From positions 1 through 52,457 of the forward strand of contig CALAMQ010000010.1 of assembly GCA_937925815.1 (NCBI GenBank): DNA of 52,457 nt, given 5' to 3'. Made by a program: the position numbers and the translations under genes. Numbering within the stretch: the first letter of the stretch is position 1; each line of letters begins with the position of its first letter. Origin of the DNA: an uncultured Granulosicoccaceae bacterium (lineage in GTDB: Bacteria > Pseudomonadota > Gammaproteobacteria > CALCKW01). The notes under the pieces are model-generated. The model made no database searches, was not told the origin of the DNA, and was given only the letters and a program-made list of their open reading frames with translations. This document shows positions 1 through 52,457 of the stretch, piece after piece.

Positions 1-2
1 GG

Positions 3-1409
<1,407 letters not shown>

Positions 1410-1481
1410 CGATTAAGATAAGTCGCAAACAACCAAACCTAGCGCTGGTCTATTGAGCAAATTAGACGGACTTTTGAGAGT

Positions 1482-2276
1482 TTAATCCAAAGATTCATTT
1501 ATGCCCCCAACCTTTTGCGTGATCTCCGCCGCGGCGTCGCGCACACGTTGGCTGAGCGTCTCTATGCGCGTCGGCTCAACGCGCACGCTGGGCCCGGAAA
1601 TCGACACCGCCGCCAAGGCCGCACCGTGTTCGTCAAAGACGTTGGCGGCGATACAGCGCATGCCGAGCAGCTGCTCTTCATCATCAACCGCATAGCCCTG
1701 TGCCCGCACGGTTTCGAGTTCTGCGAGAAACGCCTCACGCGTGGTTAGGGTGTGCGGCGTGAGCTTTACCATGCCGTGGTTCGCGATGACGCTGTCAACC
1801 TCCACCTCATCAAGGGCTGAGAGCATCGCTTTGCCCACGCCTGAGGCGTGCACCGGGCCGGGTTTGCCGATCTGCGCCACCATGCGCATGACCTGCTGAC
1901 ACTCGACTTGCGCTACGAAGACGTGGCGCCCGCCGTGCAGTACCGCGAGGTTGGCGGTCTCACCAGTGGACTGCACCAGTGCTTTGAGCACCGGCCTCGC
2001 CTCGGCGATAAAATCCCGCCGGTTCAGGTAGGCACTGCCTACGGCAAAGGCCTGCAAACCAATGCCCCACAACGCCGTGCGCTCGTCGAGCTCGACAAAA
2101 CCTTGCGCGCGCATGCTGTTGAGCAGCCGGTGCGCGGTCGAGGGGGCTAGTTCGGCCTGAGCGGCCAAGTCACCAAGCGTCATGCCACTGCCAGACGTTG
2201 CGAGCTTTTGCAGTAAATCAAAGGCGCGCGCGAGCGATTGCACCTGCCCGCCCTTGCCCTCACTGGGTTTCGCCAC
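1482..2276 (-). CDS. IclR-family transcriptional regulator
   Basis: 264 residues, normal length for the family. Residues about 12-70 form the IclR winged helix-turn-helix (SLARAFDLLQKL, then MTLGDLAAQAELAPSTAHRLLNSMRAQGFVE), and about 85-255 the GAF-like effector domain (SGETANLAVLHGGRHVFVAQVE, GVGKAMLSAL, ARAQGYAVDDEEQLLGMRCIAANVFD). The start is a GTG only 5 bases after the stop of the glcG-like gene, so it is probably the last gene of the glcB-glcG-iclR operon. By position it should control glyoxylate or glycolate use, acting on the glcB promoter, which would also make it autoregulatory. The ligand is unknown; glyoxylate or pyruvate is a guess from known family members. Confidence 0.9.
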   Translation of the reverse strand: MAKPSEGKGGQVQSLARAFDLLQKLATSGSGMTLGDLAAQAELAPSTAHRLLNSMRAQGFVELDERTALWGIGLQAFAVGSAYLNRRDFIAEARPVLKALVQSTGETANLAVLHGGRHVFVAQVECQQVMRMVAQIGKPGPVHASGVGKAMLSALDEVEVDSVIANHGMVKLTPHTLTTREAFLAELETVRAQGYAVDDEEQLLGMRCIAANVFDEHGAALAAVSISGPSVRVEPTRIETLSQRVRDAAAEITQKVGGINESLD

Positions 2277-2281
2277 GGGGC

Positions 2282-2701
2282 TCAGCCCGCCTGCCAGTGG
2301 TCGATACCGGCCTGAGCGACCTCGGTGTCTTGATCCGGCGATCCAGAACTCACGCCGATACCGCCGACGACCTCACCCGCATCAGTCACCGGCAATCCGC
2401 CGCAGACCACACTGATGCGTCCACCGAGCGCCGTGTGAATGCCAAACGCGGGCTTGCCCGGTTGGCAGGCAGCGTTGTACTGACTGGTGGGAAAGCGTGC
2501 GGAGGCGGCCGTAAAGGCCTTGTCCTGTGCCACTTGGATGCTGTGCACCTTGCCGCCGTCCATGCGCTTAAAGGCAATCACATTGCCCGACTCATCCACC
2601 ACGGCGATGCACATCGGCACGCCGATCTCGATTGCCTTGGCGATGGCACCGGCAATCAACCGTTCCGCATCCTGCAGATCCAACCTTCTCACGCTCTGCA
2701 A
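2282..2701 (-). CDS. GlcG/HbpS-family (DUF336) protein
   Basis: 139 residues, typical length. The family pattern is clear: an N-terminal helix (LDLQDAERLIAGAIAKAIEIGVPMCIAVVDESGNVIAFKRMDG), then FPTSQYNAACQPGKPAFGIHT and a Gly-rich C-terminal half (GGLPVTDAGEVVGGIGVSSGSPDQD). Family members include GlcG, encoded beside malate synthase in the E. coli glc operon, and heme-binding HbpS; the biochemical role of GlcG is unsettled. The likely start is TTG at 2701, preceded by GAGG 7 bases upstream; the only earlier in-frame near-start codon is ATT, just after a stop. It lies between glcB and the IclR gene in one transcription unit, which supports a link to glycolate/glyoxylate metabolism. Confidence 0.85.
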   Translation of the reverse strand: MQSVRRLDLQDAERLIAGAIAKAIEIGVPMCIAVVDESGNVIAFKRMDGGKVHSIQVAQDKAFTAASARFPTSQYNAACQPGKPAFGIHTALGGRISVVCGGLPVTDAGEVVGGIGVSSGSPDQDTEVAQAGIDHWQAG

Positions 2702-2764
2702 TTTCTTGTCCTCAATTCTCTAGAGAGGCGGGCGGAAAAAGCCCACCGGAATCAATACGCGGTG

Positions 2765-4936
2765 TCAGCCCTGCGCTTTTTTCTCAGCTCTGCGCGCGTG
2801 CAGCAGCGGTTCGGTGTAGCCGTTAGGTTGTTCGCAGGCCTTGAACACCAGATCGTGCGCAGCGGCGAACGCCACGCTGTCATCAAAGCGGCCGGCCATG
2901 GGTTCATAGTGCGGGTCCGACGCATTTTGGCCGTCAACCACGCCTGCCATGCGCCGCAAGGCCTCGTCGACAAATTCCGCTGTCACCACGCCGTGACGCA
3001 ACCAATTCCCAAGGTGCTGACTCGAAATCCGCAAGGTCGCGCGGTCTTCCATCAATTCCACGTTGTGGATGTCTGGGACTTTGGAACAGCCAACGCCGTG
3101 GTCCACCCAGCGCACTACATAGCCCAAGATGCCCTGGCAGTTGTTGTCGACTTCGGTTTGAATCTCCTCGTCGCTGAGGTTGCGCTGGCCGAGCATGGGT
3201 AGCGTCATAATGTCTTCGAGCGATGCCGCTTCACGCGTGGCAATCGCTTTTTGCACGCTGTGCACATTGACACTGTGGTAGTGCGTTGCGTGCAGGGTCG
3301 CCGCTGTGGGTGACGGCACCCAGGCGCAGTTGGCGCCCGCTTCGGGGTGGTTGTGCTTGGTGTCCAACATCGCGCGCATGGCGTCGGGCATGGCCCACAT
3401 ACCCTTGCCAATTTGTGCCCGGCCGTGGAAGCCCGCGCGGATGCCAACGTCAACGTTATTCGCTTCATAGGCTGCAATCCAGCGCTCGCCTTTGATAGCG
3501 TCTTTGGGCAGCACAGGACCGAGTTCCATCAGGGTGTGAATCTCGTCGCCAGTGCGGTCGAGAAAGCCGGTGTTGATAAACACCAGGCGGTCGGTGACTT
3601 GCTTAATGCAGGCAGCGAGGTTAGTGGTGGTGCGACGCTCTTCGTCCATCACCCCAACTTTGAGCGTGTTTGGCGTGAGCCCAAGCACCGTCTCGACTTC
3701 CCCAAACAAGGCGTTGATCAGCGCCACTTCCTCGGGACCGTGCATTTTGGGCTCGACAATGTAGACGCTGCCGGTGCGGCTGTTGCACCGCCCCTGCCCG
3801 CCTTTGTTGATGTCGTGCATGGCGCAGGCCGAGGTGACCAAGGCATCAAGGAAACACTCCGAGACCGCTTGCCCGTCGCTGTCGAGCACGGCATCAGTCG
3901 GCATCAGCAACCCAACGTTGCGCACCAGCATCAGTGAGCGGCCCTTGAGGCGGATGTCCTGACCATCTCGTCCCGTGAAGTGCAGATCGTCGTTTAGGCG
4001 TCGCACGATAGTCTTGCCACCCTTTTGCAAGGTCTCCTCGAGATCGCCCTTCATCAACCCGAGCCAATTGCGGTACACGCCGACCTTATCGATCGCATCC
4101 ACCGCAGACACCGAGTCCTCGCAGTCTTGAATCACGGTGAGCGCCGACTCGAGCATCACATCCTTCAGCCCGCTGGCAGACGCCGAGCCGATTGGGTGCT
4201 CACGGTCAAACTGCAACACAATGTGCAGGCCGTTGTTGCTGAACAGCAAACTCTCAGGCTCTGCTTCACCACTCCAACCGAGCCACTGGCCACCATCAGC
4301 TAGGGTCTGGCCCTCACCGCTTGCGTTATCCACAAGCAACTGGCCGTCGACGACCTTGTAGGCAGTGACATCAGCGTGGCTGCCGGCGCTCAATGGCAGC
4401 GCGCGATCCAAGAAGGCGGCGGCTTCTGCGACCACCGCCGCGCCACGCACAGCGTTGTAGGCGCCACTGCGTTCTTTGCCATCGGCGTCGTCTATTGCAT
4501 CCGTACCATAGAGCGCGTCATACAGACTGCCCCAGCGCGCGTTGGCGGCGTTCAGCGCAAACCGGGCGTTGGAGACTGGTACCACGAGCTGGGGGCCTGC
4601 GACGTCGGCGATCTCGCGGTCGACGTGGTCAGTTGTAATCGCAACCGATTCCGGCGCGTCTACCAAATAGCCAATCTCGCGAAAAAAAGCCTCGGTTTGG
4701 CCGAAGGACGGAATCGTGCCCTGATGAGCGCGGTACCACTCGTCAATTTGCAGCTGCAGGCTGTCGCGCTTGGCGAGCAATTCGAGACGGCGCGGACCGA
4801 GCATGCTGACGATGCCCGCAAACCCTGCCCAAAAATCGTCGCTGGTCAGTCCGAGCTCAGGTAACACGTCGCGGTCAACCATTTGATACAGGGGCGCTGC
4901 CACTTGCAGCCCGGCCACGGTCACTCGTTCACTCAT
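2765..4936 (-). CDS. glcB: Malate synthase G
   Basis: Condenses glyoxylate with acetyl-CoA to malate, in the cytosol. 723 residues from the ATG at 4936, the same length as the E. coli enzyme; a start at 4951 would add five residues, but GAGAG lies 8 bases before 4936. Family signatures are present throughout: LTPNTLKVGVMDEERRTTTN, the GFHGRAQIGKGMW segment, ANCAWVPSPTAATLHATHYH and the C-terminal NNCQGILGYVVRWVDHGVGCSKVPD block. It is the first gene of an operon with the GlcG-like and IclR genes. No isocitrate lyase is nearby, so glyoxylate could come from glycolate, glycine or purines. A CRP-type palindrome lies about 160 bases upstream. Confidence 0.97.
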   Translation of the reverse strand: MSERVTVAGLQVAAPLYQMVDRDVLPELGLTSDDFWAGFAGIVSMLGPRRLELLAKRDSLQLQIDEWYRAHQGTIPSFGQTEAFFREIGYLVDAPESVAITTDHVDREIADVAGPQLVVPVSNARFALNAANARWGSLYDALYGTDAIDDADGKERSGAYNAVRGAAVVAEAAAFLDRALPLSAGSHADVTAYKVVDGQLLVDNASGEGQTLADGGQWLGWSGEAEPESLLFSNNGLHIVLQFDREHPIGSASASGLKDVMLESALTVIQDCEDSVSAVDAIDKVGVYRNWLGLMKGDLEETLQKGGKTIVRRLNDDLHFTGRDGQDIRLKGRSLMLVRNVGLLMPTDAVLDSDGQAVSECFLDALVTSACAMHDINKGGQGRCNSRTGSVYIVEPKMHGPEEVALINALFGEVETVLGLTPNTLKVGVMDEERRTTTNLAACIKQVTDRLVFINTGFLDRTGDEIHTLMELGPVLPKDAIKGERWIAAYEANNVDVGIRAGFHGRAQIGKGMWAMPDAMRAMLDTKHNHPEAGANCAWVPSPTAATLHATHYHSVNVHSVQKAIATREAASLEDIMTLPMLGQRNLSDEEIQTEVDNNCQGILGYVVRWVDHGVGCSKVPDIHNVELMEDRATLRISSQHLGNWLRHGVVTAEFVDEALRRMAGVVDGQNASDPHYEPMAGRFDDSVAFAAAHDLVFKACEQPNGYTEPLLHARRAEKKAQG

Positions 4937-5012
4937 GCTCAGATCTCTCACGCATTGTCAGTTGAAGTCATGCCACCGGATTGCTGCGCAACCCGCCGCA
5001 TTGGAGACGCAA

Positions 5013-5041
5013 AGCCTAGCGAGCGTCAGGGTGGGATGCAA
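5013..5041 (-). promoter_or_regulatory. Candidate sigma70 promoter of glcB operon
   Basis: On the minus strand, TTGCAT (5041-5036) and TAGGCT (5018-5013) are separated by 17 bases, placing a start near 5006, about 70 bases before the glcB ATG. The -10 match is modest. Confidence 0.4.
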
Positions 5042-5096
5042 GTTTTTTGGAATCGGTTTTCACATTATGGAAATCATGCGAGGTCAGCGAACTTTG

Positions 5097-5118
5097 AAAT
5101 GTGACGTCTGTCACATAA
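5097..5118. promoter_or_regulatory. CRP/Vfr-type binding site
   Basis: TGTGA (5100-5104), six bases, TCACA (5111-5115): an exact match to the CRP/Vfr core TGTGA-N6-TCACA, with arms extending to ATGTGAC/GTCACAT and A/T on both flanks. It sits in the 349-base gap between the divergent glcB operon and the small gene at 5286, so it could serve either. Its centre is near -101 from the candidate glcB start and near -72 from the candidate rightward start. The rest of the gap holds the two candidate promoters and an IclR-like half site (TGGAAATCAT, 5068-5077). No regulator gene of this family is in the window. Confidence 0.6.
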
Positions 5119-5143
5119 AGTGCTGTCACCGACATGCAGAAAA

Positions 5144-5173
5144 TTGCACATGAAAATGTTACGGGAGTGTTAT
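5144..5173 (+). promoter_or_regulatory. Candidate promoter of the small gene
   Basis: TTGCAC (5144-5149) and TGTTAT (5168-5173) with an 18-base spacer predict a start near 5180, about 105 bases before the ATG at 5286. The surrounding sequence is AT-rich. Confidence 0.35.
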
Positions 5174-5285
5174 TTTCGCAATTTTGATGTTAGATTCCCC
5201 CGGAAGGGCTAGATGCTGCTAGCGGTTACAGCGCGTCTCGACAGGACTCAAGAAAGCAGTGCTAAACAATGGAGCTAAACCGCAA

Positions 5286-5462
5286 ATGACCGTCTCAGAC
5301 TTCATCGAAATGTTGAAAAACTACGACGGCGACATGCCCATACTGACCCCGGACTTGGGCGTGCCGACGGTCCAATCTGTTCTTGGCAAGGTGGTCATAC
5401 GTGATATTCAGGGCGAGCAGCTGGCGCTACAGCCAATCCGCCAACCCACCACCACACATTGA
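5286..5462 (+). CDS. Small conserved-looking protein, function unknown
   Basis: 58 residues from the ATG at 5286, which has GGAG 11 bases upstream; an in-frame GTG at 5259 would add nine residues but has a poor ribosome site. The body, MTVSDFIEMLKNYDGDMPILTPD followed by a short beta-rich segment (VLGKVVIRDIQGEQLALQPI), has the form of many small proteins that begin with a helix ending in a D/P-P-hydrophobic strand; I cannot name a family. It has its own candidate promoter and a strong intrinsic terminator (5509-5533) and is monocistronic, which supports real expression. It is divergent from glcB and shares the CRP-type site. An alternative is that the transcript is mainly a regulatory RNA. 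Confidence 0.55.
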   Translation: MTVSDFIEMLKNYDGDMPILTPDLGVPTVQSVLGKVVIRDIQGEQLALQPIRQPTTTH

Positions 5463-5508
5463 CCGCATCTGGGCGCCTCTTAGAGGCCAGGCATGCAGTC
5501 ACTTGAGA

Positions 5509-5533
5509 GGGCGACACTGTCGCCCTTTTTTTT
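5509..5533 (+). terminator. Intrinsic terminator of the small gene
   Basis: GGGCGAC (5509-5515), loop ACT, GTCGCCC (5519-5525), followed by eight T. It lies 46 bases after the stop codon. Confidence 0.9.
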
Positions 5534-5561
5534 ATGCGCACAAATTTTTGGAGCGCACAAA

Positions 5562-5598
5562 AAAAACAGCGACCAAGCAAGCTTGAGTCGCTGTTTTT
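5562..5598 (-). terminator. Intrinsic terminator after tRNA-Gly
   Basis: Arms AAAAACAGCGAC (5562-5573) and GTCGCTGTTTTT (5587-5598) pair perfectly, and CAAGC/GCTTG in the loop can extend the stem. On the minus strand the hairpin is followed by a T run, 6 bases after the tRNA 3' end. It ends the uvrC-pgsA-tRNA transcript. Confidence 0.85.
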
Positions 5599-5603
5599 AA
5601 TTT

Positions 5604-5679
<76 letters not shown>

Positions 5680-5719
5680 CGCACCAAGCCAATAATGATG
5701 GCAGCGAACAAAGCCTATG

Positions 5720-6268
5720 TCAACTGCGAATTGCGGCCTGGATATACTGGATCATGCTCCAAATGGTCAGCCCGGCTGCGGTGTACAGCAGAACGATTCC
5801 CAGCGCCCAAAAATCCATTCCAAACAACGGCTTTTCATAGAGCAACACCACCAGCGCCACAATCTGGCAGGTGGTCTTGAGTTTGCCCCAAATCGACACT
5901 GCAACACTGGCACGCTGGCCGATCTCAGCCATCCACTCACGCAACGCTGAGATCGTGATCTCACGCCCGACTATGACGATGGCAGGCACGGTGACAATCC
6001 AACTCGACGCCGATTCCACCACAAGCACCAACGCCGTCATGACCATCAGCTTGTCGGCGACCGGGTCCAAGAACGCGCCAAAACGCGACTCTTGCTGCCA
6101 AAGGCGCGCGAGATAGCCGTCTAGCCAATCGGTCAGACCACCGAGAATAAACAGCGCCGCCGCACAGGGGCGCGCCCAGTCAACCGGCAGGTAAAACACC
6201 ACCACCACGATCGGCAACAACGCTATGCGCATGAGCGTGAGTAAGGTTGGGATATTGTTGGGAATCAC
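5720..6268 (-). CDS. pgsA: CDP-diacylglycerol-glycerol-3-phosphate 3-phosphatidyltransferase
   Basis: Makes phosphatidylglycerol phosphate from CDP-diacylglycerol and glycerol-3-phosphate at the inner membrane, the committed step to phosphatidylglycerol and cardiolipin. 182 residues, the same length as in E. coli. The CDP-alcohol phosphotransferase motif (DG-x2-AR-x8-G-x3-D-x3-D) is complete in DWLDGYLAR...GAFLDPVADK, about residues 47-73. Several hydrophobic segments span the membrane, the first being LLTLMRIALLPIVVVVFYL. The start is GTG at 6268, giving the expected MIPNNIPTLLT beginning. It lies 21 bases after uvrC and before tRNA-Gly, the classical order. Confidence 0.97.
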   Translation of the reverse strand: MIPNNIPTLLTLMRIALLPIVVVVFYLPVDWARPCAAALFILGGLTDWLDGYLARLWQQESRFGAFLDPVADKLMVMTALVLVVESASSWIVTVPAIVIVGREITISALREWMAEIGQRASVAVSIWGKLKTTCQIVALVVLLYEKPLFGMDFWALGIVLLYTAAGLTIWSMIQYIQAAIRS

Positions 6269-6289
6269 AGGGCTTAAACAACCGTTTTG

Positions 6290-8170
6290 CTATTTATCAT
6301 GAAAAAAATCGTACACATTTTGACCCAGCGCCCGGCTGATGCCCGGCACGCGCGCGATCTCCTCTACGCTCGCCCGCTGCAAAGCCTGAAGTCCGCCAAA
6401 GTATGTTAACAACGCCTGCCGCCGCTTGGCACCCAATCCCTTGATATCTTCCAGAACCGAGCGTTTGCGCGCACGACCGCGCTTGCCGCGGTGCCCTGCA
6501 ATGGCGTGACGGTGCGATTCATCGCGCACGTGCTGAATCAAATGCAGTGCTGCTGAGTCCGCTGCAAGATGCCGGTTTTCACCATCGCGGTAACTCAGTA
6601 TCAATGTCTCCTCACCTGCTCGCCGCGCAGGGCCCTTGCCGACGGCCACCAACGCGACTGTCGCCGGCATGTCGAGCGCCTCAAACACCGACTCGGCCAC
6701 CGTCAACTGCCCACGGCCGCCGTCGATCAACACAAGGTCTGGCAATGTTTGGCCTTCACGCAAAAGGCGAGTATACCGGCGGTCGAGTACTTGGCGCATG
6801 GCAGCATAGTCATCTCCGGGTGTAATCCCTTTGACATCAAACCGGCGGTACTCGCGCCGCGCTGGCCCCTCGCGGTCAAACACGACACAAGAACCCACCG
6901 TCGCTTCACCTTGAGTATGACTGATGTCAAAACACTCTATGCGCTCGGGCATCTCGGGCAGTTGCAACGCCTTGGTCAGACTCTCGAACCGCTCGAGCTG
7001 GCCGGCGCGCGTCGACAGCCGCTGCGCGAGTGCCAAATCGGCGTTATTTACCGCCATCTCCAACCAACGCGCACGCTCGCCTCGCACCGTGGAGCTGATG
7101 GTGACTTTGTGACCGGCCTGTTCGCTCAACACTGACGCCAAGACCTCAATGTCCTCGACCGCGTGACTGATGATCAGTTGTGGTGGCGCCGCGTGATTGA
7201 GGTAATTTTGGGCAAGAAAGCGGTCCAGCGCCTCGGTGGCTGTCGCGTCTGCGGGCATTTTCGGAAAGAACGCTGTGTTGCCAAGATTCAATCCGTTGCG
7301 AATCGAGAAGAGCTGAATACAAGCCTGTCCACGGTCGAGAGCACAGGCGATCACATCCACATTGCCGGCCTTACCCTCGACAAACTGCTGGTCAGTGATG
7401 TGCTTGAGATCGGTAATTCGGTCTCGAAGAGCCGCGGCCTCTTCATAGTTCTGGCTCTCGGCGGCGTCGCCCATCTTCGTCACAAGCTCGTCGAGCACAG
7501 CCTTGTTCTGGCCGTTTAAGACGCGCAGTGTGAGCTCAACATCTGCACGGTATTCCTCGGCTGAAACCAGGCCAACGCAGGGCGCACGGCAGCGCTTTAT
7601 TTGGTATTGCAAACACGGTCGGCTGCGGTTGTTGAAATAGCTGTCCTCACACTGGCGCACTTGGAAGAGCTTCTGCACAAAGCCCAGTGTCTTGCGCACC
7701 GCGCGGCTGTGTGGGTAGGGACCAAAGTATTCACCCGGCTGTTTGCGCGCACCGCGGTGGTAGGCCGCACGCGGAAAGGGGTGCTCGGTGCTGAGGTAGA
7801 CGTAGGGATAGCTCTTGTCGTCCCGCATCAACACGTTGTAACGCGGACGATGCGTCTTGATGAGCTGGTTCTCGAGCACCAGCGCCTCGGCGGCGGTGCG
7901 CGTGACGGTCACTTCAACGCCGGCAATCTGTTCCACCAAGCGCGCGGTTTTGATGGTATCGACTGCTTTGTTGAAATAGCTGGACAAGCGGCTACGAAGA
8001 TTGCCAGCCTTGCCGACGTAGAGAATCACGCCATCTGCGCTGAGCATGCGATACACACCCGGGCGGGTGGTCACCGTTCGCAAGAAGGCCTTGCTGTCAA
8101 ACGGCGTAGGCACAGCCTCGGTATCTGGCACCGGCTCCTCGGTGAGATCGGGTTTGTCCTGATCGCTCAT
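6290..8170 (-). CDS. uvrC: Excinuclease ABC subunit C
   Basis: Makes the two incisions in UvrABC nucleotide excision repair. 626 residues. Domains in order: GIY-YIG nuclease at about 30-105 (RPGVYRML...ILYVGKAGNLRSRL); Cys-rich segment (CEDSYFNNRSRPCLQYQIKRCRAPC); UVR domain (NYEEAAALRDRI); RNase H-like 5' nuclease (ECFDISHTQG...CVVFD, LVLIDGGRGQL, DESHRHAI); C-terminal helix-hairpin-helix pair (IKGLGAKRRQALL, VPGISRALGQNVYDFF). The ATG at 8170 has GGAGG upstream; an adjacent GTG at 8173 is less likely. It lies 23 bases after fabH. In enterics and pseudomonads uvrC follows uvrY/gacA; here it follows fabH. Confidence 0.97.
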   Translation of the reverse strand: MSDQDKPDLTEEPVPDTEAVPTPFDSKAFLRTVTTRPGVYRMLSADGVILYVGKAGNLRSRLSSYFNKAVDTIKTARLVEQIAGVEVTVTRTAAEALVLENQLIKTHRPRYNVLMRDDKSYPYVYLSTEHPFPRAAYHRGARKQPGEYFGPYPHSRAVRKTLGFVQKLFQVRQCEDSYFNNRSRPCLQYQIKRCRAPCVGLVSAEEYRADVELTLRVLNGQNKAVLDELVTKMGDAAESQNYEEAAALRDRITDLKHITDQQFVEGKAGNVDVIACALDRGQACIQLFSIRNGLNLGNTAFFPKMPADATATEALDRFLAQNYLNHAAPPQLIISHAVEDIEVLASVLSEQAGHKVTISSTVRGERARWLEMAVNNADLALAQRLSTRAGQLERFESLTKALQLPEMPERIECFDISHTQGEATVGSCVVFDREGPARREYRRFDVKGITPGDDYAAMRQVLDRRYTRLLREGQTLPDLVLIDGGRGQLTVAESVFEALDMPATVALVAVGKGPARRAGEETLILSYRDGENRHLAADSAALHLIQHVRDESHRHAIAGHRGKRGRARKRSVLEDIKGLGAKRRQALLTYFGGLQALQRASVEEIARVPGISRALGQNVYDFFHDK

Positions 8171-8193
8171 CACACAGCCTCCTCCGCTGCGCG

Positions 8194-9162
8194 TCAGTAG
8201 CGGATGAGCGCAGCACCCCAGGTGAAGCCGCCGCCGAAGGCCTCGATCAAAAACAACTGCCCGCGTTTGAGTTGACCGCTGCGAACTGCTTCATCGAGCG
8301 CGAGCGGTATGGACGCCGCCGAGGTGTTGCCGTGCTTATCGACGGTGACGATGACGTTGTCCATGCTCATGCGCAGCTTCTTGGCCGTCGCTTTGATAAT
8401 ACGGATGTTTGCCTGGTGAGGAATCAGCCAGTCAATCGCCTCGCGCCCGAGCTGATTGGCGGCAAGCGCCTCCTCGACCACCTCACCCATTTTGGCCACG
8501 GCCATGCGAAACACTTCACTGCCGCGCATTTCGACAAATGCCCGGCCCTGCTGCATCACGTCATAGCCTTGAGATACGCCAGCGGGCACCTGCAAAGCGG
8601 TCGCGTGAGCACCATCAGCGTGCAGGTGAGTCGACATGATGCCTGCGTCATCACTGGCTTCGAGCACCACCGCGCCCGCACCGTCACCGAAAAGTACACA
8701 AGTGCTGCGGTCTTCCCAGTTGAGAATGCGCGAGAATGTCTCAGCGCCAACCACCAGAGCCCGTCGCGCCGATCCGGCCTTGATGAAATTGTCGGCAACC
8801 GTCAAAGCGTACACAAACCCGCTGCACACTGCCTGCACATCAAAAGCCGCCGCACCGACGTTGCCAAGGCGGTGCTGCAACAGGCAAGCGGTGCTTGGAA
8901 AAACTTGGTCAGGCGTGGTTGTGGCGATCACGATGAGATCTAGATCCGCTGCACTGCATTGAGCCGCTTCGAGCGCAGCTCGGCTCGCGTGCTCTGCAAG
9001 ATCGAGCGTGGTTTCACCGTCGGCGGCGATATGGCGCTGCGCGATACCGGAGCGCTCGCGAATCCACTCATCAGAGGTGTCGACCATGGTCGACAACTCA
9101 GCGTTGCTCAGCACGCGCTCTGGGAGATAGCTGCCGGTGCCGGTTATCCGAGAACGGGTCAT
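8194..9162 (-). CDS. fabH: 3-oxoacyl-[ACP] synthase III
   Basis: Starts fatty acid synthesis by condensing acetyl-CoA with malonyl-ACP. 322 residues, normal length. The catalytic triad is visible: Cys in AVCSGF (about residue 112), His in IPHQANIRI and Asn in KHGNTSAAS. The C-terminus ([13 protein letters not shown]) is typical. Its ATG overlaps the plsX stop by 4 bases (ATGA), so the two are translationally coupled. fabD, fabG and acpP, which usually follow, are absent; uvrC comes next. Confidence 0.97.
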
Positions 9163-10184
9163 GCTGTACCTGTTTTCGCTTGCTGACGAACCACCAAGCG
9201 CTGGTGGATTTTGCCGGGGACGTTTTGCGCCACCTCGAGCACCGCAATGTCAATTGCGCGCCCAAAGGCTTTGGCGTTAGCGCCACCGTGACTCTTGATC
9301 ACAATACCATTGATGCCGAGCAGACTGGCGCCGTTGTGACGGTCGGGGTCAATCTGGCTAGACACCACGCGGAGCACTGGGATGGCAATGGCCCCGGCGA
9401 GTCGCCCGTACCAGCTGCTGCCAAATGCATTCTTGATTGCTGCACGCACAAAACGCGCTGCACCCTCGGCGGTTTTTAACGCCACGTTGCCCGTGAAACC
9501 GTCGCACACAACCAGGTCGACGCGGTCGCTGAAAATTTCATTGCCTTCGACAAAGCCAATGTAATTGAGGTCACTTGCCGCGAGCATGCGACCAGCTTCG
9601 CGCACCGCCTCCAACCCCTTGAGTTCTTCTGAACCAACGTTGAGCAGCCCTACTCTGGGCGCGTCCATGCCGTCCACCGCCGAGACCAGCTCATTGCCCA
9701 TCACTGCGAGTTGGAACAGGTTATCGGCGTCGAATCCGAGGTTCGCACCGAGGTCGAGCATGTGGGTGTGGCCGTTGGCCGCTGGCAGGGTCGAGCACAG
9801 CGCAGGTCTATCAATGCCTGGCAACATCTTGAGCACGAAGCGCGCGGTCGCCATCAGCGCACCGGTGTTGCCGGCACTGACGCAGGCGTCAGCCGCGCCA
9901 TCTTTAACCAGGTTCAACGCGACCCGCATGGAGGAATCTTTCTTGCCGCGCAGCGCGAGCGCGGGCGCCTCATCCATCGACACCGTCTGAGTCGTGTGAA
10001 CGTATGAGATACGCGGGTGGTCTGCCTGATCGCCGAATGCGGCGCGCACGGTGTCGCGATCGCCGGTCAAAGTCACACGCAATGATGGGTGTCGCGCCAG
10101 CGCTGCGATGGATGCAGATGCGACCACATCGACGCCACCGTCTCCGCCCATCGCATCGATTGCTAGATGTGCTTTAGAGTTCAC
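9159..10184 (-). CDS. plsX: Phosphate acyltransferase PlsX
   Basis: Converts acyl-ACP to acyl-phosphate for phospholipid synthesis. 341 residues from GTG 10184. Family signatures: [10 protein letters not shown] at the N-terminus, [43 protein letters not shown]. An upstream TTG at 10202 is possible, but it lies inside a strong hairpin, so the GTG with GGA 6 bases upstream is preferred. It lies between rpmF and fabH, as in most gammaproteobacteria. Confidence 0.96.
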
Positions 10185-10201
10185 GCCGGATCCACACGCC
10201 A

Positions 10202-10224
10202 ACGGCGCCCGCGAAGGGCGCCGT
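10202..10224 (-). other. GC-rich hairpin before plsX
   Basis: Perfect 9-bp arms ACGGCGCCC (10202-10210) and GGGCGCCGT (10216-10224) with a GCGAA loop, between rpmF and plsX and 17 bases before the plsX GTG. It has no T run on the minus strand. It could stabilise or attenuate the upstream yceD-rpmF message, or be a processing site. A smaller hairpin (10254-10270) lies just upstream. Confidence 0.6.
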
Positions 10225-10350
10225 CGTCAATAAGATTTTTCATGCCAAAGCATAGCAGTGGGTCACTGCTGCGTTCCCATTGAGCGCAACGCCGAAACAC
10301 AGCGAGCACGCCGGCGAGAATGCAGCGAGCCGATATTACGAGGCCAGTGC

Positions 10351-10551
10351 CTACTCGTCGTCGTCTTCTTCGACGTCGTCGGCGCTCTCAATCACTTGCT
10401 TGCCGCGGTAGTAGCCTTCTGCTGTCACGTGGTGGCGCAGGTGTGTCTCACCAGTGGTCGCGTCGACTGACAGCGTTGGTCCACCGAGTGAATCGTGGGA
10501 GCGTCGCATGCCGCGACGAGAGCGGGATTTGCGGTTTTGTTGCACTGCCAT
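10351..10551 (-). CDS. rpmF: Ribosomal protein L32 (bL32)
   Basis: 66 residues, Arg/Lys-rich at the N-terminus ([22 protein letters not shown]) and with the [18 protein letters not shown] core of bL32. It has no Cys, so it is the zinc-free form. The tail DDVEEDDDE is unusually acidic for a ribosomal protein. It sits between yceD and plsX, the standard order. Confidence 0.97.
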
Positions 10552-10587
10552 GAGTGGGTCGTCTCCAGGTTGTATCGCGCGCCGAAA

Positions 10588-11130
10588 TCAATCCGACGCT
10601 GGCTTGTTGTCTTTCAGTAACGCGTCCAAACCGCTGAACGGTCGACGCGTTTCCGCTGTCTGTACTGGACGATTTAAACCGTCCAGCAAATTGGCCACTT
10701 GGCCGTCGCACTTGCCCTCTGGGTGCCACGGTATCTGTGGCAGGGCGAGTATCAACTCATCTTCTATTAGCTCACTGAGCGAAATGCGCCCATTTTCGTC
10801 AAGGTGTAAGCGATCCATGTCATCGGGCAGTTTCTTCTCAGCGCGCTCAGAATCCACCAACGCGAACCGAAACGTCTGCTCGAACTGATAGATCATCGGC
10901 TGCAAACACCGCTGACACATCAGCGGAGCCCCAGCACGCAATCTGCCGACAACCTGCGCCGGCCCCATTGGTGACACCGAAAACTGCACCGACACCTCAA
11001 GTGTCGCCTCACCCTCTACCAGCAAACCCTGATACCTCGGCACGCGGTCGAGCGATACTGTCGCGTCGAACGCAGCGCGACCACGAGCGAGCGTGGCAAC
11101 GGGGAAGCTGTCAGGGATTGTCTGGACCAT
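10588..11130 (-). CDS. yceD: YceD/DUF177-family protein, 23S rRNA accumulation factor
   Basis: 180 residues from the ATG at 11130; a TTG at 11142 would add four. The family core is PLMCQRCLQPMIYQFEQTFRFALVDSE, with the CxxC pair, and a C-terminal ELIEDELILALPQIPWHPEGKC. YceD family members are linked to 23S rRNA accumulation and are almost always encoded directly before rpmF, as here. yceF is transcribed in the opposite direction 129 bases away. Confidence 0.93.
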   Translation of the reverse strand: MVQTIPDSFPVATLARGRAAFDATVSLDRVPRYQGLLVEGEATLEVSVQFSVSPMGPAQVVGRLRAGAPLMCQRCLQPMIYQFEQTFRFALVDSERAEKKLPDDMDRLHLDENGRISLSELIEDELILALPQIPWHPEGKCDGQVANLLDGLNRPVQTAETRRPFSGLDALLKDNKPASD

Positions 11131-11259
11131 ATAACCGGTCAAGTTTAATCGTCACCCCCGGCCAAGTCAAAAGCGGGTGTGCACGACTCACTGCAAAAGA
11201 CCATTGAAAGCACACCCTCGGACTCTCACACAGCCGCCCCAGGGCAGTACACTGACCGT

Positions 11260-11847
11260 ATGAGTGAACATCCACCAATTTACCTCGCCTCGACATCGCG
11301 CTACCGCGCTCAGTTGCTAACGCGCCTCGGCCTGCCGTTTCGCACTGCGGCACCACACTGCGACGAGACGCCCAAGGACGGCGAGTCAGCGCACGCGCTG
11401 GTGGCCCGGCTGGCGCTCAGCAAGGCCTCGAGCGTCGCTTCACACCACCCTGAGGGGCTGATCATTGGCTCAGATCAGATAGCCGAGGTCGAGGGCACTT
11501 TGCTCGGCAAACCCGGGCATTTTGAGAAAGCAACGGCGCAACTCAAGGCGCTGTCGGGTCAACGAGTGACTTTTCACACCGGGTTGTGTGTGATGGATGC
11601 GCGAAGCGGCGATCACCAGACAGTGGTAGAGCCCTTTTCAGTTGTGTTCCGTCAACTCAACTCGCAACAGATAGAACGCTACCTCTGGAAAGAAAAACCA
11701 TTCGATTGCGCAGGCAGTTTCAAATCTGAGGGGCTGGGGATAGCGCTGTTCGAACGATTCGAAGGCCGCGACCCAACGAGCTTGATCGGCCTGCCGCTGA
11801 TGCAGCTGGTGAACCTGCTCTCGAACGCGGGCATTGACGTTCCCTGA
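11260..11847 (+). CDS. yceF: Maf-like nucleotide pyrophosphatase, YceF type
   Basis: Hydrolyses non-canonical nucleotides; the YceF subgroup prefers 7-methyl-GTP. 195 residues from ATG 11260, which gives the expected MSEHPPIYLASTSRYRAQLL beginning; upstream in-frame codons look non-coding. Key segments: LASTSRYR (phosphate binding), CDETP, GSDQI with the catalytic Asp, GKPG and the YceF-specific CAGSFKSEGLGIALFERFEGRDPTSLIGLPL. The location divergent from yceD-rpmF matches the usual neighbourhood and supports YceF over YhdE. Confidence 0.93.
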   Translation: MSEHPPIYLASTSRYRAQLLTRLGLPFRTAAPHCDETPKDGESAHALVARLALSKASSVASHHPEGLIIGSDQIAEVEGTLLGKPGHFEKATAQLKALSGQRVTFHTGLCVMDARSGDHQTVVEPFSVVFRQLNSQQIERYLWKEKPFDCAGSFKSEGLGIALFERFEGRDPTSLIGLPLMQLVNLLSNAGIDVP

Positions 11848-12000
11848 AGCCTTCGCCCAGACGCCCCAGCGGCCAGCGGTACCACCTTGGGCGATCACTG
11901 CGTCTAAAATAAACGGCTTAGGCTAGGCGCGCGGCGCAGACAAACCGCACGCGCCCCGCGATGTTTTGCTCTTCAAACCACCCCTCTGCGGAACCCCTAC

Positions 12001-13632
12001 ATGACTAACTCAGCATGGCAATCCCTGCGTGAACACGGCCAGCGATTGAGCCACACGACGCTGCGCACGTTGTTCGAAAACGACGACGCTCGGTTTGACC
12101 GCCTGTCGTGCAAACTCGACAAACTGCTGCTCGATATCTCCAAGAACCGCCTAGACGACGCCGCGCTCGACGCGTTGATTGCGCTCTATGACGCATCCGG
12201 TGCACCGGCCCGACGCGACGCGATGTTCGCCGGCGACGCGATCAACAGCACCGAGGCGCGTGCCGTGTTGCACGTCGCGCTACGCGAACCGGCCCAAGCC
12301 AGCGGCTCACCGGTGCCGCGCGACGCAGTGGACAGCGTCCACGCCGTGCTCGAGGCAATGGCCCGTTTCAGTCAGGCCGTGCGCGCGGGCGAATTGCGCG
12401 GTGCGCAAGGCGATGCGTTCACAGATGTTGTCAACATCGGCATCGGCGGCTCCGACCTCGGACCAGCCATGGTCACGCAAGCACTCGCACCCTGGCACAA
12501 TGGCCCGCGCCTGCATTATGTGTCAAACGTCGATGGCGCCCACATCCACGACACACTGGCGGAACTCAACCCCGCCACCACGCTTGTGATTGTCGCGTCA
12601 AAAACCTTCACAACCATTGAGACCATGACCAACGCCAATACTGCGCGCGAATGGCTTACCGCCGAACTCGGTGATGACGCGGTAGCCGATCACTTTGCCG
12701 CGGTATCCACAGCGCTGGACAAAGTCGCGGCCTTTGGTATCAACGCCGAACGGATTTTTGGTTTTTGGGATTGGGTTGGCGGCCGTTACTCGGTGTGGTC
12801 GGCAATCGGCCTGCCTGTGATGCTGGCCATTGGAGAAGCGCACTTTCGCGAATTTCTCGCAGGCGCGCACCGCATGGACACCCACTTTCGCACCGCGGCT
12901 CCGCGCGAGAATTTACCGGTGCTGATGGCGCTGGTGGGCGTCTGGAACCGAAACATCGAAGACCACGCAAGCCGTGCTGTGCTGCCCTATGACCAGCGTT
13001 TGTCGCGGTTCACAGCCTACCTGCAACAACTGGATATGGAGTCAAACGGCAAGTCCGTCACCCTTTCTGGTGAATCCACTCAGGACCAGACCGGCCCGAT
13101 CGTCTGGGGCGAGCCCGGGACAAACGGACAGCACGCCTTTTATCAACTGATCCACCAAGGCACGACCGTTATCCCAGCAGAGTTTTTAATCGCCGCGCGC
13201 GGCCACGAGGCGCACTTGGATCACCACCACGGATTGTTGGTGGCCAATTGTCTCGCCCAATCCGAGGCGCTGATGCGTGGCCGCACGCTTGACGAAGCAC
13301 AAGCCGGTTTGCGCAAGTCTGGCATGACTGAGGCCGATATCGAGACACTCGCACCACACAAGGTATTCCCGGGCAACCGCCCATCCACCACCCTGCTCTA
13401 CCCCACACTCGATCCACACCATCTGGGTATGTTGATCGCGTTGTACGAGCACCGTGTGTTTGTCGAAGGGTGTATCTGGCAGATCAATTCTTATGACCAA
13501 TGGGGCGTTGAGCTTGGCAAAGAATTGGCAACTGCCCGCCTGCCAATGGTCAGCGGCGAAGTCGCAGCAGACGGTGTCGACTGTTCCACAGCTGGATTGA
13601 TTGCGGCGCGCAACGCGCTACTAGAGGACTGA
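12001..13632 (+). CDS. pgi: Glucose-6-phosphate isomerase
   Basis: Interconverts glucose-6-phosphate and fructose-6-phosphate. 543 residues, close to the E. coli enzyme (549). Signatures: [31 protein letters not shown], the ESNGKSV segment with the catalytic Glu region, [19 protein letters not shown] with the catalytic His, and [13 protein letters not shown] with the catalytic Lys. The ATG at 12001 follows a 153-base gap after yceF. Its 3' end overlaps the convergent hydroxylase gene by 12 bases. Confidence 0.97.
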
Positions 13633-14871
13633 GTCGGCGCGCGCGAGTCGCGGCAAGTCACCTGAGAGGCCCATTGCGTGGCGGCACATCGCCCGCCGCG
13701 CAACCCCTACTTTTTGCCCAGCACTGAGCACTGCACCGCGCGCGGCGGTCACGAGCGGGGAATCACTGCCAAAGCCCTGTTGAATGCCGTGCAAGGCTTC
13801 AGACATCAACGCGTTTTCACCACGGCGCCAACGTTGAAATCGGCGCAGCACACGCACGTGGCCAATGTCACGCCGAGCTGCGCGCGCATCGACCAAGACA
13901 TCCACGAGCGCCGCTGCATCCATGAAACCGAGGTTCACGCCCTGTCCTGCCAATGGGTGCACGCTGTGCGCTGCATCGCCAATCAAAGCGAGCCCCGGCT
14001 GCACGTAGTCCGTGGCGTGTGCGCGAACCAAGGGAAAGCTGCCACGCCCGATAATCGCCTCGATGCGTCCGAGCCGATCCGGAAAGTGATCATGGAAAGC
14101 CGCGATCAGATCGGTGTCAGACAGGGACTCGAGCTCGGCCACGCGCTCGGGCGAGTGGTACCAGACCAGAGACGCCCTCGGCCCGACCAGCGGCAACAAC
14201 GCCTCTGGTCCACTGGGTTTAAAACGCTGCCATGTCACGTCCTGTTGCGTGCATGCGGTGGCAACCGTCGCGACCAGCGCCCGCTGCGCGTAGTGGTGCG
14301 CCGGCGCGTCAATACCGGCGAGCGCCCGCATCGTCGAACGCGCGCCATCGGCGGCAATGACTAAACGCGTCGAGACCGTGCGCCCGTCATCCAAGGAGAG
14401 TGTGGTCACGCCGTCTTGGCGCGACATCGCGGTCACACCCGCAGGACACAGCAGCGCCCCGTCCGCGCGCTCGTAGGCACCCAGGCAAGCGTGTTGGATC
14501 AAGGCGTTTTCAACGATATGACCGAGGGTTGATTCTGCGATTTCGGCGGCGTCAAAGACCGTTTCAGGGCCGCTGTCGTGCTCCCAAACGGCCATGCGGT
14601 TGTAGGGTGCGGCGCGCGTAGTCGCGACCGTCTGCCAGGCGCCAATGTTCGCCAAAAAACGCTCGCTAGCACGGCTAACCGCGCTCACTCGCAGACCCGG
14701 TTCATCACCAAGATCAAACGCCGGCGGTGGATTGTTTTCAATCAACAGCGTGCGGAAGCCCGCTTGCAACAAGGCCGAGGCGCAGGCGGCGCCCACCATG
14801 CCAGCGCCGACGACGATGACGTCGGCATCCAGTGCAAACTGCGGTGCAGAAGACCCGTTCAACAGTGCCAC
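13621..14871 (-). CDS. UbiH/UbiF/UbiI-family FAD hydroxylase
   Basis: 416 residues. FAD-binding motifs of the family: [20 protein letters not shown] (residues 16-36), the middle DG motif [13 protein letters not shown], and the C-terminal [31 protein letters not shown]. These aromatic hydroxylases add a hydroxyl group to the ubiquinone ring at the inner membrane; sequence alone does not tell me which position. It is encoded downstream of, and in the same direction as, the Nma111-like protease gene (23-base gap). Confidence 0.88.
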
Positions 14872-14894
14872 TCGATCTGGTATTGCGGTGCAGT

Positions 14895-17690
14895 CTACCA
14901 GTCGCGCCGTGACCAGTGCCCCGCACCGTCGCGAACCAATTCATAGCGCGGCCAGAACGCCGTGTCGCTCACCACCGCGACAACACCGCGCTGGCCGTTG
15001 ATCGAGTAGGTCGAAAAGCGCACGGTATCACCCGCCTCGACATCACCAAGCAGGCGCTTGTAATCCTCGATTGTTGCAACCGGCTGGTTGTTGATCGCGG
15101 TGATCAGGCGGTTGCGGTACAGGCCATCGCCGAGCGGCGGTGAACCGCTGGCAACGTCACTGATGTATACACCGTCTTCGGTGCCGACCATGCGCGCGCG
15201 GACTTCGCGCGTGAGCGCTTGCACCGACACCCCGTTCCAACTGGCCACATGCGCAACGCCCATGCCGTCAAGTTCGTGCGGTTGGTAATCGACCTGCTGC
15301 TCAACCCCGTCACGCAAGAGTGTCAGGGTGACCGTATCGCGCTGAGTCGCCAATTCGAGGTCGCGCAAGCTGTGAACGGCTTCGTCATCAACGGCCAACA
15401 GCAAGTCGCCGACCTCAATGTCGGCTTGATCGCCCGCTTCAAAAACCTGGCGCGCATAGAGCACCCGAGGGTGGCGCGGATTCAATGCCGTGAGCCGAGC
15501 CAAGGCGTCGCCTTTCAAGCCGAGCTCACGCGCGTCTGACAAAGGCAGGTAACGCCAGTCAACATCGACCGCTCGGTACGGTTCGCCGCCGCGAAAATCC
15601 TCGAGCGCATCTTTGACCATATCGGCTGGAAAACCCCATTCACTCTCGGCGACTTCGCGCCCGTCCTGAAACGCAAAGCTGGTCCAGAAAGCGTGTACAA
15701 CACCGTCCTCAGTGACCAGCACACCACCCAGACTGGGCGGCGCGTTCTGCAAGTCATAAGCGTCAAAAGCGGTCTGGGTGAAGCGCGGCAAATTAGAGCG
15801 GCTGAGCACCACGGTGCGCGGTGTAGGCACACCGACGTCACGTGACATCACCTCGCCGCCGAGGCCGTAACCGATCAACGTTGTGGCCGCGACATTGACG
15901 CCGGGCTCGGCACTTAACACAGGCGGCTCAAGCGCCGCGACCGGCAGCATTTTCGGGTCGATGCGCAAGAAAGCGATGTTGTGAACTGGGTGCAGATAGA
16001 CCACTTCGGCCGGCAATCGAACACTGCCAAATACCGTGACCCAGGCCTCTCCCAACGATTCTGTGACGGTGTTTCGGTCGACCAGAACCAAGCCCTCTGC
16101 TGGCGAGACCAACAGCCCTGTGCCGCGAAAATTGCGCGCGTAGGTGTTCGAAATCAAATGCGGCGCATCGAAGTCCACGCGCACCAGCACGTTGCCCAAG
16201 CGATTGAGCAGCGGATCATCGAAATCAATCGCGTCGAGCGGCTCAACTTCGTCGGTCGCACTCTCAGCGACGCCTTGCAGAGATTCACAGTGCCAGTCGC
16301 GCTGACCGTCTCGGCGTTCGCACACCACCTCTCGATACCACTCTCGGTCGACGATCAACGTGGTCAACTCTGTTGTGTACTCGCGCTGGGGCACGACAAA
16401 TCGCACCACCCAGCGCTCGCCGTCTCTTGCCGTGGTTAGCAGCGGGAGTAGATCGTCAACGGTATTGATAGCATGATCGTTGACGCGAGTGATCACAGCG
16501 CCAACAGGCATGTTGGCTCGCTGAAACATAAAGCGCGTGTCAGCCAGCGTGACGCCGCGCCTTGGCAAGTTCATGGTGCGCGCTTGGTGCAGCGTCATGT
16601 CATGCAAGACCGCGCCACCGAATTCGACCAAACGGTCTGGAATTGCAGCGTGTAAATCTGACACAGCAACCTCGTTCTGCACGCGTTCACCCTGACGGTA
16701 CAGCGTTGTCATCACGCGCTCACCGACGGCGCCATCGAGGCTCGCATCCAATTGTGCGAAGTCAAAAACCGGTACGCCATTGATATCGAGCAACACGTCC
16801 CCCGGTTGCAAAATGCCGTCGGCGACACCCTCGGCAAACACCTGACTGACCACCAGCATGCCGTTACTCTGAGGATCCGAGTCCCGCACCCGTGCGATGT
16901 CTCCATCGGGCACACCCAATCGCGAAACTGTGCGAAATGATTGGTGCTTAAACACGGTTTGCAATCCGCCGCGTGCGAATAGATCCCCGCGCTGCAAGTG
17001 CTCCAGAGCGTCACGTATGCGCCACAGAGGAAGGAAGAAACTGCTCGCAGTGGTTGAAGCGGCGCCTGCATTCAAAGCGACCACATCGCCGTCGATATTG
17101 ACCACAGGAGAACCACTCGAGCCGCCCGAGGTGCCAGAGGCGGCTTGATAGTAGAAGGTATTGAAATCGCTAAAACCGTAGCGACCGTAGCGCGGTGCCG
17201 CACGGTCCAAGCGCGCGATGGTGCCGGCAAGGATGGAGAGCTGCTCACCGCCATCCGAACCGATCACGCGGATGTCGAGGCCGCGACTTGCGCCTTCGGG
17301 TTTGAGCCTGAGACTGGGCGGTTGATTGAATTTGAGCTCGGCCGGGTCGTATTGAAAGAAGCCGTAGTCATGCACCGGGTCACGGTACAACGGCACGAGT
17401 TCGACTCGCTCCATGTTTTGAAAGGTTGCGAAGGCGCGAACTGGACCGGCACCTATGACGTGGCGGTTGGTCAGCAATATGCCGCGCTCGGCGTCGACCA
17501 CAAAACCAGTCGCAGACGTACCTCCCTGAGGGTCATCGTCAAAAGCACGTTGGCGCGAGAGCGAAATTGAGACCACCGAATCGGCGACACGGCTGACCGT
17601 ATCTGACCATTGCGCGGTGCTGTTGGCGCGCGCACTCGGCGAGATGAGCGATACGGCAAGGAATAAAACGCAAGCGAAGGCTGGACGCAC
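14895..17690 (-). CDS. Double-domain HtrA-like protease, Nma111 type
   Basis: 931 residues from GTG 17690, giving a signal peptide (MRPAFACVLFLAVSLISPSARA) and periplasmic location; a GTG at 17741 would add 17 residues without a good signal n-region. The first trypsin-like domain is complete: His in TNRHV (residue 77 from this start), Asp in HDYGFF (108), Ser in GGSSGSPVV (192). PDZ-like segments follow (GMLVVSQVF...GILQPGDVLLDINGVPVFD). A second trypsin-like domain (GLLVSPAEGLVLVDRNTV, VVYLHPVHNIAFLRID, PPSLGGVLV) lacks the His and Ser, and is followed by more PDZ-like sequence (GDLLLAVDDEAVHSLRDLE; GDGLYRNRLITAINNQPV). This layout and the GGSSGSP and HPVHN motifs match fungal Nma111 rather than DegP. 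Confidence 0.88.
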   Translation of the reverse strand: MRPAFACVLFLAVSLISPSARANSTAQWSDTVSRVADSVVSISLSRQRAFDDDPQGGTSATGFVVDAERGILLTNRHVIGAGPVRAFATFQNMERVELVPLYRDPVHDYGFFQYDPAELKFNQPPSLRLKPEGASRGLDIRVIGSDGGEQLSILAGTIARLDRAAPRYGRYGFSDFNTFYYQAASGTSGGSSGSPVVNIDGDVVALNAGAASTTASSFFLPLWRIRDALEHLQRGDLFARGGLQTVFKHQSFRTVSRLGVPDGDIARVRDSDPQSNGMLVVSQVFAEGVADGILQPGDVLLDINGVPVFDFAQLDASLDGAVGERVMTTLYRQGERVQNEVAVSDLHAAIPDRLVEFGGAVLHDMTLHQARTMNLPRRGVTLADTRFMFQRANMPVGAVITRVNDHAINTVDDLLPLLTTARDGERWVVRFVVPQREYTTELTTLIVDREWYREVVCERRDGQRDWHCESLQGVAESATDEVEPLDAIDFDDPLLNRLGNVLVRVDFDAPHLISNTYARNFRGTGLLVSPAEGLVLVDRNTVTESLGEAWVTVFGSVRLPAEVVYLHPVHNIAFLRIDPKMLPVAALEPPVLSAEPGVNVAATTLIGYGLGGEVMSRDVGVPTPRTVVLSRSNLPRFTQTAFDAYDLQNAPPSLGGVLVTEDGVVHAFWTSFAFQDGREVAESEWGFPADMVKDALEDFRGGEPYRAVDVDWRYLPLSDARELGLKGDALARLTALNPRHPRVLYARQVFEAGDQADIEVGDLLLAVDDEAVHSLRDLELATQRDTVTLTLLRDGVEQQVDYQPHELDGMGVAHVASWNGVSVQALTREVRARMVGTEDGVYISDVASGSPPLGDGLYRNRLITAINNQPVATIEDYKRLLGDVEAGDTVRFSTYSINGQRGVVAVVSDTAFWPRYELVRDGAGHWSRRDW

Positions 17691-17829
17691 TGTGTGGCTC
17701 TCTGTGGAGTGGCACACCGCAATGGGCTCACGCCGCACCACAGTGCCCAGTTATACTCGTTGTTGGAATGGGCGTTGCTGTGCCTGTACATGCAATTCCC
17801 GTACTGCCACCGACTCTGGACGCAAAATC

Positions 17830-19146
17830 GTGCACCCCGATTCCATTGATCACGCCAATCTCGCGTGGTTCCGCGAGGCAACCCCTTACCTCAACGCCAT
17901 GCGCAACGCGACCTATGTTATCGCGTGGTCTTCAGGTGGTTCGGTTGAAATTGAACGCTCCCTGCTTGCCGATTGCAGTCGCCTGGCCTTGCTCGGCGCC
18001 CGCATTGTGCTGGTCCACGGCATCCGTTCACCACTGGACTCAGCGCTGCTGGATGCGGGGAAGCGCTCACAATTTCACGATTCGATGCGGATAACGCCTG
18101 CCAAAGACATGCCCATCGTACAGGCCGTGGCCGGCGCTGAGCGGCTGCGCCTAGAGGCTCTGTTGTCGGCCGGTGCGCCGTCCGTGCGATTTGATAACAA
18201 GCGCCTCGCTGTGATCACAAGCAACGCGGTCATGGCCCGACCCTTCGGTGTGCACGGCGGTGTGGATCACGGCTTTACCGGCAGCGTGCGCCGGGTCGAT
18301 GCCAGCGCACTGCGCGAACAGCTAGACAGCGGTGCGCTGGTATTGCAGTCACCGATTGGCTGGGCCCCGAGCGGTGAACTCTACAACTTGCGCCATGAGG
18401 ATCTCGCGACCGAAATTGCGATGGCGTTGCGCGCTGACAAATTGATTTTCCTCGCTCCGGGACAGGTGATATCACCTTTGCTTGAGAGCGGTTTGCGCGA
18501 ACTCAAGCCCGCCGACGCCGACGCGTGGGCAGAGGAGCACTCACACAGCCCAAGTGCACTTGCGCTGAGCTGCGCTGCGCGCGCCAGCCGCCGAGGCGTC
18601 ACCCGCGCTTACATTCTCAACGGCGAGGCGGACGGTGCCTTGCTGCGCGAGGTGCTAACCCGCGACGGCGCCGGCACCATGGTCTCAGCCGACATCTACG
18701 AGGGATTGCGCACAGCACAACCAGACGATATTCCGGGCTTGTATTTACTGACCGCGCCGCTGGTTGAGAACGGCAGCTTGGTTGCGCGCGCGGTTGAGCA
18801 ATTTGAGTCGGATATTGAGCATTTTGCCGTCGTCGAGCGCGACGGCCTGCTGGTCGCGTGCGCAGCGCTGCTGCCGCACGGAGACATCGGTGAGTTGTGT
18901 TGTCTCGCGACGCACACCGATTACCGCAACGGAGGCCGGGCCGCGCAACTGCTCGAACACTTCGAAGCCCGCGCACGACACATGAGATTGCGGGAAATCT
19001 ACGTGCTGACGACGCAGACAACCGATTGGTTTCTCGAGCGTGGCTTTCGCGACGGTGCACTGACTGACTTGCCCGAATCCGGGCGCGCACGCTACAGCCC
19101 TGCGCGCAACAGCAAAGTACTCCTAAAGCGCCTGGACAACCGCTAA
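17830..19146 (+). CDS. argA: N-acetylglutamate synthase (fused kinase-like and GNAT domains)
   Basis: First step of arginine synthesis: acetyl transfer from acetyl-CoA to glutamate. 438 residues from GTG 17830, close to the E. coli ArgA (443). Residues about 1-280 are the amino-acid-kinase fold (YVIAWSSGGSVEIE, ARIVLVHGIRSPLD, RRVDASALREQLDSGALVLQSPIGWAPSGELYNL), which in ArgA binds arginine for feedback inhibition. About 290-438 are the GNAT domain (FAVVERDGLLVACAAL, GELCCLATHTDYRNGGRAAQLLEH, IYVLTTQTTDWFLERGF). Longer in-frame extension runs back into the divergent protease signal region and is not credible. It ends 2 bases from the convergent LON-domain gene. Confidence 0.95.
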   Translation: MHPDSIDHANLAWFREATPYLNAMRNATYVIAWSSGGSVEIERSLLADCSRLALLGARIVLVHGIRSPLDSALLDAGKRSQFHDSMRITPAKDMPIVQAVAGAERLRLEALLSAGAPSVRFDNKRLAVITSNAVMARPFGVHGGVDHGFTGSVRRVDASALREQLDSGALVLQSPIGWAPSGELYNLRHEDLATEIAMALRADKLIFLAPGQVISPLLESGLRELKPADADAWAEEHSHSPSALALSCAARASRRGVTRAYILNGEADGALLREVLTRDGAGTMVSADIYEGLRTAQPDDIPGLYLLTAPLVENGSLVARAVEQFESDIEHFAVVERDGLLVACAALLPHGDIGELCCLATHTDYRNGGRAAQLLEHFEARARHMRLREIYVLTTQTTDWFLERGFRDGALTDLPESGRARYSPARNSKVLLKRLDNR

Positions 19147-19148
19147 TC

Positions 19149-19739
19149 TCAAGCGCGCATCACCGTGGTCACGTGTGAGAGGGCTTGCAGTCTCGCGATT
19201 GGATCGCTCATCTCAAGCAATTGCTGTTTGCCCGCGAGGTTGATCGGCAGGCGTTCAACCAATCGGCCGCCAACCCACGCGGCGTCATCGCACCATGCGT
19301 GCTCGCCAGTGGGCCAGTGTTGAGTGGTTTCAAGCACGTCTTTGAGCAACGCGACAGTGTCTGCATGCACCTCTGGCACCACCACAGTGGCTTCATCGGG
19401 CAGCGGTACAACGGTCGCCACCACCAAATTATCGGCTTGAACGCGCGAGCCAATAACTTGCAACTTGCGATGCCCACGCACAACCACTTGCAAGGCGCCG
19501 GCGTCACCCGCCTCCCAGTCGACGACGGTGGCTTCCGTGACCACGTCGCAGGGACTGGCTGCCGCGCCCACTTCATTGCCCTCGGCGATGGCGGCAATGG
19601 CGAACGGTGTGTCAGTGCGCATCGCACGCGCCACCATGTCGGTGTAGCGCACTTCAAATACCCGAAGCGGCAGATCGCCACCGGGAAAGAGCACCGCATC
19701 GAGTAAAAAAAGTGGCACTTCCATCGCGTCAATCCGCAT
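19149..19739 (-). CDS. LON-substrate-binding-domain protein
   Basis: 196 residues from ATG 19739, overlapping the ubiX 3' end by 11 bases; ATG 19724 is an alternative. It consists only of the N-terminal substrate-binding domain of Lon (VPLFLLDAVLFPGGDLPLRVFEVRYTDMVARAM, then GALQVVVRGHRKLQV) and has no ATPase or protease part. Such stand-alone proteins are common in proteobacteria, with unknown partners. It is the last gene of the yaeQ-CoA transferase-ubiX unit. Confidence 0.88.
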   Translation of the reverse strand: MRIDAMEVPLFLLDAVLFPGGDLPLRVFEVRYTDMVARAMRTDTPFAIAAIAEGNEVGAAASPCDVVTEATVVDWEAGDAGALQVVVRGHRKLQVIGSRVQADNLVVATVVPLPDEATVVVPEVHADTVALLKDVLETTQHWPTGEHAWCDDAAWVGGRLVERLPINLAGKQQLLEMSDPIARLQALSHVTTVMRA

Positions 19740-20358
19740 CGTCCAACCCCCACCGAAGCGACAAGTTCTGCTCAACATCGAGCTGGTCGAGCACCCGCGC
19801 GACCACAAAATCCACGAGTTCATCAATGGTCTTTGGACGCGTGTAAAACGCGGGGTTGGGCGGCATGATCACAGCGCCCGCGCGCGCAAGGCGCAACATA
19901 TTCTCAAGGTGGATGGTGTTAAACGGCATCTCACGGGGCATCACAATCAATTTGCGACCCTCTTTGAGCACGACATCCGCCGCCCGCTCAATCAAATTGT
20001 GGCAGGTGCCAGCCGCCATTGAAGCGAGTGTGCCCGTGGTGCAGGGGCACACCACCATGGCCTCGGGCACACCTGAGCCGCTGGCGACCGGTGCGGTCCA
20101 CTGGTCTTGGCCGTAGACATCGAGCTCGCCCGCGTCGCCACCGAAATCAGCGAGCAGCTTCTCGCGTATCTCCGCGGCGCGCGCAGGCAGGCTGATATCC
20201 GTGTCCATGCCGATCACCACTTGCGCGGGCTTGGACACCATCAAATGAACCCGTATGTCAGCGGCGAGCAGGCACTCGAGCAACCTGAAGCTGTACTGCA
20301 CGCCAGAGGCGCCAGTGATTGCGAGCGCAATCCTGCGGCGTTCGGTCGCGCGGCTCAC
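19729..20358 (-). CDS. ubiX: Flavin prenyltransferase UbiX
   Basis: Makes prenylated FMN, the cofactor of the decarboxylase UbiD in ubiquinone synthesis. 209 residues. Signatures: LAITGASGVQYSFRLLECLL, MVVCPCTTGTLASMAAGTCHNLIERAADVVLKEGRKLIVMPREMPFNTIHLENMLRLARAGAVIMPPNPAFYTRPKT. The ATG overlaps the CoA-transferase stop by 4 bases, so the genes are coupled. No ubiD is in the window. Confidence 0.96.
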   Translation of the reverse strand: MSRATERRRIALAITGASGVQYSFRLLECLLAADIRVHLMVSKPAQVVIGMDTDISLPARAAEIREKLLADFGGDAGELDVYGQDQWTAPVASGSGVPEAMVVCPCTTGTLASMAAGTCHNLIERAADVVLKEGRKLIVMPREMPFNTIHLENMLRLARAGAVIMPPNPAFYTRPKTIDELVDFVVARVLDQLDVEQNLSLRWGLDDAD

Positions 20359-21575
20359 GCGACCACCCCGTCTCGACGCAGCTGTTCTAAGCGGCTGGCG
20401 TCCACCGCCGGCAGGGCGAGCAACACCGCGTCAGTGTGCGCGCCCAGAGCTGGCCCGGGTGCATCGGTGCGTCCGGGGGTATCGGTCAAGCGCGGGTGCA
20501 TGGCGGGAACCTCAAAGTCGGGTTGATTGGGCAAGGGCAACGGCTCGAACAGACCGCGCGCTCGAAAATGCGGGTCGGTGGACATGTCTGCGACCGAGTA
20601 GATTGGCGCGCTGGGCACCGAGGCCTGCTCAAGCCTTGCCAGTACGTCTGCACTGTCGAGCGCGCCGGTCCATGCTTGTATTGCAGCATCTATTTCGCGT
20701 TGGTGTTCGACGCGACCGGCGTTGTCTTGCATACCCGGGTGTTCGGCAAGATCCTCGCGCGCGGCGGCGATCATCAAACGTTTGTAGATACTGTCGTTGT
20801 TACCGCCGATCACGACAAACGCACCGTCTGCGCAGCGGTAGGTGTTGGTCGGCACAATGCCCGTGACTGTGGTCCCAGCGGGTTCACGCACGACGCCCGC
20901 ACCGCTGAATTCCGGCACCACACCCTCGAGCATATTCCAGGCAGATTCCAGAATTGAGGTATCGACAACCTGGCCACGACCACCTGGTTTTTGTCGGCCG
21001 ATCAACGCGAGCAAGGTACCAATCACCGCGTGCAATCCCGCGAGTGTGTCGCCCATGCTCAAATTGGCACGCACAGGTGCTTGTCCGGGGTGTCCGTTGA
21101 CGTAGCGCAATCCCCCCATCGCTTCACAGGCAGATGCAAACCCCGGTCGCGCGGCATAGGGGCCATCTTGGCCGTACCCCGACACGCGGGTGAACACGAT
21201 GTGCGGGTGTGACTCGCGGTAGCGCTGCGGGCCTATGCCCCATTTTTCGAGCGTGCCCGGCCGGAAATTCTCAACGACCACATCCACCGACTCGATCAAT
21301 TCACCGACCACCTCACGCCCAGCCTCAGTGCGCAAGTCGATGGCAACCGATTGTTTGTTGCGCGCGAGGCTAAACCACCACCACGAGGTGCCGTCGGCGT
21401 CGAGTTCGCGCCAGTTGCGCAGCGGGTCGCCGGTTTCAGGCGGCTCGACCTTGATCACCTGCGCACCGAACCACCCCAACATACTCGCGCAAAAAGGACC
21501 GGCCAACAGTTGACCGAGTTCCAACACGCGCAGCCCCGCCAAGGGCCTGTCATCGCCTGCCGTCACATCAACCAC
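20355..21575 (-). CDS. Class III (CaiB/BaiF) CoA-transferase
   Basis: 406 residues. Typical features are the N-terminal LAGLRVLELGQLLAGPFCASMLGWFGAQVIKVEPPETGDPLRNW, the VVENFRPGTLEKWGIG motif, and NLSMGDTLAGLHAVIGTLLAL, where the Asp is the expected catalytic residue. The enzyme transfers CoA between carboxylic acids; the substrates cannot be read from sequence. The start is GTG 21575 with AAGG 9 bases upstream. It lies 10 bases after yaeQ and overlaps ubiX by 4 bases. Confidence 0.92.
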   Translation of the reverse strand: MVDVTAGDDRPLAGLRVLELGQLLAGPFCASMLGWFGAQVIKVEPPETGDPLRNWRELDADGTSWWWFSLARNKQSVAIDLRTEAGREVVGELIESVDVVVENFRPGTLEKWGIGPQRYRESHPHIVFTRVSGYGQDGPYAARPGFASACEAMGGLRYVNGHPGQAPVRANLSMGDTLAGLHAVIGTLLALIGRQKPGGRGQVVDTSILESAWNMLEGVVPEFSGAGVVREPAGTTVTGIVPTNTYRCADGAFVVIGGNNDSIYKRLMIAAAREDLAEHPGMQDNAGRVEHQREIDAAIQAWTGALDSADVLARLEQASVPSAPIYSVADMSTDPHFRARGLFEPLPLPNQPDFEVPAMHPRLTDTPGRTDAPGPALGAHTDAVLLALPAVDASRLEQLRRDGVVA

Positions 21576-21585
21576 ATTGGCACCT

Positions 21586-22116
21586 TCAGGTTAGTTGTTC
21601 CAATTCCAGCGCAACGTCACCGCGCGAGGTATTCACATACACACTGTTCTCGCTGATGGTGACAGACCAATCGCCGGTTCGTTCCACGGTCTGGGCGAGC
21701 GCAACCACTGCGTCCCATTCAAAGCGGAACACGTCGGCACCGTGGCGTTGCATTGCCTTGCATTCGTTCTGCCACCATGTCGGTGCTTTGTGGTTGAAAC
21801 AATAGACTCGAACCGAGCGCGCCAGGCGGCTCGAGCGTTTCACGCGATCAGCCGTGGGCTCACCGACGTCGATCCACAGTGCGGTTTGGTCATCCAGCGT
21901 GCGCACCCAGAGATCGGGTTCATCCACGTCGGACAGACCTTTGCAAAACACCAGTCCTTCCTGCGCGTTGAGGCACCATGCGAGCACGCGCACCACCATG
22001 CGCTCGGTGGTCTCCGAGGGGTGCAGCGCGACGGTCAGTTCGGCGGTGTCATAGTGCTCGCGGTTGAGGTCGTTTAGCGAGACGCGAAATTTGTGAACGG
22101 TGGATTTGATTGCCAC
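21586..22116 (-). CDS. yaeQ: YaeQ-family protein
   Basis: 176 residues, family length about 180. Clear YaeQ pattern: [62 protein letters not shown]. The fold resembles PD-(D/E)XK nucleases, but the role is not established. The start is GTG 22116. It is the first gene of the operon with the CoA-transferase and ubiX, and diverges from asnS. Confidence 0.92.
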
Positions 22117-22300
22117 GGAAGACGCTGCAGAAGCTGGGTTGTGCAGTATAAACCGCGGCCGTGTTCACTGTTGGCTGCAAACGCAGTGCACCACCAATCG
22201 CCTACAATTCTCGCCACACACCGTGCCCGCGAGCGGTCTGCACTGGTACGGCACGGATTATGATCGGCTGCTTAGCCGATTTAGCATGAGACCCGAGAGA

Positions 22301-23701
22301 ATGAATGTGACCAATCGCCGTATAGCTGACCTCAGTGATCAAGACATCAACCAAACGGTGTGCTTGCGCGGCTGGGTGCGCACACGGCGCGACAGCAAGG
22401 CCGGTCTGTCATTCATTCAACTGCACGACGGCTCGGGCTTCGCCGCGTTTCAGGTGGTCGCCTCGAGCGAGCTTGAGAACTACACCTCTGAGATCAGCCG
22501 GGTCACGAGCGGCTGCAGCATCAAAGCAACCGGGATGCTGGTCGCAAGCCAGGGCAAAGGCCAATCGCTCGAGCTGCAGGCCTCGGCCATTGAAGTCGTG
22601 GGTTGGGTTGAGAACCCCGACACCTACCCAGTGCAGCCCAAAGCGCACAGCATGGAGTACTTGCGCGAGGTTGCGCACCTGCGACCCCGAACCAACACCT
22701 TCGGTGCGGTTGCACGCATTCGCCACTACCTCGCACAAGCGATTCACAGCTACTTCGCTGACAACGGTTTCCTGTGGGTACACACGCCGATCATCACCAC
22801 CGGTGACGCCGAGGGCGCGGGAGAGATGTTCCGGGTCAGCACGCTGGATTTGGCAAATTTACCGCGCACCGAGTCAGGCGCGGTGGACACCTCACAAGAC
22901 TTTTTTGGTCGCGACGCCTTCCTCACGGTGTCGGGCCAACTCAATGTCGAAGCCTATTGTCTAGCGCTCGACAAGGTGTACACCTTTGGACCGACTTTCC
23001 GTGCTGAAAACTCCAACACCAGCCGACACCTGGCAGAATTCTGGATGATCGAACCTGAGATCGCATTCGCAGATCTCAATGACATCGCCGTGCTCGCTGA
23101 CAACCTGATCAAGCACGCCCTGAAAGTGTTACTCAATGAGCGCGAAGACGATCTCGCCTTTTTCAATCAGCGCATTGACACCGACTGCCTCAACCGCCTG
23201 CAACGTTTTGTCGACACCCCGGTCACGCGCATGAGCTACACCGACGCGGTCGCTATTCTCGAATCTTCTGGTCAGAACTTTGAATTCCCGGTGTCGTGGG
23301 GTATCGACCTCTCGAGCGAACACGAGCGTTGGCTGTGTGAACAGTACGTCAAGGGACCTGTCGTGGTGCAGGATTACCCCAAAGACATCAAAGCGTTCTA
23401 CATGCGGGTCAACGACGACGGCAACACGGTCGCGGCGATGGACTTGCTCGCGCCGGGCATTGGCGAGATTGTCGGCGGCGCGCAACGCGAGGAACGCTTG
23501 CCGCAGCTCGATGCGCGCATGGATGAAGTCGGTGTCGACAAAGACCACCTCGATTGGTACCGCGACTTGCGCCGCTACGGCAGCGTGCCACACGCGGGCT
23601 TCGGGCTCGGATTTGAGCGCTTGGTGGTCTACGCCACCGGCCTTGGCAATGTGCGCGACGCCATCCCCTATCCGCGCACGCCGCGAAGTGCACCCTTCTG
23701 A
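22301..23701 (+). CDS. asnS: Asparaginyl-tRNA synthetase
   Basis: Charges tRNA-Asn. 466 residues from ATG 22301, the same length as E. coli AsnRS; upstream in-frame codons overlap yaeQ and look non-coding. The OB-fold anticodon-binding domain is at about 15-110 ([28 protein letters not shown]) and class II motifs follow: [39 protein letters not shown] (motif 2) and [29 protein letters not shown] (motif 3). A genuine AsnRS implies direct charging. Confidence 0.97.
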
Positions 23702-23748
23702 CTAGGCACCATTCGAATCACCCCGTCAATTCATCGCGAGCTCGGTGC

Positions 23749-24804
23749 TCAGGCCCATATGTCCCCGACGGTGAACCCGCGGGGGAATGGGTCGCTCGGG
23801 TCCAACAGATACTGTGAGATTCCACTGATCCACGCTTGGCCGCTCAATGACGGCACAATCGCCTGATAGGGACCGACGGTTGTCGTGCGTTCGATACGGC
23901 CCGTAAAACAGGTGCCGAGCGGCCCGGCGTTAACATAATCGGCGCCAACTTCGAGCTCGCCTCTGGCGTGCAGTACCGCAAGCTTGGCACAGGTGCCCGT
24001 GCCACAGGGTGAGCGATCCAGCGCCCCGCTGATGCCATCGCCACGACTCGCATCAAAGCGGCCGGAAGACAGCACCACAGCCCCACGGCCGTGCGTACCT
24101 TCTTCTCTAGGTGGTGCCGTCAGCTGCGAGATTGTTGGCCCGTTGATGGCCGGGTTCTCCGGGTGCTCAACCGGATATTGCAGACGTGCTGCTTCACGCA
24201 TGGCCTCGCCTGCACGCACGATGGCGTTGCCGTTCTCGGCAACTGGGTCAAGCTTGAATTGCGCAGCATCAGCGATCACGTAGAACATACCACCCCAGGC
24301 GATATCCACGGTCACAGTGCCAAAGCCCGGTATCACCAGGGGGACATCTAGATGCGCAACGAACGCCGGCACGTTCACAAAAGACACTTGTGTGACCTTG
24401 CCGTCACGGCACAGCGCTGTGACAGAAATCAAACCGGCTGGCGTCTCTAACTGCAATTCGGTGACCGGCTCAACCATCGGCAAAATGCCCGTCTCCAGCA
24501 GCGTGGTGACAACACACATTGTGTTGCTGCCCGACATCGGTGGGTACTCGGTCTGCTCCATGATGATAAAGCCCGCATCGGCACGCGGATCACAGGGCGG
24601 CACCAGTGCGTTGCAGCACAGCGCAGGGTTGCCGCGCGGCTCCTGCAGCATCAAGGTGCGAATGTCATCGTGGTGAGCGGCCATGTATTGCATCTTCTCG
24701 AACACCGTCTCACCTTTGAGCGGCGGCATACCACCGGTGATGACACGTCCTCCCTCGCCTTCGGCGTGCGCCTCAACGGCGGTGATCATTCGACTGGCTC
24801 TCAT
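23749..24804 (-). CDS. Proline racemase-family enzyme (hydroxyproline epimerase or dehydratase)
   Basis: 351 residues (ATG 24804; ATG 24789 is also possible). It has the fold signatures of the proline racemase superfamily: FEKMQYMAAHHDDIRTLMLQEPRG, the first active-site motif MSGSNTMC, and the second, DRSPCGTGTCAKLAVLHARGEL. The general-base position that is Cys in proline racemase and most 4-hydroxyproline epimerases is Ser here (residue 91), while the second Cys (267) is kept. Family members with a changed first residue include trans-3-hydroxy-L-proline dehydratases and some epimerases, so the reaction is uncertain. It diverges from a PhzF-family gene around a 16-bp palindrome, suggesting shared control and a role in hydroxyproline use. 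Confidence 0.88.
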   Translation of the reverse strand: MRASRMITAVEAHAEGEGGRVITGGMPPLKGETVFEKMQYMAAHHDDIRTLMLQEPRGNPALCCNALVPPCDPRADAGFIIMEQTEYPPMSGSNTMCVVTTLLETGILPMVEPVTELQLETPAGLISVTALCRDGKVTQVSFVNVPAFVAHLDVPLVIPGFGTVTVDIAWGGMFYVIADAAQFKLDPVAENGNAIVRAGEAMREAARLQYPVEHPENPAINGPTISQLTAPPREEGTHGRGAVVLSSGRFDASRGDGISGALDRSPCGTGTCAKLAVLHARGELEVGADYVNAGPLGTCFTGRIERTTTVGPYQAIVPSLSGQAWISGISQYLLDPSDPFPRGFTVGDIWA

Positions 24805-24925
24805 TCGGGGATTCTCTGTTTCGATGGAACAATTGGTTTCTGATGCCGTGCAACCGGTGAACGCAATCTCAAACCCACTCGCCGTGTCCAGTAGACCGGT
24901 CGAGCGGGCTGTGAGAAGTTATCGC

Positions 24926-24941
24926 AGAAGGGTACCCTTCT
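24926..24941. promoter_or_regulatory. 16-bp perfect palindrome, candidate operator
   Basis: AGAAGGGTACCCTTCT is a perfect palindrome in the 167-base gap between the divergent racemase-family and PhzF-family genes. It lies 30 bases before the phzF-like ATG, a good position for repressor control. It has no loop and no T run, so an operator is more likely than a terminator. The regulator is not in the window. Confidence 0.5.
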
Positions 24942-24971
24942 TCGACAGATAGAAGCTTGCAGGCCCTCAAG

Positions 24972-25814
24972 ATGGCGCGATCAAGACATTATGTTGAATG
25001 TGATGTATTCAGTCGGCAACCTTTGCAGGGCAACGCCCTCGCGGTCGTACTCGACGCAGACGGCCTAAGTGACGCCGATATGGCGAGCTTCGCACGTTGG
25101 ACCAACCTCGCCGAAACAACATTCGTCACGCCCCCGACTGACGCAGACGCGGACTACGCCGTGCGCATCTTCACACCCAACCGTGAAATGCCCTTTGCTG
25201 GCCACCCCACTCTCGGCACCTGTATGGCCTGGTTACACGCTGGCGGCGTGCCGCGCGACCCGGGCGTCGTGCGCCAGGCTTGCGGTGTTGGCGTGGTCGA
25301 AATAGACACACGGGGCGATGAACCCGCGTTTATCGCCCCGCCCACCGACATCTGCGAAATGCCCGCCGAGACCCGGACTCGGCACCTCGATGCGCTCGGT
25401 ATCGATGAAAACTGGGTTAACCATTCGGTCGCGCTCAACAATGGACCGCAGTGGCAGGTGTTTGAACTCGACAGCGCTGAACGCGTAATGCAGGTCGATT
25501 CGAGCCGGGTTCGCTGGCCAGAATTTGCGGCCATCGGCTTGATAGGCGCGCACCCAAGCGAGCACGAGTGCGATTTTGAGGTGCGCATGCTCGCACCGTC
25601 GAGCGGCATGTCAGAGGATCCCATCACCGGTTCCTTGAACGCGGCTATTGCGCATTGGCTGTGCGCGCAGGGCCGGTTGGCGTCACCAATACGCGTGGCG
25701 CAAGGCACCGTCATTGGCCGCGCAGGCCGGGTGTCAGTGGTGCCTGGCGATCAGAACGATGTGCGAATTGGTGGCCACGTCAACATCTTGGTTGAGGGCA
25801 CGGTGCTGTTGTAA
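24972..25814 (+). CDS. PhzF-family isomerase-like protein
   Basis: 280 residues from ATG 24972 (a TTG at 24957 would add five). Family motifs: YVECDVFSRQPLQGNALAVVLDA, the NLAETTFV segment with the catalytic Glu, RIFTPNREMPFAGHPTLGTCMAW, and the C-terminal half EDPITGSLNAAIAHWL. Members include PhzF of phenazine synthesis, but most act elsewhere and are uncharacterised. No other phenazine gene is present. Its pairing with the racemase-family gene suggests a step in the same amino-acid pathway. Confidence 0.88.
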   Translation: MARSRHYVECDVFSRQPLQGNALAVVLDADGLSDADMASFARWTNLAETTFVTPPTDADADYAVRIFTPNREMPFAGHPTLGTCMAWLHAGGVPRDPGVVRQACGVGVVEIDTRGDEPAFIAPPTDICEMPAETRTRHLDALGIDENWVNHSVALNNGPQWQVFELDSAERVMQVDSSRVRWPEFAAIGLIGAHPSEHECDFEVRMLAPSSGMSEDPITGSLNAAIAHWLCAQGRLASPIRVAQGTVIGRAGRVSVVPGDQNDVRIGGHVNILVEGTVLL

Positions 25815-25879
25815 CCGGCCGCGTTGGGGCCGGCTCAGTCGGTTTGTTACAACAAAATACAGGCCGCCGTAAGCGGCCT
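25808..25879 (-). terminator. Terminator region between phzF-like gene and gap
   Basis: Two structures fill the convergent gap. Arms AGGCCGC (25861-25867) and GCGGCCT (25873-25879) lie 12 bases after the gap stop and on the minus strand are followed by TGTATTTTGTTG, a usable T-rich tail. A longer stem pairs GTTGTAAC (25808-25815) with GTTACAAC (25846-25853), enclosing CCGGCC/GGCCGG, right at the phzF-like stop codon, without a T run on the plus strand. Confidence 0.6.
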
Positions 25880-25891
25880 TGTCATACTGCC

Positions 25892-26908
25892 TTAAGCAGG
25901 CTCTGCGGCGGTGGCCGCGACGTTGTGCCAGTACACGGCGGTATCGAGCAGGCGGTTGGCAAAACCCCATTCGTTGTCGTACCAGGCACTGACACTGACC
26001 AAGCGCTTGTCGACAACGCGTGTGCACGCTGCATCCACGATCGAAGATTGGCTGCTGTGGTTGAAGTCTGTGGACACCAGTGGCTCGTTGCAGACCGACA
26101 TCACAATGTCGTCCGACGCTTCAGCAAGCGCGGCGTTAACTGATTCAACAGACGCATCTTTGGCAACTGACACGGTAAGTTCGATCATTGAGACGTTTGG
26201 TGTTGGCACGCGCAGCGCCTGACCGTCGAGTTTGCCTGCGAGCTCAGGCAACACACTGCCAACTGCGCGGGCTGCGCCCGTTGCAGTGGGGATAATGGAC
26301 ATTGCAGCCGCCCGCGCCCGGCGCGGGTCTTTGTGCGGTGCATCCACCAGTGACTGGTCACCAGTGTAGGCGTGAACGGTTGTGACCGATCCCCGCTCTA
26401 TGCCAAACGCGCTGTGCAAAGCTGCGGCAACTGGCGAAACGCAGTTGGTGGTGCACGACGCATTTGAGACAACCGTGCTGTCGGCACTGATGGTTTTGTG
26501 ATTGACGCCAAAGACCACGGTGTGATCTGAATCTTTGCCGGGCGCTGAGACCAACACCCGACTGGCACCGGCTTCGAGGTGAAGCGCCGCGTCGTCACGG
26601 GCGGTAAAGCGACCGGTGCACTCGAACACCGTATCTACGTCCAGGTCAGCCCACGGCAACAGCGCTGGCTTTGGCTGGTGGCAGATTGCAACACGGTGTC
26701 CGTTGACCACCAGCGCGCCGTCGTCGAGTTCGACCGAGCCGATGAAACGACCGTGGCTGGAGTCATAGGAGAACAGGTGCGCCATTTGTTCTGCCGGCAT
26801 CAAATCATTGATGGCGACAACTTCCATATCTGAGCGCCCAGACTCGATCCACGCGCGCAGGGCCAACCGCCCGATTCTGCCGAAACCGTTGATTGCCACC
26901 CGTGTCAT
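25892..26908 (-). CDS. gap: Glyceraldehyde-3-phosphate dehydrogenase
   Basis: 338 residues. NAD-binding start (RVAINGFGRIGRLALRAW), with NDL at residues 34-36, the Asp fitting NAD preference; active-site Cys in SNASCTTNC; HAYTGDQ, RRARAAAMSIIPTATGAA and the C-terminal SAWYDNEWGFANRLLDT. The TATGAA motif separates it from erythrose-4-phosphate dehydrogenase. No phosphoglycerate kinase follows, so it is an isolated gap, which fits catabolic control. A good promoter and a HexR-like box lie directly upstream. Confidence 0.95.
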   Translation of the reverse strand: MTRVAINGFGRIGRLALRAWIESGRSDMEVVAINDLMPAEQMAHLFSYDSSHGRFIGSVELDDGALVVNGHRVAICHQPKPALLPWADLDVDTVFECTGRFTARDDAALHLEAGASRVLVSAPGKDSDHTVVFGVNHKTISADSTVVSNASCTTNCVSPVAAALHSAFGIERGSVTTVHAYTGDQSLVDAPHKDPRRARAAAMSIIPTATGAARAVGSVLPELAGKLDGQALRVPTPNVSMIELTVSVAKDASVESVNAALAEASDDIVMSVCNEPLVSTDFNHSSQSSIVDAACTRVVDKRLVSVSAWYDNEWGFANRLLDTAVYWHNVAATAAEPA

Positions 26909-26922
26909 GCCACACCCCAGTC

Positions 26923-26937
26923 TGTAGTTAAATTACA
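26923..26937. promoter_or_regulatory. HexR-like operator of gap
   Basis: TGTAGTTAAATTACA differs by one base from the gammaproteobacterial HexR motif as I recall it (TGTAATTAAATTACA). It lies 15 bases before the gap ATG and about 10-24 bases downstream of the predicted start, a position where a bound repressor would block transcription. HexR controls gap and Entner-Doudoroff genes in other gammaproteobacteria. No hexR gene is in the window. Confidence 0.65.
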
Positions 26938-26953
26938 AAAAATCATCACCGCG

Positions 26954-26982
26954 ATGCTAATCGGTTAAATTTTTGTAGTCAA
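26954..26982 (-). promoter_or_regulatory. Sigma70 promoter of gap
   Basis: On the minus strand, TTGACT (26982-26977) and TAGCAT (26959-26954) have the ideal 17-base spacer in an AT-rich stretch. The predicted start is near 26947, giving a leader of about 40 bases that contains the HexR-like box. Confidence 0.6.
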
Positions 26983-27074
26983 ACGCGGGCGTGGGTTTCG
27001 CCTGAACATTTGAGTACTACGTATAAACTGGGCAACTGATAAACTTCGAGCCCGCCCACGGCGCCCGTCGATTT

Positions 27075-27602
27075 ATGGCCAGGCCGCACACGCTCACTCG
27101 CCAACACCCCACTGCTACAGCGTCCCGTTTCTCCGCGCTCAAACGCCGGGCGATCAGCTCAGCGGACACAGCATTCGCATTGCGATTGATCGAGACCACC
27201 TTGCGCCCGTGGATTGAACGCGATCACGGTCGCTGGAATGCGGCCGCCATGGAGCGTCACGTGCGTATGCGCTGCGCCGAGGGGCGCTGGCAGATGTTAA
27301 TGATTCAGGGCGAATCTATCGGCTTGATAGCACTGGAGGAAACTGCGCGTGAGTTGCGGTTGGAGCAACTGTTCATTGCCCCGAGCTGGCAGCGCCTGGG
27401 CATTGGCCGCCACCTGATTCAGTGGTGCCAATCACTCGGGCAACGCAGCAAGAAACCGGTTCGCTTGACTGTTTTACACTCCAATCCAGCAAGGCGTTTT
27501 TATCAAGGTTGCGGTTTCATTGAAGAGAAACGCACTCGCAACGTACACACCCTCGCCTGGTACCCATCCAGCGTCGCCCACAGCAGACTCGCTATCGCAT
27601 GA
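27075..27602 (+). CDS. GNAT-family N-acetyltransferase
   Basis: 175 residues. The GNAT core is at about 60-160: GRWQMLMIQGESIGLIALEE, then LEQLFIAPSWQRLGIGRHLIQWCQSLG with the acetyl-CoA binding R/Q-x2-GIG motif, and VRLTVLHSNPARRFYQGCGFIEEKRTRN. The substrate is unknown. The first 25 residues are Arg/Thr-rich and may not be translated. It overlaps mtaB by 4 bases (ATGA), so the two are co-expressed. Confidence 0.82.
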   Translation: MARPHTLTRQHPTATASRFSALKRRAISSADTAFALRLIETTLRPWIERDHGRWNAAAMERHVRMRCAEGRWQMLMIQGESIGLIALEETARELRLEQLFIAPSWQRLGIGRHLIQWCQSLGQRSKKPVRLTVLHSNPARRFYQGCGFIEEKRTRNVHTLAWYPSSVAHSRLAIA

Positions 27603-28903
27603 AAGTTCACCTCAACACACTCGGCTGCCGACTCAACGAAGCGGAGCTCGAGACCTGGGCAGAGCAGTTCCGTGGCCACGGCGCGACACTGGTCAACACG
27701 CCTGAGAATGCCGATTTATCCGTATTGAACACCTGTGCAGTCACCGCTGAGGCGGTTCGCAAGTCTCGCCAGACACTGCGTCGCCTGCACCGATCAAACC
27801 CGTCTGCAAAGTTGGTTGTGACCGGTTGCCACGCCACCTTGTCAAGCGATCAAGTGGCCGGCGAACTCGGTGTTGATTTGGTGCTCGACAACCAGAGCAA
27901 ACACGATTTGGTCGCGCGCAGCCTGGCCGAACTCGAACTGCCCGTGATGCCAGAGATCGCAACCGCCCCCGCGGAGCCATCTCTGTTCATGCGCAACCGA
28001 CACCGCGCCTTCATCAAGATTCAAGACGGCTGCCGCTATCGCTGCACCTATTGCATCGTGACCACGGCACGCGGTGAAGAGCGCTCTCGTCCAGTTGCTG
28101 AGATCGTCGATGAAATCAATCGACTTGGCGAACTCGGTGTACAGGAAGCGGTGCTCACTGGTGTTCATGTCGGCGGCTACGGCTCGGACCTGGAATCGGA
28201 TCTATCGACATTGGTCCGCAGTATTCTCGACAACACAGATCTGCCTCGGTTGCGATTTGCGTCAGTCGAGCCCTGGGACTTGCCAGCCGATTTTTGGGCG
28301 TTGTTTGCCAACCCTCGCCTCATGCCCCACATGCATTTGCCACTGCAAAGCGGATCAGACAGCGTACTGCGACGCATGGCGAGACGGTGCAAAACGCAAG
28401 AATTTCAGGAACTCGTCAGCGCTGCGCGCGCGGCGGTCCCCGGGTTCAATGTCACAACAGACATCATCGTCGGCTTTCCGGGTGAGACTGAGGCGGAATG
28501 GCAACAAACCTTGGCCACAGTCGAGTGCATCGGCTTTGGTCACATGCACATCTTCAGCTACTCACGCCGCGAGGGCACCAAGGCTGCAAATCTGCCAGAC
28601 CCCGTGCCCAAGGCGGTGGCAAGTGAACGCTCACGCACATTGCACGCCCTTGCAGAACAACTCAAACACGACCACATGCGCAGCATGATCGGCAGTGACC
28701 AACGCATCTTGTGGGAGGGTCAGGGCACATTGGATAACAACGGCCAGTATTTGCAGTCTGGTTACACCGAGAATTTCGTGCGAGTGCAACGCCACACACA
28801 ATCCTCAGAGCACACTGCAATCGCAGACGTGCGCATTGTGGATCGGTTCAATGGCCCGCGCGGCTGGGTGTTGCAAGGCGAAGGCACGAGCGGCTCAGCC
28901 TGA
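27599..28903 (+). CDS. mtaB: tRNA (t6A37) methylthiotransferase MtaB
   Basis: Radical SAM enzyme that converts t6A to ms2t6A at position 37 of tRNAs reading ANN codons. 434 residues. N-terminal UPF0004 domain with three cluster Cys (LGCRLNEAE, LNTCAVT, TGCHA), radical SAM motif CRYRCTYCIV (CxxxCxxC), VLTGVHVGGYG, LHLPLQSGSDSVLRRMARR and a C-terminal TRAM-like region. The HVGGYG and the N-terminal TLGCRLNEAE pattern fit MtaB rather than MiaB or RimO. MtaB is less usual in gammaproteobacteria than MiaB. Confidence 0.9.
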   Translation: MKVHLNTLGCRLNEAELETWAEQFRGHGATLVNTPENADLSVLNTCAVTAEAVRKSRQTLRRLHRSNPSAKLVVTGCHATLSSDQVAGELGVDLVLDNQSKHDLVARSLAELELPVMPEIATAPAEPSLFMRNRHRAFIKIQDGCRYRCTYCIVTTARGEERSRPVAEIVDEINRLGELGVQEAVLTGVHVGGYGSDLESDLSTLVRSILDNTDLPRLRFASVEPWDLPADFWALFANPRLMPHMHLPLQSGSDSVLRRMARRCKTQEFQELVSAARAAVPGFNVTTDIIVGFPGETEAEWQQTLATVECIGFGHMHIFSYSRREGTKAANLPDPVPKAVASERSRTLHALAEQLKHDHMRSMIGSDQRILWEGQGTLDNNGQYLQSGYTENFVRVQRHTQSSEHTAIADVRIVDRFNGPRGWVLQGEGTSGSA

Positions 28904-29000
28904 GCGAAAGCGAGTACGTGCAAACCACAGTTAGCGCGCAATTCGGCAATTTGTTTTATTTCCAACGATCTGTTCGGCACAATCGTGCACGGAGTGTGAC

Positions 29001-29029
29001 TGATACGTTACGTTGCGAAGGCCTATACT
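29001..29029 (+). promoter_or_regulatory. Candidate promoter of the PDH operon
   Basis: TATACT (29024-29029) is a good -10; the base block 17 upstream, TGATAC (29001-29006), is a poor -35. Predicted start near 29036, about 97 bases before aceE. I found no PdhR-type AATTGGT-N3-ACCAATT site in the 229-base gap. Confidence 0.35.
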
Positions 29030-29132
29030 CCACCGATCCAGCGCGTGTCCCAGCATTGATCGCACGCAATCTAAATCGATGTCAGTGGACGACGCTGATC
29101 GCCAGTGACATTTGCCGGCTTGCGAGGTTGCC

Positions 29133-31784
29133 ATGCAAAAGCGTCCAGATTCCGACCCTACCGAAACACGCGAGTGGTTGGACGCACTCGATGCGGTAGT
29201 CGAACACGTAGGTGTCGAACGCGCGCACTTCCTGATTGAGCAACTGATCGACAAAGCGCGTCGCAGCGGTGCCAATCTGCCGTACACCGCGACCACGGCC
29301 TACATCAACACCATCCCACCAGATCAGCAGCACCCCAGCCCCGGCGACCATGAGATTGAGTACCGCATCCGCTCGATGATTCGATGGAATGCGACCGCCA
29401 TGGTGCTGCGCGCGAACCAAGACGATTCAGGCCTCGGCGGTCACATCTCCAGTTTCGCCTCAGCGGCCACCTTGTACGACGTCGGCTTCAACCACTTTTG
29501 GCATGCGCCGACCAACGAACACGGCGGCGACTTATTATTTGTGCAAGGTCACTGCGCGCCAGGCATTTACGCGCGGGCCTTTTTGGAAGGGCGTTTGAGC
29601 CGCGAGGATCTCGACAAATTTCGTCGCGAAGTGGATGGCGAAGGCCTCTCGTCTTACCCGCACCCGTATTTGATGCCCGATTTCTGGCAGTTCCCAACCG
29701 TCTCGATGGGTCTTGGGCCGCTGTCAGCTATCTACCAAGCGCGGTTTATGAAGTACCTCGAAGACCGCGGTTTGAGCAAAACCAGCAATCGCCAAATCTG
29801 GGCCTTTATGGGCGACGGCGAAATGGACGAGCCAGAGTCACTCGGCGCGATTTCACTCGCTGGCCGCGAGAAGCTCGGCAACCTCAACTTTGTCATCAAC
29901 TGCAACCTGCAGCGCCTGGATGGCCCGGTACGCGGCAACGGCAAGATCATCCAAGAGCTTGAAGGCGTATTCAGAGGCGCCGGTTGGAATGTCATCAAGG
30001 TGATCTGGGGGTCTTATTGGGACCCACTGCTCGCGCGCGACACCGAGGGACACCTGCAACAGGTGATGATGGATACCGTCGATGGCGAATATCAAAACTT
30101 CAAAGCCAAGGGTGGCGCCTACACCCGAGAGCATTTTTTCGGCAAGAGCCCAGAGACCAAGGCGATGGTCTCCACCCTCGCCGACGCGGACATCTGGCGT
30201 CTGAACCGCGGTGGCCACGATCCACACAAAGTCTACGCCGCCTACCACGCTGCGGTTAATACCCACGATCGACCAACCGTCATCCTCGCCAAAACGGTCA
30301 AGGGCTACGGCATGGGTGAAAGTGGTGAAGGCACCAACGCCACCCACCAACAAAAGAAAATGGCACTCGAAGCGCTCAAGCAAATGCGCACGCGCTTTGA
30401 TATCCCGCTAACCGACGAGCAAGTCGAGTCACTTGAATACATCAAGCCTGACGCCGACAGCCCCGAAATGACCTACATGCAGAAGCGCCGCCAGTCTCTC
30501 GGCGGTTTTCTGCCAGCGCGCAAGAAATTTGCGGCGCCGCTCGACATCCCCAAACTCGACGCCTTCAAGTCCCTGCTCGACGGCTCCGGTGACCGCGAGA
30601 TGTCGACCACCATGGCCTTTGTTCGCATCTTGAACACGCTGGTCAAGGACAAGCAGATCGGTAAAAACGTGGTGCCAATCGTGCCCGATGAGGCGCGCAC
30701 TTTCGGCATGGAAGGCATGTTCAGGCAGCTCGGCATTTACAGCTCTGTCGGGCAGCTCTATGAGCCGCAAGACCGCGACCAGATCATGTATTACAAGGAA
30801 GACAAGAGCGGGCAGATTCTCGAAGAGGGCATCAACGAAGCGGGCGCCATGAGCTCTTGGGTTGCCGCCGCCACGGCGTACTCAACGCACGGCGTCAACA
30901 TGGTCCCCTTCTACATCTACTACTCCATGTTCGGCTTCCAACGCATCGGTGATCTCGCCTGGATGGCCGGTGACATGCGCGCCCGTGGCTTTATGCTTGG
31001 CGGCACAGCCGGTCGCACCACGCTCAATGGCGAGGGCCTGCAGCACGAGGACGGCCACAGCCATATCCTCGCTAACACCATCCCCAACTGTGTCACCTAC
31101 GACCCCTGCTACGCCTACGAACTCGCCGTGATTATCCAACACGGTCTCAAGCGCATGTACCAGGACCAGGACGATGTCTTCCACTACATCACGGTGATGA
31201 ACGAAAACTACACCCACCCGCCGATGCCTGCTGGCAGCGAGGAAGGGATCATCCGCGGCATCTACAAACTGCACGCGGCAAAAGGCGAAAACAACAAGGT
31301 CCAATTGCTTGGCTCTGGCACCATCCTGCGCGAAGTCATCGCCGGTGCCGCGCTGTTGAAAGAGGATTTTGGTGTCGACGCTGACATTTTCTCGGTCACA
31401 AGTTTCAACGAACTGGCACGCGACGGCGCTGCTTGCGAGCGGCACAACATGCTCAATCCAACCGGCGAAGCACGCACCCCTTGGGTTAGCACCGTGCTCG
31501 ACGAGTCACTGCCAACTGTGACCTCCAGCGACTACATACGCGCCTGGGGCGATCAAATCCGGCCCTGGCTCAAAGGTGCATACACCGTGCTCGGCACAGA
31601 CGGCTTCGGCCGCTCCGACACGCGCGAGAAGCTGCGTGAGTTTTTCGAAGTGAACCGTTTCTATGTGGTGGTCGCAGCGCTACACACTCTGGCCGAAGAC
31701 AACAAAGTGCCACGCCAACTGGTCGCAGACGCCATGGCGAAATACGGCATCCAGCAAGACAAGCCCGACCCAATGACGTCGTAA
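29133..31784 (+). CDS. aceE: Pyruvate dehydrogenase E1, homodimeric
   Basis: Thiamine-diphosphate enzyme that decarboxylates pyruvate and acetylates the lipoyl groups of E2. 883 residues from ATG 29133, which has GAGG upstream; the codons before it are not conserved-looking. Signatures: [44 protein letters not shown], the diphosphate motif [10 protein letters not shown]...[17 protein letters not shown] and [18 protein letters not shown]. First gene of aceE-aceF-lpd with gaps of 15 and 9 bases. Confidence 0.98.
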
Positions 31785-31799
31785 TTTCCGGATTAAACC

Positions 31800-33443
31800 A
31801 TGACTCAGAAAATTGATATTCAGGTACCGGACATCGGCGACTCAGCAGAGGTCGAGGTCATAGAGGTATTGGTGGCGCTTGGTGACACCGTCGACGTTGA
31901 GCAGTCCCTGCTAACCCTAGAAAGCGATAAGGCGAGTATGGAAGTGCCGAGCAGTCATGCCGGTACCGTCGCCGCCATTTCGGTCAGTGTGGGCGACAAA
32001 GTCTCAGCGGGCTCAGCGGTTTTGACCCTAGAGATCAGTGACTCAGCAGACGCACAAGACGCCAGTTCCGCTGAAGACTCCAACGCAGAGGCGGCCACAG
32101 AAACAGCCGCAGCCGCGGCTGAGCAGAAAGACGTCGCGGTCACTGTGCCGGACGTTGGCAGCGATGAAGTGACCGTGATTGAAGTCATGGTCAAAGCCGG
32201 TGACACCGTCGAGGCCGAGCAATCCCTGCTTACGCTTGAGAGCGACAAAGCGAGCATGGATTTGCCAAGCCCGGTAGCTGGCACCGTATTGCAAGTCGAT
32301 GTCGAGGTCGGCTCCAAGGTCAGCGAGGGTGATCACGTCGCCCGAATCAGCGCCATTGCAGCGCCGAGCGCCGCGGCTGAGCCGGCACCGGCCGAGACAC
32401 CGCAGCCAAGCCCCGCACCATCGGCTGCGACACCCGCCGCTGCTGCGCCCGCGACACCACCGGCAGGTGGTACTGCCGCTCGTTCGCCAACGGCTGCAAT
32501 TGCGCACGCCTCCGGTAAGCGTGCCCACGCGAGCCCATCCGTACGCAAGTTTGCACGCGAACTCGGTGCCGACATCAACCAAGTGCCTGGCAGCGGACCC
32601 AAGGGCCGCATCCTCAAACAAGACGTCACCGATTTTGTGCGCGGCGTGGTTGAGAACGCTGGCAGCGTTGGCGTCAATGCCAGTGGCAAAGCGAGCGTTG
32701 GCGGCGCCGGCATTCCTCCGATTCCGGATGTGGACTTCTCCCGCTTTGGACCCATCGAGCGCGTGCCGCTGAGCCGGATCAACAAGCTCTCAGCAGCAAA
32801 TTTGCACCGTAGCTGGCTCAATGTGCCGTTGGTGACGCACACCGAAGAAGCCGACATCACTGAGCTCGAGGCCTTTCGCAAGTCGATCAAAGGCGACGCA
32901 GAAAAACGCGGTGTTCGGGTCAGCAGTCTGAGTTTTCAGATGATCGCGCTTGCGCGCACCCTCAAGGCATTTCCCAATTTCAACGCCTCGCTCTCACCAG
33001 ATGGCGAGTCGCTGATTTACAAGCAGTACTGCCACATCGGCATTGCCGTTGACACCCCGAATGGGCTGGTGGTGCCGGTGTTTCGCGACGTCGACACAAA
33101 ATCCGTGTTCGACCTCGCTGAAGAGATGATGGACGTGTCCTCAAGAGCGCGCGAGAAGAAGCTCAAGCCCGATGAAATGCAGGGCGCGTGCATGACAATT
33201 TCAAGCCTTGGCGGCATCGGTGGTCGGCACTTCACACCGCTTGTGAACGCACCAGAAGTTGCGATTCTCGGCGTCTCACGCGCCAAGATGGAACCCGTGT
33301 GGAACGGCGAGAGCTTTGAGCCGCGACTGATGCTGCCAATGTCACTCTCCTACGATCACCGCGCAATCGACGGTGCGGACGCGGCGCGCTTTTGCGTCTA
33401 CCTCTCCACCCTGCTCGGCGATATCCGCCGTTTGATGCTCTGA
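31800..33443 (+). CDS. aceF: Dihydrolipoamide acetyltransferase (PDH E2)
   Basis: Core of the pyruvate dehydrogenase complex; passes the acetyl group to CoA. 547 residues: lipoyl domain 1 (about 1-80, lipoyl Lys in LESDKASMEVPS), lipoyl domain 2 (about 115-190, LESDKASMDLPS), each followed by Ala/Pro/Glu-rich linkers, a peripheral-subunit-binding domain (ASPSVRKFARELGADINQVPGSGPKGRILKQD, about 240-275) and the catalytic domain ending with the active-site SYDHRAIDGADAARF. Two lipoyl domains rather than the three of E. coli. Confidence 0.97.
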   Translation: MTQKIDIQVPDIGDSAEVEVIEVLVALGDTVDVEQSLLTLESDKASMEVPSSHAGTVAAISVSVGDKVSAGSAVLTLEISDSADAQDASSAEDSNAEAATETAAAAAEQKDVAVTVPDVGSDEVTVIEVMVKAGDTVEAEQSLLTLESDKASMDLPSPVAGTVLQVDVEVGSKVSEGDHVARISAIAAPSAAAEPAPAETPQPSPAPSAATPAAAAPATPPAGGTAARSPTAAIAHASGKRAHASPSVRKFARELGADINQVPGSGPKGRILKQDVTDFVRGVVENAGSVGVNASGKASVGGAGIPPIPDVDFSRFGPIERVPLSRINKLSAANLHRSWLNVPLVTHTEEADITELEAFRKSIKGDAEKRGVRVSSLSFQMIALARTLKAFPNFNASLSPDGESLIYKQYCHIGIAVDTPNGLVVPVFRDVDTKSVFDLAEEMMDVSSRAREKKLKPDEMQGACMTISSLGGIGGRHFTPLVNAPEVAILGVSRAKMEPVWNGESFEPRLMLPMSLSYDHRAIDGADAARFCVYLSTLLGDIRRLML

Positions 33444-33452
33444 GGATTGATC

Positions 33453-35225
33453 ATGGCAGAGCTTCACACTATTGAAGTTCCAGATATTGGTGATTTCGAC
33501 GACGTTGAAGTCATCGAAATGTTGGTCTCCGTCGGCGACACCGTCGAGTCCGACCAGTCGCTGCTCAGCGTTGAAAGCGACAAAGCCAGCATGGACATCC
33601 CCGCACCGCACGCAGGCGTGGTCACCGCGCTGCAAGTGGCTGTTGGCGACAAAATTTCCGCAGGCAGTGTGATCGGTGTGATGGAACTCTCCGAAGCTGC
33701 TGCACCCGTTGCTGCAGCGCAGACCGCTGCCAACTCCACAACAGAGCCCGCAGCAGAGGCGCACAACAACACCCCAACTGCGGGTGCCGACCGGCACGTC
33801 CAGCTACTCGTTATCGGCGCTGGCCCCGGTGGGTATTCGGCGGCATTTCGCGCCGCTGATCTTGGTGTCAAGACTGTTCTCCTCGAACGCTATCCAACAC
33901 TTGGTGGTGTGTGTTTGAACGTGGGGTGCATCCCGTCAAAAGCGTTGTTGCATGTCGCCGCTGTGATTGATGAAACCCGTCACATGGGCGACACCGGTGT
34001 GCGTTTCGCCGAACCTGAGATTGACCTCGACGGCCTTCGCCAGCACAAAGACGGCGTCATTGGCAAACTCACTGGCGGGCTCGCCGGCATGGCGAAACAA
34101 CGCGGTGTCGACGTGGTCCAGGGCAGCGGCAGCTTCCGCGATGCCAACAGTGTCACGGTGGTACACGACGGTGGCGAGACCAGCACCTTGTCATTTGACT
34201 ACTGCATCATTGCCGCTGGCAGCGAGTCCGTGAGCTTGCCCTTTTTGCCAGAGGACCCGCGAATCGTCGATTCAACCGGCGCGCTCGCACTGCCGTCCAT
34301 ACCCAAACGCATGCTCGTCGTCGGCGGCGGCATCATCGGACTTGAGATGGGCTCTGTCTACGCAACACTCGGTGCGTCAGTGGACATTGTCGAGATGGCT
34401 GGCAACTTGATGCCAGGCGCTGACACGGATCTAGTCAAAGTGTGGCAAAAGCACAACGCCAAGCGGTTTAGCAACGTTATGCTCAACACGCGCACAACCG
34501 CGGCTGATGCCCGCGAAGACGGCGTGTATGTGAGCTTCGAAGGCGACGGTGCGCCGGCGGAGCCCGAGCGCTACGATCTCGTCTTGCAGGCTGTGGGTCG
34601 CCGACCCAATGGCGGCAGTATCGGTGTTGAAGCCGCCGGTTTGCCCGTCGACGAGCGCGGCTTCTTGTCGGTTGATCAACAGATGCGCACAGCTAACGCG
34701 CAGATCTTCGCCATCGGCGACATCGTGGGTCAGCCCATGCTGGCACACAAAGCGGTGCACGAAGGGCATGTGGCAGCAGAGGTCATCGCCGGTGAGATCA
34801 AGGCCGATGACACGCTCAAAGCGTCGGCATTTGATCCACTGCAAATTCCAAGCGTGGCCTACACCGACCCAGAAGTTGCGTGGGCGGGCAAGACTGAAAC
34901 CGAGCTTAAATCCGAGAACCGCGCCTACCGAAAAGGTCTGTTTCCGTTTGCCGCATCCGGCCGTGCGATCGCCAACCACCGCACTGAAGGATTCACCAAG
35001 CTGCTCTTTGACAAAGACACTGGACGGATCATTGGCGGCGGAATTGTTGGTACCGGAGCCGGTGATTACATCGGCGAAGTGTGTCTCGCAATTGAGATGG
35101 GTGCCGACGACGTCGACATTGGGAAAACAATTCACCCGCACCCAACCCTCGGCGAGTCCATTGGACTTGCGGCCGAGGTTGCACACGGCAGCTGCACCGA
35201 TCTCCCACCGCAGCGCGGCCATTGA
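33453..35225 (+). CDS. lpdA: Dihydrolipoamide dehydrogenase with N-terminal lipoyl domain (PDH E3)
   Basis: Reoxidises the lipoyl groups, passing electrons to NAD. 590 residues from ATG 33453, with GAGGA upstream. Residues about 1-80 form a full lipoyl domain with Lys in VESDKASMDIP; an Ala/Glu linker (about 82-110) follows. FAD domain LLVIGAGPGGYSAAFRAADLG, redox disulfide GGVCLNVGCIPSK, NAD motif VVGGGIIGLEMGSVYATLG, and the C-terminal IHPHPTLGES His-Glu pair. With E2 this gives three lipoyl domains per E2-E3 set. Confidence 0.97.
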   Translation: MAELHTIEVPDIGDFDDVEVIEMLVSVGDTVESDQSLLSVESDKASMDIPAPHAGVVTALQVAVGDKISAGSVIGVMELSEAAAPVAAAQTAANSTTEPAAEAHNNTPTAGADRHVQLLVIGAGPGGYSAAFRAADLGVKTVLLERYPTLGGVCLNVGCIPSKALLHVAAVIDETRHMGDTGVRFAEPEIDLDGLRQHKDGVIGKLTGGLAGMAKQRGVDVVQGSGSFRDANSVTVVHDGGETSTLSFDYCIIAAGSESVSLPFLPEDPRIVDSTGALALPSIPKRMLVVGGGIIGLEMGSVYATLGASVDIVEMAGNLMPGADTDLVKVWQKHNAKRFSNVMLNTRTTAADAREDGVYVSFEGDGAPAEPERYDLVLQAVGRRPNGGSIGVEAAGLPVDERGFLSVDQQMRTANAQIFAIGDIVGQPMLAHKAVHEGHVAAEVIAGEIKADDTLKASAFDPLQIPSVAYTDPEVAWAGKTETELKSENRAYRKGLFPFAASGRAIANHRTEGFTKLLFDKDTGRIIGGGIVGTGAGDYIGEVCLAIEMGADDVDIGKTIHPHPTLGESIGLAAEVAHGSCTDLPPQRGH

Positions 35226-35240
35226 TAATAGTGTGTCGGC

Positions 35241-35265
35241 AGATACGGCAACTCGCGCCGTATCT
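35241..35265 (+). terminator. Terminator-like hairpin after lpdA
   Basis: Perfect arms AGATACGGC (35241-35249) and GCCGTATCT (35257-35265), 16 bases after the lpdA stop; a second CCGTATC follows at about 35272 and could form an alternative stem. There is no T run, so it may protect the 3' end or act with Rho. Confidence 0.5.
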
Positions 35266-35436
35266 TGAGATCCGTATCAAGCTTGCATAACGCTCGGATA
35301 GCGAAAACCGTGAACAACGGCAGCGTTTCGCAACCGGCTCTGTTTTCGCAGCACAACGAAGTGTCTCACCCTGTGCTATAGATTTAACGAAATTCGCCAC
35401 GCTGTTGCGCGCACAGAACCTCTCGGAGCAAGACCC

Positions 35437-35850
35437 ATGTTAGACCACATTGAACAATCTAATACCGCTGGCAATGACTTTGGCAAGTTATTACTACGCC
35501 TGACAATCGGTGTGCTCTTGCTGTTTCACGGTTATGCAAAACTCAACGGCGATTTGGGTTGGCTGGAGAACATGCTTGCGGGCTACAACTTGCCACCACA
35601 GCTCGCCTACGGCGTCTACGCCGGTGAAATACTCGCGCCAATCATGATCATTCTCGGTGCGTTTTGCAGGCTTGGCGGGTTGATGGTGGTGGTCAACATG
35701 GGCTTCGCCTTGTTCCTCGCACACCAAAGTGAATTGATGCTGTTCGACGATCAGGGCGGCTACGCACTTGAGGTTCAGGCCTTCTACCTGTTTACAGCAT
35801 TGTCAGTGTTGTTTCTTGGCAGCGGGCGGTACGCAGTACGACCAGACTGA
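35437..35850 (+). CDS. DoxX-family membrane protein
   Basis: 137 residues with four hydrophobic segments: LLLRLTIGVLLLFHGYAKL, YAGEILAPIMIILGAFCRL, LMVVVNMGFALFLAHQ and LFTALSVLFLGSGRYAV. The R-x-G/T-V-L-L-L-F-H-G-x-x-K pattern near the N-terminus is typical of DoxX proteins, small quinol-oxidase-associated or redox membrane proteins of varied role. GGAG lies 8 bases before the ATG. A possible extended -10 (TGCTATAGA) is at 35374-35382. Confidence 0.87.
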   Translation: MLDHIEQSNTAGNDFGKLLLRLTIGVLLLFHGYAKLNGDLGWLENMLAGYNLPPQLAYGVYAGEILAPIMIILGAFCRLGGLMVVVNMGFALFLAHQSELMLFDDQGGYALEVQAFYLFTALSVLFLGSGRYAVRPD

Positions 35851-35871
35851 CTACGCGAGCCCTGCCCGTCT

Positions 35872-35909
35872 AACGAATCAAGCCGCTCAAATGAGCGGCT
35901 TGATTCGTT
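35872..35909. terminator. 38-base inverted repeat, bidirectional terminator
   Basis: Two perfect 18-base arms (35872-35889 and 35892-35909; outer AACGAATCA/TGATTCGTT, inner AGCCGCTCA/TGAGCGGCT) around an AA centre, between the convergent doxX and patatin-like genes. The plus-strand side ends in TTTT. The stop codon and last seven codons of the patatin-like gene lie inside it, so the sequence is both coding and a hairpin. Confidence 0.75.
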
Positions 35910-36963
35910 TTAGCAGCTGATCTGCATCTTCGACGCACGCAATGAATTCCTCACCGAGCGCGGCGCTGTGTTCAAGTGCATTGCGCCAGCGTGATTGTCG
36001 CGTGCTGTTATCGAGCGCAAAATCCGCACGGTCTGGTAACTTGCCGCCTGGCAATTGATCGAGGTACGCCTGGGTCGGGCTGATCAACAAGATATCGTCA
36101 AGAGCGGACACGGGGGCTGAGCGCCACGGCAGGAACTTGTCAAACCATCCCGGCTTCAAGTGGCCAAAGAAATGTGGATAGAGCGTGATACCAGCGGCTG
36201 GGCGTGGCGCGAAAATCAAACCGGGTATGGGGTGGTAATCAAGTAAGCCACCGTCGCGGTACACACCGGGTGCAGCATCGGCAATGTCACACACCCCCTC
36301 CATGTAGACAGGCAGTGCGCCGGACGCGCTGATCGCATCGACAATGTTGTTGTCGGTCAATGGAAACTGCAAACTTGGGATGCCGTCCGAAGCGCCGAGC
36401 AGCCAGTCACTTCGGGGGTCGCTGAACACCGACCGCGTCGCGCAACCTGACAGCCATTGACGCCCGATCAGATTGCGAAAAAAGCCCGCGACCAACATGC
36501 GTTTTTGCGAATTGAGATCTTTTCTTGCCAGTGCGCCTCGGCACAATGCAGCACTGGTGTGCAATCGGTAATGCGGGTGTGTCAGTACCGCTTTGCCATC
36601 GTCTGGCAAGGTCGCCGCAATCACTCGCGCCGTCTCCACAGCCACAGTTTCAGGACGTGGCTTGCCAAGGTAAGACTGGGCAATGTACGCGTTGGCGAGG
36701 TCTAAAAGCGCGTCTGCAGGCTCCGCCTGGCAGGCAGCTGCAAGCTTAAAGCTGCCGATTGATGTACCGAGTAGATCAATCGGTCCGCGCGCATCGCTTG
36801 GCAACCACTGGCCAAAAATGGCCTGGTCAAGGCCGCAGATACCAAGCCATTTGGCTGCACCCGAAGCACCCACCACGGCACGCACATCCGCCCCTCGCGG
36901 CCCGCGCTGCGCAAGCGTCAAGATCGCGCCCGCACCTGCGTGAAACTGAAGCAGGGGCTTCAC
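35887..36963 (-). CDS. Patatin-like phospholipase-family protein
   Basis: 358 residues from GTG 36963 (MKPLLQFHAGAGAILTLAQRG); the frame is open further upstream to 37050, but that part has no conserved look. The family's nucleophile elbow GTSIGS (GxSxG) is at about residue 66 and the dyad Asp in the DGGLLDYHP motif at about 239. Further features are IVDAISASGALPVYMEG and PHFFGHLKPGWFDKF. It is probably a lipid acyl hydrolase; no signal peptide or membrane segment is clear. Its 3' end is embedded in a large palindrome. Confidence 0.78.
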   Translation of the reverse strand: MKPLLQFHAGAGAILTLAQRGPRGADVRAVVGASGAAKWLGICGLDQAIFGQWLPSDARGPIDLLGTSIGSFKLAAACQAEPADALLDLANAYIAQSYLGKPRPETVAVETARVIAATLPDDGKAVLTHPHYRLHTSAALCRGALARKDLNSQKRMLVAGFFRNLIGRQWLSGCATRSVFSDPRSDWLLGASDGIPSLQFPLTDNNIVDAISASGALPVYMEGVCDIADAAPGVYRDGGLLDYHPIPGLIFAPRPAAGITLYPHFFGHLKPGWFDKFLPWRSAPVSALDDILLISPTQAYLDQLPGGKLPDRADFALDNSTRQSRWRNALEHSAALGEEFIACVEDADQLLKRIKPLI

Positions 36964-37202
36964 GTTAGAGTTGGAAAATGTGGCAGATAGTGCATCGCAA
37001 AACGGATGGGGGAACCGTACAATCGCATTTGGGTCTATTATTTTGGGCAACAGAGTGCCCGTTCACGAGGTGCGCTGTGACGCGCCACGCCACCGCGCAA
37101 GCGCGGCTGTGGTTGCGGCATCACGACACTGAACCGAGTGTATCGCATGTGATGCACTCACACACTTTCGCAGCACCGCTGCGACACCAAGGATATATTC
37201 CG

Positions 37203-37862
37203 TTGAAAAAAATCACCTCGGCCCTGCTGCTTGCCGCAGGCTTGTCCACTGCTGGCAGCGTTGGAGCCAATACCGAAATGCAGGATCTCAGTTACAGCCT
37301 AGGCGCCCTCGTTGGCGACCGCATTCTCGCACCTTACGCGGAACTCGATTACGACCGTTTGATGGAGGGCCTCAAAGCAGCCCACCAAAAAGGCGAACTG
37401 GAAATCGATCTGGAATCCGCTAACGCCATCGTTCAGGAACAAGCACAGAAAGCCCAAGAGCAAGCAACCGCAGTGGCGCGTGAAGCTGGCACGGCCTTCT
37501 TGGCAGAACAAGCTGCTCGCGACGGCGTCACCGCGACGGCCTCTGGGTTGCTCTACGAAGTGCGCGAAGAAGGCGACGGCGCTAAACCCGCCGCAACCGA
37601 TCAGGTCACTGTCCACTACGAAGGCAAGCTGATCGACGGCACTGTCTTTGACAGCTCAATCGCCAGGGGCGAGCCGACGAGCTTCGCACTCAATCAGGTC
37701 ATTCCAGGCTGGACTGAGGGACTGCAATTGATGTCAGAGGGCAGCAAATACACCTTCTACATCCCCTCTGATCTCGCTTACGGCGAGCGTGGTGCCGGTG
37801 GTCAAATTGGACCACACCAGGCACTCATCTTTGAGGTTGAGTTGATCAAGGTTGGTGAATAA
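37203..37862 (+). CDS. Exported FKBP-type peptidyl-prolyl isomerase
   Basis: 219 residues, FkpA/Mip-like. The start is TTG 37203, chosen because AAGGA lies 9 bases upstream and it gives a clean signal peptide (MKKITSALLLAAGLSTAGSVGA); earlier in-frame codons are Cys/His-rich noise. The N-terminal dimerisation helices run from about 28 to 105 (LSYSLGALVGDRILA...QEQAQKAQEQATAVAREAG), and the FKBP domain from about 120 to 218 (VTVHYEGKLIDGTVFDSS, VIPGWTEGLQLMSEGSKYTFYIPSDLAYGERGAGG, LIFEVELIKV). It assists folding in the periplasm. Confidence 0.92.
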   Translation: MKKITSALLLAAGLSTAGSVGANTEMQDLSYSLGALVGDRILAPYAELDYDRLMEGLKAAHQKGELEIDLESANAIVQEQAQKAQEQATAVAREAGTAFLAEQAARDGVTATASGLLYEVREEGDGAKPAATDQVTVHYEGKLIDGTVFDSSIARGEPTSFALNQVIPGWTEGLQLMSEGSKYTFYIPSDLAYGERGAGGQIGPHQALIFEVELIKVGE

Positions 37863-37899
37863 TCCACTCGGTCCCTGTGCCGAGCTATAGCCAACTGCA

Positions 37900-37943
37900 C
37901 GCGGCACTCGCCTGCCACACCGGCTCGCGCGGTGCCGCGTTTT
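37900..37943 (+). terminator. Terminator of the FKBP gene
   Basis: Arms CGCGGCAC (37900-37907) and GTGCCGCG (37932-37939) enclose a GC-rich 24-base loop and are followed by TTTT (37940-37943). It lies 37 bases after the stop. Confidence 0.55.
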
Positions 37944-38049
37944 CCCAAACGGGATGAACGCGTGGCGCACCCGACGGTAGAATGAACCAGGCGCAACACG
38001 GCCGCAGCCCGGCGGACAGCGTCTCGCTCAACCACCACGGATTACCGCC

Positions 38050-38676
38050 ATGACTTTGCACGTGATTGACCATCCCCTGATTCACCACAAAATGGGGTTG
38101 ATGCGTGAGATCTCGATCAGCACTAAGAGCTTTCGAGATTTGGCGGGCGAAGTTGGCATGCTGCTGACCTACGAAGCAACGCGAAATCTTCCAACCGAAA
38201 CCACGCGAATTGAGTGCTGGTCCGGCGAAGTCGAGGTGAAACAACTCGAAGGCAAGAAAATGACTGTGGTGCCCATTTTGCGCGCAGGCCTGGGCATGCT
38301 GAGCGGTTGCCTGGAGGCAGTTCCCAGCGCCAGGGTGTCAGTCGTTGGGCTCTACCGCGATGAGTCCACCCTCGAACCCGTCGCCTACTTTGACAAGGTC
38401 TGTCTCGATGTCGCCGAGCGGCGCGCGCTTGTCCTAGACCCTATGCTCGCAACTGGCGGCACCGCTATCGCCACCATCGACTTACTGAAATCCAAGGGCT
38501 GCACCGACATCCGCGCACTGTTTTTGGTTGCAGCGCCAGAAGGTGTGGCCGCGTTGCAGTCGGCACACCCCGATGTTGACATCTACATCGCCGCGTTGGA
38601 TGAACGCCTCAACGAGCACGGCTACATTCTGCCCGGACTCGGTGACGCCGGCGACAAGATATTCGGCACCAAATAG
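38050..38676 (+). CDS. upp: Uracil phosphoribosyltransferase
   Basis: Salvages uracil to UMP with PRPP. 208 residues, the usual length. [12 protein letters not shown] at the N-terminus, [10 protein letters not shown], the PRPP loop [10 protein letters not shown], and the uracil-binding C-terminus [17 protein letters not shown]. Single gene: no uraA permease adjacent. The 265-base gap after it (38677-38941) contains nothing I can name. Confidence 0.97.
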
Positions 38677-38941
38677 CCCCAAAGCGGGACGCAGTGCACA
38701 CACCGGCTCACGCGCGACTGTTTTGCACCCTACACAACACCAAAAACGCGCATCCGCTAACAGTTTGGCGTGCGGCCTTGACCCATTATGAACTCGTCGA
38801 CACGCAGTAAGGGGTTGCTGCTAGACGACAGGGGCTGCCGCCTGAGGTCTGCGCTCTCGTAACCATCGTCATCAGACGGTTGTTTGCAGGGTTCCGTGAG
38901 ATCTGACCACAGGCGCCCCCACACCCTCCTTCCAGATCACT

Positions 38942-39643
38942 TCAGGGCTTTGCAGAATCACGCGAGTGAGGTGCAAGGGCCGCTGAGATGATGTCGCGCG
39001 ATCGCGACGCAAAGTCCCGACGCCACAACACATACAGCACCCAGATTGTGCCCACAGACAATCCCAGCGGGTGCAGCAACCACAAGAAACAGGCCAGCGC
39101 GAAAAAATAACCGCGCAAGCCGTTGTTGAAATGTTCAGCGGCGAGCATGTGTAACTGAGCAAGCTGTTCGATGCGGTTGCGCTGATCGTCCCCGGCGGCC
39201 TCGGGCATGGCGCCCATGAGCACAGCGCAATAGTTGAAAAGCCGGTAGCTCCACATGAGCTTGAAGAAGGCGAAGGCGAACACGCCGGCGACGAGCATGA
39301 CTTTGAAACGCCAATCAACGCCGATCGAACCCATTTCAAACACCGCCGAGGACATCGAGAATGACGCCTCGACGCTATAACCGAGCATAGCGGTCATCGC
39401 GCCAATCATCAGCACTGCGGTCGAGGCGAGAAAACCCACACCCTGCATCAACGCCGATTGAATTTGCGAATCAAAGATACGCACCTCGCGCGCCGCCATC
39501 GCGGTGATCCAATCCCGTCGAATCGAGTCCATATGCGCGGCAATACTGAGGTGTTGGCTGTGTTTGTCCGCGTACCACACATAGCCAAACCACCCGACAG
39601 TGAACACCAGCAAGCCTGCGACATCAAAAACGTTGAAATTCAT
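38942..39643 (-). CDS. DUF599-family membrane protein
   Basis: 233 residues from ATG 39643. About four hydrophobic segments: FDVAGLLVFTVGWFGYVWYA, GVGFLASTAVLMIGAMTAMLGY, FKVMLVAGVFAFAFFKLMWSYRLFNYCAVLMG and YFFALACFLWLLHPLGLSVGTIWVLYVLW. The RRDWITAMAAREVRIFDSQIQSALMQ...FLASTA pattern is typical of DUF599. Function unknown. The frame is open 106 codons upstream, but this would run into the divergent HAD gene. Confidence 0.85.
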   Translation of the reverse strand: MNFNVFDVAGLLVFTVGWFGYVWYADKHSQHLSIAAHMDSIRRDWITAMAAREVRIFDSQIQSALMQGVGFLASTAVLMIGAMTAMLGYSVEASFSMSSAVFEMGSIGVDWRFKVMLVAGVFAFAFFKLMWSYRLFNYCAVLMGAMPEAAGDDQRNRIEQLAQLHMLAAEHFNNGLRGYFFALACFLWLLHPLGLSVGTIWVLYVLWRRDFASRSRDIISAALAPHSRDSAKP

Positions 39644-39748
39644 GTTGGAATCCGGTGGAAGACAGGCGAACCAGCCAGCGCGCAACAACGCGACAAGCCG
39701 CCTACAGTTATAGACAAAGCAGACACATTTCACGCAAGGACGCCACCG

Positions 39749-40456
39749 GTGCGGATCAAATACCCCCGTTTCAAAGTCAAAGCCGTGTCGTTCGACCTCG
39801 ACGACACCCTGTGGCCGATACAACCGATCCTGCAAGCTGCTGAGAAAAAGCTGTTCGCGTTGCTCGAAGCCGATTTCTCGCGCATCACCGACGCACTTGA
39901 CCTCGACGCGCTGCAAGCGCGGCGCATGGCTTTTTTCAAACCGCGAACCGAACTGCACCACGATCTCACCCGACTACGCCAATTGTACTTTGTCGACCTG
40001 TTGACTGAGTTTGGCTACGACAGCGGCGCTGACACCTTACTCGAACAATTTAAGCACTGGCGAAACGACGTCTCTCCCTACCCCGGCTGCGAAGCATTTC
40101 TAGAGACCTTGTCCGCACATTTTCCATTGGTCGCTTGCACCAATGGCAACGCCGACGTGTTTCAAACCCCTATCGGCCGTTACTTCACCGCCAGCATCCG
40201 CTCAGAAGAAGCCGGCGTCGCCAAACCGCATGCCGACATTTTCAAGCAGACCTGCGCCGCGGTCTCTGTGCGTGCATCTGACCTCGCCCACGTCGGAGAC
40301 AACACTGTGACCGACGTCATGGGTAGCCAACAATTTGGCTGTCACGGCATCTGGTACAACCCCGAACAACTGCCCTGGCCTCACAGCGGCCAACCCCCGC
40401 CACACGCAACCGTTGCCAACTACGACGAATTACTCGCGCTGTTGCAACCGAGTTGA
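39749..40456 (+). CDS. HAD-superfamily phosphatase, YigB-like
   Basis: 235 residues from GTG 39749, which has AAGGA 8 bases upstream; longer in-frame extension overlaps the divergent membrane gene. HAD motifs: I VSFDLDDTLWP (nucleophile Asp and acid Asp), II ACTNGNAD, III KPHADIF, IV HVGDNTVTDVMGSQQFG. The LDDTLWP and GIWYNP patterns resemble E. coli YigB, which dephosphorylates FMN and a riboflavin precursor; substrate not proven here. Confidence 0.88.
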   Translation: MRIKYPRFKVKAVSFDLDDTLWPIQPILQAAEKKLFALLEADFSRITDALDLDALQARRMAFFKPRTELHHDLTRLRQLYFVDLLTEFGYDSGADTLLEQFKHWRNDVSPYPGCEAFLETLSAHFPLVACTNGNADVFQTPIGRYFTASIRSEEAGVAKPHADIFKQTCAAVSVRASDLAHVGDNTVTDVMGSQQFGCHGIWYNPEQLPWPHSGQPPPHATVANYDELLALLQPS

Positions 40457-40552
40457 AAGCGCTGCAAGCCTGAGCAGCGTTTTTTTCACTCTCGCCCATC
40501 ACGCGGGCACCGTAGACTGCCGAGAAGCTGCAAAAATAGGACGAATAACGCG

Positions 40553-41584
40553 TTGAATACCTTCACACGTTTACTTGAAAGCCACGAGGTGTTGCTGGCC
40601 GACGGTGCCACCGGCACAAATCTCTTCGAGCTCGGGCTGCAAAGCGGTGACGCACCGGAACTCTGGAACGCGGAATTCCCCGAACGCATAAGGCAACACT
40701 ACCGCGCCTTCATCGACGCCGGCTCCGACCTGGTTCTGACCAACACCTTTGGTGGCAATAGCAGTCGGCTCGCGCTGCACAAGGCAGAGGGTCAGGTAAG
40801 GGAGCTCAACGTTGCAGCTGTCCATTTGCTGAAACAAGAAATAGAAGACAGCGGCCGAGACGTTGCCATTGCAGGATCAATGGGCCCGACCGGGGATATC
40901 CTCGAGCCCAGTGGACCACGCACGATAAGCGATGCCACTGAGATTTTCAGCGAGCAGGCACACGCGCTGGCCGACGGCGGCGCCGATGTGCTGTGGCTCG
41001 AAACGCTGTCATCTCGCGAGGAGTGCCTGGCGGCAGTGACCGGCGCGGCCGAGACAGGCTTGCCCGTGGTGATGACCATGAGCTTTGATACCAATGGCCG
41101 AACCATGATGGGCCTGACGCCAGAGGACGTGTTGCTGATGCAAGCGGACCTCCCCTGCAAGCTGCACGCCTGGGGTGGAAACTGCGGCCTTGGCGCGTCT
41201 GAAATCATTGCGGCATTGCTGAACGCGCGCGTCGCTAACCACGCTGACAAGAACCCGCCACCCTTTGTCGCCAAAGCCAACTGCGGAATCCCACAATACG
41301 AAGACGGCAAGATCGTGTACTCCGGCACGCCGGAACTCATGGCCCGCTATACAGAACTTGCCATTGACGCCGGCGCGCGCATAGTGGGCGGTTGCTGTGG
41401 CACGACCCCGGGACACATTGCGGCCATGCGTGAGATCATCGACAACCACAAGCGTGGCACGCAACCCAGTGCGGAGCATATTGTCAACGAGCTCGGTGAA
41501 TTGACTGACGGCACTTGGGCGTTGATCAATGGCACTACGCCAAAAAAACCGTCGCGACCCAGCCGCCGCAGGCCTCGCCAATAA
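40553..41584 (+). CDS. bmt: Betaine-homocysteine S-methyltransferase family enzyme
   Basis: 343 residues, TTG start at 40553. Homocysteine S-methyltransferase fold: LLADGATGTNLFELGL, LTNTFGGNS, AGSMGPTGDIL, and the three zinc Cys in GGNCG and GGCCGTTPGH. The length and C-terminal part fit the bacterial betaine-dependent type, which converts glycine betaine plus homocysteine to dimethylglycine plus methionine. The adjacent sarcosine oxidase operon supports betaine as the methyl donor; other donors (S-methylmethionine, dimethylsulfoniopropionate) are not excluded. Confidence 0.85.
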   Translation: MNTFTRLLESHEVLLADGATGTNLFELGLQSGDAPELWNAEFPERIRQHYRAFIDAGSDLVLTNTFGGNSSRLALHKAEGQVRELNVAAVHLLKQEIEDSGRDVAIAGSMGPTGDILEPSGPRTISDATEIFSEQAHALADGGADVLWLETLSSREECLAAVTGAAETGLPVVMTMSFDTNGRTMMGLTPEDVLLMQADLPCKLHAWGGNCGLGASEIIAALLNARVANHADKNPPPFVAKANCGIPQYEDGKIVYSGTPELMARYTELAIDAGARIVGGCCGTTPGHIAAMREIIDNHKRGTQPSAEHIVNELGELTDGTWALINGTTPKKPSRPSRRRPRQ

Positions 41585-41593
41585 GGCAACTGA

Positions 41594-42811
41594 TCAGCGC
41601 AAGCGATACCGCAGCGCGGTGCTCAATCGACCTTTGAGACCTGCCACCGCGTCGGCATCGCTACGCGACACGCTGAGGGCAATATTGATTTCAAAGGTGT
41701 TGCTGATGTCGTAGACAAATCCGCTTGCCAGCGTGTCGTCACGCACGCCGTCGATTGCGGTGTGTTGCCAGTTATTGACCCAATCAACGGTGTCCGAAAG
41801 CTCAAAAGTGTAAGTCAATTGATTGCGAAATACGCCGCTATCATGCTGTTCCAGTGAACGACTAAAGCGCGCGTCTTCGATCAATTGCCCGCGGTTTCCA
41901 AAGGGTTTGGCGTAGCGCATTGTGAGGTTGATCGCTTGGTCACCCGCGTTGCCCACCGGGTCAGACACAACGTAGCCTATGCCAACCCGAGCAACGAAAC
42001 CGTGTTCCCGGGTGTTGATGTTCTCGCGCACCAGCACCTCGTCCACTTTGATCACACCGAGCGCGCCCAAGCCCTTGCCACCAATCAGACCGGCGCCGAT
42101 AAGGGTTTCTTCGATTTCATCGAACCACGCCTCACGGTATCCGTCATCACCGAGCCGCGCGCGGTATTCCTCCTCGCGATTGATGCTCTGTGCCAAATGC
42201 AACAGCACCACGTCGGAGGGATAGAAGGTGATTAAATTGTAGCGCGAGAGTTCTTCCACCAAGCGCAGCGCCTTGGCGAGTGAGGTGGCATTGATCACTC
42301 GCCCGTAGCCTACGCCCGCCTGCACATTGGCAAAGGGATCACTGCCGGGAGAATCATCGCGGTACTCAAGGCCGGTGAACCAGAATTGGTTGGGGTTTCT
42401 TTCGAGGTAGTTGTCGTAGTTCGCGATCGCCTGGCTTGCGATGTTGTCGGTGCTCGAATCACCGCGTTGATTTCCGCGTGACACCGTGCCCGTCGCACTC
42501 GCCTCGACGCTCCACACCAACGGCAGCGTACTCAACACGCGCCGGTAGTTGGCGTTGATTGTGAGGTCGAAGCTGTTCTGAAAGTCAGACAGCGGCAGCG
42601 TGCCACCGCTGTCAATGGCAGCTTGCGACTGCGCCTGATTCGCAATCTCCGCGTTATAGGCGGTGTTGTTGGCCACGAACTGCCCGGTGACAAAAGCCTC
42701 TTCCCACTGACTATTGGGATCAACGTAGTCATCGAGCGAGATCGCCAGCAACTGTGTGGGCAGTGCCACAAGCCACAGCGCAGACACCACCGCCCTACAG
42801 CTCAACCGCAC
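41594..42811 (-). CDS. Putative outer-membrane beta-barrel protein near sox operon
   Basis: 405 residues from GTG 42811, which has GGAG 8 bases upstream and gives a signal peptide (MRLSCRAVVSALWLVALPTQLLA). The mature part starts ISLDDYVDPNSQWEEAF and is rich in alternating strands (FWFTGLEYRDD, FANVQAGVGYGRVI, FVARVGIGYVVSD, INLTMRYAKPF, NQLTYTFELSDTVDWVNNWQH, INIALSVSRSD) ending ...LSTALRYRLR, like DUF481-type salt-induced outer-membrane proteins. The terminal residue is Arg, not the usual Phe. It follows soxG by 113 bases on the same strand. Function unknown; uptake of a sox substrate is speculation. Confidence 0.72.
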   Translation of the reverse strand: MRLSCRAVVSALWLVALPTQLLAISLDDYVDPNSQWEEAFVTGQFVANNTAYNAEIANQAQSQAAIDSGGTLPLSDFQNSFDLTINANYRRVLSTLPLVWSVEASATGTVSRGNQRGDSSTDNIASQAIANYDNYLERNPNQFWFTGLEYRDDSPGSDPFANVQAGVGYGRVINATSLAKALRLVEELSRYNLITFYPSDVVLLHLAQSINREEEYRARLGDDGYREAWFDEIEETLIGAGLIGGKGLGALGVIKVDEVLVRENINTREHGFVARVGIGYVVSDPVGNAGDQAINLTMRYAKPFGNRGQLIEDARFSRSLEQHDSGVFRNQLTYTFELSDTVDWVNNWQHTAIDGVRDDTLASGFVYDISNTFEINIALSVSRSDADAVAGLKGRLSTALRYRLR

Positions 42812-42924
42812 TGATATCGCTCCACAATCCCCTCCAGTGGCGGCCAACCCGCCGTCTTCTGCGGCTATTGTACCCCTCCTCGCGCTGGGACGGCGTAATC
42901 GGCGCGGGTCTCCACGCCCTGCAC

Positions 42925-43500
42925 TCAGTGGTTGTATTCCCGCGCCGCTTCGCAGAGGTAGTCCCAGAGATACTCCGCGTGGCTCCAACGCACACACAAA
43001 ACAGCTTGGTCATCTCGCACCATATGCAGCAATACAGAGCATTTAGCCATGCGCGTCGCAGCCTGAGACCCAGCCGGGAACCCCTCTGCACTGACGTCTA
43101 GCGGCGTGAGTTTAGCGAGAACGTCACGCGTGGCCTGACCACTGAGCGCGAGCTCGGTGTAATAGTCACTGACATCGACCGCAGAGGCATGGCATTGGCC
43201 AAATGCGTCACGCAACTGCGCAAGGGTGTCCTCAACGGCGTCAAGTTCACATTGCAGACGCCACTCATCCGGTCCGAGGCACCACAGGCTCGCCTGACCA
43301 GACTCCACGCGTTGGCCAACTTGCGTCGGCAAAGCGCCACTGAAACGCGCGCTGAGTGCCTCGACAAACGCCGAGTCGCCAGCGTTGCCGCGCAACGACA
43401 CCTTGCCCGACAAGGGCCTTTCCTCGAGGCTTAGCGCACCGAGCAGCAGTGGTAAATCTGCCAAGGGCGTACGTGCAACCGGTGTTGGGAATGTATTCAT
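42925..43500 (-). CDS. soxG: Sarcosine oxidase gamma subunit
   Basis: 191 residues; the ATG at 43500 overlaps the soxA TGA by one base. SoxG pattern: LLLGALSLEERPLSGKVSLRGN, LGPDEWRLQCELD, VDVSDYYTELALSGQATRDVLAKLTPLDV, WSHAEYLWDYLCEAAREY. Small structural subunit of the four-subunit enzyme. Fourth gene of the soxBDAG operon. Confidence 0.93.
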   Translation of the reverse strand: MNTFPTPVARTPLADLPLLLGALSLEERPLSGKVSLRGNAGDSAFVEALSARFSGALPTQVGQRVESGQASLWCLGPDEWRLQCELDAVEDTLAQLRDAFGQCHASAVDVSDYYTELALSGQATRDVLAKLTPLDVSAEGFPAGSQAATRMAKCSVLLHMVRDDQAVLCVRWSHAEYLWDYLCEAAREYNH

Positions 43501-46493
43501 CAACTTTTCACTCGCTCGCCTGCGGCGTCCACGAAAACCGGGTCGACCACCTTTGCTCGCACCCGCCGCCCGTCAATCAATGGCAGGTCAACCCAGTCGC
43601 CTTTCCGCTTGAAACCGCCTTGGATAACCGCCAGCGCAATGGACCGCCCACCATCGACATTGGGGCTGAAGTAGCTCGATGTCACGTGTCCGATCATCGG
43701 CATCGGTGGTGCGGCGCGAAGCTCGGAGACCACGTGCGCACCCTCGGGCAGAACCAGGCTTGGGTCTTCACTGAGCAGGCCGACGAGTTGTTTGCGCCCG
43801 TCGCGCGACGTGTCGCTTCGCGTGAGCGAGCGCTTGCCGAGGAAATCCGCTTTCTTCTTACTGACAATCCAGTCCATGTCGAGATCGGAAGGTGTCATCG
43901 TGCCATCCGAATCTTGGCCAACGATGATAAAGCCCTTCTCTGCGCGCAGGACGTGCATGGTCTCGGTGCCGTAGATCACCATGTCGTGCGCGGCCCCAGC
44001 CGCGACCATCTGCTCCCAGACAAAGCGTCCGTAACGCGCAGGCACATTGACCTCAAACGCCTGCTCACCGGTGAAACTGATGCGAAAGACGCGAGCGGGC
44101 ACGCCGGCTAATTGGATTTCCTTGAATCCCATGAATGGCAACGCGTCATTGCTGACGTCATCCTCAGTCAACGCTTCAAGCACCGCGCGCGCACGCGGCC
44201 CATTTAAAGCCATCACCGCCCACTGCTCTGTCACGCTGGTTGCGTGTACCCGCTTGTCCGGCCACTCGGTCTGCAACCATTCCTCAATCCAGCCGAGCAC
44301 CCGCGCCGCGCCACCGGTGGTGGTGGTCATGTGGTAGTGGTTCTCAGCAACGCGCGTGGTGACACCGTCGTCGAACACCATGCCGTGTTCATTGAGCATC
44401 AACCCGTAGCGGCACTTGCCAACGGCGAGCCCACCCCAGGCGTTGGTGTAAAGCATGTCGAGCAACCAGGCGACGTCCTCGCCTTGTAAATCGATCTTGC
44501 CAAGCGTCGAAGCATCAAAAAGGCCTACTCCCTCGCGAACGGCCTGACACTCGCGACGCACGGCGGCGTCCATGTCTTCACCGGGCTTGGGGTAGTAGCG
44601 CGCGCGCTTCCAATCTCCGACATCCTCGAACACCGCGCCGTGATCCGCTTGCCAGTCGTGGATGGGTGTCTTGCGCACCATGTGGAAGAGGTGTCGCCGA
44701 TTTTGCCCGACAATCGCGCCAAAAGTCAGCGGTGTGTAGGGCGGCCTAAACGTCGTGACACCCACTTCCGGCACGGTGATACCGCGTGAACTCGCGAGGA
44801 TGCCAATGGCATTGACGTTAGAGGTCTTGCCCTGGTCAGTTGCCATGCCAGTAGTGGTATAGCGTTTGGTGTGTTCAATCGACTCAAAGCCCTCGCGCTG
44901 GGCGAGCCACAAGTCTGCTGCGGTGGCATCGTTTTGAAACTCATGGAAGTGTTTCTTTGGACCCTCACCCACAGGGTGATCACACGGGACCACCCAGAGC
45001 GGACGAAGCGCGCCAATGCTCGCAACGCGCTCCGCACTCGGTGCAGGACCCGTTGCGCCACCAGCTGCCCAACCCGCATTCAATGCCTGATCAAGAGAAA
45101 ACTCGCCGTCACAGGCGCCAACACTACTGTGCGGCATGGTGCTCGCACACGCGGCAGGCGCGTAAGTGTGGGTGTCTTCGAGCCAGCGCAATTTGCCTTT
45201 GGCTTGGCTGTGCAAATGCACAGCGGGGTTCCAGCCACCACTCGAGCACGCGCTGTCACAGGGCACTTTTTGCACCGGCCCATCCACACGCGTCCCGTCA
45301 GCGCTGAGCGCCATCACGTCTACAGATTGCAGGCCGTTGCGGTAGCTCACACCGGTGATTGCAGAGCCCATCATGCGGGTCACGCCTGCTGCATCGGCGC
45401 CGCGCTCAGCTGCGTCTCCCGCCGTGTCCCGGCAATCGACCAGGGTGACCGCCACGCCCGCTGATGCGGCATCTATTGCGGTGCTATAGGCAGAATCGTT
45501 GTTGGTGAACACCACCAGACGTCGCCCGGGCAACACGCCGAAACGGTGCTGATAGGTGCGCACCGCTGAGGCGAGCAGAATGCCTGGACGGTCGTTGTCA
45601 GCAAACACCAGCGGCCTCTCAATCGCGCCGGTTGCAAGCACCACCGATTTTGCTCGGAACTTCCACAGGCGCTGGCGGGGCAGATCGTCTGACGCCTGCG
45701 GTCCGAGGTGGGCTGTAACGTGCTCGGTTGCAATCAGGTAGTTGTAATCAAAGTAGCCCGTCAGCGTGGTGCGGGTGAGCACCCTGACGCACGGGTGCTC
45801 GGCGAGTTCGGCGCGCACACCCGCCACCCAGTCGAGCGCGCTCTGACCGTCAATGGTGTCCCGACTGCCAAGTAAAGACCCGCCAAGTTGTGGGTTCTCA
45901 TCAACCAGAACCACACGCTTTCCGGCGCGCGCGCCGGACAGGGCCGCAGCCAAGCCCGCTGGACCCGCACCGACAACGAGCAACTCGGGCTGATCATGGC
46001 GGTGTTCGTAGCGGTCAGGATCGGGCAAACGTGGCGACACGCCAAGACCGGCGGCCCGACGAATCACGTGTTCATAAGTCATCCACAGGCGCTCTGGCCA
46101 CATGAAGGTCTTGTAGTAGAAGCCCGCCGGGAAGAACCTGGACAGCCAGCTGTTGACCACACCGATGTCGTACTTGAGGCTCGGCCAGCGGTTTTGACTG
46201 CAAGCGTTCAGGCCATCGTAGAGTTCAATGGCCGTGGCGCGCGTATTGGGCTCGGTGTGCGCACCGCGCTCGAGTTGAATGAGCGCATTGGGCTCTTCAG
46301 AACCCGCTGCGAGCAAACCCCGAGGCCGGTGGTATTTGAAGCTGCGCCCGAGCAAGGTCACACCATTAGCCATCAATGCAGAGGCCAGCGTGTCACCCGG
46401 ATGACCCGTGTACGTCTTACCATCAAACTCAAAGGACAGCGTGCGAGAACGGTCTATTAGGCCGCCAGCGGGCAGACGATTATCTTGCGTCAT
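43500..46493 (-). CDS. soxA: Sarcosine oxidase alpha subunit
   Basis: 997 residues, the usual size. The N-terminal ferredoxin-like part has FEFDGKTYTGHPGDTLASALMANGV; then the dinucleotide motif LLVVGAGPAGLAAALSGARAGKRVVLVDENPQLGGSL (about 165-205), the NAD-binding oxidoreductase part, and a C-terminal GcvT-like tetrahydrofolate domain (about 590-990; RECQAVREGVGLFDASTLGKIDLQG, FEVNVPARYGRFVWEQMV). The enzyme oxidises sarcosine to glycine; the methyl group goes to tetrahydrofolate. The ATG overlaps soxD by 4 bases. Confidence 0.97.
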   Translation of the reverse strand: MTQDNRLPAGGLIDRSRTLSFEFDGKTYTGHPGDTLASALMANGVTLLGRSFKYHRPRGLLAAGSEEPNALIQLERGAHTEPNTRATAIELYDGLNACSQNRWPSLKYDIGVVNSWLSRFFPAGFYYKTFMWPERLWMTYEHVIRRAAGLGVSPRLPDPDRYEHRHDQPELLVVGAGPAGLAAALSGARAGKRVVLVDENPQLGGSLLGSRDTIDGQSALDWVAGVRAELAEHPCVRVLTRTTLTGYFDYNYLIATEHVTAHLGPQASDDLPRQRLWKFRAKSVVLATGAIERPLVFADNDRPGILLASAVRTYQHRFGVLPGRRLVVFTNNDSAYSTAIDAASAGVAVTLVDCRDTAGDAAERGADAAGVTRMMGSAITGVSYRNGLQSVDVMALSADGTRVDGPVQKVPCDSACSSGGWNPAVHLHSQAKGKLRWLEDTHTYAPAACASTMPHSSVGACDGEFSLDQALNAGWAAGGATGPAPSAERVASIGALRPLWVVPCDHPVGEGPKKHFHEFQNDATAADLWLAQREGFESIEHTKRYTTTGMATDQGKTSNVNAIGILASSRGITVPEVGVTTFRPPYTPLTFGAIVGQNRRHLFHMVRKTPIHDWQADHGAVFEDVGDWKRARYYPKPGEDMDAAVRRECQAVREGVGLFDASTLGKIDLQGEDVAWLLDMLYTNAWGGLAVGKCRYGLMLNEHGMVFDDGVTTRVAENHYHMTTTTGGAARVLGWIEEWLQTEWPDKRVHATSVTEQWAVMALNGPRARAVLEALTEDDVSNDALPFMGFKEIQLAGVPARVFRISFTGEQAFEVNVPARYGRFVWEQMVAAGAAHDMVIYGTETMHVLRAEKGFIIVGQDSDGTMTPSDLDMDWIVSKKKADFLGKRSLTRSDTSRDGRKQLVGLLSEDPSLVLPEGAHVVSELRAAPPMPMIGHVTSSYFSPNVDGGRSIALAVIQGGFKRKGDWVDLPLIDGRRVRAKVVDPVFVDAAGERVKS

Positions 46494-46780
46494 GATACGC
46501 GCTCGAGATCAGCCGGCGGCGCTTCACCGGGCTTGTAAAATGCGAGAAATTCGTCTGTCGCTGTGTTTCGCGCCGCGTTAAACCAGCGCCCACACCCGTG
46601 ATCGTGAGTCCAGCGTTCAAGGTGGACGCCTTTTACATTCTTGCGAAAGAAGACGTAGTCACCCCACGCGGCATCATCCATCTCGAGGGAATTTTCCGGG
46701 CGTGCGATGTGCGCTTCACCGTGGCAATGAAATTCAGTCTGGTCGCGCTCGCCACACCAAGGACATGAAATCAAGAACAT
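46490..46780 (-). CDS. soxD: Sarcosine oxidase delta subunit
   Basis: 96 residues, typical. It binds zinc; the ligands are visible as ISCPWCGERDQTEF (two Cys) and the C-terminal HDHGCGRWFNAARNT. It lies between soxB (14-base gap) and soxA (4-base overlap). Confidence 0.96.
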   Translation of the reverse strand: MFLISCPWCGERDQTEFHCHGEAHIARPENSLEMDDAAWGDYVFFRKNVKGVHLERWTHDHGCGRWFNAARNTATDEFLAFYKPGEAPPADLERVS

Positions 46781-46794
46781 TGTGCGTCTCCAGG

Positions 46795-48039
46795 TCAGTG
46801 CGCGACAGCGGATGCGGCGCCTTCGTCAACCAAGGCCCCGCTGTTAAAGCGGTCCATCGAAAACGGCGCAGCTATCGCGTGCATGTCGCCATTGGCGAGA
46901 GAATGTGCGAACACGTGGCCAGAGCCTGGTGTGCACTTGAAGCCACCAGTGCCCCAACCGCAATTAAAATACAAGTTGCGCACTGGCGTTTTACTGATGA
47001 TCGGTGAGCGGTCCACTGTGACATCAACAATACCTCCCCACTGGCGCAGCATGCGCATGCGGGTAAACAAGGGATACATCTCGCAAATCGCTTGCAAGGT
47101 GTCTTCTATGATGTCGTAGCTGCCGCGCTGGGTGTAGGAGTTGTAGGCGTCAGAACTCGCGCCAATGACCAACTCACCTTTGTCAGATTGACTGATGTAG
47201 GCGTGCACCCCATTTGACATGATCACGCAATCCACCACCGGCTTCACAGGTTCGGAGACCAATGCCTGAAGGGGGAACGATTCAAGCGGCATACGAAACC
47301 CTGCCATCTCCGCCATCACTGACGAGTGCCCAGCTGTGACCACCCCCACAGTCTTCGCACCGATCCGCCCGCGCGAGGTTTGCACACCTGTGACCGTGCC
47401 GTCTTGAATATCAAAGCCCGTCACTTCACAGTTTTGAATGATGTCGACGCCGGCGGCATCAGCCGCACGGGCGTATCCCCAGGCGACAGCATCGTGGCGC
47501 GCAGTGCCGCCGCGTTTTTGCAACAGCGCGCCAAGCACGGGGTAGCGCCCTTCCATGGACATAAAGGGCACCATCTCGCGCACTTGTTCTGGGCTCAAAA
47601 ATTCGCTGTCGATGCCATTGAGGTAGATGGCGTTGCCGCGGCGTTGAATCTCCTGCATGTCGTGGACGCTGTGCGCCAAATGCAACAGCCCGCGAGGCGA
47701 GTACATCACGTTGTAGTTGAGTGCCTGAGACAGACCCTGCCAAAGCTGCATCGCGTGGCCGTAGAGTGCGGCGGATTCATCCCACAAGTAGTTTGAGCGA
47801 ACAATAGTGGTGTTGCGCCCCGTATTGCCTCCGCCGAGCCACCCTTTCTCGATCACGGCGACGTTGGTGATACCGCATTCTGTGGCGAGGTAATACGCTG
47901 TCGCCAAGCCGTGTCCACCACCGCCGACGATTACGACGTCGTATTCGCGCTTGGGGTCTGGGCTACGCCAAGCACGTTGCCAATTCTGGTGATAGCTGAA
48001 GGCATTGCGCACCAGCGAGAAGACGGAATATCGCGACAT
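46795..48039 (-). CDS. soxB: Sarcosine oxidase beta subunit
   Basis: 414 residues. Residues about 30-80 form the FAD motif [41 protein letters not shown] carries the His expected to bind FMN covalently; [31 protein letters not shown] is the C-terminal signature. This subunit holds the sarcosine oxidation site. First gene of soxBDAG. Its promoter should lie in the 228-base gap 48040-48267, where TATAAC (48093-48088 on the minus strand) is the only good -10-like element. Confidence 0.97.
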
Positions 48040-48225
48040 TGGCCGGGTCCTGGCGTCGGTTCGGGGAACAGGGCCGAGATCGCATCGTTATAGCGTCAAC
48101 CCGTCGCGATTGTAGGGAGGCCGGTGCACGACGAGTTACTCAAATGCGACGCGCGCAGACCGCCACTGCACCGTCGATTGCCCTGCACGCGAGAGTAGCA
48201 TTGCACCAAGCTGCGCGCAGAGCGG

Positions 48226-48262
48226 CGCATGGCACAACCGTTGAACACGGCCGTGCCATGCG
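48226..48262 (-). terminator. Terminator-like hairpin after ald
   Basis: Arms CGCATGGCAC (48226-48235) and GTGCCATGCG (48253-48262) are perfect, with an inner CCGT/ACGG stem. It starts 6 bases after the ald stop. No T run follows on the minus strand. Confidence 0.5.
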
Positions 48263-48267
48263 GCTTA

Positions 48268-49389
48268 TCAAACAGCGTTCAACATCGCCTCGGCGTCAAA
48301 TATGTCGAGACCAAGACTTGTCCCAACTTCCTCGTGCACCACTTTGCCGTTCATCACGTTCAATCCACGGCGAAGATGGACGTCATCAAGCAAGGCCTGC
48401 TTGTAGCCCTTGTTCGCCAGAGCGAGCGCGTGCGGCAGAGTCGCGTTGTTAAGCGCGTAGGTGCTGGTGCGTGGCACTGCGCCGGGCATGTTCGCAACGC
48501 AGTAATGCACAACACCGTCAACTTCATAGGTGGGCTCTGCGTGCGTGGTCGCGTGTGAGGTTTCAAAGCAACCACCCTGATCAATTGCCACATCCACCAA
48601 GACAGCACCCGGGTTCATGCCGCCAACAAGATCACGTGTGACCAACTTGGGCGCGGACGCACCGGGAATCAACACTGCACCGATGACCAAGTCTGCTTCG
48701 AGCACATGCCGTTCGAGTGCGTCGTGGGTCGAATAGACCGTGCGGGCGCGGCCTTCAAACTGTGCATCCAACGCCCGCAGCGTGTCGACGCTTCGGTCGA
48801 GCACAGTGACATCAGCACGCATGCCCACTGCCATTTCCGCGGCGTTGCGTCCGACAACGCCACCGCCAATGACCACCACTTTGGCCGGCTCCACACCGGG
48901 AACGCCGGCGAGCAACAACCCGCGACCACCGGCGGGCTTTTCCAACGCAGACATACCAGCCTGAATTGACAGACGGCCGGCGACTTCTGACATGGGTGCC
49001 AAAAGCGGCAAGCCGCCACGTGGCGAGGTCACGGTTTCATAGGCCACACAGACGGCACCGGAGTTGAGCAGATCGCGTGTTTGATCCGGGTCAGGCGCAA
49101 GATGGAGGTAGGTATAGAGGAGCTGCCCTTCGCGCAGCATCGCGCGCTCAACCGCCTGCGGCTCTTTGACCTTAACGATCATATCCGCCTCAGCAAATAT
49201 CTGCTCAGCTGTGTCGACGATCACTGCGCCTGCGGCGGTGTATGCCGTGTCATCGGCGCCAATGCCGACACCGGCGCTCGACTGCATCATCACGCTGTGG
49301 CCGGCGCGCACCAATTCGGCGGCGGCAGTGGGTGTCAAACCGACGCGGTACTCGTGGTTCTTAATTTCCTTCGGGCAACCGATTTTCAT
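48268..49389 (-). CDS. ald: Alanine dehydrogenase
   Basis: Reversible NAD-dependent deamination of L-alanine to pyruvate. 373 residues from ATG 49389, which has AGGA upstream; the frame is open earlier but without family sequence. N-terminal KIGCPKEIKNHEYRVGLTPTAAAELVRAGH, NAD motif VVVIGGGVVGRNAAEMAVGMRADVTVLDRS, VIGAVLIPGASAPKLV and the MVDVAIDQGGCFE block (VLVDVAIDQGGCFETS). It diverges from an Lrp-type regulator, the standard arrangement for ald. Confidence 0.97.
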   Translation of the reverse strand: MKIGCPKEIKNHEYRVGLTPTAAAELVRAGHSVMMQSSAGVGIGADDTAYTAAGAVIVDTAEQIFAEADMIVKVKEPQAVERAMLREGQLLYTYLHLAPDPDQTRDLLNSGAVCVAYETVTSPRGGLPLLAPMSEVAGRLSIQAGMSALEKPAGGRGLLLAGVPGVEPAKVVVIGGGVVGRNAAEMAVGMRADVTVLDRSVDTLRALDAQFEGRARTVYSTHDALERHVLEADLVIGAVLIPGASAPKLVTRDLVGGMNPGAVLVDVAIDQGGCFETSHATTHAEPTYEVDGVVHYCVANMPGAVPRTSTYALNNATLPHALALANKGYKQALLDDVHLRRGLNVMNGKVVHEEVGTSLGLDIFDAEAMLNAV

Positions 49390-49540
49390 ATTCTTGGTCC
49401 TGGTAAAAGGCGCCAGTTCGATGCCGCGCCTTGGTGTACTTGTTCGCGCACATTCTGGACGCAATCCGGTCGAATTTCGTTGTTATGTGCGATTGTTTTG
49501 CCATATCCACACAATTTTTGATTGCATACACAGTGTTTGG

Positions 49541-49554
49541 CGAAATATTATTCG
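49541..49554. promoter_or_regulatory. Possible Lrp-type binding site
   Basis: CGAA, six A/T bases, TTCG, directly before the regulator's ATG in the AT-rich half of the 169-base ald/lrp gap. Lrp-family sites are AT-rich imperfect palindromes of this kind, so it could serve autoregulation. Weak evidence. Confidence 0.3.
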
Positions 49555-49558
49555 ATAT

Positions 49559-50050
49559 ATGAGCACTGACCCTACCCCGACGCCAGAACTGGACGAGCGC
49601 GATCGCCGCATACTCGAATGCCTACAAAAAGATGGGCGCATGGCCAACAGCGATCTCGCTGAGCGGGTCAACCTGTCCCCGTCCGCCTGCCTTCGCCGAG
49701 TTAAACGCCTGGAAGAAATTGGCGTCATTGACCGCTACGTCGCGCTGCTCGGTCGAGCCAAACTTGGCCGTGCTGGCACTGCCTTTTTGTTGATAAAGAT
49801 GGAGCGCCAATCGAAGGATCTCTTTAAACAGTTCGAGCGGGCGATCGTTGAGATCCCGGAGGTGCTAGAAGTCCATCTGATCGCAGGGGATGCGGATTAC
49901 ATTGTCAAAATGGCATACCGCGACGCGCAAGATTTTGAGAGATTGTATTTTGAAGATCTGATGAATTTGCCGGGTGTGGTCGGCACGCAGACTAAACTCT
50001 CCTTGCGATCCGTTTACAGCGACACCGCGCTCAGAATGCGGCGCAACTGA
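49559..50050 (+). CDS. Lrp/AsnC-family regulator, likely of ald
   Basis: 163 residues. Residues about 10-60 hold the helix-turn-helix (LDERDRRILECLQKDGRMANSDLAERVNLSPSACLRRVKRLEEIGVIDRYVALL), and about 70-150 the RAM effector domain (HLIAGDADYIVKMAYRDAQDFERLYFEDLMNLPGVVGTQTKLSLRSV). The ATG at 49559 has no recognisable ribosome site; the transcript may be leaderless. Located divergently from ald, so it probably activates ald in response to alanine, as its relatives do. Confidence 0.92.
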   Translation: MSTDPTPTPELDERDRRILECLQKDGRMANSDLAERVNLSPSACLRRVKRLEEIGVIDRYVALLGRAKLGRAGTAFLLIKMERQSKDLFKQFERAIVEIPEVLEVHLIAGDADYIVKMAYRDAQDFERLYFEDLMNLPGVVGTQTKLSLRSVYSDTALRMRRN

Positions 50051-50091
50051 GATCGCGCATCGCAATACTTTTGATTGAGGATATGGTTGTA

Positions 50092-50868
50092 ATGGACCTC
50101 TTTACACTTGAAAATTTGTTTACGCTTTTCATGCTGGTGCTGTTGCAAGCCGTGCTTGGCTTTGACAACCTTCTGTACATCTCGCTTGAATCCCAGAGCG
50201 TCCCCACGGCACAACAATCACAACTGCGCAAACTCGGCATCGGTTTGGCGGTTGCCCTGAGAATCGTGTTGCTGTGGTCGCTGGTCTCGATACTCGATAC
50301 GTTCCAAGCAGAAATTTTCAGCGTCAACCTGCCTGGCTTTATCGAGGGCAGTTTCAACTTACAAGCTGTGGTCGTGCTGATTGGAGGCGTGTTCTTGCTC
50401 TACACCGCGACAAAAGAAATCAGCCACATGCTAGTTATTGAAATCAGCGAGTCACACGAACGCAAGCAAAAGTCGTTTTTCTCTGCGCTGATGTGGATCG
50501 TGCTGATGAACGCAGTCTTCTCTTTTGACTCGATCTTGTCCGCCATGGCCTTGACTGACAATTTCATTGTCATGGCAACCGCGATTATCATCGGCGGCAT
50601 ACTCATGATCTGGTTGGCAGACCATGTCACTGAGTTTTTGAAGAAGAACCGCATGTACGAGGTGGTCGGCCTGTTCATCTTGTTCCTCGTTGCGGTTATG
50701 CTGATTTCAGAGGGCGCTCACCTCGCGCATTTGATGTTGTTTAGCTACGCGATTGAGCCTCTGAGCAAAGCCACCTTCTACCTCGTGATTTTCGTAATGG
50801 TGCTTGTGGACATCGTGCAGTCACGGTACCAGCGCAAAATTCAGGCGATGTTGCAGCGCTCGCGTTGA
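50092..50868 (+). CDS. TerC-family integral membrane protein
   Basis: 258 residues from ATG 50092, with GAGGA upstream. About seven membrane segments. Two conserved acidic motifs of the family lie in the membrane: LQAVLGFDNLLYISLESQSV and LMNAVFSFDSILSAM. TerC proteins are linked to tellurite resistance and, in several bacteria, manganese or calcium export; the substrate here is unknown. It follows the lrp gene by 41 bases in the same direction. Confidence 0.9.
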   Translation: MDLFTLENLFTLFMLVLLQAVLGFDNLLYISLESQSVPTAQQSQLRKLGIGLAVALRIVLLWSLVSILDTFQAEIFSVNLPGFIEGSFNLQAVVVLIGGVFLLYTATKEISHMLVIEISESHERKQKSFFSALMWIVLMNAVFSFDSILSAMALTDNFIVMATAIIIGGILMIWLADHVTEFLKKNRMYEVVGLFILFLVAVMLISEGAHLAHLMLFSYAIEPLSKATFYLVIFVMVLVDIVQSRYQRKIQAMLQRSR

Positions 50869-50926
50869 CGCCCATCAGAATGATTTGTTGCCAAATCACT
50901 TGGCGCGCGGTGGCAAGGTGGCAGCG

Positions 50927-50951
50927 GATCACAACAACGCGTGTTGTGATC
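50927..50951. terminator. Perfect hairpin after the TerC gene
   Basis: Arms GATCACAACA (50927-50936) and TGTTGTGATC (50942-50951) with an ACGCG loop, between convergent genes. There is no T run on either side. Confidence 0.5.
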
Positions 50952-50976
50952 TGACAGCTTGCAAGGTTTGGGAATG

Positions 50977-51005
50977 TGAGACCTGAGAATTAATCTCAGG
51001 TCTCA
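50977..51005. terminator. Second perfect hairpin, before the DUF4344-like gene end
   Basis: Arms TGAGACCTGAGA (50977-50988) and TCTCAGGTCTCA (50994-51005) with an ATTAA loop; a 12-bp perfect stem, 10 bases after the convergent gene's stop. No T run. Confidence 0.5.
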
Positions 51006-51015
51006 AGTGATGTGG

Positions 51016-51765
51016 CTAAGGTTCAACACTGCGCTTGGCTGTTTGAAGCATGCGCTCAGCTTGCTCTGACTCAAATAATGGCGCCCAACTGACCAGCATC
51101 TGAGCGTAGTTATCGGCACAAACCGTTCGGCTTTCCGCATCAGCGTCAGCCGACTCGTGACAGGTACTCGACCAGACCCGTTCAATTGAGTGACCGTGAT
51201 CACGCCAATACTGGTCTTCTCCGGAAACAGCAATGCTGTCGTCGTAGAGGTACATTGCACTTTGAGCGATTCGGGCACCACCTGGCACAAGCTCAAGCAG
51301 CATCACGTTCGCCAGATCCGCCACAGCGTCAGTACCCAGCAACTGGGTTGCTGGATCTTGCTGCGCCATCAGTGCGCGTGCCAACTGGTAGACACCTGCA
51401 TACAAAAAGGCGTCGTCAATGAGTTGAGAGCTGGAACCGATATCGGATTTTCGACCAACTGCCGCGGCTCTTGCCATAGCACTGCGCCAATGCCCGTAAC
51501 TGAGCACAATGGTGTTGGTCGCCGGATCAAAGCCGCTTTCAGGGGAATCATCGACAACCACAAACAGGTCACCGCGCAGCGTCGTGTGTCGGTCCGCAAT
51601 ATCAACCAGAGCCTCCAAGGCACCCGAGCGCATCAACGACTGGCGCGCACTGCGGGATGTGGAATTTTCCGGCCACGCCACACTGACAGTGGTCTGTCCC
51701 GCGAGGCTTACACTGGCTACCGCAGCGAGCAAGGCACCGGCTAAATAGCGAATCTGCAACGTCAT
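51016..51765 (-). CDS. DUF4344-like protein lacking the metal-binding motif
   Basis: 249 residues with a signal peptide (MTLQIRYLAGALLAAVASVSLAG). The mature part follows the order I recall for DUF4344, a putative metallopeptidase family: GFDPATNTIVLSYGHW, then a helix DDAFLYAGVYQLARALM, then LLGTDAVADLANVMLLEL and YWRDHGHSIERVWSSTC...CADNY. Where the family has HExGHA, this protein has GVYQLA (about residues 124-129), so it should not bind catalytic zinc. Assignment rests on remembered pattern only. It is probably exported and non-enzymatic. Confidence 0.6.
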   Translation of the reverse strand: MTLQIRYLAGALLAAVASVSLAGQTTVSVAWPENSTSRSARQSLMRSGALEALVDIADRHTTLRGDLFVVVDDSPESGFDPATNTIVLSYGHWRSAMARAAAVGRKSDIGSSSQLIDDAFLYAGVYQLARALMAQQDPATQLLGTDAVADLANVMLLELVPGGARIAQSAMYLYDDSIAVSGEDQYWRDHGHSIERVWSSTCHESADADAESRTVCADNYAQMLVSWAPLFESEQAERMLQTAKRSVEP

Positions 51766-52012
51766 ACTTCAATCCAATGGATTCTCAGAACTTAATTGTA
51801 GTGTTACCCACGCAAATTGGCCCCATGCGCAGAAATGTACTGTCACAGATACAACGCCGCCTCATTGTGCAAAGCCAAAGATACAGCGCTGTAACACCCA
51901 ACGTGAACACATGGTATCGAATGGCGACCACTGGTCAATTTGCGAACTGCCACACGGTGTCACACAGACGTAATTCGGACTATTGCCGCCCCGAATCCGT
52001 TGGTGAACCGCC

Positions 52013-52457
52013 ATGTCGAGCCCCTTTCGCCTCAGTGCTCTGAGCATTGCTCTGGCCACATTGACTGCATGCGGCGGCAATATCGATCCGTCCTCCGTCT
52101 CTTTGAGCCAAGGACCCGCGTCCGCACTCGCACACGAAGTGCCGGATGCGACTCCAGTGGCGACCGGCAATGACGACGACAACGATGATGGCGACGACGG
52201 TACGGGTACCGGCGGCGTAGAGTCGCCCACAGGCGGCGGTGACCCTGACGACTCAGACGACTCTGACGATTCCGACGATTCAGACGATTCAGACGATTCA
52301 GACGATTCCGACGACTCCGACGACTCCGACGACTCCGACGATTCCGACGATTCCGACGATTCCGACGATTCCGACGATTCCGACGATTCCGACGATTCCG
52401 ACGATTCCGACGATTCCGACGATTCCGACGATTCCGACGATTCCGACGATTCCGACG
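52013..52457 (+). CDS. Lipoprotein with Asp-Asp-Ser repeat, 3' truncated by window
   Basis: ATG 52013 begins a lipoprotein signal (SPFRLSALSIALATLTAC) with lipobox LTAC at residues 17-20, followed by GGN, which favours the outer membrane. About 57 residues of low-complexity, acidic linker follow (GNDDDNDDGDDGTGTGG), then a DDS repeat from residue 79 that runs past the window end with no stop. Similar acidic Ser-Asp tracts act as stalks of surface proteins and may bind calcium; any functional domain lies outside the window. Confidence 0.8.
   Translation, partial: MSSPFRLSALSIALATLTACGGNIDPSSVSLSQGPASALAHEVPDATPVATGNDDDNDDGDDGTGTGGVESPTGGGDPDDSDDSDDSDDSDDSDDSDDSDDSDDSDDSDDSDDSDDSDDSDDSDDSDDSDDSDDSDDSDDSDDSDDSD
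52247..52457 (+). repeat. 9-base tandem repeat encoding (Asp-Asp-Ser)n
   Basis: At least 23 units, running off the end. The first ten vary in synonymous codons (GAC/GAT, TCA/TCT/TCC); from 52337 on, 13 full units are identical GACGATTCC. This gradient suggests recent expansion of the 3' part. The unit is a multiple of three, so copy-number change keeps the frame. Real length cannot be judged from the window. Confidence 0.97.

Follow-up and report, generated by a model that had tools for sequence, protein, structure and literature searches.

HtrA proteins that join a live protease domain to a dead one have been treated, in the literature searched, as plant and fungal. Plant Deg7, which belongs to HtrA clade III, has about 1,000 residues in the order protease, PDZ, PDZ, inactive protease, PDZ, PDZ; the inactive domain of AtDeg7 has been reported to mediate trimerisation, the same source leaving other Deg7 proteins open (PMC3473262). 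In the fungal branch, the PDZ_1 domain (PF12812) has been described (PMC5982838), the A. niger Nma111 peptidase carries the serine motif GXSXS (PMC7804941), and the triad residues of the N. crassa Nma111 orthologue are spaced by 31 and 83 residues (PMC3434108). Our literature search found no published catalytic residue number for Nma111. A 2018 study remarked that yeast Omi, rather than human HtrA, is the nearer relative of some bacterial proteins, with nothing further noted about them (PMC5982838). The live/dead kind of HtrA is therefore already known in eukaryotes, and the bacterial family presented here is little-studied: no description of it was found in the literature searched, and such proteins must already be in sequence databases, unnamed.

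The window, i.e. the whole stretch of 52,457 nucleotides that was analysed, comes from an uncultured Granulosicoccaceae bacterium (contig CALAMQ010000010.1). Its minus strand carries a 948-codon open frame from 17741 to 14895. The likely start is a GTG at 17690 (codon 18); the upstream GTG at 17741 still lies in the open frame, and the start at 17690 is considered likelier since it yields a classical signal peptide, MRPAFACVLFLAVSLISPSARA/N, as an earlier note on this DNA had proposed. The encoded protein has the domain order protease, PDZ, PDZ, protease, PDZ, PDZ, and Pfam detects two matches each to Trypsin_2 and PDZ_1 (PF12812) and four to PDZ_2; PDZ_1 scores 70.8 bits against a cut-off of 28. 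The features are listed below, with residues numbered along the 948-residue frame.

14895..17690, minus strand: whole gene, with the likely GTG start at 17690
17622..17690, minus strand: signal peptide, residues 18-40, predicted by eye and by a hydrophobicity scan
16992..17609, minus strand: protease domain 1, active type, residues 45-250 (Pfam Trypsin_2 at 77-223; triad invariant in 82 rows)
17460-17462, 17367-17369 and 17115-17117, minus strand: domain 1 triad H94, D125 and S209
16659..16970, minus strand: PDZ domain 1, residues 258-361 (Pfam PDZ_6/PDZ_2; model)
16347..16658, minus strand: PDZ domain 2, PDZ_1 type PF12812, residues 362-465 (Pfam PDZ_1 at 368-440)
16287..16322, minus strand: cysteine pair C474...C485 (invariance and neighbouring predicted strands)
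15582..16229, minus strand: protease domain 2, predicted pseudoprotease, residues 505-720 (fold, Foldseek, profile alignment to domain 1, column counts)
16071-16073, 15978-15980 and 15732-15734, minus strand: former triad sites of domain 2, N557, N588 and S670
15273..15581, minus strand: PDZ domain 3, residues 721-823 (Pfam PDZ stretches; model)
14898..15272, minus strand: PDZ domain 4, residues 824-948 (weaker PDZ_1 at 15048-15248, E 1e-4; PDZ_2 at 850-911)

A hydrophobic N-terminal segment is present in 100 of 101 bacterial rows of the family, the sole exception being a frame interrupted by a stop. The signal-peptide-like N-terminus supports export of the window protein and a periplasmic location. 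In two relatives (L116 and L117) the signal is lipobox-like (LTSC and LTAC), and the protein may be a lipoprotein in that lineage. The AlphaFold2 model of the protein, built from a 63-sequence alignment, has a mean pLDDT of 85 and a pTM of 0.82; confidence is low in the signal peptide and in two segments, residues 164-206 and 227-233, which we take to be the activation loops of domain 1. C474 and C485 are invariant in the same alignment and in 19 further rows of bacterial members, and in the model they lie on adjoining strands (472-475 and 484-487), which suggests that they probably form a periplasmic disulphide.

Domain 1 contains the triad H94, D125 and S209 with spacings of 31 and 84 residues, and a serine motif, GGSSGSPVV, whose core GSSGS (residues 207-211) replaces the GNSGG of DegP. 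Across the first alignment, of 82 sequences, all three residues are invariant, and they are unchanged in 19 further rows, some of which are the same genes as the first 82. The complete His/Asp/Ser triad that had been read from the sequence is thus borne out, and domain 1 is, in its motifs, a complete protease with predicted catalysis.

In domain 2, the profile alignment sets N557 (in VDRNTV), N588 (in HPVHN) and the shortened loop with S670 opposite the domain 1 His, Asp and Ser motif, respectively. This loop, PPSLGGVLV, contains no GxSxG/S motif and falls four residues short of its domain 1 counterpart. Loss of the His and Ser had been noted before and holds, although that list was incomplete, as the Asp is gone too (N588, within the HPVHN strand). 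An intact domain 2 triad was found in no inspected family member. Where the His would stand, inspected members from Gammaproteobacteria mostly have N and those of a Myxococcota-type group mostly E; at the former Asp site, nearly all inspected members have N. Folded alone, domain 2 is predicted with an HtrA-like trypsin fold (pLDDT 88.7, pTM 0.88), so the structure check went in favour of a second protease domain and against a non-trypsin fold. In a Foldseek search of PDB, its best 50 matches are all chymotrypsin-fold proteases, nearly all HtrA/Deg, with E about 1e-8 to 1e-7 and TM 0.5-0.66 over the domain length; no solved relative with two protease domains was found in PDB. Among the 16 least variable of the 216 domain 2 columns are D555, R556, T558, H584, P585, H587 and N588, while the former Ser loop is variable across members. 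Conservation of the former His/Asp region alongside drift of the Ser loop suggests that domain 2 has been retained for a non-catalytic role, and the pattern is better matched by upkeep of a structural site than by decay. Two relatives, L118 (branch length 4.6 in the domain tree) and L119, have an extremely diverged domain 2, while their domain 1 retains GGSSGSP.

Profile alignment of residues 40-465 with residues 504-947 extends over 399 columns (E 2.7e-39), and its score of 291 exceeds those of the two halves against ordinary DegP-type proteins (265 and 219). Because the halves align end to end, the protein is, judging from these profiles, a duplicated DegP-like protease-PDZ-PDZ unit. Chance is excluded by the half-to-half E value together with the 141 relatives found in one scan of GTDB genomes. 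In a domain tree, domains 1, domains 2 and 23 ordinary Deg domains each make up one clade, indicating that the unit was duplicated, and the second active site lost, before the sampled bacterial groups split. With three such groups and no outer root, the tree allows any order, including whether domain 2 is closer to domain 1 or to ordinary Deg; the case for duplication therefore rests on profile scores and the collinear layout.

These proteins form a large and widespread bacterial family and are not a single-genome oddity. At E 1e-60, relatives are present in 4 of 4 sampled genomes of the window's family, in 22 of 321 genomes of its class and in 5 of 399 across the phylum. Around a Steroidobacteraceae strain they occur in 56 of 60 genomes. 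G402 is a MAG whose title names Myxococcota, and 69 of 237 genomes of its phylum have a relative. No member was found in 48 genomes of a small class of the same phylum as the window (the class of G013), or in 289 genomes of a further, larger class of that phylum, which by its size is probably Alphaproteobacteria; no relative was found on viral contigs. G530, of the same phylum as G402, has two full-length copies; in G612, also of that phylum, the second match is partial and lies in a long frame. The window genome also encodes ordinary DegP-type proteins, so the protein is not its sole HtrA.

In the window, the gene has as neighbours pgi, a UbiH/UbiF-family hydroxylase and an amino-acid N-acetyltransferase, which give no functional hint. 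Neighbourhood clustering, done with conservation-ranked frames, found no conserved partner gene pointing to a process. Upstream of the gene and on the same strand, the Steroidobacteraceae/Woeseiaceae loci (L040-L114) carry gcvT (42 of 79), gcvH (37 of 79) and gcvPA/PB (54 of 79). We take this proximity as shared gene order; glycine-cleavage genes were dropped as a conserved partner, being confined to some lineages and absent beside the gene in the window. A short protein encoded at 19149-19826 (minus strand) has a LON substrate-binding domain (PF02190) only, i.e. a stand-alone Lon N-domain.

The earlier note had compared the protein with fungal Nma111, and the likeness in domain order is upheld by published features. 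The window protein has the clade III layout, the length of about 1,000 residues, the domain 1 triad and the mutated domain 2 triad, and shares with fungal Nma111 both PF12812 and a GXSXS-type motif (GSSGS). Approximate, unverified copies of yeast Nma111 (995 residues) and Arabidopsis Deg7 (1,097) were used, and comparisons with them serve as leads and not as tests; the true lengths are 997 and 1,097 residues. The Nma111 copy scores 192 bits with PF12812 and aligns with the window protein over 926 residues (31% identity, E 1e-130), and the Deg7 copy also aligns along the length of the window protein. Compared with the bacterial family, this approximate Deg7 copy has about 62-63% identity in domain 1 and 33-37% in domain 2, with N at both former His and Asp positions of domain 2. 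Domains 1 and 2 of both copies fall inside the bacterial domain 1 and domain 2 clades. The signal peptide and the cysteine pair are missing from both, which fits proteins of the nucleus, cytosol or stroma. The match to the published features supports the window protein as a bacterial Nma111/Deg7-type protein.

In trees of the whole proteins, the two approximate copies branch, as a lead, beside the Myxococcota-type group, with support of 100/99 when included together and with SH-aLRT of 98-99 when each is included alone; the tree program gave a long-branch warning. Of the two roles once suggested for the protein, that of a periplasmic counterpart is sustained by the signal peptides of the family. 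That of a bacterial ancestor is plausible only, as approximate copies stand beside a branch other than the window's; if right, it points to the Myxococcota-type branch rather than to the window protein. We tentatively propose, with somewhat less than even confidence, that Nma111 and Deg7 descend from an exported, pseudoprotease-bearing bacterial HtrA of Myxococcota type and not from a mitochondrial ancestor. If true, the yeast “Omi/HtrA2 homologue” would come from bacteria other than the mitochondrial ancestor, and the signal peptide and conserved cysteine pair would have been lost on transfer into reducing compartments. A protomitochondrial origin of the fungal protein is also called into question by the lack of relatives in the 289 genomes of the class that is probably Alphaproteobacteria.

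Considering all features, the protein is with good confidence an exported HtrA that arose by internal duplication of a DegP-like unit, has a structural pseudoprotease as its second protease domain, and represents a bacterial periplasmic branch of the Nma111/Deg7 type. Its most likely function is periplasmic protein quality control. Domain 1 would cleave misfolded periplasmic proteins presented by PDZ domains 1 and 2, while domain 2 and its PDZ pair would hold subunits together, a step modelled on plant Deg7 because of the reported trimerisation through the inactive domain of AtDeg7. Domain 2 might also bind unfolded chains as a chaperone. A rather unlikely alternative to the scaffold is a domain 2 that, as a pseudoprotease comparable to the MamO type, binds a ligand or metal or acts as a regulator, sensing a signal and switching domain 1 on. 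The near-invariant polar residues D555, R556, T558, H584, H587 and N588 could make a binding site, and the activation loops of domain 1 look flexible in the model; however, the conserved residues can be accounted for by the fold, and the only precedent with the window's layout, plant Deg7, points to oligomerisation.

Two further readings concern the layout itself. Independent duplications of DegP-like units in bacteria and eukaryotes, with a convergent likeness to Nma111/Deg7, are conceivable in so far as duplication of an HtrA unit is simple and the eukaryotic sequences compared are approximate copies, but we regard them as very improbable. PF12812, described in the fungal branch, is far over its cut-off in the window protein, the GXSXS motif and the triad spacing (31 and 83-84) agree with published fungal proteins, and the approximate copies show whole-length alignment and protease domains within the two bacterial clades. 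The thought that an ordinary DegP/DegQ has here gained an unrelated addition at its C-terminus could draw on domain 1 and PDZ domain 1, which match DegP and HtrA2 in PDB. It is refuted by the predicted fold of domain 2 and by the profile comparison, in which the second half, too, has the make-up of a protease-PDZ-PDZ unit, and the probability of this reading is negligible: domain 1 forms a clade apart from the ordinary Deg domains, the score with the Do family model (TIGR02037) is 116.2 bits against a curated cut-off of 416.2, and close relatives all share the six-domain layout. The duplicated HtrA with a structural pseudoprotease is the preferred reading. An exported bacterial family of this layout offers simple genetic and biochemical models for the role of the dead domain; it also makes the origin of Nma111 and Deg7 testable, and both may have arisen from within it.

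In comparison with known systems, the protein agrees with the HtrA superfamily definition of a chymotrypsin-like protease followed by PDZ domain(s). DegP, DegQ and MucD are likewise exported and combine such a protease with two PDZ domains, so that each half of the window protein matches one DegP, but they have a single protease domain and a GNSGG-type motif. MamE and MamO work together in the bacterial periplasm, at the magnetosome, as a live protease and a protease-dead relative, although they are two separate proteins, of which MamO is described as metal-binding; the MamE model matches the window protein weakly (24 bits). Fungal Nma111/Ynm3, linked to apoptosis and heat survival, shares PF12812, GXSXS and a triad spacing of 31/83 (N. 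crassa) compared to 31/84, and differs in being nuclear/cytoplasmic without an export signal and, in the approximate copy, in having R at the former His position. Deg7 (AtDeg7) shares the published six-domain order and length; it differs in its location in the chloroplast stroma and, judging by the approximate copy, in its size of about 1,100 residues, in the longer linker that precedes domain 2 and in having neither a signal peptide nor the C474/C485 pair.
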